Below, piece by piece: positions 1 to 64,000 of a stretch of 64,000 nt of DNA; positions within the stretch are counted from its first letter, which is position 1; the number at the start of each line of letters is the position of its first letter. Under the pieces are notes generated by a model. That model had not been told where the DNA came from. It saw only the letters and a list, made by a program, of their open reading frames with translations, and made no database searches. The DNA is taken from the NCBI GenBank assembly GCA_933822405.4, contig CAKOGP040002191.1, positions 62,001 through 126,000 of the forward strand, read 5' to 3'. The translations under genes were made by a program, and so were the position numbers. The DNA comes from Cylindrotheca closterium (lineage: Eukaryota; Bacillariophyta; Bacillariophyceae; Bacillariales; Bacillariaceae).

Positions 1-185
1 AGCTTGGCAGTGGCATCGTAATCGGGAGTCTTTTGTTCCAAAGATTCCAAGTTGAGGCTAGTAGAAGTGCTGCCTGAACCTGTCGTTTTGGAAAGAACAG
101 CTGTCTTTTTGTTGGCAGGAGCAAAGGCTTCAGTGCTACCAATGAGCATAACAGCCAGAATACTGTTAAGGTTAAGGAACTTCAT
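1..185 (-). CDS. Bestrophin-like plastid channel, type I copy 1 (5' part only, runs off left edge)
   Basis: Only the first 61 codons lie in the window; the rest is beyond position 1. The peptide starts MKFLNLNSILAVML, a hydrophobic signal peptide ending at STEAFAP, and closely matches the leader of the next gene (1456-2964). In diatoms a signal peptide followed by an A-F-A-P-like motif directs proteins through the ER into the complex plastid, so a plastid membrane location is inferred. The bestrophin assignment comes entirely from the paralogue, because the channel domain itself is not visible here. The ATG at 183-185 is chosen because it aligns with the paralogue start and directly precedes the signal peptide. 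It is the most downstream member of a minus-strand tandem array. Confidence 0.75.
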   Translation of the reverse strand, partial: MKFLNLNSILAVMLIGSTEAFAPANKKTAVLSKTTGSGSTSTSLNLESLEQKTPDYDATAK

Positions 186-1455
186 CGTTTTTCCTAGTGG
201 GTTTGGATGAGGATGATCCTAATATGCTTGATGTCTTCTGATGTCGTTGGATCTCGAGCTCCAACAACAAGAACAAAGATCGGCGCTTCATCGTCAGTTG
301 ACGTGCGTACTTTTTATTGCTGTAGAAAAAGTACCAGTTTGTGTCCGACACTGTGACGTCAGGGGGTGGTCCGCTTTTCAGAATCCTGAGAACCCTAAAA
401 TCAAGTCCTTCTCTTATTCTCGTCCATTGATGTCATCAAATCCTTCTCATCACGAAACCTTACTGTAGTATCTTGAATAGCTCTAATCCATATTTATCAT
501 CCAACTAGTTTCAGACATTCCAATGATTTTCTGAAACATTCCAATCTTGCTAACGACGAATAACAATACTGATCATATTTTATGAATTCAGCAGCATGAG
601 GTTTTAATACATGAAATCTTCATCATCCCAGAAAGAAAAGCCATAGCAAGGTGACGAATACGAGCAGGCTAAAAAGGGGTAGTATTGACATAGCTACCCT
701 AGATATCTAATACCAGGAATGCAGTCTCTACCAAAGTTCCGTCTTTCGTGCGTGCGTGCCTAATAATTCCGAGTTGCGAGAGTGCTATCGGTATCGGTAC
801 CAGGTAGTTGACTCCGCCGACCGAACATGATGCTTGCCTCAGCAGTTACGTGATGTATGACATGTACCACTGTATCATGCAACAGGCTTCGGAAACGATC
901 TGCGATTTCGGCTGTCGGCTCTTCATAAGTGCACCAATGTTGGTGCCTTTTTTTCTTCTTTAAGTGCTCGTCGAATTTCGAGATCATTGGATCGTTTGCC
1001 TTCGGGGAATGTGACAATCAATAGGCAGGGTAACCGCTTTGGAATGAATCGATCAAACTGAACGCCTTTTAGAAGGGCATCCTTGGCAACGTAGATATAG
1101 TGTCAGATAGTTGCCAATCACAATCCAATCCAAATCTCTTTATGAGTTGGACGACAGAGTGCGGTATTTGAAAACTAACCTTGAAATCTTTCTTCAACAA
1201 ATCACATGTGCGGTGCAAAATTTATAGGAAAAATAAATACAATCATAGTTTTATAATTCCATGAAGCGGATAATCGAAAGAATAATGGTTCGGATTCGAA
1301 AATGTTTTGTTGGTAGTATCGGGAGCCATGATGAAAAGAACGATTCAGGATTGGTCCGATAACAGAATAGGATTCGATCCATCTAAACGATGGTGCCGAT
1401 CAGAGAAGGGTGGTATGTCGGCAGAGGGATGCAGACAAAACGTATTGGTGATGCC
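186..1455. other. Intergenic: promoter of bestrophin copy 1 and 3' flank of copy 2
   Basis: No gene is supported here. Positions 186 to about 540 resemble, block by block, the sequence upstream of the second bestrophin gene (2965 to about 3330), so this is a duplicated promoter. Shared blocks include a TGACGTCA element and the string TTCTCATCACGAAACCTT. Positions 540-1455 hold AT-rich sequence and a short GTAC-type tract near 789-806. Short ORFs on both strands lack an ATG or any recognisable composition. Confidence 0.6.
354..361. promoter_or_regulatory. Palindromic CRE-like element TGACGTCA upstream of bestrophin copy 1
   Basis: TGACGTCA lies about 170 bp upstream of the copy 1 start codon, and the same palindrome followed by GGG lies at the matching place upstream of copy 2. 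It contains both TGACGT and ACGTCA, the hexamers described as CO2/cAMP-responsive elements bound by a bZIP factor in front of a diatom carbonic anhydrase gene. A CO2-linked control of the channel is inferred. Confidence 0.5.
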
Positions 1456-2964
1456 TTAGGGAGAACGGAATCTGGACACAATCTTTCGAAGTAGCGGTGA
1501 CGAGTGATTTGATTTTGTTGGATCTTCATCCGCAAAGGCTTCAGGATGACGATGCTCGACCATGCCGCCGGCACCCAATCCATTCGGAGCTCCATCGACG
1601 TGGACAACTTGTGCCGGTTCTTCCATGGATTGCGACATGCTGAGTGCAGGCTGCCGCACAACTGCAGCATCAAGAGCCTCTCCAGCATATGGATTGGCGA
1701 CATTCAGCATCTTTCCTTCTCCGTAATAGGGTGCTTGGATTCCCTTTTGACTACGGTCTACTTGTTCCATGACCGACACTCGGATACTTCCTTCGCACAT
1801 CTTTTCCATGGGCAAGATGGAAAAGGGTTCTTCCATCTGTGTTGCTAGTTCTTCAATACCCAACAAGAATCCACTAATCACGGCCACCACTGGCAAGACG
1901 GTGATGTGGTTCCAGCTTCCGCCCAACGGTTCGTACAAACCAAATGGCAAAGCCAACAACCAAAAGGCCAAGAATCGAGCCGTGTGACGAGTGTAAAAGG
2001 TAGGAACTGGACTGGTAAAGATACGTTCACTGGCTCCGAGAGCATCGCACAATCCAGTCACCACCTTCTCCACTTCGACTTGGTGCAAAGGATTCAACTT
2101 GAAATCGACCAAGGCCGACGTCAACTCGGCCAAGGCAGCCGTGGGACGGTGCTTGGCATTGCGCAATATCTCGGCGTACTTTTGGTCCGTGATGCGCTCA
2201 TAGGTGTATTTGGTAAAGTTGTATTCGTCCTCTTGGGGTGGCAGAGTACGGTTCATGAGAGAACGCGAAAAGGAACAAATGGCATCTCCCAATCGCTGCA
2301 AGGATGCATCGTCAATACCCTTGTACGACTTGGACCAGATGCATCCCATACGAGCAATGGAACGAGAATCGTTAATGACTTTTCCCCAAGCAGTCCGAGC
2401 TTCGTTCCATCTCGAGTACGACACATTGGTTCTGAAGGTCAGCAAGAGTCCAAGAGCTCCACTACTCAAGGTAAAGGGAACCATGGGAAGCTTGAAGGCA
2501 GGAAGTGCGTGGGTGAATGCCTCATGCTTGACTCCGTCGAAATCGGTGAATCCTTCTACCAAAAAGTCATTGTAGAGAACCACGAACAGGGCAACTGTCG
2601 AAATGAAAAGGACTTCGGTCGAGATTTGTCGAATCAGGGCCGATTGAGGTGTGGACAGAATGGTATCAAAAAATCGAGTGGATCGACGAGACTTGATCCA
2701 ATCGGCAGATCCAAAAACATTGCGACGGTATTTTCTAGCTTCCTCTCCATACGAATCCAACAACTTGGCAGTTTCATCGTAATCCGGAGTTATTTGCTCC
2801 AAGGGTTGCAAGGATTCCAAGTTCAGCCTGGTCGTAGCAGGATTGGTACTACTACCGCTTGCTGTGGAAGAAAGAACAGCTGTATTTTTGTTGGCAGGAG
2901 CAAAGGCTTCAGTGCTACCAATGAGCATAACAGCCAGGATACTGTTAAGGCTAAGGAACTTCAT
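1456..2964 (-). CDS. Bestrophin-like plastid anion channel, type I copy 2
   Basis: This 502-residue protein belongs to the bestrophin / UPF0187 family of anion channels. Algal members are proposed to pass bicarbonate or chloride across thylakoid-type membranes. An N-terminal signal peptide (MKFLSLNSILAVML) runs into STEAFAP, a diatom plastid-entry motif. The family signature is RTNVSYSRWNEARTAWGK near residues 178-195, then NDSR. Hydrophobic segments lie at about 116-136, 160-178 and 305-345. The acidic-rich motif MEEPFSILPMEKMCEGSIR (near 375-395) is conserved in all array members, as the Ca-clasp region is in bestrophins. The ATG at 2964 was preferred over an in-frame upstream GTG because it starts the signal peptide. 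No intron is apparent. The variable C-terminal tail is about 100 residues. Substrate is not determinable from sequence. Confidence 0.88.
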   Translation of the reverse strand: MKFLSLNSILAVMLIGSTEAFAPANKNTAVLSSTASGSSTNPATTRLNLESLQPLEQITPDYDETAKLLDSYGEEARKYRRNVFGSADWIKSRRSTRFFDTILSTPQSALIRQISTEVLFISTVALFVVLYNDFLVEGFTDFDGVKHEAFTHALPAFKLPMVPFTLSSGALGLLLTFRTNVSYSRWNEARTAWGKVINDSRSIARMGCIWSKSYKGIDDASLQRLGDAICSFSRSLMNRTLPPQEDEYNFTKYTYERITDQKYAEILRNAKHRPTAALAELTSALVDFKLNPLHQVEVEKVVTGLCDALGASERIFTSPVPTFYTRHTARFLAFWLLALPFGLYEPLGGSWNHITVLPVVAVISGFLLGIEELATQMEEPFSILPMEKMCEGSIRVSVMEQVDRSQKGIQAPYYGEGKMLNVANPYAGEALDAAVVRQPALSMSQSMEEPAQVVHVDGAPNGLGAGGMVEHRHPEAFADEDPTKSNHSSPLLRKIVSRFRSP

Positions 2965-3149
2965 CTTTTTTCCTAGTGGGCTAGGATGAAGATGATTCGA
3001 AGTATGATTTACGTCTTCTGACCCCGGATTTGGATGGTTCAGTCGCAACGATAACACAAAAGCGAGAACGAAAAATTGGTATCTTCATCAATTGATGTGA
3101 GCACGTTGACTACCGTAGAAAAAGTACCATTCGCGAGCAAAATACTTGA

Positions 3150-3157
3150 TGACGTCA
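3150..3157. promoter_or_regulatory. Palindromic CRE-like element TGACGTCA upstream of bestrophin copy 2
   Basis: Identical palindrome to 354-361, about 186 bp upstream of the ATG at 2964 and followed by AGGG-like sequence as in copy 1. In the broken copy the aligned site near 6331-6345 reads AAAACGTTAGGG, so the palindrome is lost there. Confidence 0.5.
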
Positions 3158-3446
3158 GGGTGATCAGCTTTCAGAATCTTCAGAAAATCGAATAAAATCC
3201 TTCTCACTTTTCTCTAGTGACATCGATTCCTTCTCATCACGAAACCTTCGTATCTTTGAATTGTTCTCAGTTCTGATCCATGCTGTATCCAATCATCGGT
3301 TTCAGATGACCTGAGTGATGATTTTCCAAAGCAAGCCAATCCTACTGACGAATACTGCCCATCATCATCATCATCACTCAAATCATCGGATCACGAGCAG
3401 TATGCTAGGTACAAAAAAACAAGGCCTAAGGTGCGGAAAGAACAGT

Positions 3447-3652
3447 CTTCTTGAACAAAAACAAATGTCTGCTATTAATATTTATTGTAAGCGTCTACTA
3501 ACAACCAACATGCTGTACCATTCCTTCCAAGGCTTGTGTAAGCCAAAAGCTGAAGAATGATGATGATGGATCCTGAAGAAACTGGCACGGCATTGCTAGT
3601 CTCGAGATTGATTGCTTGATTGGTTGACTCGTCGGGCCGTGGTTCCACCATA
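3447..3652. repeat. Duplicated 3' flank of type II bestrophins, copy a
   Basis: Nearly identical to 6404-6644, including an intact run AACAACCAACATGCTGTACC and the TTCCAAGGCTTGTGTAAGCC block. The copies differ by small indels and by the length of GATG and TTGATTG microsatellites. It shows that the duplication unit extends past the stop codon and probably includes the 3' UTR. Confidence 0.8.
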
Positions 3653-5221
3653 TTATCGTGTATCTAGACTTTTCTGATTCCGATTCTTCATGTAATCTTC
3701 AAAAGTCGTGGCTACTGGTGCCGTTTTTGGATCTGCTGCTTTTGGTTCTTCTTCTTGCGCGTGCATTTGATAGGATGATTCTCCATTCGGATAAGGCGCA
3801 AAGGCATCATCGGTCGTTCCCATCCAATGAGGCTGCTCTGGTGACATGGCGCTTGCATCTACACCATTGACACCATTGACAACACTGGGTAATCCTACTT
3901 GTTCTTTCAGCCAGTGAGGATCGGGATTCTCTGGTGCAATGATGGATGTTCGAATATTCTCTGGACTGGCATCAATCAAATGACTATCCTCTACACAAAA
4001 TGCCGCCTGCATTCCCTTTTGGCTACGCTCCACTTGTTCCATGACAGACTCTCGAATGGATCCTTCACACATTTTCTCCATTGGCAAAATAGAAAAGGGT
4101 TCTTCCATTTGGTTGGCCAGTTCTTCAATTCCCAGCAACATGGAAGCAATAATCACAGTCATGGGAATGACCGCCCAATGATTCCAACTTTCATTCAAAG
4201 GCTCGTAAAGACCAATGGGCAAAGTCAACAACCAAAACGCCAAGAATCGTGATGTATGACGAGGATAGAACCGAGGAATGGGACTGGTAAAAATCCGTTC
4301 ACTTGCACCGAGGGCATCGCATAATCCAGTCACCGCATGTTCCACTTCAACTTGATGGAGTGGATTCAATTGAAAATCCACAATGGCCGATGTCAATTCG
4401 GCCAGAGCTGCAGTTGGTCGATGTTTGGCCTGTCTCAGCGTTTTGGCATAGGCTTGGTCCTTGATCTTTTTGTAGGTGTACATGACAAAATTAGCTTCAT
4501 CCTCTTGGGGTGGCAATGTCCGGTTCATCAAACTCCTAGAAAAAGAACAAATGGCATCTCCCAGTCGTTGCAAGGATTCGTCGTTGATGCTTTTGTAGGA
4601 TTTGGACCAGATGCAGGCCATTCGAGCAATGGATCGAGAATCATTAGTGACCTTTCCCCATGCCGTTCGACCTTCGTTCCACCTCGCATAGGACACGTTG
4701 GTGCGAAAGGCAAGAAGCAATCCTAGAGCGGTCGTTGTCAACGACCAGGCAATGATGGGAAGTTCCAATGGCGGTAAAAAAGGTGCCAGACCTGCATGTT
4801 TGACCCCGTCAAAATCCGTGTATCCAACGGCCAAACAATCATTGTACAGGACTACCAAAACGCTCACTGTCACAATCGCAGCTAATGCGGGCTGGAGTTG
4901 CTGCACCAGTCCCGATTGAGTTGTGGATCGTATGTTATTCCTAAAACGTTTCGGTCGACGCGAATGGACCCAATCGGCGGACGAAAAGACTTTGCGTCTA
5001 TACAACCGACTCTTTTCACCATAGGAATCCAACAATCTGCGAGTTTCTGCATCACTTAGAGTTTCTTGTTCCAAAAAATCCATCCCGATACAGGTTGTTG
5101 TCGCTGTTGGAATCTTTACTAGTTTCTTGTTCTTGTCGTTGATGGGAGCAAACGCGGTGCTTCTACCGCTACTATTCAGCAACAGCAGACATACCAGACG
5201 TAGATCGAGTTTGCGCCACAT
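3653..5221 (-). CDS. Bestrophin-like plastid anion channel, type II copy 1
   Basis: A 522-residue bestrophin-like protein and close paralogue of 6645-8246. The leader MWRKLDLRLVCLLLL followed by GRSTAFAP is a signal peptide plus the diatom plastid motif. The family signature RTNVSYARWNEGRTAWGK is present, followed by NDSR, and the conserved MEEPFSILPMEKM block lies in the C-terminal third. The tail is hydrophilic and contains a short VNGVNGV repeat. The start at 5221 was chosen because it aligns with the paralogue and begins the signal peptide; 31 in-frame upstream codons have no targeting character. Type I and type II proteins share the channel core but have different leaders and tails, suggesting related channels with distinct assembly or regulation (inference). 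Confidence 0.88.
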   Translation of the reverse strand: MWRKLDLRLVCLLLLNSSGRSTAFAPINDKNKKLVKIPTATTTCIGMDFLEQETLSDAETRRLLDSYGEKSRLYRRKVFSSADWVHSRRPKRFRNNIRSTTQSGLVQQLQPALAAIVTVSVLVVLYNDCLAVGYTDFDGVKHAGLAPFLPPLELPIIAWSLTTTALGLLLAFRTNVSYARWNEGRTAWGKVTNDSRSIARMACIWSKSYKSINDESLQRLGDAICSFSRSLMNRTLPPQEDEANFVMYTYKKIKDQAYAKTLRQAKHRPTAALAELTSAIVDFQLNPLHQVEVEHAVTGLCDALGASERIFTSPIPRFYPRHTSRFLAFWLLTLPIGLYEPLNESWNHWAVIPMTVIIASMLLGIEELANQMEEPFSILPMEKMCEGSIRESVMEQVERSQKGMQAAFCVEDSHLIDASPENIRTSIIAPENPDPHWLKEQVGLPSVVNGVNGVDASAMSPEQPHWMGTTDDAFAPYPNGESSYQMHAQEEEPKAADPKTAPVATTFEDYMKNRNQKSLDTR

Positions 5222-5560
5222 TATATCGTGATTGTATGTTTGTATGTTACAAGGGTTCCACCGTATGTTATTCGATAGGCAGGTACTGGCGGTACGAATA
5301 TCTCTAGAAAACAATTCCGATGGATAATGTTCTCATCGTATTTGCCATCGTATAGTCTGAATGAACGCGAACGCGAACGCAAACGCAAAACTCAATTTCC
5401 GCGCGATTTTTGCACAGTTTTGCTAAATTTGAAATTTCGTCCACATAATCTACAGTACCCACCAGGTACGTACCCTGGTACCTGGTATCTGGTACTTGAA
5501 CTGGTATTGTACTCGTACACATACCGCACCGAAACGAAACGAAACTGCATCTATTGACTA
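5222..5560. other. Intergenic: promoter of type II copy 1 with GTAC-rich tract
   Basis: No gene seen. A tract of overlapping GGTACC/GGTATC/GTAC units spans about 5460-5520. A purine-rich GAACGC-type short repeat lies near 5360-5390. This segment is not clearly homologous to the region upstream of type II copy 2 beyond the first tens of bases, so the duplication breakpoint probably lies here. Confidence 0.5.
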
Positions 5561-6133
5561 AATCGAGTGGATCGAAGAGATTTGCGATCCAATATGCTGC
5601 TGTATTACAGGTGACAGGTGTACAAATATAATGTAAGACATTTCGACGATATTTTCTGGCTTCCTCTCCATGCGAATCCCAACCACTTGGCAGTTTCATC
5701 CTACTCGGGAGTTATTCGTTCCAAGGGTTGCAAGGATTCCAAGTAGCAGGATTGGTACTACCTTAACGTGACAATGTTGTGCTCCTGAATCTCATCGTGG
5801 AGAGAGCGTACTCGTGCATTGATGTAGCTACTGTTGGACATGATAGACGGTGATTGATATTGCTATTGGGGTGTATTTACGGGGGTCTGAAGCAGCTGTG
5901 AGTAGATGATAGATGATTGATCTTGGGCTTGAGATTGGCGACGACCGTTGGCCTTCGATCGCTCTAATATATCTGCTCGGGACTCGGCAGTCCAGTCAGT
6001 CACGTTACGCTACTAACCGCTTGGTGTGGAAGAAAGAACAGCCGTGTTTTTGGCGTTGTTAGGAGCAAAGAGGGACTTTGGTGTTACAAATGAGCATAAC
6101 AGCCAGAATACTGTTAATCTTCAGGAACTTCAT
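5561..6133 (-). pseudogene. Broken type I bestrophin: N-terminal fragment interrupted by an inserted element
   Basis: The segment aligns with the first third of the type I gene at about 2670-2964: a block matching DSYGEEARKYRRNV (5641-5700), a block matching the LESL/PDY region (to 5760), and the leader (6016-6133). The start-codon equivalent is at 6131-6133. The channel core is absent, and sequence to the left of 5561 is unrelated. A 250-bp insertion splits the transit-peptide region, and small indels break the frame near 5595-5640 and 6050-6080. Its place between two type II genes shows that a type II plus type I pair was duplicated and this type I copy then decayed. A short chimeric transcript cannot be excluded. 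Confidence 0.8.
5761..6010. mobile_element. MITE-like 250-bp insertion with 12-bp terminal inverted repeats and 5-bp target duplication
   Basis: The left end reads CCTTAACGTGAC and the right end GTCACGTTACGC, inverted repeats that match at 10 of 12 positions. TACTA occurs directly outside both ends (5756-5760 and 6011-6015), where the intact paralogue has a single uninterrupted GGTACTACTACCGC. No coding capacity is seen, so this is a non-autonomous DNA-transposon-like element. The family is unknown to me. Confidence 0.72.
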
Positions 6134-6644
6134 CTTTTTTGCCTATTGCGTTAGGATTAGGATGATTCGAAGTACGATTGAAGTCTCCTGAACCTGGATA
6201 GGGATCTTTCAGTCGCAACAAAAGCGAGATGGGACCGAGGTATACCGAGATAATCCCGCTAAACCCGGTTTTACCCAAGCTCCCCGCAGAAAAAATATTT
6301 CAATACCAGCCGCGAGCAAAATACTGTATGTAAAACGTTAGGGTGGGCAGCTTTCAGGATCTTCAGAAAAACGACTGAAATCCTTCTTCGCGTGAAGATC
6401 AATCTTCGTGAACAAAAACAAATGTCTGCTATTTTAATATTTATTGTAAGCGTCTACTAACAACCAACATGCTGTACCATTCCTTCCAAGGCTTGTGTAA
6501 GCCAAAAGCTAAAGAATGATGATGATGATGCATGATGGATACTGAAGAAACTGGCTCGACATTGCCGGTCTCGTGATTGATTGTTTGATTGATTGCTTGA
6601 TTGCTTGATTGCTTGACTCGTCGTCAGGCCGTGGTTCTACCGTA
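6134..6644. other. Intergenic: decayed type I promoter and duplicated 3' flank (copy b, 6404-6644)
   Basis: Positions 6134-6400 are a degraded version of the type I promoter, recognisable from blocks such as GCGAGCAAAATACT and CTTTCAGGATCTTCAGAAAA; the CRE palindrome is destroyed. Positions 6404-6644 repeat 3447-3652 with expanded TTGATTGC units near 6570-6617. No gene. Confidence 0.6.
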
Positions 6645-8246
6645 TTATCGTGTATCTAGACTTTCCTGATTCCGATTCTTCATGTATTCTTCAAAAGTCG
6701 TGGCTACTGGTTCCGTTTTTGGATCTGCTGCTTTTGGTTCTTCTTCTTGCGCGTGAATCTGATAGGATGATTCTCCATTCGGATTAGGCGCAAAGGCATC
6801 ATCGGCCGTTCCCATCCAATGAGGCTGCTCCGGTGACATGGCGCTTGCATCTACACCATTGACACCATTGACACCATTGACAACACTGGGTAGTCCTACT
6901 TGGGATGACGATGATGATTCTTTCAGCCAGTGAGGATCGGGATTCTCTGGTGCAATGACGGATGTTCGAATATTCTCTGGACTGGCATCAATCAAATGAC
7001 TATCCTCTCCACAAAATGCTGCCTGTATTCCCTTTTGGCTACGCTCCACTTGTTCCATGACAGACACGCGAATGGATCCTTCACACATTTTCTCCATTGG
7101 CAAAATAGAAAAGGGTTCTTCCATTTGGTTGGCCAGTTCTTCAATTCCCAGCAACATGGAAGCAATAATCACAGTCATGGGAATGACCGCCCAATGATTC
7201 CAACTTTCATTCAAAGGCTCGTAAAGACCAATGGGCAAAGTCAACAACCAAAACGCCAAGAATCGTGATGTATGACGAGGATAGAACCGAGGAATGGGAC
7301 TGGTAAAAATCCGTTCACTTGCACCGAGGGCATCGCATAATCCAGTCACCGCATGTTCCACTTCAACTTGATGGAGTGGATTCAATTGAAAATCCACAAT
7401 GGCCGATGTCAATTCGGCCAGAGCTGCAGTTGGTCGATGTTTGGCCTGTCTCAGCGTTTTGGCATAGGCTTGGTCCTTGATCTTTTTGTAGGTGTACATG
7501 ACAAAATTAGCTTCATCCTCTTGGGGTGGCAATGTCCGGTTCATCAGACTCCTAGAAAAAGAACAAATGGCATCTCCCAGTCGTTGCAAGGATTCGTCGT
7601 TGATGCTTTTGTAGGATTTGGACCAGATGCAAGCCATTCGAGCAATGGATCGAGAATCATTAATGACCTTTCCCCATGCCGTTCGACCTTCGTTCCACCT
7701 CGCATAGGACACGTTGGTGCGAAAGGCAAGAAGCAAGCCTAGAGCGCTCGTTGTCAGTGACCAGGCAATAATGGGAAGTTCCAATGGCGGTAAAAAGGGT
7801 GCTAGACCTGCATGTTTGACCCCGTCAAAATCCGTATAACCAACGGCCAAACAATCATTGTACAGGACTACCAAAACACTCACTGTCACAATCGCAGTAA
7901 GTTCTGGCTGCAGTTGTCGGACCAATCCGGATTGAAAGGTGGTTCGTATGTTATTCCTAAAACGTTTCGGTCGACGCGAACGGACCCAATCAGCGGACGA
8001 ATAGACATTGCGTCTATACAACCGACTCTTTTCACCATAGGAATCCAACAATCTGCGAGTTTCTGCATCATCAGGCGTTTTTTGCTCCAAAAAATCAAGT
8101 TTCACCCCGATGGAGGTTGATGTTGTTTTTGCCGGAATCTGTAGTAGTTTCTTGTTCTTGTTGCTGATGGGAGCAAACGCTGTGCTTCTACCGCTACTAT
8201 TCAGCAACAGAAGGCATGCTAGAAGTAGATCAAGTTTGTTCCACAT
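6645..8246 (-). CDS. Bestrophin-like plastid anion channel, type II copy 2
   Basis: A 533-residue protein, near-identical to type II copy 1 across the channel core; a 478-bp stretch (7069-7546 versus 4053-4530) shows no difference at all. The leader MWNKLDLLLACLLLL and GRSTAFAP give the same plastid-targeting pattern. The signature RTNVSYARWNEGRTAWGK and the MEEPFSILPMEKM block are intact. It differs from copy 1 by a five-Ser insertion and one extra NGV unit in the tail, and by more substitutions in the first 100 codons. The ATG at 8246 is the first in frame and starts the signal peptide. It is the promoter-proximal end of the array. Confidence 0.88.
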   Translation of the reverse strand: MWNKLDLLLACLLLLNSSGRSTAFAPISNKNKKLLQIPAKTTSTSIGVKLDFLEQKTPDDAETRRLLDSYGEKSRLYRRNVYSSADWVRSRRPKRFRNNIRTTFQSGLVRQLQPELTAIVTVSVLVVLYNDCLAVGYTDFDGVKHAGLAPFLPPLELPIIAWSLTTSALGLLLAFRTNVSYARWNEGRTAWGKVINDSRSIARMACIWSKSYKSINDESLQRLGDAICSFSRSLMNRTLPPQEDEANFVMYTYKKIKDQAYAKTLRQAKHRPTAALAELTSAIVDFQLNPLHQVEVEHAVTGLCDALGASERIFTSPIPRFYPRHTSRFLAFWLLTLPIGLYEPLNESWNHWAVIPMTVIIASMLLGIEELANQMEEPFSILPMEKMCEGSIRVSVMEQVERSQKGIQAAFCGEDSHLIDASPENIRTSVIAPENPDPHWLKESSSSSQVGLPSVVNGVNGVNGVDASAMSPEQPHWMGTADDAFAPNPNGESSYQIHAQEEEPKAADPKTEPVATTFEEYMKNRNQESLDTR

Positions 8247-8764
8247 TCTCTCTTGTGTTGTGTATGTGTGATTGTGTGTTATGTTAGAGAGTACCTAAGT
8301 ACCTACGTGCACCGTATGTTATCTGATGTACCTACAGTATTGTATCCGAAAAACAATTCCGATGGACATGCATGTTCTCTTGATTGATGGATTGGATCTC
8401 AAGCCATCAAACATCAGACGGAACATCAACCGGATGACGCATGCCTCACCAATCAAAAAGAAGAGTCCCACACGCCAGCCAGCTTCTCCCAAAGATTTAG
8501 GGGATTTGATTACAAAAAGGGCCACAATAAGGGTCTTGAATACTGTTGCCAGCTGCCATTGTTCCTGTAAAACAATGAATGTACTGCTTTATACTACGCT
8601 TTCCTGCTTTTTTGTTTTTGTTTCTCGTTTCATTTTTTAATATTTTCCAATATATACTAAATGTGTGTCATTTTATAGTAGTCTTGCTGATGCGGTCATA
8701 CTGTATGTATTGTTACCCCTTGCTTCTCGCCAGCACAAAGTATGGTACTCAGTTGCAGGTGCTC
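8247..8764. other. Intergenic: promoter of type II copy 2 and 3' flank of the CxFCxH gene
   Basis: No gene supported. There is a short GTAC-type tract at 8288-8315 (AGTACCTAAGTACCTACGTG) and one TGACGC hexamer at 8435-8440, which by itself could be chance. A T-rich stretch at 8600-8660 probably belongs to the 3' end of the next minus-strand gene. Confidence 0.45.
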
Positions 8765-9682
8765 TCAATACTTAAAATTCTCATCTTTCCCGTTTCCCTT
8801 GGCACGTTCCCGTGCCTTCATATCATCGTAGGTCGGTATGCGAGATTCAAAACGGAGTCCATGCTCATCTTCGTACACTCCCAAAGCTTCGGCAGTCGAA
8901 GCCCAGTAGTCCTTTCCAGCAGTCCTCGATGCCTTGCTCGTCTTTTGCATTTCTTGCAACTGCGTTTTTGTTTCCACGCTAATATTGGGACAGGACCCCA
9001 ACAAGTGGGTCGTGCTCAAAATCTGACAGGCTTGATAAATGCCAGCCAACTTTTGCGGAAAGTAGGTGGACCCCTTGGCACGATTCTGGGGCGGAAAGAC
9101 ATGTCCACAAAAACGACATTGGACGCCCACTTGTCCCAAAACAATGGCACGGTTGCGGCCTTTGACTCGCTGCCCTTCTACGTAGGCGGGGGTTGCCTCG
9201 AACAGTTGAATCAATTTGCGAATTTCGACCTGATAGTCATTGAGATGGTCGGGATTGCAAGAAAGATACAATTGAACTGGGAAACGGTTGGTCAGTCCCT
9301 TTTGTTGTTGCTGTTGCTCTTGGGCACTGATACCCATGGAGGTCGTGGTCGTGCCATCGGGCATAACAATGTTGGAATTGACCGTAGCGTTGGATTTAGA
9401 TCCTGCGGAAACTTGACGCAGCGATGATGATGCATCGGTCATGAGGTTATCGTCCATCATGACAACTCCATTCTTATCAATTTCATCCATGAATACGTTC
9501 ACGCCAATGGCATCGTCGTCTTCATCGAACGGGTTTAGGAGAAGATCGACAATTTCTTCACATTCTTCATCGTCTTCTCCATTGCAGAAACTTTGAATAC
9601 TCATGTCATCCATTTGCATATCGTTGGATGGTTCCATCATCATAGGATCCGCAGCGTTAGGCGCAGCAGCAAGCGTAGTCAT
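8765..9682 (-). CDS. Unrecognised protein with a CxFCxH ... C zinc-binding-like module
   Basis: A 305-residue intronless ORF with an ATG at 9682. The N-terminal third is acidic and Met/Asp-rich (EDDEECEEIVDLL, PFDEDDD), followed by a Q run. The C-terminal part (about 150-290) holds an ordered module: a YQVEIRKLI helix, then VQCRFCGHVFP, a GSTYFPQKLAGIYQACQ segment, and LLGSCPNI. The C-x2-C-x2-H and downstream Cys could bind zinc; this arrangement recurs in diatom proteins of unknown role, as far as I know. An acidic head joined to a metal-binding module would suit a nuclear regulator, but that is a guess. A 282-codon open frame on the opposite strand is judged a shadow. Confidence 0.7.
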   Translation of the reverse strand: MTTLAAAPNAADPMMMEPSNDMQMDDMSIQSFCNGEDDEECEEIVDLLLNPFDEDDDAIGVNVFMDEIDKNGVVMMDDNLMTDASSSLRQVSAGSKSNATVNSNIVMPDGTTTTSMGISAQEQQQQQKGLTNRFPVQLYLSCNPDHLNDYQVEIRKLIQLFEATPAYVEGQRVKGRNRAIVLGQVGVQCRFCGHVFPPQNRAKGSTYFPQKLAGIYQACQILSTTHLLGSCPNISVETKTQLQEMQKTSKASRTAGKDYWASTAEALGVYEDEHGLRFESRIPTYDDMKARERAKGNGKDENFKY

Positions 9683-9712
9683 ATTGTACGTGTGTGTATG
9701 AGTATATTGAAT

Positions 9713-9738
9713 TTGATTGATTGATTGATTGATTGATT
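9713..9738. repeat. (TTGA)n microsatellite
   Basis: About six and a half TTGA units in tandem, 31 bp upstream of the CxFCxH start codon, directly abutting the first TTCAGGT unit. Confidence 0.85.
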
Positions 9739-9820
9739 CAGGTGACGTTTGCTTTTTCTTCAGGTGATGTTTCTTTATATTTCTTCAGGTGATGTTATGA
9801 TTATTTGTTTCTTTTCAGGT
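9737..9820 (+). repeat. Four spaced TTCAGGT units
   Basis: TTCAGGTGACGTT at 9737, TTCAGGTGATGTT at 9759 and 9784, and TTTCAGGTAAG at 9813, each preceded by pyrimidine-rich sequence. Spacing is 22, 25 and 30 bp. On the + strand they look like back-to-back splice acceptor/donor sequences (CAG|GTGA, CAG|GTAAG); they could equally be factor sites or a decayed tandem repeat. Confidence 0.6.
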
Positions 9821-10600
9821 AAGATAAGAAACTGATTTTTCAGAGAACTTAAAAGGCAGCCGAATATATCTGGAACGAATCCTTCTAAACTTTTTTGTTG
9901 TCTCTAGCTAGCAGGCAGCAGCAACAACAGGCAAAGGTTTGATTGTGATGGAACAGTGGTTCGATTACTCTTTGGCCTCGTTTCTTTTCTCCGTTTCTGC
10001 TTCTCCACCTCGCTGCCATCTCATCTACCAATCAAAATATAGTACCGTAAGTGCCACGATCAAAATGGCCTTATATAACGCCGTACGTCATCCATCCGTA
10101 CGGCATTCGAATCTGTTCTCCCAAGGCATCTGAAAATAGCATGCTCCGTGGTACCAGTACCAGGTACCTTGTACGCGGTTCCACCAAAAGTAGTACCGTA
10201 CCAGGTACTGGTATCACTCGGATGATGAATGAATGAAAGAATGAATGAACTATTATAATAGCTTTTATGTTAAAAAAGATAATGCTGAGATCATCTCACT
10301 CTTACGCTGCGTTCGTTTGGTATTCTAAAACCTTCAAATGATACAAGATTGGTTGATTTATTCATTCATTCGTTCATTCGCAAAAAGGACCGTCATCAAA
10401 GTCTACTACTCAACGCCAAGGTTAGTGGATTTCGCCATGTGGGACGACTCAACAAACAACTACATATACCAATTATCCATACCATAGTCCAGCATATAGT
10501 GTAAAATATAAATATAATAATTTCATACCAAATGTATTACAACCCTCCTTCTATCACGTTGTAGTAATAGCCAAAGAACCAATAACAATGCGCCTTAGGC

Positions 10601-12440
10601 TTAGGCAACATAAACCTCAGGGTTGTTGACCAAAGGTTCCCGTCGGCTTCGTGTGACAGCATCCTCGCTATCGTCCAACGAAAGCTTGGCCTTCTTCTTG
10701 CCCATACAGAACAACCGAATGAAAAACAAAAGAGCCAAAATGCCAAACAAAAACGAGGCGGCAACAATGGCCCACATTTCAGCAGCGCTAAAGCCATATT
10801 GACTAGCCATGTTGTGAACCTTATTACGGCTCTTGTTCCAAAGACCATTGCCGCCCCCGCTTCCAGTAAGGTTGGCATTTTGACCTTCCTTTCCAGAATC
10901 CAAATTCCACTTGTCGTCGTTGTTAATGTTCTTCGTGGTGGTGTAATCGTACAACTGTGATCCTCCCTCGAGAGCAGTGGTGTATTCACCATTCTTTCCT
11001 TGAATGGCCATGCAGACCTGCTCGCCGTCCTCGTCGTCTTGGATATCATAGTAGACACTATATAGAGTTGTTGTGGAAAGATAGATAGAAAAAAATGTTG
11101 TCAGCACATTGAACTGATCGTAATGGAATAATATAATACATGCGGAACATGTATGATTTCAGTATGATTTCAAAACAGTGCTGCAGTACTTACATATCTC
11201 CGTTTTCATCAGTGTATTGCCCCCATGGGTTTCCATTTTCATCGTACTCGTAATTGTTTTCGCCATCGCCATTCTCGTCCTCGCACGCTTCGTCCATCGC
11301 AACGGCACCCTCTTGGACCAATGCTTGGCAGTATTCATTGGCCTCAAACTGAGCATCTTCATCTTCATTGGCATTATCATTTTGTTGGTTATTTTGATCT
11401 TCACCAGGGTTAATGTATTCCGTGTTCATACAGTCAAAGTATTGTTGAAAGACGCGGTGGACTAATCCAGAACTCATGCTTTGGTAAGAGGCTCCGTATC
11501 CACCATTCTCGACAACTTCAGCAAATGTAGTAGTGGTCAAGATGGAACATTCTTCATCCGCAAAGACACCGATATCCATACCAGTGCCATCCGAGTTACA
11601 GGTGTATCCTGCATAGAGTTGGTATCCATCAGCATTTTGATAATTGTAATAGTCTTCGTTGATCTCTTGACATTCACCGACATTCAACAACCATTGAAGG
11701 GCATTCTCGTTTGAGTACACATCGTTGGCATTATCACCATCGGCATTGTTATTGTCATTAAAGCAAGACATGTTGCTGCAAGTGTCACAGTCCGTGTAGA
11801 CAATCTTGCCATTTTGTTGATTCGCAAGGAAGCGGGCGCCACCATCTTCGCCTTCACCGTCCTGACCTTCGCCATCTTGACCTTCGCCTTCCTGACCTTC
11901 CCCATCTTGGCCTTCGCCGTTTTGGTTCTCATCGCCATTGTCTTGGTTGGCATCACCATTGTTGTTCGCACCATCATCGTTTTGGCCATTGTTGTTGTAG
12001 CAATAATCGTAATCACAGGCTTCGCAGTATTCTGTCATTTGGTCTGGAATGTAGTTAGCCAAAGTAGTGACAAAAGTAACCAAATCGACTGCAAATTGCT
12101 TGACAGATCCATCGTAACTGCTAATCACATCCACGATTACATAATCCACAATGGAAGTGGCGTGATCGACATTGTTTCCGCCATCTTGGTTTTCACCACC
12201 TTCCTCTTCTTGATTATTGAGGACGTTCAAAGTCAAGCATTCGTTAAATTTGACACTGTAATCAGCTGTAATTTCAAATCCTTGATTTTGATTTTGTTGG
12301 TCGAGTTGACGAGCATTTCTCAGCAACTTCTCCGGTGAGACCTTGTTCAAGTGAGATTGGATCTTGGCAGTGTTCCAGGACCGAGCATCAGCTACCGCAA
12401 AGGCAAGCGCTGAAATTAGAGCAGTGGACGAGAATTTCAT
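10601..12440 (-). CDS. Secreted single-pass surface protein, acidic repeat type, copy 1 (two exons)
   Basis: Exons are 11194-12440 and 10601-11057; the intron has GTAAGT and TAG ends and restores the frame of the paralogue at 13141-14997. The product is 567 residues. It has a signal peptide (MKFSSTALISALAFAVADA), an ectodomain with paired cysteines (EYCEACDYDYC near 150, DCDTCSNMSCF near 225), a Gly/Glu/Asp/Gln repeat of (GEGQD)-type units at about 175-205, an N/D/E-rich stretch near 370, a membrane span near residues 500-525 (IVAASFLFGILALLFFIRLF), and a short basic cytoplasmic tail. The ATG at 12440 was chosen over one six codons upstream because it begins the signal peptide. Function unknown; a cell-surface or wall-associated role is inferred from topology. 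Confidence 0.8.
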
Positions 12441-13140
12441 GGTTTCGTCTTGTGTCAATAGCTGTAAAAGAGGAAACGTTGCGTTGAGATAAGGTGGACA
12501 AAGATTGATTCAAATGAAAATCAGGAGAATATCAGAAAACTTGAGTTAGCCAATTTTTTGTAACCAATTCAACGCCAGAAAACAATTCTTGTCTTGCAAA
12601 AACAAAGGCTTAACAAACCACCGACCCTATGCTCTCAATGATAACTCAATTGCTTTCTCATTGCTTACCTGCTTGATGTACTCTGTTGCTATTTTGCTCG
12701 TTCAGCGAAAACTTTCCTTCAGAATTCATGGACCGTTGATTTTCGCGGGCATTTGGCTGGTACGCGCGCAACGCTGGCGCGGAGTACGCCAATGTTGTTA
12801 TTTGTTATGGAAATGTACGATCGCCGATTGGCAATCTCGTAACGGTAGTTCCGATGGCAGGCTCCAATGAATTTTTTTGAAATTAGAAGTCGAGGGCGAT
12901 AGGACTACCATAGCAGAGTAGCGGAACTGTACCTAGCTGTGTATTTTAAAATAAAATTGAATAGGCAATGAGCATAGTAGTTTGATTTTCTTTGAATTTG
13001 CAAAATTAGTAAATACAATTATTATATTGCGCGCTCAGACACAAAAGAGTACAGATAGATATAGGTAGTGATTTGTTTGTTGGTTTGTTGGTTTGCATGG
13101 TGGTCGTGGGTTGGGTGGTAGGTCGTGGTCACTTTTTGGC
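12441..13140. other. Intergenic between the two surface-protein genes
   Basis: Nothing gene-like. The left part is the promoter of copy 1. A locally GC-richer patch with TACGCGCGCAACGC lies at about 12760-12790. AT-rich sequence follows, and a G/T-rich stretch with repeated TTTGTTGGT at 13072-13130 lies just beyond the stop codon of copy 2. Confidence 0.5.
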
Positions 13141-14997
13141 TTATGCCCAAGTGGCCTTGTTTCGGGAAGTTTCCCACTTATCCTTGGCATTCCATTCCCT
13201 TCGCTCCCGTCCTTCTCCAAGGAGATTGACTTGCTTCTCATCCGTGTCCTTCTTACAGCAGCAGTAGCATCCACATGCGATGAACAAACACAAAGCAGCA
13301 ATAGCACCAACAATGATGCCAATGATTTCTTCGACTTCCAATCCAGTCTTTTCAGAAGCACGGGTAATACCTTCCCCAAGCTTTTCGCTCATGTCGTTGT
13401 ACTTGTCTCCAATCTGTTGCTTGGTACCTGACCAGTCAAAGCCACTGTTAGTGCTGTTAGAGCTGGAGCCGCTGGGGTTGTATCCATTGGTGCTGGATCC
13501 AGAGTAGAGATCCCAAGTATAAGTGTTGGTCTTTCTTCCGTTGTAGTTGTACAGTTTCTTGTTAGATCCAGATCCAACACGGTTGTAGTATCCAGACTTC
13601 TTTTGCATGGCCATACAGATTTGGTCAGCATCTTCAGCATCGGTAATGTCGTAGTTGATGTATCCGTAGCTGCCGTAGTAGTAGGTACCCCAAGCATTAC
13701 CATTATCGTCGTATTGATAGCTGTTTCCATTATTTTGGCCGCAGTTTTGAAGGGCGAAAGAGTCTGCAGTAAGTGCTTGGCAAATCTCGTTGACTGGGTC
13801 TTGGTCTTGGTCTTGTTGTTGTTGATCTTCTTCACCTTGGTTGGCGGCGTCGTCACCATTGGCATCAGCGTTGGCATCTTGGTTCTCGTCTTGCTGTTCA
13901 TTTTGGTTCTCGTCCTGCTGCTCGTCCTGCTGCTCATCTTGGTTCTCATCTTGATTCGCGTCTTGGTTCTCGTCTTGGTTCTCGTTTTGGTTTTCGTCTT
14001 GGTTTTCATCCTCGTCCTCCTGCAATCGACGACGGTTTCCATTATCGTAGGGGCTGACGAAGGTTGTCTCAGCACAAGAGGTAGTTTGGGTGAAAGAATG
14101 TTCGACAAGAGTCTTTGTCAATTCAAAGTAGCTGTTGATCTGGGTCTCAGTAGAAAGAATGTTGGAAAAGCTGGTTTGGGTGCTTTGTAGGGTACAGTCT
14201 GCGTTTCCAAAGAGTCCAATCTCGACACCAGTTCCGGCGGCGTTACAGGTGAGACCAGCGTACAAAGTGTAGTAGCCATTGAAGTTGGCATATCCGTTGT
14301 CTTGATTGATCTCTTGGCACTGGGTAACACTGTCCAACCATTCCAAGGCAGCATCGGAAGTGTATCCATAGGAATCGGTATAGACAGAGCCATCACCGTT
14401 TCCACCATCGGCGAAACAGCCATTGGCGTAACAGATGTCGCAATCAATGGTCTCGTAGTTGGAGGTAAGCTTGCGGCCTCCCTCGTCAGCACCAGCGGCA
14501 GAAACAGAGGAAGCAGTGCAAGTTTCATAAGCTTCGCTACAGGCACTGCAGTATCCCTCGTATTCATCTGGAACAGCTTGAATAAGAGTCTGGACATATG
14601 AGGCAACATCAATGACAAATTGGACGGTTTGTCCACTGGAGTCGCTGGTAGCATCAAAGACAATGAAGTCCTTGAAGACATTCAAACTACTGAGGTCGAC
14701 GTTACTTCCACTGTATTGAGTGTTAGTGATGTATGTGCTGACATCATCGACATCAAGAATCTTGAGGGATGCACAAGAGTTGAACTTGATGGAGTAGTCC
14801 GAGGTGATTTGGAACTCTTCTTGTTGGCCAGCATCGTCACCTTGTGCCTGTTGGTCCAATTTTCGGGCTCTTCGCAGCAATGATTGCTTGGTACCCATTT
14901 TGTTCATGGTCTTCTGAAGAGTCTTTGCATCGAGAGTCTTGGCATCAACATTGACGGCAGCAGCAAGGGCTGCAATTACTGCTGTGGATAGTTTCAT
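13141..14997 (-). CDS. Secreted single-pass surface protein, acidic repeat type, copy 2
   Basis: A 618-residue intronless paralogue of the preceding gene. It has a signal peptide (MKLSTAVIAALAAAVNVDA), an ectodomain with matching paired cysteines (GYCSACSEAYETC near 150, IDCDICYANGCF near 190), and a run of NQDE / QQDE units at about 325-390 made almost only of N, Q, D and E. A conserved DENGNAWG-like motif follows, then a Ser/Asn/Gly-rich stalk, a membrane span near 555-580 (IIGIIVGAIAALCLFIACGC) followed by clustered cysteines suited to palmitoylation, and a charged tail. The order Cys pairs, acidic repeat, WG motif, span and tail is shared with copy 1, but the repeat sequences differ, so repeats evolve faster than the rest. 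Function unknown. Confidence 0.82.
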   Translation of the reverse strand: MKLSTAVIAALAAAVNVDAKTLDAKTLQKTMNKMGTKQSLLRRARKLDQQAQGDDAGQQEEFQITSDYSIKFNSCASLKILDVDDVSTYITNTQYSGSNVDLSSLNVFKDFIVFDATSDSSGQTVQFVIDVASYVQTLIQAVPDEYEGYCSACSEAYETCTASSVSAAGADEGGRKLTSNYETIDCDICYANGCFADGGNGDGSVYTDSYGYTSDAALEWLDSVTQCQEINQDNGYANFNGYYTLYAGLTCNAAGTGVEIGLFGNADCTLQSTQTSFSNILSTETQINSYFELTKTLVEHSFTQTTSCAETTFVSPYDNGNRRRLQEDEDENQDENQNENQDENQDANQDENQDEQQDEQQDENQNEQQDENQDANADANGDDAANQGEEDQQQQDQDQDPVNEICQALTADSFALQNCGQNNGNSYQYDDNGNAWGTYYYGSYGYINYDITDAEDADQICMAMQKKSGYYNRVGSGSNKKLYNYNGRKTNTYTWDLYSGSSTNGYNPSGSSSNSTNSGFDWSGTKQQIGDKYNDMSEKLGEGITRASEKTGLEVEEIIGIIVGAIAALCLFIACGCYCCCKKDTDEKQVNLLGEGRERREWNAKDKWETSRNKATWA

Positions 14998-15681
14998 GGT
15001 TCAGTTTTGATGATTGAAAACCTTGAACAGTCGAAATTGTGAACAGAGTCTCAAATTGATACCAACATTTTTCGCTGAATGCGAGCCACATCGTGTCTGG
15101 CGATATTGACACGGATATTGAACATACCTTCGGCGAGCGAGCACGCCCCTTCCCGCCAGAAAATCTGTCATGCGTGCGTAGGGCCATACTCAACCTTGTG
15201 TCTTATCTTCATCCGTTGATCAACTAGGTCCTAAAACTGACTTGTATTGAATATGTAACAAAGTACTATGTCAAGCCAGAGTAAATTCATGATAGGGAAA
15301 AAAATTGAATTCACGAGCTGAAATTTTGGATTCATCCTCCTCTTCAACCGCACTTTAATGGTATAGTCGTCGTAGTGGTGGTAGTAGTAGTCTAGTATCC
15401 AAGATTTGCGTGAAGCTTTTATAGCTAACCGGGGTACAGCTCAGAATCATTGCACTTTTTAGAGCAGAATACCATGGGACTTGAAGGATGAAGGCACACA
15501 AGAAGACCTGCCTGCCTGCCTTCGGATGTCAGTATAATTTAATGAAGACCAATAAACGACTCCTTCGATTCAAATTTCCAGATATGAGAACCCTCATCAT
15601 CAGTTGGCCATCATCATCATCTTCGATTTCAGACCATCACTATTCAGAAATCATCACTGATACAATTATTTTACTTCAGCC
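14998..15681. other. Divergent intergenic region between surface protein copy 2 and the Romo1-like gene
   Basis: No gene supported. It holds the promoter of copy 2 (left) and of the small + strand gene (right). A GTAGTGGTGGTAGTAGTAG microsatellite lies near 15371-15390 and CATCATC repeats near 15596-15625. Confidence 0.45.
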
Positions 15682-15876
15682 ATGTCTTACAATCGATCAT
15701 CACCAACCAACTGGAGTCGAAAGTTGAAAGGAGGGGCCGCTGGATTTGCCGGAGGAAGTATGGTTGGTGCTGTTGGAAGTATTTTGCATGCACGACGAAT
15801 CACTCCACAGACTCTGCCTTCGGCCATGTTCATGGGTACAATGTTGGCCATTGGGTCTATGATTCGAATGAACTAA
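15682..15876 (+). CDS. Romo1/Mgr2-like small mitochondrial inner-membrane protein
   Basis: A 64-residue protein. Two Gly-rich hydrophobic segments (GGAAGFAGGSMVGAVGSIL at about 17-35 and SAMFMGTMLAIGSMIRMN at the end) flank a basic loop HARRIT. Romo1/Mgr2 proteins are of this size, have GxxxG-rich helices and finish with a GTFxAIGxxIR-like sequence, which this protein shares (GTMLAIGSMIR). Mgr2 couples to the TIM23 translocase and controls lateral release of preproteins, and Romo1 is its animal counterpart, so an inner-membrane import role is inferred. The ATG has A at -3 (CTTCAGCCATG has C directly before). The main doubt is the short length, which limits certainty; a Tim17-related fragment is the alternative. 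Confidence 0.6.
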   Translation: MSYNRSSPTNWSRKLKGGAAGFAGGSMVGAVGSILHARRITPQTLPSAMFMGTMLAIGSMIRMN

Positions 15877-16050
15877 ACCAATTTGCAATAGCGTCTTGGA
15901 AACCACTCGGTGCTCCTGCTGAACCAGATCCAAAAGTCAACAAGAAGGTTCAGGTACCTCGCTGTCATAGTTGCATAAAAGTGATTGTGAATATTACAAG
16001 TCCAGACTATTATGATATAACAAAAATGATTCATCCCATTACACTATAAT

Positions 16051-17319
16051 CTAAATGCACGGTACATTAGGAGGGCAAGAAGCCCCTTGATATTTCGTGC
16101 CATAGAGTGCAGCTCGTTGTTTGGAAAGTTCAAACACATCAGATCGCCTTGTGTTGCTTCGAGCCTGATTCATCATTGCACGTCGCTCAGCAATGATTCT
16201 CTTCCGTTCTTGCATGCATGCTTCGTCACAGGCTAGGCTCGCGGTTTCATTTGTCGCCGCATCCGCTATTGGTCGCAAACTACCTCTATTCATTGTCACT
16301 CCAGCCATAGATTCCCCATCAGCCGCATTCACAGGAGGGACAACCCGATCACTCCATTTTGCTAGCAACGACCTACTGGAGCTGCTCTCAGATGTGGGCT
16401 CGGCAACAAATCTAGAATATGCCAAAGCTTGACGCCGGTCATGGCCCTCTCGTTCAATCCTTCTCATGTCATCACTTTCTAGATCGTTCAGCCCAACATG
16501 GTCTGTGATCAATATTCCTCGGTCGTGATCTAGTTCGTGCTGCAAACATCGAGCTAACTCCCCACTTAGCTCAATAATCTTCGTATTGCCGTCCAATGTT
16601 TCGTGTTCCACGCTGACAGATGAATCCCTCAGCACAGTTGCACGAAATGTCGGAGGCAAGACTAGACACTCTTCATTCCAAACTTGCATGTCCAGTTCTG
16701 AGGAACGAGCCACAATCCGTGGATTCAGCAGGAAGGTACCACCATTGTTGATTTGATTCAGCGCCTTGTTGGATTTCGAAGCCAATATTTTCGGATCGTC
16801 TACAAAGATCATGCGCACATTCACACCACATTGCTGTGCCGCCAGCCCCACGGCTCCCGAGGTCCGAGCGGTCCGTCGCAGCGCATTGGCAATAGCTCGA
16901 ACAGCTGTTTGTTGCGTAGACGACGAAACATTCACCGGAGATGCTGGTCGACGAAGGATTGGATCTGGCCATCTACCCATTGGAAATGTAGATGATTGGT
17001 CGTCTGTCAATGCAAGGTTCGCTGCCTTTTCCAACTGGAGTATCTCCAAACTTGTTCCTTGCCATGTTTTGGAGTAAGCATAGTCTTTCAACTTCTCTGT
17101 CTCCACTGCCGTTGCAACGGGTGGAGAAATCAATATTGAAGAAGACCCTATTAAGAAGACTTCTTGAAGAAACTTCCGTCGTTTTGAGTGTAGGGAGATT
17201 CCACTTCCTCTTCTTGATGATGAAGCATTAGGGCACTCACTGCACTCTGGAGTGAGTGCCAAAGACAGGGGTTGCACGAGGATATATGCCGTCAGTACAA
17301 ACTGCTGAAGTCCTTTCAT
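16051..17319 (-). CDS. Peptide deformylase with tripartite (lumenal-type) leader and C-terminal extension
   Basis: A 422-residue protein. All three deformylase motifs are readable: GAVGLAAQQ (155-163, motif 1, GxGLAAxQ), EECLVLPP (motif 2, metal ligand Cys218) and CLQHELDHDRG (motif 3, HExxH at 261-265). The enzyme removes the N-formyl group from nascent organellar proteins. The N-terminus has a signal peptide ending about LSLALTPEC, a short Ser/Arg-rich linker, then KRRKFLQEVFLIGSSSILI ending PVATAVE, which looks like a twin-arginine thylakoid signal with an A-x-A site. The ATG at 17319 (MKGLQQF) was chosen over an upstream in-frame TTG. The last 120 residues are outside the family fold and end with CPPNVPCI. 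Plastid location is likely; a lumenal location would be unexpected. Confidence 0.85.
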   Translation of the reverse strand: MKGLQQFVLTAYILVQPLSLALTPECSECPNASSSRRGSGISLHSKRRKFLQEVFLIGSSSILISPPVATAVETEKLKDYAYSKTWQGTSLEILQLEKAANLALTDDQSSTFPMGRWPDPILRRPASPVNVSSSTQQTAVRAIANALRRTARTSGAVGLAAQQCGVNVRMIFVDDPKILASKSNKALNQINNGGTFLLNPRIVARSSELDMQVWNEECLVLPPTFRATVLRDSSVSVEHETLDGNTKIIELSGELARCLQHELDHDRGILITDHVGLNDLESDDMRRIEREGHDRRQALAYSRFVAEPTSESSSSRSLLAKWSDRVVPPVNAADGESMAGVTMNRGSLRPIADAATNETASLACDEACMQERKRIIAERRAMMNQARSNTRRSDVFELSKQRAALYGTKYQGASCPPNVPCI

Positions 17320-18147
17320 GGGAAAGTGCAAGTTCAATTAATGGACAATATATACGGTAAACTGTAGGGTGAACGGATGTGTCAAACATCACACAACATC
17401 ATCACACGCCAGCAGGTATTGCTCAGGCATATGGTCGAAGTGTTTGTGGATTTGGTCGAATGATAGACTGCGCCAGCTTTTATGCTTTCATCACCGGTAC
17501 CTACCGATACCAATAAAAGTACCGGTACACGTGTACCGGCATGTGGATATGATACAAAGCATCGGGTTCAAGTTCGAACCACAACCAGTCGTTCCCGCTA
17601 CTCAATCTGAAAAAACACGAGGACACGTCAAATGTCACATCCATGCGTCGCGCTCGATTCGCGTGATTCTTTTGCTTCTTCCTTGGGTTGAACTTCCGCA
17701 GAAATAGCGCTGAGCAGAAACAAATGGCGAATGGGACCCGTCAGAGTGTCTAATAAGAATATATATGGGTTAAAAGAGAAAAACCCTCACTACTTCCAAG
17801 AGCTTCGCAACACACTTCGTATTTTTTATTTAGTTAATGAAATGAATAGAAACCTCGTGGTCCTGTTGACTTAGGTTAAACAAAAATGAACAAAGCTAAT
17901 AGATCCGAACAAAGGAGAACTTTTTTGCTAATAAATATATATTATGCCATCTGCGATTCAGATCTGATGCGCTAAAAATTGTGTACGGAACTTTTGGTGT
18001 CGGTTCAAAACGAAAAGAGAAAAGCTTGGTACCATCTAATATAAGGAACCGACAAAGCGCCATCCTCGATCCTTTCCTAAAGTCGCATATTCGGAAAGAT
18101 AGCAGCAGTGGCCCGGCAACAGTCGTGGCCTCCCGCTAGTGACGAGA
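17320..18147. other. Divergent intergenic region, deformylase / DUF6824
   Basis: No gene supported. A GTAC tract with ACCGGTACC-type units lies at 17496-17541. AT-rich sequence with ATATAT motifs is at 17758-17765 and 17932-17942. The 112-codon ORF at 17369-17707 spans the GTAC tract and lacks coding character. Confidence 0.45.
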
Positions 18148-19281
18148 ATGATGTCGATGGACGGCAACGAAGAAGAGGTCTCGCAAAGGGTTGCGACAAA
18201 TGATCTGTTGCCGAATGACGTCTTGCTGGGAAGAGGAACTGGACCCAATGAGCACTTGGGCAATTGCCTCTTTAGAGATGAGGTAGAAAGCCATAAAGAT
18301 GCTTATGTATCAGCCCCAGACAAAGCAACTGAAGACAGGATTGTGGATGCTATCATATCGTCCATATATCAGAATCGAGGACGTTTCCTAAAAAAGATGG
18401 ACTCTCAACAAGATTTGTCTGGGAAACCAGTGTATGAAGTCGTCCTGGACAAAAAAGTCCTGGCATACAAAATCAAGCAAGCCATTCGATATTCGAAGCG
18501 AAAGGACAAGAAGTTTGAGGCATCCAAAGATGGGAAAGATGGATCGGAATCAAAGCCGACCATTCCAGATTCTTCTGCACAGCTACAGGCTTCACTCTCA
18601 TCCCCGTGGTCGTCCAGAAATGATCATTTCAGGACGCCTCCCAACGCACTCTCTAGTGACAGCGAGCGGCTTCTTTTAATGGCACAGAATGCTTCAGTTC
18701 GAACATCAGGAATTGCACAGCAGTCGCAACTTTCTACTGCACAGCAGATCCTTGCTCAACAACAGCGATTCTCAGGTTCACAGGCCCTGGTGCTGCAAAA
18801 CCCACTGGTCGGTCTGGAACAGAGATCCGCCGCTTTGGACTCTGACACTCTGGATCGCCTAGCGATTCTGCACCTTCACAGGACGGATCCAGTGGCTGCT
18901 CAACTAGTCCTGGATCGTCGGCGGAGGCAAGAACAAGAGCAGGCTTCTCAGCTTGACAGTCTGAGTTTGCAACAACAACTTAGGTTTGCAGCAGCAACAG
19001 CAGCAACAATGATGACAGAGCAACATCATTTGCTCCAGGAGCGAAACGCGCCTCTCGGGATGCCGCAAGTACAACAATCTCCATCAAGGTCAGCTTTTGC
19101 GGGTTCCATGCGGAACCCAACTGCTCCCATGAGCCCAGCAGCTGGACAGCAGCGTCAAGGTTTGCTTGGTACATCCAGCTCGATCAGCTCTACCTTACAA
19201 GATGATGCGAGAAAAAGCATCACATCGGAAGACTCGGAAGAATCCGCTTCCAAGCGGAGGAAGACCAACCACCACCACTAA
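18148..19281 (+). CDS. DUF6824-domain protein
   Basis: A 377-residue protein. Residues about 20-115 form a DUF6824 domain: NDVLLGRGTGPNEHLGN, then FRDEVESHKDAY, IVDAIISSI, GRFLKK, and YEVVLDKKVLAYKIKQAIRY. This family is greatly expanded in diatoms; no biochemical role is established that I know of, though the downstream Gln-rich, Ser-rich low-complexity region (170-350) and a C-terminal basic KRRK motif would suit a nuclear regulator (inference). The ATG at 18148 follows a non-ATG in-frame codon at 18139. It is intronless and lies divergent to the deformylase gene. Confidence 0.85.
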   Translation: MMSMDGNEEEVSQRVATNDLLPNDVLLGRGTGPNEHLGNCLFRDEVESHKDAYVSAPDKATEDRIVDAIISSIYQNRGRFLKKMDSQQDLSGKPVYEVVLDKKVLAYKIKQAIRYSKRKDKKFEASKDGKDGSESKPTIPDSSAQLQASLSSPWSSRNDHFRTPPNALSSDSERLLLMAQNASVRTSGIAQQSQLSTAQQILAQQQRFSGSQALVLQNPLVGLEQRSAALDSDTLDRLAILHLHRTDPVAAQLVLDRRRRQEQEQASQLDSLSLQQQLRFAAATAATMMTEQHHLLQERNAPLGMPQVQQSPSRSAFAGSMRNPTAPMSPAAGQQRQGLLGTSSSISSTLQDDARKSITSEDSEESASKRRKTNHHH

Positions 19282-20154
19282 TACTATGTGCTACATTTGG
19301 AGTGGGGTCCATATAACTTTGTTTCCGTTGCATCAGGGTAGTTTCTCGGGGAGGCTATTTCGTGATGACACGCTATTGTAGAGAGTAATTAGACACGATG
19401 TAGGTGCTATTGCTTTATGATTGACGGAAAAGGACTTTTCATTATAGGATAGCTATTGTAGCAGGTAAGAAGAAGACAAAAACGAGGAGATAGCAGGCAT
19501 CAGCTAGGATCGTGATCAAGCGAGATCCAGATCTGCTGTATATCGCATATCATTGATTAGCACAATAACTGTGGCGATTCCAGGACACTCTATCTATCGG
19601 GACCTTAACCCTACTCTACAGTACCAAGCGCAATATACATCTGGTGAAATGTGAGAAACGTAGTTTGAGGAGCATATTCGCCCGCGGTGGAATTTGAGTA
19701 CCACATGCGTTTGCCGACGATCAAGCGTTGACTCAAGAACATCTGCGAACTAAAATTTAAGTTCAAACGCTTTCGGAACAATTTGAAGTTACACCAGCCA
19801 ATCCGGTCGCGTCAATCAATCAAATCCACATGGTACACTAGTACTGGTACCCAACCATATTGGTATGTGGTACAGTATTGTACGCAGTATTATTGATGAC
19901 CGCGGTGGATCAGAAGCATGATCAATCTGTTCGAATCCAATGAATCAATCGTTTTCTTCGACGTACGAAAAACGGAGTATTTGCTTCGCACCGGTAGTGC
20001 GGTACTGGTATACTGGTAGCTTGGGCTCCCCAACACAACGACTGTAATGGGCCCTTGAACTATCCTGTGCCAATATTCCACCTAGTAGTGATCTTTGCTG
20101 TCCTGTCCTGTGCTGTACTGTAGGAACACCCTGATTCGATGTTAGTTTCAATTT
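19282..20154. other. Convergent intergenic region, DUF6824 / FARS2
   Basis: No gene seen. Two patches of GTAC-type sequence lie at 19831-19875 and 19988-20020. The short ORFs on the minus strand over 19890-20151 consist largely of this tract and are rejected. Confidence 0.45.
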
Positions 20155-21534
20155 CTATCTTAGTTCTACATTCAATTGATTCGAGATCTTATCTCTCACT
20201 TGCTCTTGCAAGGCATCAATCTCTTGATTGGTCAAGGACCGATCCATCGATCTGTAAGTAATGCGATAGCAGTGAGATTCACGATTGGTCTTGGGATGAG
20301 TGAATTGATCCACCAATTCCACAGCTTCAATCAAATCTCCGCCAACTTGACGTAACAAATCGTTCAATTCATTGACATGAAAGTTCTTGGCAGCTTCATG
20401 GTCGCCAGCAGCAGCATCGTCTACCCAAAAACTAACATCCTTAAAGCATGGAGGATATTTCGAGTAGGGCTGGAATTTGGTGATTTCTCCGGGTTGAAAT
20501 TGATTCCAAAATCTTTCATCCTGAGACCAAAAGAGTCGAATGTCGGGAATCTCAAATAGAACCATGGCCAGGCGTTCCAAACCCAGCCCAAAGGCCCATG
20601 CTTGATGTTTCGTAGTATCGTATCCAGCATCTTGAAGAATCTTTGGCTGCATGACACCGCAACCCAACACCTCCATCCAATCGTCTTGGTACCAAATTTC
20701 CAATTCCAGTGATGGGTGTGTAAATGGAAAGTACTCTTCTACCCATCGACATTCCACTGGACCAAATAAGTGCTGAGCCAATCCTTCCAGAGTTTTCTTC
20801 AAGTCTTCCATGACCAATTCTACATTTTGCTCCGGATCGCTCATCGTCCCCTCTGGCAATAAATCAAAGACTTTGACACCCTCCATTTGATGAAAAATGG
20901 GATAGTGCGATTTATCAATGTCGTCGCGTCGATAGACATCACCGGTACACAGAAATTCCTTGTGACCTTGTTTTAGCAGCTCCAATTGATGGGCACTGGT
21001 GTGGGTTCGCAAACAAACATCTGGATGATCCACATAATAGGTATCAGATTTGCTCCTGCTGACGTGATCGGGCGGAATCAACAGGGAATCAAAGTTGGCG
21101 GTCGATTTAACAATTGGATCCTTGCTGTCTACATAGTCAAAGCCGGGAAAGAAAGTTTCAATCTTTTCCTTGATGGTGCAAAGTGGGTGGGGTGGTTGCT
21201 GATACAACTTTGGAGTCAATAAAACACGGTCGGCAATGTGTGGCGGAATATTGCAATTGGGTGATTCCAAGTTGATCGGAGAAGTTGTTGAGGCATCAGT
21301 AGAAAAAGAAAAAGCTGCTGTAGTGTTCAGTGACGCCGTGGTTGGTAAATGTGCTGATGACTTTGATGCTAGGTTCAAGGTTGCGGGTATTGGATGATCA
21401 TTATTAGGCCACTGGTGATGATGAGAAGAGTAGGAAAGGGAAGAAGTAAGCTCGGACAGTCTCAGATGCCTGGCTTGGTATCTCCTCGCCAGAGACTTAA
21501 ATAAATGACGTGATGATGGAGTGGGCGTTGCCAT
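20155..21534 (-). CDS. FARS2: Mitochondrial-type phenylalanyl-tRNA synthetase
   Basis: A 459-residue monomeric class II synthetase that charges tRNA-Phe in organelles. The first 80 residues are basic and Ser-rich with [10 protein letters not shown], suitable for mitochondrial and perhaps dual plastid import. The catalytic core includes RTHTSAHQ, motif 2 ([20 protein letters not shown]), the [10 protein letters not shown] substrate strand and motif 3 ([11 protein letters not shown]). The last 90 residues form the ferredoxin-fold anticodon-binding domain (FKDVSFWV ... [18 protein letters not shown]). Length and domain order match FARS2/MSF1 rather than the cytosolic heterotetramer. The start is the only well-placed ATG. 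It shares a 272-bp divergent promoter with SPB1, so the two translation-related genes may be co-regulated (inference). Confidence 0.95.
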
Positions 21535-21806
21535 GATGATTGATGAACATGTGTATAATATAATATGTTGCAGTGATAATAATGATGATGATGATGATGA
21601 TGTGTTGGAAAATGCTGAGGTTGTGTTTGAGGCATTCGGAGAAACAGAGAATGACTGGTTTGCATCAAAGGCCAGACGTTATGGTATTGTGGCCATTCGC
21701 TCGTTGCCGCGCGAAAATTGGACGTCAACTTTTTCTCATCTTTTTCTGCTTTTCGTTGTTACAGACCACCTTCCGACAATAACAACAACTGCTACAAATA
21801 CCAACC
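21535..21806. promoter_or_regulatory. Divergent promoter of FARS2 and SPB1
   Basis: The 272 bp separate two oppositely oriented start codons. A (GAT)n microsatellite lies at about 21576-21602. A TATAATATAAT string lies at 21554-21564. No other element is assigned. Confidence 0.5.
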
Positions 21807-24800
21807 ATGGTGGATCATGGCAAGAGTACCAAGAGGAAAAAGTTCCATGATAAGGATAAATACTACAAGTGTAAGTCTTCATGGAAGAGAGAAAGAATTG
21901 GGAGTTCAATGCAACAAAAAAAGCTGAAGCATTCATCTTCTTCTGAATTTGTTCTAACACACCATTTGCATTGTTTCTCTTATCCTAATTTCAGTGGCCA
22001 AAGAGCAAGGCTTGAGAAGTCGAGCCGCTTTCAAGCTGACACAAATCAATCGTCAACATCCCATCCTTGATAGTCGCAATACCAAGGTTGTCTTGGATTT
22101 GTGTGCAGCTCCTGGAGGTTGGACTCAGATTGCTTCCAGAATTTGTGGATCCAAAACCAAAATCGTGGCCGTGGATATTTTGGCCATTCGTAATTTGAAC
22201 AAGCCCAACATTACTACCATTGTCGGTGATATCACTACTGAAAAGTGCAAGGCTGATATTTCTCGTTCCATTTCTCCACATCCGGCTGATGTCGTTTTGC
22301 ACGATGGTGCCCCCAACATTGGTGCTTCCTACGAAAAGGATGCCTACGAACAATTGGAATTGGCAGTGCACGCCTTGAGATGTGCCACACAGCACTTGAA
22401 GAAAAACGGATCCTTTGTCACCAAAATTTACCGCAGTCGGGATTCTGCCTCCTTTCAATGGGTCGTGCAACAACTCTTTCGGGACGTCACGGTCTTCAAG
22501 CCAAAGGCCAGTCGTCAACAGTCTGCCGAAATTTTCTACGTCTGTGAAGGATACCTAAAGCCTGACAAGATCGATCCACGTTTGTTGGATCCCAAGCACA
22601 TCTTTGAATTTGTGGAGGGCGACACCACTGGTGGAGCCGGTCAAGTTGGAGACAATTTCAATGTCTTCCACAAGAGCTGGGACAAGCAAAAGCGTCATCG
22701 AGATGGATACAATACAGAGTTGTTGGACGGTACCATGAGACATATTCAACCGGTGTCAGACTTTGTTTTTGCAAAGGGAGGTACAGAAGCTATCAAATTG
22801 CTCAGTTCCTGCACAGGATTCACCTTTCGAATGGACGATATCAACACCATCTCGGACAAACACAACGACGAAGATGATGTCCGCGCGAAGCAAAACAAGT
22901 TTTTGTTGAATAATCCACTGACTACTCCAGAAATTAAGGAGTGCATTGTCGATCTTAAGGTTCTCAACAAGGGTGACTTTAAGGGTCTCATGTTGTGGAG
23001 AGAAAAGATGGTAAAGACTTGGGAAGACATGTACGCACCAAAAGCAAAAGTAGAAAAGGGGGATGACAGTGATGATAGTAGTGATGAAGACGATGGATCA
23101 GCTTCTGAAAATGAGGATGAGATTCAGAAGGAAATTTCAGATCTTCGAAAGCGCAAGCTACGAGAAAAGAAGAAAGTCAAAAAGAAGGAACGCAAGCTTG
23201 CTGCCAAGAGGAGACGCCAAGCTGCCTTGGGAATGGATCTGAATGCTATCGAAGTCCAAGAAGACGATAAATTCTTTTCCTTGAAGACACTGCAGTCTGG
23301 CCAAGACTTGAATCAAGTTTCCGAAGTCAACATTGACAAAATGACGGACGAGCAAGTCTTTGGAGCTGCCTCGGACGACGAAGATGGCGATGAGGACTTG
23401 AAGCAAAACCTTGATATTAGTGACGAAGATGACAAAACTGCCATCAAACTAAAACTGGAACTCGAGCTGGATGCTGCATATGATAGATACTTGGAGAACA
23501 CGAAGAATGGTGCTGCCAAGAGTGGAACCAAGGCCTCCAAGCGTTCCAAGAAACTAATGAGAGAAAAGTTGGCTCAAGAATCTCACCAAGACCACGAGAT
23601 GCTTCTGCTAAAACCAGAACAAATGGATCAAGACACCAAGACCTATGCTAAAATGCTTGTCGGAAACGACGATAGTGACAGTGACGGCGATAGCAGTGAC
23701 GACGATGACGGCTTCCACGATGCGCCAGTCACACCAGGCGAACATGCCCGAAAGAAGCAAAAGACTGCTGCCGATGACAGCAATCCATTGATTCACAAGT
23801 TTGATGATGAATCATCTTCTGCGAAGACTACTCGTTGGTTTAGCAATCCTCTGTTTGCAAGCATGGGCGAAGTTGTGAACTCGGCTACCTCCGAATCCAA
23901 GAAGGAGAAACAGGAAGAGGAAGATATCGATGATGTCAATGAAAGCGATGATGAAATGGAAGCCGAGACTCCGGTCGCCAAAGGAAAGAAAGCTTCAGGC
24001 GAGAAGGAAAAGAAGAAGGGCCCAGCACAGCGAGAGAAGCAGCCAAAGAAGGAGAAGAAATCGAAACCTGGGCTCGATGCCGATGACATCCTTGCAATGA
24101 TGCCCAAGACGGACAAACAAATTCGTCACGAGAAACGTCTGAAAGCCAAAGAGCGTGATGGACGTCGACAAGTTCGCAAGGCAAAACGAATGGGCGAATC
24201 CGATGGTGATTTCGACATCGCCGCAAGAGATGATGACGATATGGACGACGATGCTAGCATTGATGATATTGCAGGCATGACTCCTGCCAAGAAAGCGAAA
24301 ATACTGGAGGCAAGAAGGCTGATCAAGGCTGGTATGGGTGACATGGGTGATGGTGATACCAAGAACTCCAAGTTCGAGGTTGTTGGACAAGGATCGGCTT
24401 CGCTGCCATTGATGGACGATCGCAACTATGACTCCGACAACGAAGACTACGACAGTGACGATTATGCCAAGACAATGGCACTCGGAACAATGATGCTGCG
24501 AAAGTCAAAGGCAAAGGCATTGGTGGATGCATCCTACAACCGATTTGCCTGGAATGATCCACCAAACTTGCCAGAGTGGTTTGTTGACAATGAAAACCGG
24601 CACTACAGACCTCAGTTGCCAATTCCCGAAGCTCTGTTGGCTAAGATGAAGGAGAAACAACTTGCATTGTCCACGAGACCTATTGCCAAGGTTGCCGAAG
24701 CTCGTGCTCGTAAGAATAGAAAGGCAAAACTAAAGCTCGCAGCAGCCAAGAAAAAGGCTGCAACTGTTGCCAACTCTTCTGAGATGTCCGAAACAATGAA

Positions 24801-25023
24801 ACTGAAGTCGATCAGCAAGGCTTTGAGATCCAATGATAATGGAAAGGGTAAGGAATACGTTGTCGCCAAAAAGGGCGGTGGAACACGAGGTGTCAAGGGA
24901 ACTAAGTTGGTTGACAAGAGAATGAAGAGTGACAAGAGATCGATGGATCGTGCCACGAAGAAGAAGAAGACTGGCAAGAAGGGAGGAATGACAGGATCAA
25001 AGAAGCGTCGCCATCACAAATAA
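21807..25023 (+). CDS. SPB1: SPB1/FTSJ3-like rRNA 2'-O-methyltransferase
   Basis: Exons 21807-21870 and 21995-25023 give 1030 residues; the intron (GTAAGT...TTTCAG) joins as DKYYK|LAKEQG, matching the family start. SPB1 methylates the 2'-OH of a guanosine in the large-subunit rRNA A-loop and acts in nucleolar 60S assembly. The FtsJ domain (about 20-215) has the SAM motif DLCAAPGGW (56-64) and the catalytic tetrad K35, D125 (HDGAPN), K165 and E200. A DUF3381-type middle region, acidic and Lys-rich low-complexity tracts, and the Spb1 C-terminal domain (NRFAWNDPPNLPEWFVDNE near 860-880, RPIAKVAEARARK) follow. The basic C-terminus suits nucleolar location. All catalytic residues are present. Confidence 0.96.
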
Positions 25024-25337
25024 TAATCATGGTCAATTAGTCAGATCTATGCTACTATTTTCGTTTTGTCGTTGCTTTCATTACTCAACGGTATTGTTTG
25101 TCGGTATTTTGTTTTGTCAGTATTTTGGTGTTTTCGTGGTCGCGCAAAATCGCGATGCCAACGTTCCCACGTAGAAACCCTACCAGCAAATTTATCGTTA
25201 ACTAACGCTCCCATTTTCAAATCTGAGATCCAAAAAAACGGCTCTTTTTCCATCCACCTCTCATGTACCTCATCTTTCGATATCTGTGTGTGCTCATTGT
25301 AATCCTCTTTACAAAGAAGGTCGAGAAAGGTAAAACA
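25024..25337. other. Intergenic between SPB1 and the cyclin gene
   Basis: No gene. It contains the SPB1 3' end and the cyclin promoter. A run of TTTTGT motifs lies at about 25060-25135, and AAAATCGCGAT, a TCGCGA-centred palindrome, near 25146-25155. Confidence 0.45.
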
Positions 25338-25367
25338 ATGCATGATGCCAACGAATCATCTTCTTAA
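25338..25367 (+). other. Overlapping 9-codon upstream ORF at the cyclin start
   Basis: An ATG at 25338 with A at -3 opens MHDANESSS and stops at 25365-25367. It is four bases before, and in another frame from, the cyclin ATG at 25342, whose own context is weaker (T at -3; the in-frame second ATG at 25345 has A at -3). If transcription begins upstream, it could damp cyclin translation. Confidence 0.4.
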
Positions 25368-26455
25368 TGGCGACGATCATACCAAGCGACGAAGGGCTCT
25401 CCAGGTGTGTCATAATACTTGTTTCGCAGTTCTCTTATCATTCTTAGCATTCCTATTATTTGATTTTTCGTGTGAACGAAAAACAATGAGGAAAATCAAG
25501 CCTTGCTGAGATATTGAGCCATCTATTGTACTTATCTCACGCTTGCCTCTTTCTTTCTCAGGATGTATCCAATAGGTCGTCACTGTCGCGTTTCAGTCGC
25601 AGCTATGTTCCCAAGAAACTGCTTCAAATACGGAAAGACACTCGACAATCACAACAAAAAGTTGACAGGAACGATCCGTTGTGCAAAGATGACTATATTC
25701 ATGAGATGTATGAACACTTTGCCGCTCGAGAGGCTACAACTTCCGTAAGGCCATTGTACATGGAAGAACAAAAGCAATTGAACGAGTTGATGAGAGCAAT
25801 TTTGGTTGATTGGGTGGTGGATGTCCACTTTTCCTACCGACTGAGCTTGGCAACTTTGTACTTGACTATAAACTTGATCGATCGATATCTAGAGGCATCG
25901 CCTGAAGTTCCCAGGAAAGACTTCCAACTGGTGGGTACAACAGCTTTATGGATTGCTTCCAAATACGAAGAGATCAGACCACTGGAGATCAATCAACTTG
26001 TGGAAGTCTGTGATTGTTGCTACACCAAGCAACAAGTATTTGCAAAAGAGGGTGATATATTAAACACACTCCACTATCGACTTTGCGTTCCCACGTCACT
26101 GACGTTTCTTCTTCGGTCTCTGAAGGTGGCCAAGGCAAACCGAAAGATGGCTCACATGTCCATGTTTATCTTGGAAGGGACACTGGGGTGCTACAATCTA
26201 CTTCATTACTTGCCGAGCCAAATGGCCGCGGCATCCATCTATATTGCCCGATCAACACTTTTAATAGATCAACCAGCCTGGACAAAGTTGTTAGAAGAAT
26301 ACACCGGATTCTCAAAGAAAGACGTCTTGCCAGTTGCCAAGGCGATGTTGACGGAGTCGAATGCAAATGTAAACGTGAAATTACAGGCAGTCCGGAAGAA
26401 ATATAGCACGGTGGAATACAGCAGCGTTGCACTAATCCCTCTCAGAGGAAAGTGA
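25342..26455 (+). CDS. B-type mitotic cyclin
   Basis: Exons 25342-25404 and 25562-26455 give 318 residues. The exon 1 end and exon 2 start join as KRRRALQ|DVSNR, producing a full destruction box RRALQDVSN (R17-x-x-L20...N25) for APC/C-dependent turnover. The N-terminal cyclin box contains MRAILVDWVVDVHFSY and TLYLTINLIDRYL, then ALWIASKYEEI; the C-terminal cyclin fold follows with the QMAAASIYIAR helix. This pattern is that of cyclin A/B partners of CDK1 at G2/M; the short N-terminus and D-box favour B type, but a specific subtype cannot be assigned. The usual lysine-rich stretch after the D-box is short. Exon 1 is supported by frame and motif only. Confidence 0.9.
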
Positions 26456-26605
26456 ATACTTTTTGGTGTCAATCCATACGGGGAATCTTGACTCCATCGC
26501 GAGCTGTGACACAAACCGTGTGCTCACGAGGAATACACGCTACGATCCATTCCATTTTTTTATAATTCGAAAGATTACTGTAACCTAATGAATATATTAC
26601 TTTTA

Positions 26606-27922
26606 TTATCGCCTTCTTTCTGGGATGAAAACTTTTGTCGGAGCTGCTTCATCTGCTTTTGCATAATCCGGTGACGGTGAATTCGGATACGTCGGAGTCG
26701 TAGAATTCAATGTGAATGGACTTGCTTCCAACTCGAGGCCAAAGCCAAGGAAGGAACTCTTCTTGGTGGCAAATTCAAACTGACTCAAAACGCTCAGGGT
26801 TGCTCGTGGCTGCATCCATCGCTTCACAATGAATCCATAGTTGAGTGAAAGTGGAGATGTATTGGATGTCGTCATGACACCCTTGAACGCAAGCCCCCGA
26901 TTGACTTGCCATGTAGTTCCGATGGACCACTTGGTTTCGGGGGTTGACGATGATGATTCGGCATCATTCGAAGCAGTGGTGGTATCCATTTGCAAGGACC
27001 AACCAAGAATTTGGCGCACTTTGGGGGCTCGTTCTTCCATGACATTCCATACGTATCGATCAAAGGTTAGGATTTGTGACAGGTTGAGGGTCCATTTGGT
27101 GGTGTCCTCTCCGGACGGCTTGAGTTGTTTGAGTGTCAACCAGAGAGGGGGCACTCTAGCGTTTACATCTCCATCAATAGCAGCATTATTCTTGTCGCTG
27201 GCTTGATGATTCAAGTTGAGAGATACCATTGACCCCGTCAGCGTTGGCAATTGGTTCTGATCCAATCCACCTTGAACGGCAACCAACGATTCTTTATACT
27301 CCGCTGCTGCTTGTAAATGTACACTGTTCAACACTTGGTCCATAATGTCATCTTTTCTTGTAGCGTCTTTTGATGGTGATGGCAAGGAGGAGGAAACACT
27401 GAACAAGATGTCCAAATCATCATAGGTTGATTTCAGTCGGCTTTCCACCCATCCTTTTTGCTGGGTATTCACCTGACCTCGTACTGCCCAAAAGGTGTTT
27501 TCGTTAATGTCTTGCTTGTATCGCATATGAAAGTGTGGAGAATCTACTGTAGGAACCAACAATTCTGCTTTGGCGTTATCCGAAAGAGGTTGCTCTGCCC
27601 AAAGGAATGAGGATTTGTCACCTTCAGTGGTATTCAGGGCAACCAAGATTTGGCCTTGAGTCGCTGTTGGAACACTCAAGGTGACACCTGGAGTCATGTA
27701 AGTTTCTAATAATTGGCGCCCTTGGTTCATTGTCCAAAGGTCGTTCAAAACATTGGGAGCTGCAATACTTTTCAGTCGAGTTTGACATGAGATTGGAAGA
27801 CTGGCAGTTGGATCTGATGAAGGGTCAACAACAATGAATGAAGGCGGAACCAGGACACCAAATTTCTGCCTGACTTCCTCTTGTCGTTTTTCATTGGCTG
27901 TTTGGGATGAAGAGTTGCCCAT
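26606..27922 (-). CDS. Unrecognised protein with N-myristoylation-like start (MGNSSSQ)
   Basis: A 438-residue intronless ORF. The N-terminus MGNSSSQTANEK fits the consensus for N-myristoylation (Gly2, Ser6), implying membrane attachment. No transmembrane helix is seen. Most of residues 90-400 are alternating polar/hydrophobic stretches with frequent aromatic ends (FHMRYKQDINENTFWAVRG, TKWSIGTTWQVNRGLAF, LSLNYGFIVKRWMQPRATL, FLGFGLELEASPF), which resembles the strand pattern of mitochondrial or plastid outer-membrane beta-barrel proteins, although I cannot name a family. The C-terminus is proline-rich and ends PERRR. It is convergent with the cyclin gene and shares a 268-bp gap with GC-PDE gene A. 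Confidence 0.72.
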   Translation of the reverse strand: MGNSSSQTANEKRQEEVRQKFGVLVPPSFIVVDPSSDPTASLPISCQTRLKSIAAPNVLNDLWTMNQGRQLLETYMTPGVTLSVPTATQGQILVALNTTEGDKSSFLWAEQPLSDNAKAELLVPTVDSPHFHMRYKQDINENTFWAVRGQVNTQQKGWVESRLKSTYDDLDILFSVSSSLPSPSKDATRKDDIMDQVLNSVHLQAAAEYKESLVAVQGGLDQNQLPTLTGSMVSLNLNHQASDKNNAAIDGDVNARVPPLWLTLKQLKPSGEDTTKWTLNLSQILTFDRYVWNVMEERAPKVRQILGWSLQMDTTTASNDAESSSSTPETKWSIGTTWQVNRGLAFKGVMTTSNTSPLSLNYGFIVKRWMQPRATLSVLSQFEFATKKSSFLGFGLELEASPFTLNSTTPTYPNSPSPDYAKADEAAPTKVFIPERRR

Positions 27923-28190
27923 TGTCCCTTTCGTTGTGTAATAAGCTTATGAAAGCTCTGGAAAGGTCAAGTCTTGGTTACTTTTATGGTGGTGTTCCAG
28001 TTGTTCTTGCGGTATTGAAAAGGGACTAGTGAAGTACCATACAATGTTGTCAATTCTCAGCCACTCTTGAAAGGGAGCAAACCTGTCACAGTAATAACAA
28101 AGTAAAGCAAACAAGTCTGTACAAAATTTCCTTAATTAATCAAAATGATATTACACCCTATCCTATCAAATTAATAGTCAGCTGATTCCC

Positions 28191-31100
28191 CTAGGCTGAC
28201 CGCACTGCAAAGCTGTCCGCGGACTTCCCTGAGGCAGATGACTCGTAGCCTTGTGCCTCGACTTCCTTCATCAATTCATCCACAACCTGTTGTCCCTTGG
28301 CTTCCCATTCCTTACGGTTCTGCTCGGCGTAGTTCAAGTATTCATGACTGGCAACACCAAACACACCACACTCTTCCAACTTCTTTGCAAGTGGAATAAT
28401 GTAGAAATCAAAGAACCCAATCTCGCCTTGGTACCAGAATTCGGATGGGTCCTTTTGGGCCCGCCCTTCCCTGTATGCTCGATACATTTCGTGGAATAAC
28501 CGACCGTTCCATTTGCGGTACACTTGCCAATGCTGCATCGTGTGTGCGACATCAGAAGCTTGAATCAAGTGCTCTATCACAATCGTAGCCTTGCGGTTCG
28601 TGGCATCCTTGAGGCTATCATTCCTAAAGTTGGCAGCTTCGGAAAAGGCCTTGTCCCAACGCACTCTTCGGATAGTCTGCAGTTCTTTATCCATGATATC
28701 CGTTGCCAGAATCGTGTTGACTACCAATTGACGGAATCTCTTTAACTCGGCCTTGGTTGTGTAAATGGCTTGCCGCAAAAGTTCAAATCGGTCAAGCATC
28801 AGCAGAGCCCAAGCCAAATCGATAGAGTTCTGTTCGGCCACACTCTTATTATGGTACAAGGCGGCAATATCAATGCCCTCTTTGACTAGCTGAGTATTGG
28901 GAACACCCAAATGGTCAACATCATGAAGGAGAGCCGAGAACACAACGGCAAACTGGGTCAAAGGATCCGAGGTGATACCATAGGTGTGATCGTGAAGCTC
29001 TCGCGCATTATCACCTTCAATATCAGGAGCGACAATGCGGCCCAACAGTTTTCGAACAGACATCGTGACGTGACTTGCGTGCTCAAAGTTGTGAAATGCG
29101 TTCTCGTTGTACATGGTAGCGATCGTTCGGACGTATTCTCGTAATTGGTTCTGCACTGCGTCATTTATCTCCACCGACACACTGCTGGAGGAACGAGCGT
29201 TGAATCTTGGTAGTTCGATAATCTCAACAACTTCGTCCAATGCAGTCCTGCCAGTTTCATTGACAGGGACTGACAGCTCTTCTTCCATCTTCTGGACTCT
29301 GTCCCAAGGATCAGGCTTGATACCGTCAGCATGTCTCTCTACACAAACTTGTTTCAATAGAGTAAGGAGAACGTCGACATTCCAATTGACGAGGCGATCA
29401 AGTTTCCTGTCACTCTGGGTCTTAGCTTGAGCGGAGATAATCGGCTTGGATGGCTTATGGTTTTCTTGAATCTTGGATAGTTTGTTGTCATCCGATTCAC
29501 CGGTGGCAGATTTGGCAGATGGGTTTTCTGCTCCTCGAATATTATTCAGCCAAAAGGTTTCTAGTTCCCCTTTGCCCTTCGCCGTCACCTTATCGCCACG
29601 AGCAGTAGTCCAATGTCCTTTGCCACTCTTCATCAAAAGTTCTGCCGTTTCCTTGGAAAGATGAATCTTGTTCTTCTTTCCCGTACTTTCGATACGAGCA
29701 CAGGTGTTGACAGTATCACCAAAGAGCTGGAAACGGGCACGATCTCCACGAAGGACACCGGCAGTCACAGGCCCACTGTGAAGTCCCACCCGGATTCCAA
29801 GGTCCGCAGTATCGGGACCAAGTTCCTCTTCGAGCGCTTGAACTTGGACAGCCATCTTCACAACACAGTCAGTAGCGAATCGAGCCATTACGACAACATG
29901 GTCCTTGCGTGGTTCTATTTACAATAGCAAAAATATTGTGAGTCCCATGTCTTTGACAACGTCACAACGACTAGATTTCAGATTCAACTAGGAACCAAGC
30001 CAAACTTACCAGGCAAACCGCAAACTGCCACATAGCAATCACCAACTGTTTCGACCTTGAACACTTTTCGTCGGTTGGCAATGTTATCAAAGTCGCGGTA
30101 GATACTTTCCAAAAGCATAAATACTTGAGATGGTTCGCGCATCGACGACCAAGCCGTGAAACCCACAATATCGGCAAACATGACGGTTGTTTCAGGAAAT
30201 AAATCAGCAATTGGCTTTCGTCTCTTGTTTGGTTTCTCAAATGTTTCGCTCTTTTCCACCAAGAAATTGTTCAGCATCTTCTTGTTGGATACTCTCTCTG
30301 CTTCCTCACGTTCGGCCTGTTGAATCAACCGAAGACCAACTTCCTTTGGAAAGACAGACGTGACAATGGCTTCGGCTCTCTTGGCTTGTGACATGACCTT
30401 GGCTTGTCTCTTTTGCACATACTTGTCATACAAAAAGAACAGCATGGCCGTAAAGACAAAGACGACACCGACCAGTCCCGAATACAACAGGGCATCGCTC
30501 GACTCGTAGGCCGCCCGGAATTCGTCCGATGGATAAATCACAATATCAAAGTCACAGTGCCTTGACAGGCCCTCTGTATGATCCTTCCAAAAGAATCGAG
30601 ACCGGACCGCCATTTCTTCGTACACCTCCTTGGCCTGATGCCGATCTCCAATTTGCGAGGTGGTTGGCTTTCCTCCATTGGCAGTGTAGGTAAAGACGGA
30701 ACCGCAGTCACTTTCCACCACGACGCTAATCCCATTGACATCTTGAGGCAGCAAATTGATAAAGATAGCTTCCCAAGGAATGATCCCAAAGACAAACCCA
30801 ATTGTTCTCGAATCATCCTGAAAGTCTTCCTTGACTTGATCCAAAGTGAAACTGCGGAGTGCCGAGTCGGGAAAGGTAGAATTCGGCATGATATGACTCA
30901 GCAAAAAGGAAAGGTCCGTAGCTTCAGAAATGACTGGCAAGTCATATTCCAGAGCCGTCAAGATTTCCTTGCGAAATATGGGATGCGAATAGAGATCAAA
31001 CATGGACAGGGAACCATTGATAGGAGCGGGTCCAAATTGCGCAATGGGAGCACTAATATTCTCGGATTGAAATTGTCGCAATTCCAAAATCTCATTCATA

Positions 31101-32281
31101 AACCCATTGTCATTGACAAATCCGCTGCGGGAATCTTCCTTACAGAAATCGCAATCGTAAATTTCTGTCGGCATGACTCCCTCAATGGTCGCTGGATCCC
31201 ATTCGCGATAGTCCTGTAATGGAATGAATGGTATTGATTGAATGAATGAATGAATGAACGATAAGAATCAGCAATGGATGTCAAAAGATGCACATCAAAC
31301 AAGCACAAAAACAACAACAATACAAGTATTCACGTACATAATCTTCCAGAATCCAATCCTTATTGGCCGTAGCATAAGCTTCCCACCCCGACTGATTGGC
31401 TTGTTCCACCAACGGCACAAAGCAAATCATTTCGAGTCCAGTCAAATCGGCTATTTCTTGGGTCCTCAAGTCAAAATGTGGCACCGTGACATTTGGAAAC
31501 TGGTTGCCATCGTCTTGGTTGACGGCAATCGAGGTAATGGCCGTGGCCAAACTCCGGAGCTGTCCAAATATCTTGTCCGCATTGTTTTGGGCAATGTCGG
31601 CCGTCTCACGAGCAAAACTTTTAAACTGTCATTATAAAAATGGAAATAGCGAGAATTGTGTGTGTGTGAGATTCATGCCACATATGCGATGCCTTTTAAA
31701 AAAAATTCTTGAGGAATCCATCCACCTGAATTTTCCTGAAACTTTCTCTCCTGAATGAATTGCTGAACAAAACAAAGAGCAGCTCTTCCTTCTCAACTAA
31801 TCTCACACATCAATCAACATCCACAAATAGTTATCTTACCTCGGATTTGAATTCACGGTCTGCTCCGGCATCTAGAAGGAGGAAAGTGGCAACTCCAAAC
31901 ACGATTGCCGCCAGCACCAACACGAAATAGACCATCTGAACGAAACCCAAAAAAAACATTTAGAAAGTGAGAGTTTTGCATTCCTCAAAGCTTGAGAGAG
32001 CAATCATACAGAGCACTGCCTGTATGGAAATATCACCATCGCATCATCATTGTAATACGAGATGTGTGACGTACGTTCGATCCATCTCGGTTCGATTTTT
32101 CCTCGTCTTCCGCCTGGTACGTGCTGGCAGCATCCGGAAAGCCTGTGCTGGTGCTGTGAATGGAGACATCATCGTCTTTTATGGATGGCATTGTATCGTT
32201 GGTTTTGTCCCTGTTATTTGATGATTCTTGGAAGAAGGCACTGCTTCCATCTAGCTTGGATTTGACTAGGTCCGAGTTCAT
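28191..32281 (-). CDS. Receptor nucleotide cyclase-phosphodiesterase fusion, gene A (five exons)
   Basis: Exons 32075-32281, 31840-31935, 31338-31625, 30010-31213 and 28191-29914 give 1172 residues. Exon 1 encodes a polar cytoplasmic head; exon 2 is essentially one membrane span (MVYFVLVLAAIVFGVATFLLL, residues 70-90). Residues about 100-435 form a CHASE-like extracellular sensor, then a second span (441-459). The class III cyclase has metal Asp residues in FADIVGF (543-549) and VGDCY (587-591), and NTCAR with N668 and R672; KVETVG carries the Glu typical of GTP selection. The class I phosphodiesterase has HNFEH (873-877) and HDVDH (929-933). One chain could thus make and destroy a cyclic nucleotide in response to an outside signal. 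Such fusions respond to sex pheromone in a pennate diatom. It is divergent from gene B. Confidence 0.92.
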
Positions 32282-33951
32282 CTACGTAATTGGAAAAAAT
32301 TGATGATGCTTTCCATTCGAAGCGGAACCAAACTACACCGTACTGCCGACTACTACCAGGAGACGGCCCGCCGAGTGAGTTTCTTCTTCTCGGACAAGCC
32401 TTTTTTCACATGGCACAAATACCTTGGGCCTGCCACTGAAGCCTGGCCGGTGGAAAGAGCGTTGGAGAACCTTCGGAACTTAGCGATCCGTATCCGGAGT
32501 TACTTAACGGAGAGACATTTCTTTAGATACAGCTCGATATTTTCCAACGCACGAAAGAGAATGGCTGACGTGTTTTCTACCTGTATATATGTGTTGAGTG
32601 CAGCAATGCGGAATTGGCAAGAGCCGAACGATGGCCACCACGATGGCGTAGACTACCCCCGTTCCGATGATGTACAATACAGGAAAACGAAGGAATGATG
32701 GAGGTTGTTACTTCCCCTGTTCTACAGGCAGTTTAGATCCCCAAGGTCGCCAATCTTCTTTGCTCCCACTGGGAAGCAGATTAGTTCATTCCTCGAGAAC
32801 TACAAAGGGATGGCTCGTTGACCGGATAAATGAGAAGAGACTCACTCACTCTTCCCACCTCGTCTGATCTGAACTTATTGATTCCGGTACACCAATTTAT
32901 CACAGTTTGTTTCTTCTCAAAACTACCGGTACAGTAGACCTACTAAATCCAAACTTTAAAAAAAGATGATGCAGTATATCGTTACTGCCATGTTGTTGTT
33001 GGAACAATTTTCCTCTGTTCTTGCTTGTTGCTTGTACTATTTGCATGCATGTAGCTGCACTTCTTGTTCTGTACCATCCTCCTACAATATTGTATAGTAT
33101 CTCCTCTGTTCCTGCGACAAGTCATACTTTACCCTGTACGAAAGCGAACGTCAGTTACCATAGTAACGGAAAGTCGCCCATAGGGACCACAAGGCTGTTC
33201 GCCAGACACTCCCACCTTCTGATCAAAAAAAGGTTCATTTACACCAGAGACTGACAACTTCCACTTCAACGACATGAAACAATGGCATGAAGTAAAGTAT
33301 GATGTGTTATTATAACATATGAATTGACCACTGCAATTGTTGCCCATTGGCATTGCTGCGATCGGTTACTACAGTAGGTAGAGCTCTATCCTGCGAATAC
33401 ACCTACAAGAGTTGAGTGGCTGGTCGCTTTGTTTTAGGTGCTGGTTGTACAATGAGCTAATGACCCCTCTCGTGTACCGTATATGACCCCTTTTTCTTGT
33501 GGTCCTTTGACTGACTTCGCCATGTGGTCTCCGCACCAGTCAGTCATATGTTTCTTGCGTTATCAAACATGCAAGTACTGGTACGGTATCTGGTACGTGT
33601 ACCTGGTACACATGTACCCGTAGATGAACTTCTGCCTTCTGCCGGAAGTTTGCACGTTTGTCGCTTAGAAGGACGAACCATAAATTCATTTCCCTTGTAA
33701 CCGCGACAAAGATAAGACAGGACACTTTATGGCAATTAATGCTAGCGCGGATTTCAAGGTGTGCAATAAATGCAAGGACATACATAAGGTGCCGGCTTAA
33801 ATACATCAGAATTTGTCACACCAACTTCTGTGGCTGCAGGACGGAAGTTTGTATGAGGAAGTTTGGCAACCCAATAATTTCTGACCCCGTCTCCACGCTG
33901 CAATCACCATCCAGCATCTCTCTCTCGCTACCGTACACACTCGCTCTCACC
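32282..33951. promoter_or_regulatory. Divergent intergenic region between GC-PDE genes A and B
   Basis: The 1.67 kb contain promoters for both receptors. A near-palindrome GTTACCATAGTAAC lies at 33154-33167 and resembles an RFX X-box. A GTAC tract (GGTACGGTATCTGGTACGTG and neighbours) is at 33572-33620, with AGTACCGG-type repeats at 32920-32935. A 132-codon open frame at 32300-32698 shows no domain or compositional support. Confidence 0.5.
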
Positions 33952-36900
33952 ATGGAGAATAAGATTGTCAGAATAAAAGACCCAGAGATGGGCCTTGACT
34001 TGCACGACACTATGGATACGGCTTCGTTACACGAAGACTCGAGATCACACGGGGATCAGAACGAAGACAGTAACGATCACCACATGGACGATGATTTGGA
34101 TCGTTCTCGTAATGGGAGTTCCACAGTTCATTCGCGGCAATCCAAAGCTCTCATCAACGATGAAGATGGTTCCACCTTTGTAAGTCGAAGCTTCTACGGT
34201 ATCTATCTTGATAGGGTATGTTCTTATCAGTTGCTCACACATCTATTTCTCTATAGATCATCTTTGCGGTCTTGTTAATTGCAACGATTGTCTTTATGGT
34301 TGCCATTTACTTGATTGTGAGATCCAACCAAATCAAGTTCTTAACAGAGGTGCGTAGAATATATGTAATTGCGGAGGCAATCGTTTGTGTGGGAAACGCG
34401 TGCTGACCTATTGCGCGTATAATTGATTCTGGTAATTATGATGATAGTTGGAAGGGTATTCCAGAGAATTCAACGACATTGCCCAAATCAACAAGGATAA
34501 TATTTTTGGACAACTGCGGAGTGTTACCGTCGAAGTGACATCCTTGAGTATGGATCATAAGGCTGCTCCAAACATCACATTGCTAAATTACGATCGTCGG
34601 GCCTTGGACATTGTGAATGCCACGGGGATTGACATGGTCTTGTATGTGCCAATCGTAGAAGCCAGCCAGAAAGAAGAATACGAGTCCTATGCGGTTCAAT
34701 CACAGGGATGGATTGCACAAGACTATGTAAGTGTGTCCGTTGAATGAAACAGTACAATATACCGTCTCCAAGAACAACAATAGTTCTGACACCATGCATG
34801 AATGCACGATTATCTGATTTCAGTCGTACCGCGGATTGGACGCATCCAATGTCGAGGCCATTCCAGAACAGATTTATGAGTATACCACTGAGAACAGCAA
34901 GCTAGAGGATACGAAGAATATGTGGACCATCCCCAAGGACGAGGCCTACCGAAGAGAAATTTTGATACAGTCAGGATACAGAAGTGGTTCCATTTCGGCT
35001 CCCATTGCCCAATACGGGCCCAGCCTATCAAATTCCTCACTGGCCATGATGGATTTGTTCACGCATCCGATATTTCAAAAAGAAATGCTCGTCAGTCTGG
35101 AGCATAATCTTCCGGTCATTTCGGAACCAATGGATTTTGATTTCTTGTTGGACCATGTCGAACCTCAAGAGAATTCCTATTTGAACAGGACCAAACGAAG
35201 TTTCATTCTTGATCCAGTCCGAGAAGGTTTCCAAGAGGATTCCAAAATTGTAGGATTTGTCGTGGGAATAGCGAGTTGGGAGAATTTCTTCAAGATTGTT
35301 CTTCCGGAAGGTGTTGACGGTCTAGATGTGGTGGTGGAAAACACTTGTGAACGACCCTTTACCTTTGTGGTCAATGGCGGCAAGCCATCCAAGTTTTCAC
35401 CAGGTGACATTCATGATCGGAGATATAATCCTTACAGCTACCGCTACGACTTTGGGGCCAAAAGTTCACTGGATGACGATACTAGTTTGACGCAATACTG
35501 TTCCTACAGTCTTGCACTATATGGGACGGACGCCTTTCGAGAAAGCTTGGATCTCATTGATCCTAGTGTGTGGTCCGGTTTGATTGTGGTGGTCTTTGTA
35601 GTGATTGCCGCCGGGTTCTTTACCTATGACCTGTCCCGCCAAAAGAAACAAGACCAGACCTTGGAACAAGCCAAACGACTGGAAGCCATCGTGACATCCG
35701 TTTTTCCCAAAGAAGTGGGATTGCGGCTGATAGAACAAGCCAATGAGGAAGCCTGGCAGCCGGCTTCGACAAGGAAGAGTCTGAATACCTTTTTGGCCAA
35801 GAATGGTGCCGGATCTTCGAGGGATTTGTCGGAACAACGGCGCAAGCCCATCGCCGACTTGTTCCCCAACACTACCGTTATGTTTGCCGACATGGTGGGC
35901 TTTACGGCTTGGTCTTCGACTCGGGAACCATCACAAGTCTTTATATTACTCGAGACGGTCTACAATGAGTTTGACCTTCTGGCAAAGCAACATAAGGTGT
36001 TTAAAGTTGAAACGGTTGGAGATTGTTATGTGGCCGTTTGCGGTTTGGTACGTTCGATTGGACACTTCTTGACTTTTGTGGGAATCGATCTATCTCATTT
36101 TCTCACATTTATTCTTACTTCCACTTGATGCATTTGATTTGCAGCCAGAGCCAAAGAAAGACCACCCCGTTGTCATGTCGCTATTCGCTGCAGACTGTTT
36201 GGCATCCATGCACGTCATGGTTCAAAGCTTGGAGGTAGATCTTGGTCCCGATACTGCCGACCTGAGCATTCGAATTGGTCTGCACAGTGGTCCAGTAACG
36301 GCAGGGGTATTGCGGGGAGATCGTGCAAGATTTCAATTGTTCGGTGACACAGTGAACACATGCGCTCGCATCGAAACTACAGGGGAAAGGGGCAGGATTC
36401 ACATGTCGAAAGATACAGCAGATCTATTGACTCAGATGGGGAAGAGTCACTGGATCTTGCCAAGGAATGACAAAGTCTATGCAAAAGGAAAGGGGGAAAT
36501 GCAAACTTACTGGCTACGACAGATCGAGACAGGCAGTGGCCCATCCATGAAGGCCAACAATTTGTCAGAATCCGAGCGTGATGAAGGCACTGTCAAGGAG
36601 GTTGGACCAAAGCGACGATTGTCATTTGAAGGCAAGATCAAGCGAAAGCCCCAAGATCTTTCCGAAAAGAAATTTGAGCGCCTGGTCAACTGGAATGTTG
36701 ACGTACTGAAAACTCTTCTTGTACAAGTTTGTGAACGAAGAAAACTAGTCGGAACACAACCAGAGGATCCCACAGTAATCAAGGCTGTCGAAGCCGATCT
36801 ATCAACTCCCGTTTCAGAAGGTGGCACTGCGGCCTTTGATGAAGTGGTCGAATCCATTGAGATCGCCACCTTCAATGCAGAAGCAAATCGAAGGGGCAAA

Positions 36901-37872
36901 CAACGGCACGAGTTGAGCTCCGAGGTGCAGTCGGAACTTCGCGAATACGTCAAACTCATGGCGAGGATGTACAATGATAATCCCTTTCACAATTTTGAGC
37001 ACGCTAGTCACGTCACGATGTCCGTGATGAAACTGCTGAGTCGAATCGTCGCTCCTGACATTGAAGGCGACGAGTCACAGTTGCACGATCACACATATGG
37101 AATCACCTCCGACCCGTTGACTCATTTCGCTGTGGTATTATCAGCCTTGTTGCATGATTTGGATCATTTGGGTGTTCCCAATGGCCAGCTTGTCAAAGAA
37201 GTACCAGAGCTAGCTCGCATGTACAAGGACAAGAGTGTGGCAGAGCAAAATTCCATCGATATTGCTTGGGCACTGTTGATGGAGGATCGGTTTGAAAATC
37301 TTCGCCGATCAATCTACTCTACCACAGCAGAACTTCGTCGTTTCCGACAGCTGGTGGTGAATACAATCTTGGCGACAGACATCATGGACAAGGATCTCAA
37401 AGCCTTGCGAAATGCCAAATGGGAAAAGGCATTCTCGCAAGACGCGACCCTCATGGATGGCCGTATGATAGGTAGTGCGAAGGAAATCAACAATCGCAAG
37501 GCAACAGTTGTCATCGAACATTTGATCCAAGCGTCCGATATTGCACATACCATGCAGCATTGGCAAGTCTACCGCAAGTGGAACCAACGGTTGTTTAGGG
37601 AGATGTACAGAGCATACCAGGAGGGCCACGCCGACAACGATCCATCGGAGGGATGGTACAAAGGAGAGATTGGTTTCTTTGATTTCTATATCATTCCATT
37701 GGCCAAGAAGCTTGACGAGTGCGGAGTATTTGGAGTGTCAAGTCACGAGTATTTGAACTACGCCGAGCAGAATCGCAGGGAATGGGAGAAGCAGGGTAAA
37801 AGCGTGGTGGCGAAGTACATGAAGGAAATAAAGCATGAGCACGAAAAGGTCCTGCTAGAAAGGGAACTTTAA
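33952..37872 (+). CDS. Receptor nucleotide cyclase-phosphodiesterase fusion, gene B (five exons)
   Basis: Exons 33952-34179, 34257-34349, 34448-34726, 34824-36047 and 36145-37872, all phase 0, give 1183 residues. Layout equals gene A: acidic/His-Asp-rich head (1-76), span 1 in exon 2 (IIFAVLLIATIVFMVAIYLIV), CHASE-like ectodomain (about 108-445) with conserved PVISEPMDFDFLLDH, span 2 (452-468), coiled linker, cyclase with FADMVGF (554-560), KVETVGDCYVAV, and FQLFGDTVNTCARIE, then phosphodiesterase with HNFEHASH and LLHDLDHLGVPN. The intron between exons 4 and 5 falls inside the cyclase domain (CGL|PEP). All metal-binding residues of both catalytic domains are present. The initiator ATG has CACC before it; an upstream open frame in 33658-33951 is non-homologous to the paralogues and is excluded. 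Confidence 0.93.
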
Positions 37873-38405
37873 TTCTCGCTTTATTGAATTGCGCTCTTTG
37901 TTGGAAAGGCTAGCGTCAAACGTGGTTTTTAAGTTTTGATTTGCGTGGGAGTATTAGAACAATTTTGGATATACAGTAGGGAACTTTTGAAAGTAAATCT
38001 TTGTCACTGCCAACCATCTTGTTGATCAGTTGCAAAACTGCAGAAGGTTTCGCCAGCATTCTGAATAATGAGAACCTGAAGAATCCACATTTTCTCCCCA
38101 AGCTGACAGAATGACCCTTGTACTTGGTCGAAATATGCGGGCGGAAATTGTCTGTGCCGGAAGAACCGGTGCAAAGTTCATAAAGACATAAAGAACTCAT
38201 GCGGGCGCTTCGAGCTATTCAGCGTCCAAACAGTATGTGTGAAAACACTTTTAGTAATTTTGAGTTGGAAATGATGACGCTTTTCTCGGAAGACTTTTTA
38301 CCAACCGGTAATCAGCCGATTTTTCTGCTGTCAATTCCTGAATGCGAATGAATCTGATCAAACAGGAAGGGATAAGAAACGGCACAGGTTATAACCATCC
38401 AAACC
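37873..38405. other. Intergenic between GC-PDE genes B and C
   Basis: About 530 bp holding the 3' end of B and promoter of C. No repeat shared with the A/B promoter is apparent by eye. The 94-codon minus ORF at 37916-38200 has no support. Confidence 0.45.
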
Positions 38406-41400
38406 ATGCCGGAATCCAAGCCACCCATTCGTTCCATCATCCAAGAAGAGCCTCCTGATACAGGATTAGACAAGAGAGATGGACTAGAAACGGCTTCCAT
38501 CAACGATAACGAATCAGTACAACGTCGTGAAGAAGATTCAGAGTTGGGATCTGGAGGCAACTATCAATTCGAGCAGCAGGAAGAGCGTGTAGGATCGACT
38601 TATGTAAGACTTTCTGATATTCTCTGACTATTGGTTTCACGCTATACGTATTGCGTAATGCTGTAAAGGACTATGTCTGACATCATTTGATCATTTCCTA
38701 ATTTTTACAGGTGGTTGTTGCGGTTGTTGTTCTCGCAACTCTTGTATTCAGCGCCGCAACCACTCTTTTGGTCAGCTCCAATCAACAGAAATTTCGGTCA
38801 GAGGTATGTCCCAAGGAATTTTCATGCTTCAGATGCTTACAAGAAGAATTTTTAGAATTCACAATGCTCGTCTTTTATTCAGTTTGAGAGTTTTACCAGA
38901 GAGTTCAATGAAAATGCTTTGAATAACTTGGACACGATTGTTGGACAGTTGACAACTTTGGCAGTGGCCATCACATTTGAAAATGTAGACCTTGGAACGG
39001 CGCCGAACATTACGATTCAAAATTTGGATCAGCGGGCACAAGGGATGGCTGACTTTTCTGGGATTGATATGATCTTGTATGCTCCGATTATAGAGCGATC
39101 TCAAAAGTCTGGTTGGCAGAAGTATGCCGCAATATCATCACAAGAATGGATTGAGCAAGACTTTGTAAGTTGAAGTTGATGATTAGTGACAAACGAAGAA
39201 TGAGCGATGATGCATATCTTGCTCACAACACTATGATTGGTCCATTCTTTCAAATTTCAGAAATATCGTGGTTGGAATTTGTCTTCAGTCGACCCTATTG
39301 CAGACGAAGTTTTCAGCAGTGACTTTGAATTTGATACTGACATCACAAGCGAAGAAAAGAGAGAAATCGAAGCAACTGATGTGTACATAGATCAAGCCTT
39401 GGCAAATAGTGGTTATTCTAGCGGGTCGATCAACATTCCTATCTCTCAGTTTGGACCTGGCTTGGTGAATTCTTCCATCATCATGATGGATCTACTCTCT
39501 CACCCAACATTGGGCAAAGACCTGAGCATCAGCCTACAGTACACAGAACCGGTGCTATCCGAGCCAATCGATTTATCATTTCTAATCGACCACATTCTTT
39601 CTCCCACAAACTACACCAACGAAACCAAGCAAAGCTATATCGTCTACCCGGTTCGGGAGGGCTTGAGAGACGATGCCGACATCATGGGATTCCTGGTTGG
39701 AATCGTTTCTTGGGAGAGGTTGCTCAATCTTGAAATCCCATCGACCGTGAACGGTATCTATACTGTGGTCAAAAGCAATTGTGGTACTGAGTTCACCTAC
39801 ATTCGCAACGGGGGCAAGCCATCGTTCTTCGAATCGGGTGACACTCATGACACACAGTTTGACCTGAACAAGGTGTCGTACCCATTCTTTGAGAAGCAAG
39901 CGGGGGATAACGGTGAAGCGGGGGCAGAATTCTGTCAGTTTGATCTCAACATTTATCCGTCGAACGAATTTCGAGATAGTTTCGATCCCCTTGACCCGTC
40001 AATTTATGCAGGGCTGATGGTCTTTGCCTTTATATTCTTTGGAGCAATCTTCTTCCTATACGACCGGTATACTCAAAAAAGGCGGAAGGAACTTTATGAA
40101 CAGGCAAGGCGCGCCGAGGCAATTGTGACATCCGTGTTTCCAGAGGGCGTTGGTTTGCGCCTCCTTCAACAATCTCAGCGGGAAGCCACGAATCCTCAAT
40201 CCTCCAAGAAAATGCTGAACTCCTTCCTTTCCAAGAATGAAATTGCCGAGGAGAATCTCCGGCGTAAACCCATTGCGGACTTGTTTCCTAGCACGACCGT
40301 CATGTTTGGCGACATGGTTGGCTTTACGGCCTGGTCTTCCACTCGGGAACCATCACAAGTCTTCATTTTACTCGAAACCATCTACAAGGAGTTCGATAGA
40401 CTGGCAAAGAAGCGAGAAGTGTTCAAAGTAGAGACAGTGGGCGATTGTTATGTGGCCGTTTGCGGGCTGGTAGGTTTCAAACTTGTGCTTTGGCTTCTTG
40501 GATTGGAAAAACAAACAAAATCATCTAACATTATGGTTCCGTCTCGCTTGATACATTTGCAGCCAGAGCCCAGGAAAGATCACATGACACGTATGGCTTT
40601 ATTCGCATCAGACTGCTTGACATCAATGTCAGTGCAGGTGCAGAATTTGGAGGAAGAGCTTGGACCGGAAACTGCAGATTTAGGCATTCGGATAGGATTG
40701 CACAGTGGTCCGGTGACCGCAGGGGTATTAAGGGGAGGTAAGTTATGCCGACAGTATCATGTACCACATTCCCTAGCGTTGGAATATCTGACATTCTCGT
40801 CCAATAGATCGTGCAAGATTTCAATTGTTCGGTGACACAGTGAACACCTGTGCTCGTATCGAGACTACAGGGAACAGGAATAAGATTCATATGTCAAAAG
40901 ATACGGCAGATTTGTTGACCAAGGCGGGGAAGAGTAATTGGATCATGCCAAGGAGTGACAAAGTTTATGCAAAAGGAAAGGGGGAGATGCAAACTTTTTG
41001 GATGAAGCATTTAACAACCGAGGATGGAGTCTCAGTGGGTGACGGAAAACAAAGAAGTGACAATGTGCTCCCGTCCTCATTTTCTCATTCCAAGCGTCGG
41101 GTAGCATTGGATGGTACTATTAAGCGAAAGCCTCAAGATCTCACCCAGAGAAAGTTTGACCGTCTGGTCAATTGGAACGTGGATGTGTTGATTACACTGC
41201 TGAAACAAGTTGTCGAGCGAAGACAGTCGGTTGGAGCCGAACCAGCCGAGCTTTCCACGATCCAGGAGGTCGAGAAAGAGCTATCCGTACCCGTTTCGGA
41301 AGGTGGTACACCAGCCTTTGACCAAGTGGTCGAGTCACTCGAACTAGCAACCTTTGACGCGAAAGCAGCAAGAAGTCAGCTGGGTGTCGAATTGAGCGAA

Positions 41401-42363
41401 GAGGTCAAGAACGAGCTTAAAGAATACGTGCGCACCGTCGCTAGTTTGTACAATGCCAATCCCTTTCACAATTTCGAGCATGCGAGTCACGTCACAATGT
41501 CGGTCATGAAGCTATTGAGTCGAATCGTCGCCCCGGATATTGAAGGGGACGAATCACAACTACACGATCACACGTATGGAATCACCTCGGATCCATTGAC
41601 ACAATTTGCTGTGGTCCTATCTGCCTTGCTGCACGATTTGGATCATTTGGGTGTTCCCAATCCTCAGCTCGTGAAGGAAGTACCAGAGCTAGCTCGCCTG
41701 TACAAGGACAAGAGCGTGGCGGAGCAAAATTCCATCGACTTGGCGTGGGCATTGTTAATGGAAGGCAAGTTTGCAACCCTTCGTGGTTCCATTTACAGCA
41801 CCACTTCCGAACTCAAGCGCTTTCATCAGCTGTTGGTCAATACGATTTTGGCGACCGATATCATGGACAAGGATCTCAAGGCCTTGCGGAATGCCAAATG
41901 GGAAAAGGCCTTTTCACAGGACATGGTGGGTCGGGAACGAGAGGCTTTGATTGAAATCAATAATCGCAAGGCAACCGTGGTCATTGAACATTTGATCCAA
42001 GCCTCCGACATTGCCCATACCATGCAACATTGGCAAGTCTACCGCAAATGGAATCAACGATTGTTTATGGAAATGTACCGAGCATACCAAGAGGGCCATG
42101 CCGACAACGATCCATCAGAAGGATGGTACAAAGGAGAGATTGGTTTCTTTGATTTCTATATCATTCCCTTGGCCAAGAAGCTGGACGAATGTGGAGTTTT
42201 TGGAGTGTCCAGTCACGAATATTTGAACTACGCCCAACAAAATCGGAGGGAATGGGAAAAGAAGGGGAAGAGTGTAGTGGCAGAGTACATGAAGGAAATA
42301 CAGCATGATGAAGCAGCATACCCGAGCGGGAATTTCTATTTGGAAGAAGAGAAAGAAATTTGA
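38406..42363 (+). CDS. Receptor nucleotide cyclase-phosphodiesterase fusion, gene C (six exons)
   Basis: Exons 38406-38603, 38711-38803, 38883-39164, 39261-40469, 40563-40737 and 40808-42363 give 1170 residues. It is the tandem neighbour and closest relative of gene B: acidic head, span 1 (VVVAVVVLATLVFSAATTLLV, exon 2), CHASE-like ectodomain, span 2 (YAGLMVFAFIFFGAIFFLY), cyclase and phosphodiesterase. A 70-bp intron (40738-40807, GTAAGT...TAG) lies between VLRG and DRARF, where A, B and D have continuous coding, so it is an intron gain here or a triple loss elsewhere. The first metal loop reads FGDMVGF instead of FADMVGF; Asp is kept. KVETVGDCYVAV, NTCARIE, HNFEHASH and LLHDLDHLG are intact. 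Without removal of the extra intron the frame would stop, so the ORF break is splicing, not damage. Confidence 0.93.
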
Positions 42364-42880
42364 GGCAGGCTTTGTCTTGTGTGGATTGAATTTGTGCAAC
42401 AATAAGAGTAGATGATTATATTTTAACAAATAAAAAAGAGCTAATGTTGTTGGCAGATTTTTTACTTTGGCCCTTATCTTTGCATCAGTCGTAACGGTAC
42501 GCGGATAATGCCATAGCGTAACGTGGAGTGCGCCATCGTGGCCATATCTGCTGTAGTGGCCAAGCGTTTCTCTTGTAGAACGATATCGTAGGTGTCATTT
42601 TCGAAAACCTCCGGGGGGGGTTCACAACATTTTTTCGGTCGCAAGAGGATCCGCTGTTTTGTCGATTGAAAGAAAGCGATGCTAGAGTGGGTTGAATGCA
42701 TGAGCAAGATTTGTAATAACAGTAATAATGATAATTTTTAAAAAATTAGGATATATTATATGCAGAGTAATATTTACAGTGTACGATGCACAGGTATATC
42801 GACAAATTGTTTGTTTCCTACTATTCTCACCGGGTGTCAGTCAGTCAGCCAGCCAGTCAGTCAGTAACGTTTTATGTACA
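42364..42880. other. Convergent intergenic region, GC-PDE gene C / HSF
   Basis: Contains the two 3' ends. A run of eight G lies at 42613-42620 and CAGT/CAGC tetranucleotide repeats (CAGTCAGTCAGCCAGCCAGT) at about 42838-42862. A 75-codon ATG ORF on the minus strand (42474-42701) is possible but unsupported. Confidence 0.45.
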
Positions 42881-44202
42881 TTATACTGACTCAAAATGCA
42901 AAGAGGGAAAGGTTGCCTCTTCAATCCCAGTTGGTATACTGCAGATAGAAGAGTTGGAGGAAGAGGGTGGTTCATGTACGTGATCATAAACCTGTGGTGG
43001 TTCAAACTTGTTGCTAGCTCTCGAGAGTGAGGTAGTACAAGTCCAGCTCTGTGGTGGTAGTGGTTTTGGATAGAAGGCCGAATCCTGCTGGGACGAGGAC
43101 ATGAATTGTTTCGTCAACAAGGATGGAGCAAAAAGCTGTTGTTGTTGTTGTTGCTGCTGCATGTTCAAGTCACTCTTGCTTGTTGTTGTTCTTGACAAGG
43201 ATTCATCTTGTTCTTTCATCATCATCAAGAACGATGATAAGGATGATGGTGCATCTTGTGGAGGAGAATCCGCAAAAAGTGTCAATATTTGATCGGCCTG
43301 TGAAAGTAAGGCTTGCGAAAAGACTGGTGTCGGAAGAGTCGTAGTAGGCTCCTCTGGTTGGGCAATCTTGGATGGTTCCAGGTCGGAGAACTGAAACCCA
43401 GTGTTGGTTACCAACCATTCCAGTGTATCCGGTGAGGACGTAGTACTACTTGCAGTGGTAGTGCTGGTACTACTGCTAGTAGTACGATGACCCATAGGAC
43501 CAGTAGCTGCCTTTGGAACAGACGACCAGGGTTCTTCTGAACTTTGACCCTACAGTATATAGGTAAATAGGAATAGATAGCGCGTTAGATGATGATGATG
43601 AATGATGATGATGAATGATGATAATGATGATGCTTGCAAAGTTCAAAGTGTAGTAATGGGAAACGTACCATTTCTTTCCTGCTGCTGCTTTTGCTGGTGA
43701 TTGCAGGCTTCGCATTTTTCCGTGCCACCGGTGCCTTTATCCGATCGATATCATGGGTCAGTTGCCGATTCCCCTTGATGAACTTTGGGTGATGAAAGGC
43801 ACCCTGCAAAGGACCCTTGAGGATCCGTTTGAAGCCATAAATGTGCAACTGCCTCTGAAAGGACTTGTACGACTTTTGCTTGAAGAATTGCGGGACAATC
43901 TTTTCCATAAAGGCAACCGAGTCATGCACTTTGAAATGCAAGCCATCGGGTAACCACGAGACAATGTTAGAAGCCATGGGGTCCTTGGCTTCCGTCTCTT
44001 CCAGCATCTGATGCAGTTTGTATGGAAAAGGGACCAGGTATCGAAAGCCTGATCCGGAAACAACCTTTATGGAGCCGGCACCATTGGGCAGTGGCAGTGG
44101 TGGCTGTGCTCGTGGTTGTGCTTGTGCTCGTGGTTGTGGTTGTGATTGCAATTCCAATTGCGATTGCAATTGGGTTATTCTTATTTGATCTTGTTGTCTC
44201 AT
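42881..44202 (-). CDS. Heat shock factor-type transcription factor
   Basis: Exons 43669-44202 and 42881-43549 give 400 residues; the intron (119 bp, GTACGT...GTAG) contains a GATGAT/GAATGATG microsatellite. After a Q/P/A-rich head, residues about 55-155 form an HSF DNA-binding domain: PFPYKLHQMLEE, IVSWLPDGLHFKVHD, FMEKIVPQFFKQKSYKSFQR, QLHIYGFKR, and HHPKFIKGNRQL. The reduced wing and the NIVSWLPDG pattern are typical of the very large HSF family of diatoms. No clear leucine-zipper HR-A/B region follows; the second exon encodes a Ser/Thr/Gln-rich activation-type tail with a Q run (QQQQQQQQ). Targets cannot be inferred. The ATG at 44202 is the first in frame before the Q-rich head. Confidence 0.9.
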
Positions 44203-46788
44203 TATTCTGCTCTGGTGGGTTCAATTACGTCCCTCGCTTCCAGTATGTATTTCGAATGTAGTGTAGTGACAGTGCTGCCAGTGAACTTAATTCGTTGCTT
44301 TTCGAATGATACTGCTGATATTCATCAAATCAATGTGCAACGCAAAAGTGGTCTCGTCTGCTGCAGTATTCTGCTTCTGATCAAAGCTCGATTAGTGGCT
44401 CGAAGGATGAGGTGGTTTTATCCTCCGTGAAAAAGAGACATACCTGTCCTTTTTGTGGCCATCTGTTTCCCTGGACGAGGAAATTAATTAAAGGAACCAA
44501 TTTTTATATAAGTAAAGTTCGATGATGCACGAGAGATTATCTCTCATTCGAAAAAGACGTGGCAAGCCATACATAATAAACTTTCGGAGTTTTTCACTTT
44601 CGGACCACCTCACACTGACGATCACACTGACGATCGAACCAGCTCGCACTGCCGCTCAATTCCATTTTCGGGTCATCACCACATTCGCCAAAGGTCCCAC
44701 ACCCTTTTTTCGTTTCGTTGTATATTTCCGTCACCTGTCAGCTGTCAGTGGTGAGCCGAAGAAAAAAGGGACATCTCTGAGTATCTACCGGTATCAGGTA
44801 CCTTTCCCCGTCATGCGTTGTGTACGTTTTTGGAGTAGAAAAAGTGGATTTCTTACAACGACCAGTGGACATCTTACAACGATCAGTGAGTGTATTGTAC
44901 CAGTATCATTGCAACGAGTGAGTAGAGAACAGATCTGTAGATGTGTTGTGGTGTTGTCCAATAGTATAGCACAGCAGCCAGCCAGCCAGTCACCACCACA
45001 TTGTCAAAAATTTGATTGGTAGTATTAATAGTATTAGACTATTTTTTAAAAAAAATACTTGATTCTTCAGATCAGTTACTCCAAGATCTTGTCTCATTTT
45101 CCTCTCTTGCAGTATCTTCTTGCACTCCAAGCACTACGAGTTCGCTGGTCACAGCATTCATGATTGATTCATTCGTCCCTCCTCCTCCAAAGAACCAAAC
45201 GGAAAGACTATATACTCTTGGAAAGACCACCTACAGTATTATCAAGGACAGACGGTAAAAGGTGGGTTTTGCAATTCTCTTCTCACAACACGATCAGATT
45301 GGTTCACGAACGGCATATAAATCTTGTCCTTGCGTAAACAGATAAATCGCTGAGCAGAACAGCAAAAACTGCTTAATGTTAGGACAGATACTAAGACAGT
45401 AGGCACCAGGTACCGGACTGGTAGATAGATGAACAGATACCCGTAGATACATTTTATGGAGCAATTTTTAAAAGACTTTATTATTCCCAGCGCATTGCAA
45501 GTATCACCAAGAGTAAAGGTCTTACGGTATTTTAGATCTCCTGAAAGAGAATGAATCACGTTTCATGTTTGTTACCGAAGAAACACCCGATGACGAGATA
45601 TCGCTATCGATAGATGATGCACCATTGAACATGTGATCCATGCTAGTCACAGAAGATAGCTACACCCGATGATTACAATCATATGTCTTAGTGATTCTTG
45701 GAGGAGGATGATACATCTGTTGGAATTTCTTCACCATAATTTAATGGCAACAGCCAAGAGACATAATGCTGTCCAATGTCCTCATTGGCACCTGGACCAA
45801 AACCATTTTCGGTTTCGACTGATGCTTTGAACAATAGGAGGGCATAAACCAGTTCTTCTTGACGGTATTCGACGCCGCCGGCTGTCCGTCTGGAAAGATA
45901 ACCCTTTTGGGGATAACGAGGGGTTATCAGACGGTTGGTTAGATGGAAACATGATTGGGTCCGCATGAGAGGGTGTTGTGGTGTTGAAGTTCGTAGCAGC
46001 GTTGGCGTGGGCTCAACGACTGGTGACAAAAGTTGAAAAGGGGTGAAATTGAGTTGCTGAGAAAACTGTGATCGAGCATGGTGTGTTTGATAGATTGGAA
46101 GAAGCTATAACAGTTAGAACATCCTTACTTATTTCAACATATAGTACTCTCAAGTGGTGCATTAAAGGGCGACATATCCTTTTTCGCTCGACGTTTTCGC
46201 TCTACCTGTGACAAATGCATTGCATATCACGAAACGGCAGCACTTCCCGATAGCAAATTGTCTGTGGCTGTGCTGTCCGAAAACACCTTGATCATTGGCT
46301 GTCGTTCGCTTTTAGAAATTCTGCGACCATTGACCGTCTGACGGTAAAATATGATGGTGCTGTAGTCGGATCTTTGGTGATGCTATTTGGAGTTATTGTA
46401 GTTGAACGATTCACAATCTGTTATTAGTACAACGGTAGCTGTACTCTGTACTACCCATTACCCGATATTGGTAAAAATCTGGAAATTCTGTCTTTCCCCG
46501 ATATCAAGATGTGAGATTTCTCATACAATATCTGATATAGTATCGTATGTCGTACCGGTACGTACCGGTACTATAGGTATGTGTATACCAATTTTTAAAA
46601 AATGCCTCAAATACTACCCTCAAACCGATGTTAGGCGCCTGACCTCCAACCGGCAGTATATCCATCATTGCGATTTATTTCATGCGGATGAGTTGGTATT
46701 TCTACGCCTGCATACATCATCATGTTTTATTGACAGAAACAGATAGCAGCTCATATTGCAACCATTGATTCTTGCTTGATCTCCTACC
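44203..46788. other. Long intergenic region, HSF / beta-hydroxylase; one doubtful exon inside
   Basis: 2.6 kb with little gene evidence. Visible structure: a paired repeat of ACACTGACGATC at 44612-44634, a pair of CTTACAACGA(C/T)CAGTG units at 44852-44888, GTAC-type tracts at 44788-44803, 45404-45416 and 46552-46578, and a candidate small ORF (45688-45966, separate entry). A 32-codon open stretch with PPPPKN at 45162-45258 ends close to a possible donor, but no partner exon was found. Confidence 0.45.
45688..45966 (-). CDS. Doubtful 92-residue ORF, possible terminal exon
   Basis: From an ATG at 45966 the frame reads MRTQSCFHLTNRLIT..., with a middle part EYRQEELVYALLLFKASVE that looks like an amphipathic helix, and ends TDVSSSSKNH. 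The frame stays open upstream to about 46107, where TTCTAAC and TTATAG resemble a branch point and acceptor on the minus strand. No upstream exon or family was identified. It may be a real 3' exon or chance. Confidence 0.25.
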   Translation of the reverse strand: MRTQSCFHLTNRLITPRYPQKGYLSRRTAGGVEYRQEELVYALLLFKASVETENGFGPGANEDIGQHYVSWLLPLNYGEEIPTDVSSSSKNH

Positions 46789-47822
46789 ATGCTTTCAATA
46801 ATAAATAATCTTTCCAGAGCGAGTCTTCTGAAGCACAGCCACAAAATTCTCCTAAGATCTCTGTCCTCACCGCCCGATGATGACACATCAGCTTCCTCCC
46901 AACCTTCTTGTGATGTCGTTCAGGGTCCCAATTTGCTGAGAACTTCAGCAGCTCGGCCTTCGCCATCCCTTATGCTTCTTCCTGGCTTGCGATCCCTACC
47001 ATTCTGGACCTCGCCGGATAACACACGAATTGCCTATGGCGATCCCATGGTCAATCATGTGGTGGAACACCTTCAGAAAAATGCAGATTTGATCCGGACC
47101 GAATATCTAGAGCGACAAAACGAAGAATCCAATAAATTACCACCGACCAATGATTATCATGATCATCAAAAGTCTCTTCATGAGGGAAAATGGGAGTGGT
47201 TTTCATATTTGAACAAGGGAAATGTTCAAGGAGATTTTGTAAGCAAATGCGTGGAATCAATCTGTCATAAATACGCACGCATCGAGTCGTCGTCTAATCT
47301 CTCAAGTATTCATGTATAGGCCTTTCAATTTCCAAAGACAGCCAAAGTCTTGCAGGAACTACGAAAGGATCACTTGTTGTTTGAAGGTATGTCATGGATG
47401 GGCGAATCAATGAATGCACAACATGATAGTAGATGCTGAATGTACAAGTATTTTCTTTCTTTCTTCTTTCAGGAACCCCATTTGGATTCTGCTTCTTTTC
47501 CAACCTTCATGGCAACTCGAGTATACAAGCACATACCTCTCCTATGAATCTACGACTTCGCATTCATTTGCCACTCATTGTGCCTTCGGGGCAAGAGGAA
47601 GATGACTGTGCTATTCGAGTGGGTAACATGGTACGACCTTGGGTTCAGGACAAGGCCATGGTGCTGGACGACTCGTACAATCATGAAGTATGGAATCGTA
47701 CGTCGCAAGAACGAGTGTTGTTACTGGTGGATATTTGGCATCCGGATATTTCACTGGAGGAAAAGAAGGAGATTGTTGGCATGTTCCAACAAGCTCGGCA
47801 AGATGGGCTGTGGAAGAGATAG
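46789..47822 (+). CDS. Aspartyl/asparaginyl beta-hydroxylase-like Fe(II)/2-oxoglutarate dioxygenase
   Basis: Exons 46789-47238, 47320-47386 and 47473-47822 give 288 residues. The N-terminus (MLSIINNLSRASLLKHSHKILLRSL) is basic and free of acids, fitting a mitochondrial presequence. The catalytic domain (about 165-288) has the family pattern: AHTSPMNLRLRIHLPL with candidate iron ligand H193, IRVGNMVRPW, LDDSYNHEVWN with the second ligand H243, and RVLLLVDIWHPD. These enzymes hydroxylate Asp/Asn side chains in EGF-like or other proteins, or lipid A acyl chains in bacteria; the diatom substrate is unknown. The domain is the short LPXO/AspH type without TPR repeats. It is convergent with the rhodopsin-kinase-like gene 120 bp away. 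Confidence 0.88.
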
Positions 47823-47941
47823 ATGATAATAGTATGGATACTGGAAGAATGCCATTTGAAATAGTCACTATAGTACAGTATTATTTAAAATGCTTTCTGG
47901 TATAATCATAGCTGCTGGACCCCCCGAGAATATGTTTCAAA

Positions 47942-50900
47942 TTACGATCGTTTCTTCCTGCGGTGCTGCATGCCGGAGGATTCTGGTTTGGTGTTGGGTC
48001 GTTTTCGACTTCTCTTCCTTTCGCCGTCGGAAAAATTGCTCCCTATCGTCGAGGCAATGTCCGTTATTTCCGATCGTAAGGTTATCCAACGAGCCACAAA
48101 TCTTTCGGGCAGGTCGGGACCCCGCATGGCATTAATATCTCCAACCGCCTTCATAATACTCCGAGTATTGAACAAACTGGACAGATCGCCTTTTAGACAG
48201 TGAAGCTTTTCCCATATCAGAGGCCAATTTTGTACCAGGGATGCATTGGAGTCTTCCGAAGACAATTCGTCGACTGCGTCCAAGTTCGATCGAAGTTCCT
48301 TCACCACCAAAATTACAAAGTCAGTCATGCCTTCATTATCTAAATTCTGTATCGGCATTGCTCCTGCCGTGCCAGTAGCTTCCACAGCTATTGGTAGGTA
48401 ATTGAATCTTTTTTTCCAAAGAGGAGCAATCGTCTCTGCGACAGATGACGACCGAACAGGTGCCTTTGATACGAACCCATGAGCACGAGAGAGATAGCTG
48501 GCAATATCTTGTGAAGAATCATTGGCCGAGCGCACCAGCCCAAGTATTCTGCGTTCGTGTTCCGGAGCAAGGCGTTGTCTCACTCGTTGAATGCATTCAG
48601 ATCCCGACACAGTGCTTCGAAGCGTTCCATTCTCGGTAATGTCCAAATTCTCATCGACGATCACCAAAAAGTAGTCTTCGGAATTCTTTTCGACCAGATC
48701 CACGAGAAAAGAATCAAAGGCTCGGATCTCTTCAGCCGTCGAACCTTGAATAATTTGACGAGATTCGGGCACCCCAGCATGCGATAAGAATTTAGATAGA
48801 AGTCTTCGTTGGATTTTGGAATCATCAATTGCAATACCCCAAGCATTTGATGGAATCTGAAATATTTCGGATTGAATGGCCCTTTGTCCAAAGCGTTTCG
48901 CTGGACATATCAGTGAAAATACGGTTCGTTCCTGTTCGAATCGAATATTTGCTTTTCCTCGGAGTGTCTCTGCACACTTCCATATAATCCAAGCCCCATC
49001 GCCAGCCGAGTGGGTGCCGCGCCGAACCTGACTGCCGCCATCGTGCTCACTGTGCAATCTCCTTCCAGGTTCAAATACCAATGTAGCAGCTTGATCACCA
49101 AGTCGAAGTAGGCGCTCATGCTCTGGACCTGGGAGATTCACCACCTCTATTCGCAACACTTCGCTCGATTCATCGTATACAATTTCTGTCGTGACGTCGC
49201 CACCAGTTTGGCCGTATTTGCAGGCATTGCTTACAGCGTTCCGATGTATGTACAGGAGTAATTGTGGGTCAATATATAATGACGGCAACGGCGATGGCGT
49301 AGTATTCAATTTGAAACGATCCGATCTCATTTCCCCAGCATTCAATAACCGCTTAAGTTCCACCCGTTCCATCTTGGGTTCATAGTTTCCATGAATCACA
49401 TCTCTCGCCATGGCCTCGGAAAGAATCGTGTCCAAAATAGTCCGCAACGTTTTGTCCAGTTCGCGAGTGTACACGGATACTTCTGCCTTTGGTTCTGCTA
49501 TTGTCTTTTTTCGGGCCGGTGCTCTGGCAACACCAGACTGTCCGCTATCAGAAGCCGTGCTCGAATCTTTACTACTTTCATCGTCGCCATTAAAGCTTGT
49601 ATCCTTGAGACTATCACAAAGATGAATGGCCGCCAAAAGACCATTCTTGACTTCGTGCCTAGTGAAACGGTTTGCTTCCGCATCCTTTTTCCGGGCCGTC
49701 GCTTCCAAAATCATCTTCTTTTCTGCTTCAAATCGTTTGGCCCGTTCGGAAATATCACGAATCACCATGAGCATGGCATTGTTTTCCAATCGACAAATGT
49801 TGGCCTCGCACGAAGTGAACTTTTTCGCTCCGTCACGAACTTTGAGCAATCGATGGGTCAGACTCTTTTGATCTCCAATCAAGCTCCAACCGCGAGCAAT
49901 CATACCGGCCAACGAAGTTAATAGACTATCATCCAAGGTAGAATTCAAAGTCCCAATGTCCATGTCTTGTCCAAAATCTGTAAATACGTGGGATCCCGGC
50001 GCTGGCAGGGAATGAAAGTCAATTTCGCGGACGGACCGTGGTTGTATATTGGAATACGATCGACTTTCCACATCCTCCTTTCCAATTTCGAACAAAATGG
50101 CATTGCTTTCCGTCCGACCATGATAAAGTTCCAGATAGACAGGACTGACCATGGTCGTAATGGTCCCTCCAATCCCTTGGACCGAAACGCAAATTACGTC
50201 GCTGGATCGTTCCCAGACTGCACTCATGAGTCTTCTCAATTCAATCAACCGACGGTCGGCACGTTCTCCGTCATCGAAAGCAACCTTGTGTACTTGCACA
50301 ATAATATTTAGGTACAAGTTTTTGAGGATCACATCCATGGAACACTCCCATATCATGGGAAAGTAGGGCCTTTGATTGACCCAAAGGTCGGCAATGCTTG
50401 CATCCTTGGGTGTTAAAAACATCGAAGCTCCCGCCACAAAGTACATCCACACCAAGGAGGACCATGCCACCGTACACGTGAGCATTAGTTGATATGCCAA
50501 TCGACTCCTATCGAATAGTTCTACACTGTGGGCACTACTTCCCTTTCTCATTCTGGCAAATCTAGATTTTTGCACATACAAGGCCGGGAACATGCAACCA
50601 AACAATACCACGGCAAAGATCATGACCATGATCCACTGCCAAGTGTGTTTGCACATGGGAAAGACGAAGCCAGTCAGGGTGGACAGTCCTTGAGTGAGTC
50701 CCAAAAGGTACGCATTCTTCAATTTGGCGCCCGGATCAATGCCCGCCACCAAAAAGGTCATGTAATATCCCAACGGAGCCCAGGCGCACCATCGCAAGAG
50801 GAAAATCCTCGTTCCAAAGACCGGGTCGATATGAACCGGCACGGGAATTCCACAGCACATTAATGCATTATTCAAAAAGGCGATAATTTGGGTCATCAGA

Positions 50901-51241
50901 CTCGCCACCAAGACACCGCTGAAATTGCGCGTGTCGCCCCTGGCCTCCAACCAAAACAAGGCCGAGAATCGTCCCATCATGCTGAGAAACATGAATAATG
51001 TTGCAAAGAGCGCGGAATAAAATTCGGGTCCATCCAATGTTTCCAGTTGTTCCGGTGGCGTTATCCAGTAGGACCACAGAATAAGCAAAAGCCATGCGGC
51101 AGTGACAAAGTAGGCATTCAATCGAAAGTGATGATCCACCAGTTTCACTTCGTCCAAATAGTCCTCATGGCTCAACTGGGAAAGGCTCGTCAAAGAAGCC
51201 AACGAGGGACTCTCACCGTGCTCCTCTTGCATTTGATGCAT
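47942..51241 (-). CDS. Putative rhodopsin - histidine kinase - receiver - HPt hybrid sensor
   Basis: A 1099-residue intronless ORF. Eight hydrophobic helices span about 40-318. Helix 4 has RWCAWAP (R150, W154), like R-Y-A-D-W of bacteriorhodopsin helix C but with Ala153 at the counterion; helix 7 has TVAWSSLVW, like TVVLWSAY of helix F; helix 8 has MDVILKNLY, like LDVSAKVGF, placing K307 as retinal lysine and D303 as its partner. Helix spacing matches microbial opsins with one extra N-terminal helix, as in enzyme rhodopsins. A PAS-like region (about 335-500) precedes the kinase: H529 (TRHEVKNGL), N-box HRNAVSNACKYG (666-677), GDGAWIIWK. The receiver has D806/D807, D863 and K926; the C-terminus has an HPt-like HCLKGD (H1014). 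The opsin call is by eye. Confidence 0.78.
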   Translation of the reverse strand: MHQMQEEHGESPSLASLTSLSQLSHEDYLDEVKLVDHHFRLNAYFVTAAWLLLILWSYWITPPEQLETLDGPEFYSALFATLFMFLSMMGRFSALFWLEARGDTRNFSGVLVASLMTQIIAFLNNALMCCGIPVPVHIDPVFGTRIFLLRWCAWAPLGYYMTFLVAGIDPGAKLKNAYLLGLTQGLSTLTGFVFPMCKHTWQWIMVMIFAVVLFGCMFPALYVQKSRFARMRKGSSAHSVELFDRSRLAYQLMLTCTVAWSSLVWMYFVAGASMFLTPKDASIADLWVNQRPYFPMIWECSMDVILKNLYLNIIVQVHKVAFDDGERADRRLIELRRLMSAVWERSSDVICVSVQGIGGTITTMVSPVYLELYHGRTESNAILFEIGKEDVESRSYSNIQPRSVREIDFHSLPAPGSHVFTDFGQDMDIGTLNSTLDDSLLTSLAGMIARGWSLIGDQKSLTHRLLKVRDGAKKFTSCEANICRLENNAMLMVIRDISERAKRFEAEKKMILEATARKKDAEANRFTRHEVKNGLLAAIHLCDSLKDTSFNGDDESSKDSSTASDSGQSGVARAPARKKTIAEPKAEVSVYTRELDKTLRTILDTILSEAMARDVIHGNYEPKMERVELKRLLNAGEMRSDRFKLNTTPSPLPSLYIDPQLLLYIHRNAVSNACKYGQTGGDVTTEIVYDESSEVLRIEVVNLPGPEHERLLRLGDQAATLVFEPGRRLHSEHDGGSQVRRGTHSAGDGAWIIWKCAETLRGKANIRFEQERTVFSLICPAKRFGQRAIQSEIFQIPSNAWGIAIDDSKIQRRLLSKFLSHAGVPESRQIIQGSTAEEIRAFDSFLVDLVEKNSEDYFLVIVDENLDITENGTLRSTVSGSECIQRVRQRLAPEHERRILGLVRSANDSSQDIASYLSRAHGFVSKAPVRSSSVAETIAPLWKKRFNYLPIAVEATGTAGAMPIQNLDNEGMTDFVILVVKELRSNLDAVDELSSEDSNASLVQNWPLIWEKLHCLKGDLSSLFNTRSIMKAVGDINAMRGPDLPERFVARWITLRSEITDIASTIGSNFSDGERKRSRKRPNTKPESSGMQHRRKKRS

Positions 51242-51967
51242 GCTGTTTTATTGTATTTGTATCGTATTTGTTGACTCCCCTTCTTGTGCTGTGATTGAAT
51301 GATATGCGTGTATATAATCTCAAGAGGTGCACGTTTTAGTTGTGCGTTCGCATTTAGTATCAATGCCTGAGAAGGCTATAGAGAATAGTGATAGTAGTAT
51401 CGCAGTGACGGCGATGAAACAAAGTATACAGTATAGCTGATGATGATGAATGCTTTTGATGAAAGTTTCAGCTGAACTAATATTTTGCGGCACTGCATCA
51501 CCGATAAAGTTGATATTGAAGTGCTGGCAGCTCAATCGAATAGCAAGTTTAAAGAAAACACACATGACAGATTGCAATACTTAAGAGAAAAAGAAGAAAC
51601 TTGAAGATCGTTAAGTGTCGAAAGCACGGAATCGTTCGTAGAAAAATGACGACAGAGGTGGTCCAATGATTTTAAATAAGAATCAACCGGCTATGCTTGG
51701 TTGAAGATGGCCACGGCCAGGAATTACATTAGCTACAAACACTTCTGGTGACGTGTAATAATATATACGAAGGGCGGACCAAACATTCCAACAAATGAAA
51801 AGAGAAATCCCCTCCCCAATAATAGGTACGTGTAGGTACCGCAAAACCAAAAAATATTGGCGCGGTATTTATACATAGAACATTGGAGTTTTGAAGCAAA
51901 ACCGCACACAACACTACAAAAGCAATTTGAAATTCAAATCACTAGACCACCACGACTGCCATTTTCT
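51242..51967. promoter_or_regulatory. Divergent promoter region, rhodopsin-kinase-like / HLTF-like
   Basis: 726 bp between two start codons. TATATAAT at 51310-51317 lies about 70 bp upstream of the kinase ATG, and TATTTATAC at 51866-51874 about 95 bp upstream of the helicase ATG; both are TATA-like. A short GTAC unit (GGTACGTGTAGGTACC) is at 51826-51841. No gene. Confidence 0.45.
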
Positions 51968-54900
51968 ATGGCCCCAACAACTCCCAATATGCAAATGGTC
52001 GAGAGCGCCAATGACGACAGTAGTCAGGACGATTCCTTTGCAACACAACAGCAAGGAGAAGACGCTCCCTATTTCCAAAATCAAGTCTTGCTGGCCAAGG
52101 GAGATTATTTGATTGTTGGGATTCGCTATTATCAAGGCGTTGCTCACCCTGGAGAATATGTATATCTGGTAAGAGAACCCTCTAATCCCTATGATCGCAA
52201 TGCCATTCGAGTGGACAATGTGCACCACCAAAAAATTGGCCATATCAAAGGAACCCAATGCTGTAAATTGGCACCCTTGATGGACCAGTATGGCGAAGGC
52301 CTCAAGATTGAAGGAACCATTCCTTGTCCGGGCACTGCCTGGAATCTACCCGTTTCTTTAGAATTCAATTCGACTTTGTCAGAGCCAGCGCAAACCATGG
52401 CGTTGGCCAAAGACTTGAAACACAAGTTGAAACACAGTTGCAGTCAGTTTCGAATGGAACCAAACGTGGGAGGTTCGGTTGCTGCTGTTGTCACCCCTGC
52501 TACCGTAACACCAGAAGCTGTCATTCAAACACAGGCTCTGGATTGGAATCAACAACAAAAGCAATTGGTAAGCTTGATTGTCTTGTTGTGACTGTAGGAT
52601 CGATTGTGATGTCGTACTAACTATTTTATTCTGACCAACAACGCCAAACTTCACTCCAATGACCAAGGATGACATTTTTGAAAAGCAATTGGAGTCGCAG
52701 TTGAAAGATCTGCCCAATTTGGAAATGCCTTCCGCTTTCAAGTCCAAACTGAAACTATTTGATTATCAAATACAAGGGATTCGATTCTTGGTGCAGAAGG
52801 AACGGAATCCACCCCCAGCACCCTTCTTTCGCAAAGTCAAAGAGCAGGGCAAGACGATGCACCTCTGCGAGATTACCCAATCGTCCCAAGCCAATCCACC
52901 GTCTCCCATCAAAGGTAGTCTCTTGTGCGATGAAATGGGTTTGGGCAAGTCGCTACAAGCCTTGGGCTTGATCTTGCTGGAACCAAAGGCGGGAGTGAAC
53001 TACAATGCTATCGCTATCCAGCCACCCAGTAGTATTGTGCCGGAGCAGCAGTCTACCGCCGAAAATAATAGTCACAATCCTTCCTTGTCCATGATTCAAT
53101 CCACCAACAATGTTACCTTGAAACAAATACTCAAAGCGGCCAAGCTCAAGACTTCGGGGAACAAGAAGGCTCTTGTCGAACGTATTGCGCAAGGTTTGAC
53201 TTCCAACGCCATTACCAGGGAACATTTTCCCGAGTCCATGTTCCAACAGCCACCAAAATCAGCACCTCTTGTTCCTACACCACAAGCCAATCATACTAGC
53301 AAGAATAACGGCAACACCAACAAGTGCACCTTGATTGTTTGCCCCGTGACCGTCATGGCCAATTGGACCCATCAAGTCCAAGATCATGTCCAAGAAGGAG
53401 TATTGAGCCTAAAGTTGTATCATGGCAACAGTCGACAAAAGATTCTAAGAAAAGTTCTGGACGACCAAGTGGACATTTTACTAGTGTCCTATCATACCCT
53501 GGCGGCCGATTATGCCAAAGCCTTTACCAATAGTAGTAGCAGTACTGTTACTAGTGGTAGTGCTGGAGAAGAACCAGTCCGCAAAAAGGCCAAGACCCAA
53601 TCGATTTTTGACATTTCCTTCCATCGCATCATTTTGGACGAAGCGGTATGTATACCATCTTGCAATTGCGAAGCAACGTTTTGAATGCCGCTAACAATAT
53701 CATTCTGACCTTTGGCTATTGTACCCTTCAGCATACCATTCGGAATCCCAAGGCCAGACCCTTCAAGGCGGTATCCGAAATTCAAGCGGCCCGTCGACTC
53801 GCCATTACTGGTACTCCCTTTGTGAATCGGTCACAGGATATTTACAGTCTCTTATCCTTCCTTCAAGTCGAACCATTGAATCAAAGCGAAATCTTTCAAC
53901 GGGCCATTTCCAAACCCCTGCAAAATGGACAGGAGATTGGTTTGACTCGTTTGCGCACAATCATGGGGTTCGTCTCGCTCCGTCGCTCGAAGCAAAACAT
54001 TCCCGGCCTAACAATGGTGGACAAAACTGTCAACTTGGCCACTGTCGAGTTTGGAAATGATATACACAAGCAAGTCTACGACGCTTTGTATGGAACCTTG
54101 AGAGTGGCCATGACCGCAATTCTGAAGGATAACAACAATGCTCTCGGCAACTATTACAACATTTTTGAAAAGCTACTTCGTCTGCGACAGGCCTGTTGTT
54201 CAGGACTTCTCTTGACCAAGGAACGTCGCGAAGCAGCTTTGCAAATCTGGAAACAGGTCTCATCCAAGTCAAGGGAACAAGAGTTGTCTCCGGAAGAGGG
54301 TTTGAAGCTACTCGAGAAACTCAAGGGTGAATTCACCCAGGCACTGCCAGAGTGCGGCATTTGTTTGGAAGAGTTTGATCAAACCGAAGGAACTATTCTC
54401 AAGGGCTGTGGTCACGTCTTTTGTAACAATTGTATCAAACAAGTATTGGAACGAAGCAATCAAAAGTGCCCCTACTGTCGACAAAAATTCCGTTCGGAAG
54501 ATATCGTCAGCATGGTAACCGCGAAAGCTGCAGCAAACAAAGCAGCCGTGGAAACTTTGGATGAAGGCGAGGAGTTTGGAACGCCACCCAAGATTCGAGC
54601 ATTACTTCAAACTATTGGATCCACCGTTAAGCCAGACGAAAAGGCTGTGATCTTCTCGCAATTCACATCCTACCTCGATATCATTGGATCCGCCATGAAA
54701 GACGCAGGACATGAATTTGTTCGAATCGATGGTTCGGTTCCTTCCTCAAAGCGGATTGAGCGCATTTCTCAATTCACTCAGGATGGCGGGCCTCGGTTCA
54801 TCCTGTGCTCGCTTTTGGCCAGTGGAGTTGGTATCAATCTTAGTCGCGGAAATCATGCGTTCTTGATGGATTGCTGGTGGAACGAGGCGATCGAGTCCCA

Positions 54901-55108
54901 AGCAATGGATCGCATTCATCGCATTGATCAAACTCGCCCAGTGCAAGTCACCAAGTTCATCATGAAGGAGAGTATTGAGGAGCGCATTGTGTCTTTGCAG
55001 CAAACTAAAAGCCTTCGAGCAAAGGGTGCTATGCAAAAGCTCACCGGAAACGAGAAACGCCAGGCCTTGCTTGGAGATTTGAAGGGACTTTTAGAGATTG
55101 GCAACTGA
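51968..55108 (+). CDS. HIRAN-SNF2-RING helicase/ubiquitin ligase (HLTF/RAD5-like)
   Basis: Exons 51968-52567, 52668-53645 and 53732-55108 give 984 residues. Order: HIRAN domain (about 45-130, LIVGIRYYQGVAHPGE, EPSNPYDRNAIRV), SNF2 ATPase with DEMGLGKS (Walker A, 291-295), a SAP-like insert (LKQILKAAKLKTSGNKKALVER, split here for brevity; 352-377), DEAH (524-527), RING finger C-x2-C ... CGHVFCNNC ... CPYC (734-775), and helicase C-terminal domain (VIFSQFTSYLD, MDRIHRIDQTRPV). HIRAN plus RING inside the ATPase is diagnostic of HLTF/RAD5 proteins, which remodel stalled forks and polyubiquitinate PCNA. Intron 1 has a perfect TACTAAC branch point; intron 2 splits DEA|H. The ATG at 51968 is the first ATG before HIRAN. 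Confidence 0.93.
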
Positions 55109-55214
55109 ATGATCTGTATACGACAGTGAAAACTGAAATTGGTGCATGAAGTACAATACAATCTATCTATAAATTTGACAATAAGGAAAAATATCCAGTC
55201 TCCCCTCAGCTTCA

Positions 55215-58200
55215 TCATCTTGCAGAATTTCGACGAAGGAATGAAGCCCTTCTCCCATTCATGCCATGTTCATTGAACGATTCAGGTCGACGGGCTGTAT
55301 GATCGCTGTCACCGAGGTCTTTGATGAGTTCATTGTTGCTAACGGTCTTCATTGACGAAGGCCTCCTGCCGACGAGAGTTTGTTCTTCCCCATCCACATC
55401 TGCATATTTGGCGACCAGCATTGCAACAACCTTCCTTCCCTTTGAAGCCCACTCGCTTCGGTTTTCCTCCGCATAATTCAAGTATTCATCACTTGAGACC
55501 CCGAAAACTCCGCAATCCTTCAATTTCTTGGCCAAAGGAATGATGTAATGATCGTAAAACCCCAACTCCCCTTCATACCAGTTGAGAGCTGGGTTCTTCG
55601 ATGTCCTTCCCGACTTGAACGCAAGGTACATTTCTTCGAACAGTCGTTCGTTCCATTTTTGGTAAATGTGCCAATGCTGCATCGTATGTGCAACGTCAGA
55701 CGCTTGAATCAAATGCTCAATAACAATGGTGGCCTTTCGATTGACAGTATTTTCATAGCCGGATGTGCGGCGTTTGCTCTGTCTTGAAAATGCCTTGTCC
55801 CAGCGCACCTTTCGGAGTTCCTGAAGTTCCTTATCGAAAATGTCAGTTGCGAGGATAGTGTTCACTACCAACTGACGGAAACGACTGAGTTCCGAGGTGT
55901 CGTGGTAAATGCACTTGCGCAGTTCGAGGAATTTCGGCTCCATCAAGAGCGCCCAAGCCAGGTCTACTGAATTTTGTTCCGCAACGCTCTTGTTCTTGTA
56001 AGCTTTACCGAGGCGCTTGTTTTCCTCCTGAAGAATAAAGTTTGGAACACCAACATGATCAACATCATGAATGAGGCCAGCGAAAACAACTGCAAACTGG
56101 GTCAATGGGTCGGAAGTAATACCGAATGTGTGATCGTGCAAAGAAGTAGTTCCTGACGAGAAATCAATGCCGGGAGCCACGATTCGTGACATAAGCTTAG
56201 AGACTGACATTGTCACGTGAGCTGCGTGTTCGAAATTATGAAAGTGATTCTGCCGATACATGGTCGCAATCGTCTTGACGTATAGGTTAAGTTGTTCGAC
56301 AACTTCGTCAGATAATCGAATAGCGACTTTTTTAATTTCTGATTGAGGAACAGAGCTAACCATCGGCAACATTACAATCTCTTGGACTTCGTCCAGTGTG
56401 TTGGATTCCTGGGTCAGGATCATTGACTCGGCATGTTGGATCATGTTGTCTTCTCGGGGAAGTCCTTGCTTTTCGAGTTTTCGTTTGGCTTCTATTTGCA
56501 TCAATAGCCTCTTCATAACATCCACCACCCAGTCAACCAGACGCAATAGTCTCGCATCTTCTTCTGCCAAGGCAGGAATCTTCGAACTACCCTCTTGTAC
56601 TACCTCGGACATGGCTTTGGACGTAAAAGACAGGCTGGAAATTTTTTCCTTATATTGTTCGGGTTTGAAACCAGACGGTATCAGCCAGAAAGTTTTCATT
56701 TGCCCCTTTCCTTTTGCGACGACCACATCCTCCCTCGGAATAACCCAATTTGCCTTGCCAAAGGATAAAAGCTGATTGTGCGTCTCGAGCGAAATATGAA
56801 TTCGATTCCTGATGCCTGTAGACTCAATTCTCGAAGCCGTGTTGACCGTATCTCCAAACAGCTGGAAACGTGACTTGTCTCCTCGCAATACACCCGCCGT
56901 GACTGGTCCACTGTGCATTCCGAAACGCATGGCCAAGTCCGCAGTGTCTGGACCAAGCGTCAGTTCCAACTTCTTCGTCAAATCATTCATCTTGATCATA
57001 CAATCTCTTGCAAATCTTCCCATGGCCACTGCGTGATCATCTCTTGGCTCGGGCTGCACAACAAATGAATCAAGTCGGTGAGAATCAATCGTCTTTGATG
57101 AGTTTTTAAAAGCATCCAAATCAACCAAATCCAACCAAACCCAACCAAATCTCCATGTCAGAACTTACCAACCCGGTAACAGCCATGTAACAATCACCAA
57201 TAGTTTCCACCTTGAACACACCACGATGCTTTGCGGACTTGTCAAAGGCTGAATAGACACTTTCGAGGAGAATGAATACTTGCGAGGGTTCCCGTACCGA
57301 ACTCCAAGCGGTAAATCCTGCGATATCCGCAAATAATACCGTCGTATTTGGAAACAAATCCGCGATTGGCTTGGAATGTATATCATTAGGATTTGCAGCT
57401 CCCATGGACTGGCGCGTTGTCCCATCGGCATTGAGGTACTGCTTGAGCTGTCCTCTGCTATTGATGTCCTTTTTGCTTCCGCCTTCGTCCAACAATCGAT
57501 TTCGGACTCCCTCTGGAAACAACGTTGCCACCAGTGTTGCCGACTTGGTGGCAGCTTTGCTCAGTTTCTTGAGTCTTACATCCAACAAGCAGTCGTATGC
57601 AATGAACACGATGGCTGCAAACAAAAAGACTCCAGCCACAACTCCCGTGTACACATCTGGCCGATCCGTTTCGTAATTGGCAGCCATTTCCTCTGTAGGA
57701 AAGAGATGCAGCGTGACAATACAACTCCTCTCATTGATTTGCGTCGAGCCAAAAAGAACTACCCGTTCAAATTCGGCATAGTCGGGTTCAATATAGGAAT
57801 CCCCGGGACCCATATAAGTTGTGACAGTTCCACCAATCGAAAAGCTATGAACTTCTCCACAGCTGTTGCGAAGGACCATTAGAATGACATCAGAACCTTC
57901 GTGCAACGAATTCGAAAAGAGTTCCACCCATGACATAAAGGCAACCGTAGCTCCCACGATATTGTTTTGGGCAAACACGGGAAACAAAAGGATACTCATG
58001 GGGCTTTCCTCTTCTTCTTCTTCTTCTATTCCCAATTCTTGACTGAGATCCACAACAGCTGTGAGTACTGGTCCTTTGGTTTTGAGCATGACAGAAACGG
58101 CTGCACTAATTTGAGGGACGGACAAGAGGTTGAAATTCACCACCCTAGGATCCGCTGGTGCCGGACACGCTTGCCATATGGGTAAGAACTGTTGGGATCC

Positions 58201-59120
58201 ATCCGGATTCGTTTCTGGAATGTTGGCGCCATCTTGTCGGCGAAATAGTTGCGGTGCAATTGGGTCCACAATGCGAGTATCTCCCGCGGCAAGGTGGGAC
58301 TCTTGGACCCACCCTTGATTGTCGGTCGAGTATTGATTCCATGCTTCGACATCACTCACAAAGGGTGCCAAAAAGACACTCTCTGCACCGGTGGCTCCTC
58401 GATAGCCGACGCATTGTGCCTCAAAGCTACCAATGGTAGTATTAGGCCACGTCTGTTGTGTCAATGTGACAAAGGTTGTAATGGCTGTGCTGAAGGCCAG
58501 TGATGCGTACAATCCATTTTCGGCAATCAGTTTGGTGGTATCATTCAATTCGTTGGCCATGCTCTCGAACTAGAAAAGTTTACAGATACGTAGTTGGTGA
58601 CATAGAGGTTGCAATCAGAAATAAAATGTTAGAGACAATATCAGGAAATATAAATAAAGCAAAGCCAAATGTCACAGCACGGCACGGCACGGCACGGCAG
58701 AATAAAGCAAGAGGCCAGCCAGATGATCACCATCACCATCACTTGTTAATTACTCACCTGAGACTCAAAGTCTTGTGTTTCCCATTTCGTCGTCTGAATC
58801 CAAGTCAGCACGCAAGCAGTGACTCCCACTATCATCAAGACCGACAAAACAATGATCCTGGACATCATGACCATATTTCGTTCCTTCTTTGTCAAGACAG
58901 AATTACTTTGTTGAGTCGATGCATCTTTTTCCTGTGAAAATCCTCCCCCACTTCCACTTTTGTTGTCGACATCGGCACTATTCATACCGATTGACCGTGT
59001 GCTCTCTTCGAACTCTACTGAGTCTATTGTTTCTAACGTCATGCCTTGGGTTCTATTGGATGAAGCTTTAATTGACTGATGAGAAGATAATGTTGATGAT
59101 GATGATGATGATGATGACAT
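55215..59120 (-). CDS. Receptor nucleotide cyclase-phosphodiesterase fusion, gene D (three exons)
   Basis: Exons 58758-59120, 57169-58569 and 55215-57053 give 1200 residues. It is more distant than A-C: exon 1 joins the Ser-rich head (MSSSSSSSSTL) and span 1 (85-107), and the introns that split the ectodomain in A-C are absent. The CHASE-like sensor (about 122-425) has an acidic EEEEEE loop and SILLFPVF / GATVAFMSWVE; span 2 is 428-446. The cyclase has LFADIAGF (D535), VETIGDCYMAV and LFGDTVNTASRIES; the phosphodiesterase has HNFEHAAH and IHDVDHVGVPN. The intron inside the cyclase (TGL|PEP) is kept. An acidic/Ser-rich tail follows the phosphodiesterase. It is convergent with the HLTF-like gene, 106 bp apart. 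All catalytic residues are intact. Confidence 0.93.
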
Positions 59121-59631
59121 TAATAATTCTCTCAGGAGGAGAGGAACCGGAATATACTGTATTTTGCAGTGGCGGTGACCCACGCTATTTCTGCAACGCC
59201 AAGGGCTACAAAAGGAGCAACAAGAGATCTATTTACTTATATTTTTAGGCCCAAAGGAATGCTGTCTCCGGCTCGGGTGGCATGACGCTGCTATAATTAT
59301 GTCAGAAATCGAGGTGGCGCAACGAATGTCCAACCAGAACTTCAAACTTCTGCCAATGCAATGGACGGAAGGGAGAACTGGACGAAGCTCCCTTGGAAAA
59401 TCTGAAGAGCGAATGTCGCGCAGGAATGTTAATGTCTTCCGAGTGACTACGATCAATTCGAAAATGGGAAAGATTCCAGATTCCTGCAATAAACACATGA
59501 CTACTGCGACTCATATCCTCCACAGGTATAGTCTTTGAAATTTGAAAATCCACCCCACATACGCCATCTTCATTTTAAATAATGACCTCGTCTATATTGA
59601 CCTTGACTGTAGCCATACACAAAATAACGAC
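59121..59631. promoter_or_regulatory. Divergent region between GC-PDE gene D and the MYND gene
   Basis: 510 bp with two promoters. A (GAT)n tract inside the gene D start region (59094-59118) encodes its poly-Ser head. Otherwise nothing specific is visible. Open frames on both strands between 59229 and 59553 lack support. Confidence 0.45.
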
Positions 59632-62108
59632 ATGTCCATGCAAGATGCCAATCGCACGCAATCCCCTATTTGTCGGATCGTTGGGCTGACGAGTGAAGTA
59701 GGTAAAAAACGAAATGGAGCCGCTGCAAAAGCAATGACTTCCAAAACAATCAAGACGGGAAATGACATTCGACATCCCGTCTCAGTGGATGGTTTCCCAG
59801 GTCCCATGTCCATCAAAACAGAGAATATCGAATTCTTCCAGGAACAAACTGAATATAGCGTCGGTGTTGGACGAGGGACATTAAATGATACTAATTTCCG
59901 AGGAACTCTGGTACACCAAAATCAAGTTGCTGAAATGACCATCATCGAAGGCGGTGCCGCACGATCCAGGGGATGTATTGCGGCCATGGATAAGTTTGTC
60001 AAGCATCATCAGCAAAAGGCAAGAGCTCCCATTCTCATCAAGCTAACGGATCTTAACATGGTACGAGCCCTGAATCGAGCCGCCTGTGGAGATGATACTG
60101 TCAAATTGGCGGATCCTCTGAACAGTCAGTTTCAAAACATCAAGAAGAAATTAACCAAAAAGGACGTATTGATAAAATACGATCCCCATAGAGTCCACGA
60201 AGACACCTTTGAAGCCAAATCTGAACGTCTCGGTCCTCAACGATTGCAAGCCGTCAAGGTTGGCTCGTATCAGATTTATCCCTGTGCGCTCAAACAGTAT
60301 TTGGATGCTCATGAGATCCGGTACCTCGACATGTCTACTACTACTTCTACTACTACTGTTACTACAGGACGCAAGCAGTGGATCATTAATCATGAAATAT
60401 ATTTGGATTATGGAATGGAAGAAGCCACCATGTATGCGAAACATGCGGCCGCTCTAGGAGAACTGGACCGCATCTTTCCAGCCGTTCTTTCGCAAGTAGA
60501 CCCGCAAGCATTTTGGTCAGCCGTCTTGTGGTTGCAACCATTTGTTGAAACCTTGCAGGAACTAAATTTGGATCAAAATCTTATTGACGAATGGAAAGCA
60601 CTTGAGCCTGGCAAGACCAAGAGTAAGGAATACTTTTCCCAATGCATGTCGGCCTTTGGGTTCGAGCCAGCCACTTTGAAGGGCCCCGAGGAGAATTGGG
60701 GAATTAAAGCTAGCCAAGATGTTCATTTGCGAATTGCTACGGATTATGCCATTGGTGCTATTGAAGCGATCCAACATTCTATGGTAGACAACATTCCAGA
60801 CGAAGGTTTTTCTGGAGAAGTCAAGATCCATACGCTCGACTATTACATTGGAACCGAACTGGATAATTATATTATGGGCGTCAGCAAATTTCATGAAATG
60901 GCACGGCAAGAAGGCGTAGAGTATACCGATACAGAGAAAATTGCCAGACTCTTTGATAAGGCCATGAAATCGGCGGGATTTGGACGGGACTCCAAGTTTC
61001 GAATTGGAGACCCAGAGAAGGTGTGCAACAATTGTGGGAAGAAAAGCAAGAAGAAGCTAATGACATGTGCAAGATGGTAAGACGATGCAGCAGGATCGTT
61101 TCTTTATAAGGATGATGATGATGATTACACTGGTTACAATGATTCATTACGGCATGCACTCACCCGAAACTGTTGCTTTCTCCTTTGTTATTAAGTGAGG
61201 GAGTCTCGTATTGCAATACCAAATGCCAGAAAGAGCACTGGAAGCAACACCGTGGAAATTGCTCCCGTGTCTTTGTGCAGTTTCAAAAGCAAATGGACAA
61301 AATGACGTCAGGCGGACCAGTCGGATCTATTGTTGGTGGGCTCTACACCGGTGACGAATCGCTTCCACCCCCCTATAGTATGATTTCGGAAGCCAGTGGC
61401 ACAGGCATGCTGAGCATCTTTTGGAATCCTGATGGGCAAAGCAGCATTACTCTGTTGGAGAATCCAGAGTCATCTGGGAATTCAACATTTGACGAAGCTC
61501 GGGCTATGAGCGGAATTGCGACCAGCGGAGAGGCGATGATGAGAAACACCCAACAATTTGAGAGTTTCTCGGATTTGCACCCCACTCAGCGTTTTCTGGT
61601 TTGTTGCGGGCCCTTGCCACATTTGGAGACAGCCAAACAATGCTGTTCCGAGGCCATTCGATGTTGTCAAGGTATGATTGGGGAACTACGGGTTCCGCAA
61701 CTTGGGTTCACCGCCTTGGAGTGGGCTTCGAAGAAAGGAAATCTGGAAATCGTCAAATGGCTGTGTACCGATGAACGTACCAAGGCTTTGTTAGAACATG
61801 GCTGTCCCATTGGTTGGGCTGGATATACTGGGAGAATCGAAATTATGAGGTATCTTGTTAGTAAAGGTGCCAACCCGGCCAACACTGACGCCATACTATG
61901 GTCGAATCAGCCACCACTCTTTGTGGCCGCAACCAATGGACAACTTGAAGCTTGCAAGTTTTACGTGGAAGAATGCAATCACAGCATTCGAACGAAAGAT
62001 CCACATGGAAACGATATTCTGAAATGCATCAAGAGTTCACCCAATTGGCGGGAACTACCAGGACACGTTGCCTGTCACAAGTGGGCAAAACAACTACTCA
62101 AGAAATAA
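59632..62108 (+). CDS. MYND zinc finger and ankyrin-repeat protein
   Basis: Exons 59632-61076 and 61196-62108 give 785 residues; the intron falls within the zinc finger and joins as TCAR-C-EGVSYC. The MYND finger runs from C465 (CNNCGKKSKKKLMTCARC) through YCNTKCQKEHWKQH to GNC, with all metal ligands present. The C-terminal 160 residues contain ankyrin-type units (TALEWASKKGNLEIVKWL, GWAGYTGRIEIMRYLVSKG, PLFVAATNGQLEACKFYV). The 460-residue N-terminal part has no motif I recognise. MYND fingers bind proline-rich partners, so a scaffold or repressor role is possible but not shown. Start at the first ATG of the frame; an earlier exon cannot be excluded. Confidence 0.85.
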
Positions 62109-62287
62109 AATGATATATAATCGCGTCCGCTTTATTAAGTTTTGGGGTCCACGAGCGGGTTGTGGCTCCTGACGACTGCTGGTTGGATACAAACAATATT
62201 TTCAAAAGATGGTTCAAAATGTAGTCGTGTGTGGTCTTGCAAAATTGAAATCGTGAGTGGTCATCCATGATATATGTACAACAGACT

Positions 62288-62866
62288 TTACTCCTTATTG
62301 GTGGCCATGCGACTTCCTCGAATCATATCATAGGAAAGCGCACCGTAAACCTCAATCCAATCAGTCTTGACCTCAGCAAACTCTCCTTCGCCAAGATTAC
62401 ACGAGATTGCTTCCATCAAGGCCCGGCCCATACTTGGAAAGAATTCTGGTTTGACACCATATCTTGAGTGCTTTTCTCCTAATTCAAGTAAGATTTCAGT
62501 CAGCATTTCCACCTCTGGACCGAGAAGAGAAAGGGCACGATCGATCATTTGGACAAAGTACTTGGCATGCTTGACAAAGCGTTTATTCGTGAGGACTTCA
62601 TCCGACGTTGGGTCCATGTCATCTGGAAAGCCAAAGATACGCTGAGCTTCTGGCTCTAGTGCAAAGAACCTTTAGCAGTGCAAAGGAAGAAGAAAGATTG
62701 GTTAGAAATTAGCATTCTTTGTCCTAAAGTCATTCTCAAAAGATAACAGGTCGTACTTTTGAAAGAGCTTCGTTCCAACCACAGACTCAAAGTCCTTGAT
62801 TCTTCTGATCCTTTCCCATGTGTCAATCACATTGGAGACGGTAGAATATGACATGTCGGAAACCAT
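62288..62866 (-). CDS. Single-domain globin
   Basis: Exons 62757-62866 and 62288-62669 give 163 residues; the 87-bp intron joins as LFQK|FFALEPEAQ. The protein has the helix pattern of a 3-over-3 globin: VIDTWERI (helix A), KLFQKFFALEP (B), IFGF with the CD-corner Phe, KRFVKHAKYFVQMIDRAL with distal His71 (E7), and LGEKHSRYGVKPEFFPSMG with proximal His104 (F8). Length and motifs resemble neuroglobin/cytoglobin-like or bacterial-type single-domain globins rather than truncated ones. Binding of O2 or NO is expected from the family; the physiological role is open. The upstream in-frame codons before 62866 start with TTG, so the ATG at 62866 is chosen. Confidence 0.88.
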
Positions 62867-63507
62867 TTTGTTCTGTTGGTGCTGTTGTTGTTTGAATGAA
62901 TAGTCTCGTGTCAAAATGAAGCAAAATGTCAATAATTATTGTGAATGACCTTCGACCTTTGCACAATAACGTCACTCGTGCTTCTTCTCTATCCGTGCTA
63001 TTTTCCAGCGATTGGGTGGGAAGTTGGTAAAGAATGTTCTGCCTGGTTCCATCAAGTCATTACAATAATGGTAGATGGTAGGCAGGCAGGTAGGGCCGGA
63101 TGTCCCAATTTCTTTCAAACATTTACCGTAGTTTGGGGCATTTTTTGAATATGTTTTGTTCGAAGATAAATGTATTTTTTAAAGACTTTATTTGAGCGGA
63201 CGGGCGTTTCCACGACTGTCAAAATCTTCAGTCAGTCTGGACGTGTGCGTTCTGTATAGCAAGCATCTGGTTCCTGAACCATATAGGCACGGACCCGGTA
63301 GTAACTGACTGGTACTATCATCCTTGTTATGATTTCGAGCACGAACTATAAGGTTATATCGATCAACAATAGTAGTCCAAGTCCAGGTTTCAGTACTACT
63401 GTTTTGATTTGTAATATTTTTATACTTTTATATACATAGTTGGCAGTCAGTAATTTACAGTCCATATATTGCTTCAATCATCATGATGATGTAGTGAGAG
63501 ATATCCC
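62867..63507. other. Intergenic, globin promoter and 3' flank of the ATP-grasp gene
   Basis: No gene. GGTAGGCAGGCAGGTAGGGC is at 63078-63097, a short GTAC patch at 63292-63316, and AT-rich sequence with TTTTTATACTTTTATATAC at 63417-63435. Confidence 0.45.
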
Positions 63508-64000
63508 TTAGGACGCTTCTTCCACTTGAAAGATGCCCTCTGCCAAGATTTCGTTCAGCTTCTCATAGTCAGCGGCAAGTTGATCCTTGTCAGTGTGGAC
63601 AAGTGTCACTTCTCCTGGAACGGAGGGCATATCCACTGTTTTCAAGAGATTATCACCTTTGGAAACTCCAAATAGGTGGCTGTAGTACGATGGCAATGCC
63701 TCGATTCTTTTCCACTGGGACGGAATCACACTCGCCAAGACTCCCTCAATGTGAGAGCGCATCTTGACTTGTTGACAGTAGCTATTGGCTGTCATTGGTC
63801 GAGACGGAATGCAATCAAAAAGCTTGCCTCCATTGAGGTAGACGTCCATCAACATGGACAATTGGTCGTAGCCCATGCAGATTTCCGCCGGTCGCACCCA
63901 GGCTCCATTGCCACCATGCAGACGGCAATTGAGCTCGACCAAAACAGGTCCTCGTGCAGTGTACATGACTTCGGCATGGATGGCTCCACTTTGGAACCCG
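63508..64000 (-). CDS. ATP-grasp domain protein, C-terminal part (runs off right edge)
   Basis: Only the last 163 codons are in the window and no start is visible. The frame continues beyond the internal ATG at 63966 to the window edge as GFQSGAIHAEV before MYT. The block GPVLVELNCRLHGGNG carries the Glu-x-Asn-x-Arg metal/ATP-binding pattern of ATP-grasp ligases, and IHAEV before it is the usual preceding strand. The family joins carboxylates to amines, as in carnosine-synthase-like or D-Ala ligase-like enzymes; the substrate cannot be told from this part. The C-terminal region (HLFGVSKGDNLLKTV, DYEKLNEILAEGIF) is family-variable. Confidence 0.75.
   Translation of the reverse strand, partial: GFQSGAIHAEVMYTARGPVLVELNCRLHGGNGAWVRPAEICMGYDQLSMLMDVYLNGGKLFDCIPSRPMTANSYCQQVKMRSHIEGVLASVIPSQWKRIEALPSYYSHLFGVSKGDNLLKTVDMPSVPGEVTLVHTDKDQLAADYEKLNEILAEGIFQVEEAS

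Follow-up and report, generated by a model that had tools for sequence, protein, structure and literature searches.

The window, a stretch of 64,000 nucleotides of Cylindrotheca closterium DNA, is part of contig C539 in an assembly of 47.6 Mb. On its minus strand lies a single uninterrupted reading frame that starts with the ATG at 51241 and ends with the stop codon at 47942, comprising 1099 codons plus the stop and no internal stops, so that the claim of the initial annotation, a rhodopsin-like part and a kinase in one chain at 47942..51241, was exact in its coordinates. The predicted features are as follows:

47942..51241, minus: whole coding sequence, opsin-PAS-kinase-receiver-HPt; intact open reading frame of 1099 aa, with 44 further homologues
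51062..51169, minus: TM0, extra N-terminal helix, residues 25-60; model helix and VIA alignment to Rh-PDE
50276..51151, minus: predicted 8-TM microbial-opsin domain, residues 31-322; model (pLDDT 88.4), Foldseek, VIA and PDB profile matches
50792-50794, minus: R150, helix C, equivalent of bacteriorhodopsin (BR) R82; aligned with RYAEW (Rh-PDE) and RYADW (BR)
50783..50785, minus: A153, helix-C counterion position (BR D85, Rh-PDE E164)
50780-50782, minus: W154, helix C
50333..50335, minus: D303, helix G, equivalent of BR D212 and Rh-PDE D292
50321..50323, minus: K307, helix G, predicted retinal Schiff-base lysine
50207..50275, minus: cytoplasmic helix continuing TM7, residues 323-345; model
49754..50197, minus: PAS-like alpha/beta domain, residues 349-496; full-length model and Foldseek
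49394..49750, minus: DHp helices, residues 498-616; model and Foldseek, with a low-confidence insert at 550-584
49655-49657, minus: H529, predicted phosphoacceptor in DHp
48902..49369, minus: HATPase/CA domain, residues 625-780; PF02518 and Foldseek
49136-49138, minus: N702 in the CA domain
48404..48844, minus: putative receiver domain, residues 800-946, with D806, D807, D863, S905 and K926; model topology and catalytic residues
48653-48655, minus: D863, receiver
48038..48334, minus: HPt-like four-helix domain, residues 970-1068; model, motif and PF01627
48200-48202, minus: H1014 in LHCLKGD, HPt-like domain

The head-to-head neighbour (51836-55108, plus strand) carries HIRAN, SAP, SNF2, RING and helicase-C domains across several frames and is presumably a RAD5/HLTF-like DNA repair ATPase. 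Tail to tail, at 46780-47822 on the plus strand, an aspartyl/asparaginyl beta-hydroxylase domain (PF05118) occupies 47433-47822, and the frame 46780-47319, which gave no Pfam match, may be another exon of the same gene. An HSF-type DNA-binding gene is found at 43585-44217 on the minus strand. The flanking genes look unrelated to the opsin-kinase.

Eight hydrophobic helices had been noticed at the N-terminus, the first of them likened to the additional helix of enzyme rhodopsins, and the predicted structure bears out both observations, with eight long membrane helices, a pair of short strands in the stretch from helix B to helix C, and a helix modelled at residues 25-60. When the 8-TM model was compared with known structures, all the matches listed were microbial rhodopsins (50 of 50 with Foldseek and 50 of 50 with VIA), none of them a non-opsin fold and one being an entry titled soluble bacteriorhodopsin. 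The best VIA match was the 8-TM enzyme rhodopsin Rh-PDE, in an alignment that runs from residue 34 here and spans Rh-PDE residues 47-310, thus taking in its TM0, which is placed at residues 50-73 (PMC7644710). Identity to known opsins in the VIA alignments listed was 10-16%. VIA returned opsins only, among the rows listed, also with the full-length model, the other domains being outside its test. At the sequence level, sensor profiles matched three PDB sequences, all of them opsins, with Rh-PDE as the best match and bestrhodopsin level with it in one such search; a search of the PDB with the single sequence found no opsin, and profiles were needed to reach these matches.

The Bac_rhodopsin profile (PF01036), with which the initial annotation had proposed to compare the domain, found no match in the protein, and it was absent from the genome in a profile search whose positive control, Halobacterium, gave four matches. 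No Pfam opsin model was matched at E<=10 by the protein or by 11 sensor domains, nor was any found among the 25 of 39 families listed for 33 members, and the whole protein yielded weak kinase-type matches only against Pfam and NCBIfam. Comparison with 80 haloarchaeal opsins by hhalign fell short of significance (E 0.31, probability 0.2%), helix C being nonetheless in register, and a forced longer alignment left helices F and G unaligned. The silence of Pfam and the hhalign result could speak for a different membrane sensor of seven or eight helices, convergent with opsins on the DxxxK motif. We hold this to be highly improbable, given that all the Foldseek and VIA matches listed are opsins, with TM0 and the strands of the B-C hairpin, and that the three PDB sequences matched by the sensor profile are opsins too. 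Membership in PF01036 is a curated sequence threshold and not a biological feature, and the negative result despite a predicted opsin fold therefore indicates a domain below Pfam's reach. The model-based comparisons thus support a microbial (type 1) opsin fold for 50276..51151.

The residues to which the initial annotation had drawn attention sit as claimed: R150 and W154 in helix C, W260 of TVAWSSLVW in helix F, and D303 and K307 of DVILK in helix G. In an alignment that took in 42 of the 45 family proteins (counting the one from the window, and with P0013, P0016 and P0037 omitted), R150, D303 and K307 were identical in 42/42, W154 and W260 were each conserved in 41/42 and E153 in 39/42, while D303 and K307 were likewise invariant in two sets of 21/21 and 33/33 that together cover all 45 proteins. 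Both residues form a DxxxK motif inside the last model helix (294-322), and the register of K307 was taken from this motif and from the VIA end ranges, of which those of 1fbb, 3qap, 1h68 and 1jgj would place K307 on BR K216 / SRII K205, other rows being off by one to four residues. Aspartate, glutamate, lysine, arginine or histidine occupied at least 38 of the 42 rows in ten columns. Two of these lie in helix C (150, 153), two where the long helix F begins (241, 245) and four in helix G (299, 303, 307 and 318, the last near its end); the others are 73, the second residue in helix A, and 139 in the B-C loop. Positions 150, 153, 303 and 307 we take to be the R82, D85, D212 and K216 set of bacteriorhodopsin, whose numbering is given in part in PMC7644710. 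The place of D96 (residue 164) is hydrophobic in 42/42 members (L, V, F, I or M), as one expects in a sensor and not in a proton pump; Rh-PDE has tryptophan there (PMC7644710).

The copy in the window departs from most of the family at the helix-C counterion position, which holds alanine (A153) here, glycine (G153) in the two nearest relatives and glutamate in the 39 others; the loss of the acid maps to one change on the 42-row tree, with clade support of 100/100. This loss, together with the identity of just 10-16% to known opsins in the structure alignments listed, would fit a sensor that kept the opsin fold and the lysine but not light reception, either binding no retinal or having its kinase driven by another small molecule or by the membrane state. 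We regard this as unlikely, since the invariance of K307, D303 and R150 over deep divergence (42/42) is hard to explain without a Schiff base. Moreover, E164 of Rh-PDE is reported to be always protonated and the helix-G aspartate, D292, to be its unique counterion (PMC7644710), and therefore loss of the helix-C acid need not abolish function, while in Cop6/Vop6, an opsin-kinase of green algae that is regulated by light, none of the three BR carboxylates is said to be present (PMC7693036). By analogy with Rh-PDE, this copy would have D303 as its sole counterion, which may suffice to hold a protonated Schiff base, perhaps at a shifted colour.

Behind the opsin, the full-length model (pLDDT 73.9, pTM 0.42) arranges the helical extension of TM7, a PAS-like domain, DHp, CA, an alpha/beta domain and four helices in the order and with the residue ranges listed above, and the PAS-like linker suspected ahead of the kinase is thereby recovered as the alpha/beta domain 349-496. 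The best Foldseek rows for this model were histidine kinases, several of which carry LOV or PAS domains, along with phytochromes; the rmsd values were large and whole-chain TM-scores low, because the arrangement of the domains is not reliably modelled. The model and Foldseek nevertheless join a C-terminal enzyme domain to the 8-TM part via a helical linker, and the structure comparison identifies a DHp and CA kinase core in the same chain as the opsin. Of the kinase, receiver and HPt domains proposed in the initial annotation, the kinase is thus upheld by structure comparison, while the identities of the receiver and the HPt domain are drawn from model topology and catalytic residues, and weakly from profiles.

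Strand 1 (800-805) of the alpha/beta domain is followed by D806-D807, strands 3 (857-863) and 4 (899-905) end in D863 and S905, and K926 comes after strand 5 (922-925), a layout that we take to be the receiver pattern, with a beta hairpin inserted after strand 3. The PF00072 match was sub-threshold (E 0.19, in 1/8), and a receiver profile gave nothing convincing against the PDB, the best receiver-type match having E 1.0 over 21 positions. H1014 lies in LHCLKGD on the second of the four C-terminal helices, presumably as in HPt domains. A motif of this type occurs in 19/42 members, that is in 19 of the 26 that reach the receiver, and is absent in seven, e.g., P0020, P0030 and P0038; the PF01627 match was likewise sub-threshold (E 0.0054, in 1/7), and an HPt profile retrieved nothing convincing from the PDB. 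No cyclase was matched in this protein by Pfam or NCBIfam, the chain ending in the four-helix HPt-like domain.

Asparagine is present at N702 in 27/27 members, where it occupies the site of the aspartate expected in the G1 box of histidine kinases; this is an unusual ATP site, which makes ATP use by the kinase putative. PF02518 scored E 0.005 in this protein, under Pfam's cut-off, and was matched in 16/33 members (best 4.4e-6). Both the asparagine and the weak HATPase score would suit a light-regulated opsin whose kinase module is catalytically dead and serves as a scaffold, or which acts through the PAS domain. That reading appears quite unlikely, as the H-box motif is present in 30/42 members, the 12 others (all 551-677 aa long) being probably cut-short gene models, the N box and a GDGAWI stretch are found in 27, and the five receiver catalytic residues are kept in all 26 members that reach the domain. 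Conservation of this phosphoacceptor chain argues for phosphotransfer.

The family as recovered by three protein searches comprises 45 proteins, the window's own included. The second search, in which only the 7998 candidates with the most shared words were scored, returned the same 21 proteins as the first, and the third was therefore begun from a distant member. Named sources are Cylindrotheca closterium (homologues P0009, a paralogue with E153, and P0012), C. fusiformis, Nitzschia inconspicua, Bacillariaceae sp. MAGs, Mayamaea, Fistulifera and Amphora, and two members (P0008, P0035) carry transcript names. C. closterium, F. solaris, M. pseudoterrestris and A. coffeaeformis belong to the class Bacillariophyceae, clade Bacillariophycidae, the members of which here are raphid, gliding diatoms. 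This range is a minimum, as many matches are metagenome proteins, and the family may extend beyond the diatom class seen, since the search depends on shared five-residue words and many matches bear no organism label.

With three family members as queries, at least three family genes were located in the C. closterium genome, that of the window and one each on C3 and C211. At five places the genome also has RPE65-type carotenoid oxygenase matches, eight in all, together with 28 receiver matches and one canonical HPt match, which makes a retinal supply and downstream regulators plausible; PF15461 (Blh-type cleavage enzyme) had no match, as was also the case for its control. The HPt match lies, with three receiver matches, in a 1168-aa frame at C533:159355-161028, possibly a multi-step relay protein. 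Three heliorhodopsin matches were found (C435:726275-727048, C435:711797-712405 and C507:210114-210887), these being detected by Pfam, unlike the opsin-kinase family.

The fold of the opsin, the conservation of its Schiff-base residues and the order of the domains are supported computationally, and we consider it very probable that the protein is a diatom enzyme rhodopsin, in which an 8-TM opsin with retinal on K307 signals light through the PAS-like domain to a histidine kinase and a His-Asp-His relay. We infer that retinal binds K307 and, soundly in our judgement, that a light-driven phosphorelay is the predicted function. Upon light absorption the retinal on K307 would isomerise, helix G would shift together with its helical continuation, and the shift would pass via the PAS-like domain to the DHp of the kinase; judging from the domain order, phosphate could then move from H529 to D863 and H1014 in the same chain and on to a separate response regulator.

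Among known systems, Rh-PDE of Salpingoeca rosetta (PDB 7cj3, 7d7q) shares with the diatom protein the 8-TM opsin with TM0, a helix continuing TM7 and the DxxxK motif in the last helix, and its helix-C arginine, glutamate and tryptophan have aligned counterparts in most diatom members; its output is instead a phosphodiesterase and its host a choanoflagellate, and the diatom copy has A153. Green-algal histidine kinase rhodopsins also unite an opsin with a histidine kinase and a receiver in a single chain, the receiver being putative in the diatom protein, and have the retinal lysine in the last helix, and eight helices are implied for green-algal cyclase opsins (PMC6284317); many of the green-algal forms, however, carry a cyclase, whereas the diatom chain has none and is closed by HPt, and its 1099 aa fall short of half the length of Cr2c-Cyclop1 (2549 aa). 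The joining of kinase, receiver and HPt in one chain with an internal His-Asp-His relay recalls ArcB and BvgS. These are tripartite hybrid kinases of bacteria, with sensors other than opsins. Because its modelled architecture would work like one, the protein is filed as a variant of histidine-kinase rhodopsins, likened to the green-algal members by domain order, its opsin being nearest to Rh-PDE in structure.

Reports of enzyme rhodopsins concern fungi, green algae and choanoflagellates (PMC7644710). Several algae are reported to have modular opsin-kinases (PMC7693036), and the main text of that paper contains neither the word "diatom" nor "HPt". Type 1 rhodopsins are known in stramenopiles, e.g., Hyphochytrium (PMC5795050), and diatoms possess retinal proteins of other kinds, xanthorhodopsin-type pumps (PMC10627834) and heliorhodopsins, for which no kinase chain was seen in the text available. 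The photoreceptors named for diatoms in PMC8413402 comprise cryptochromes, aureochromes, phytochromes, heliorhodopsins and GPCR-rhodopsin-like proteins, opsin-kinases not being among them. The initial annotation knew of no such protein in diatoms, and the open-access literature agrees, no diatom opsin-kinase having been found among the matches listed.

The family would add a kinase-receiver-HPt output to enzyme rhodopsins, illustrates that Pfam can miss a whole opsin group, and offers a possible optogenetic module for two-component control. More tentatively, the family might be a separate diatom lineage of enzyme rhodopsins, unseen by current family models, that feeds light straight into a His-Asp-His phosphorelay and perhaps provides a retinal photoreceptor for light-steered gliding, the A153 copy differing in colour or Schiff-base state and the three C. 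closterium paralogues forming a possible spectral set. Signalling from light to movement in diatoms has been called still largely unexplored (PMC12216474), and that work, as its title has it, sees a key signal in the thylakoid proton gradient, an argument against the need for a dedicated receptor in that response. The opsin-kinases are candidates for knock-out in gliding diatoms, and the gene suggests that diatoms have an undescribed family of kinases under light control, the rhodopsin domain of which is probably light-sensing.
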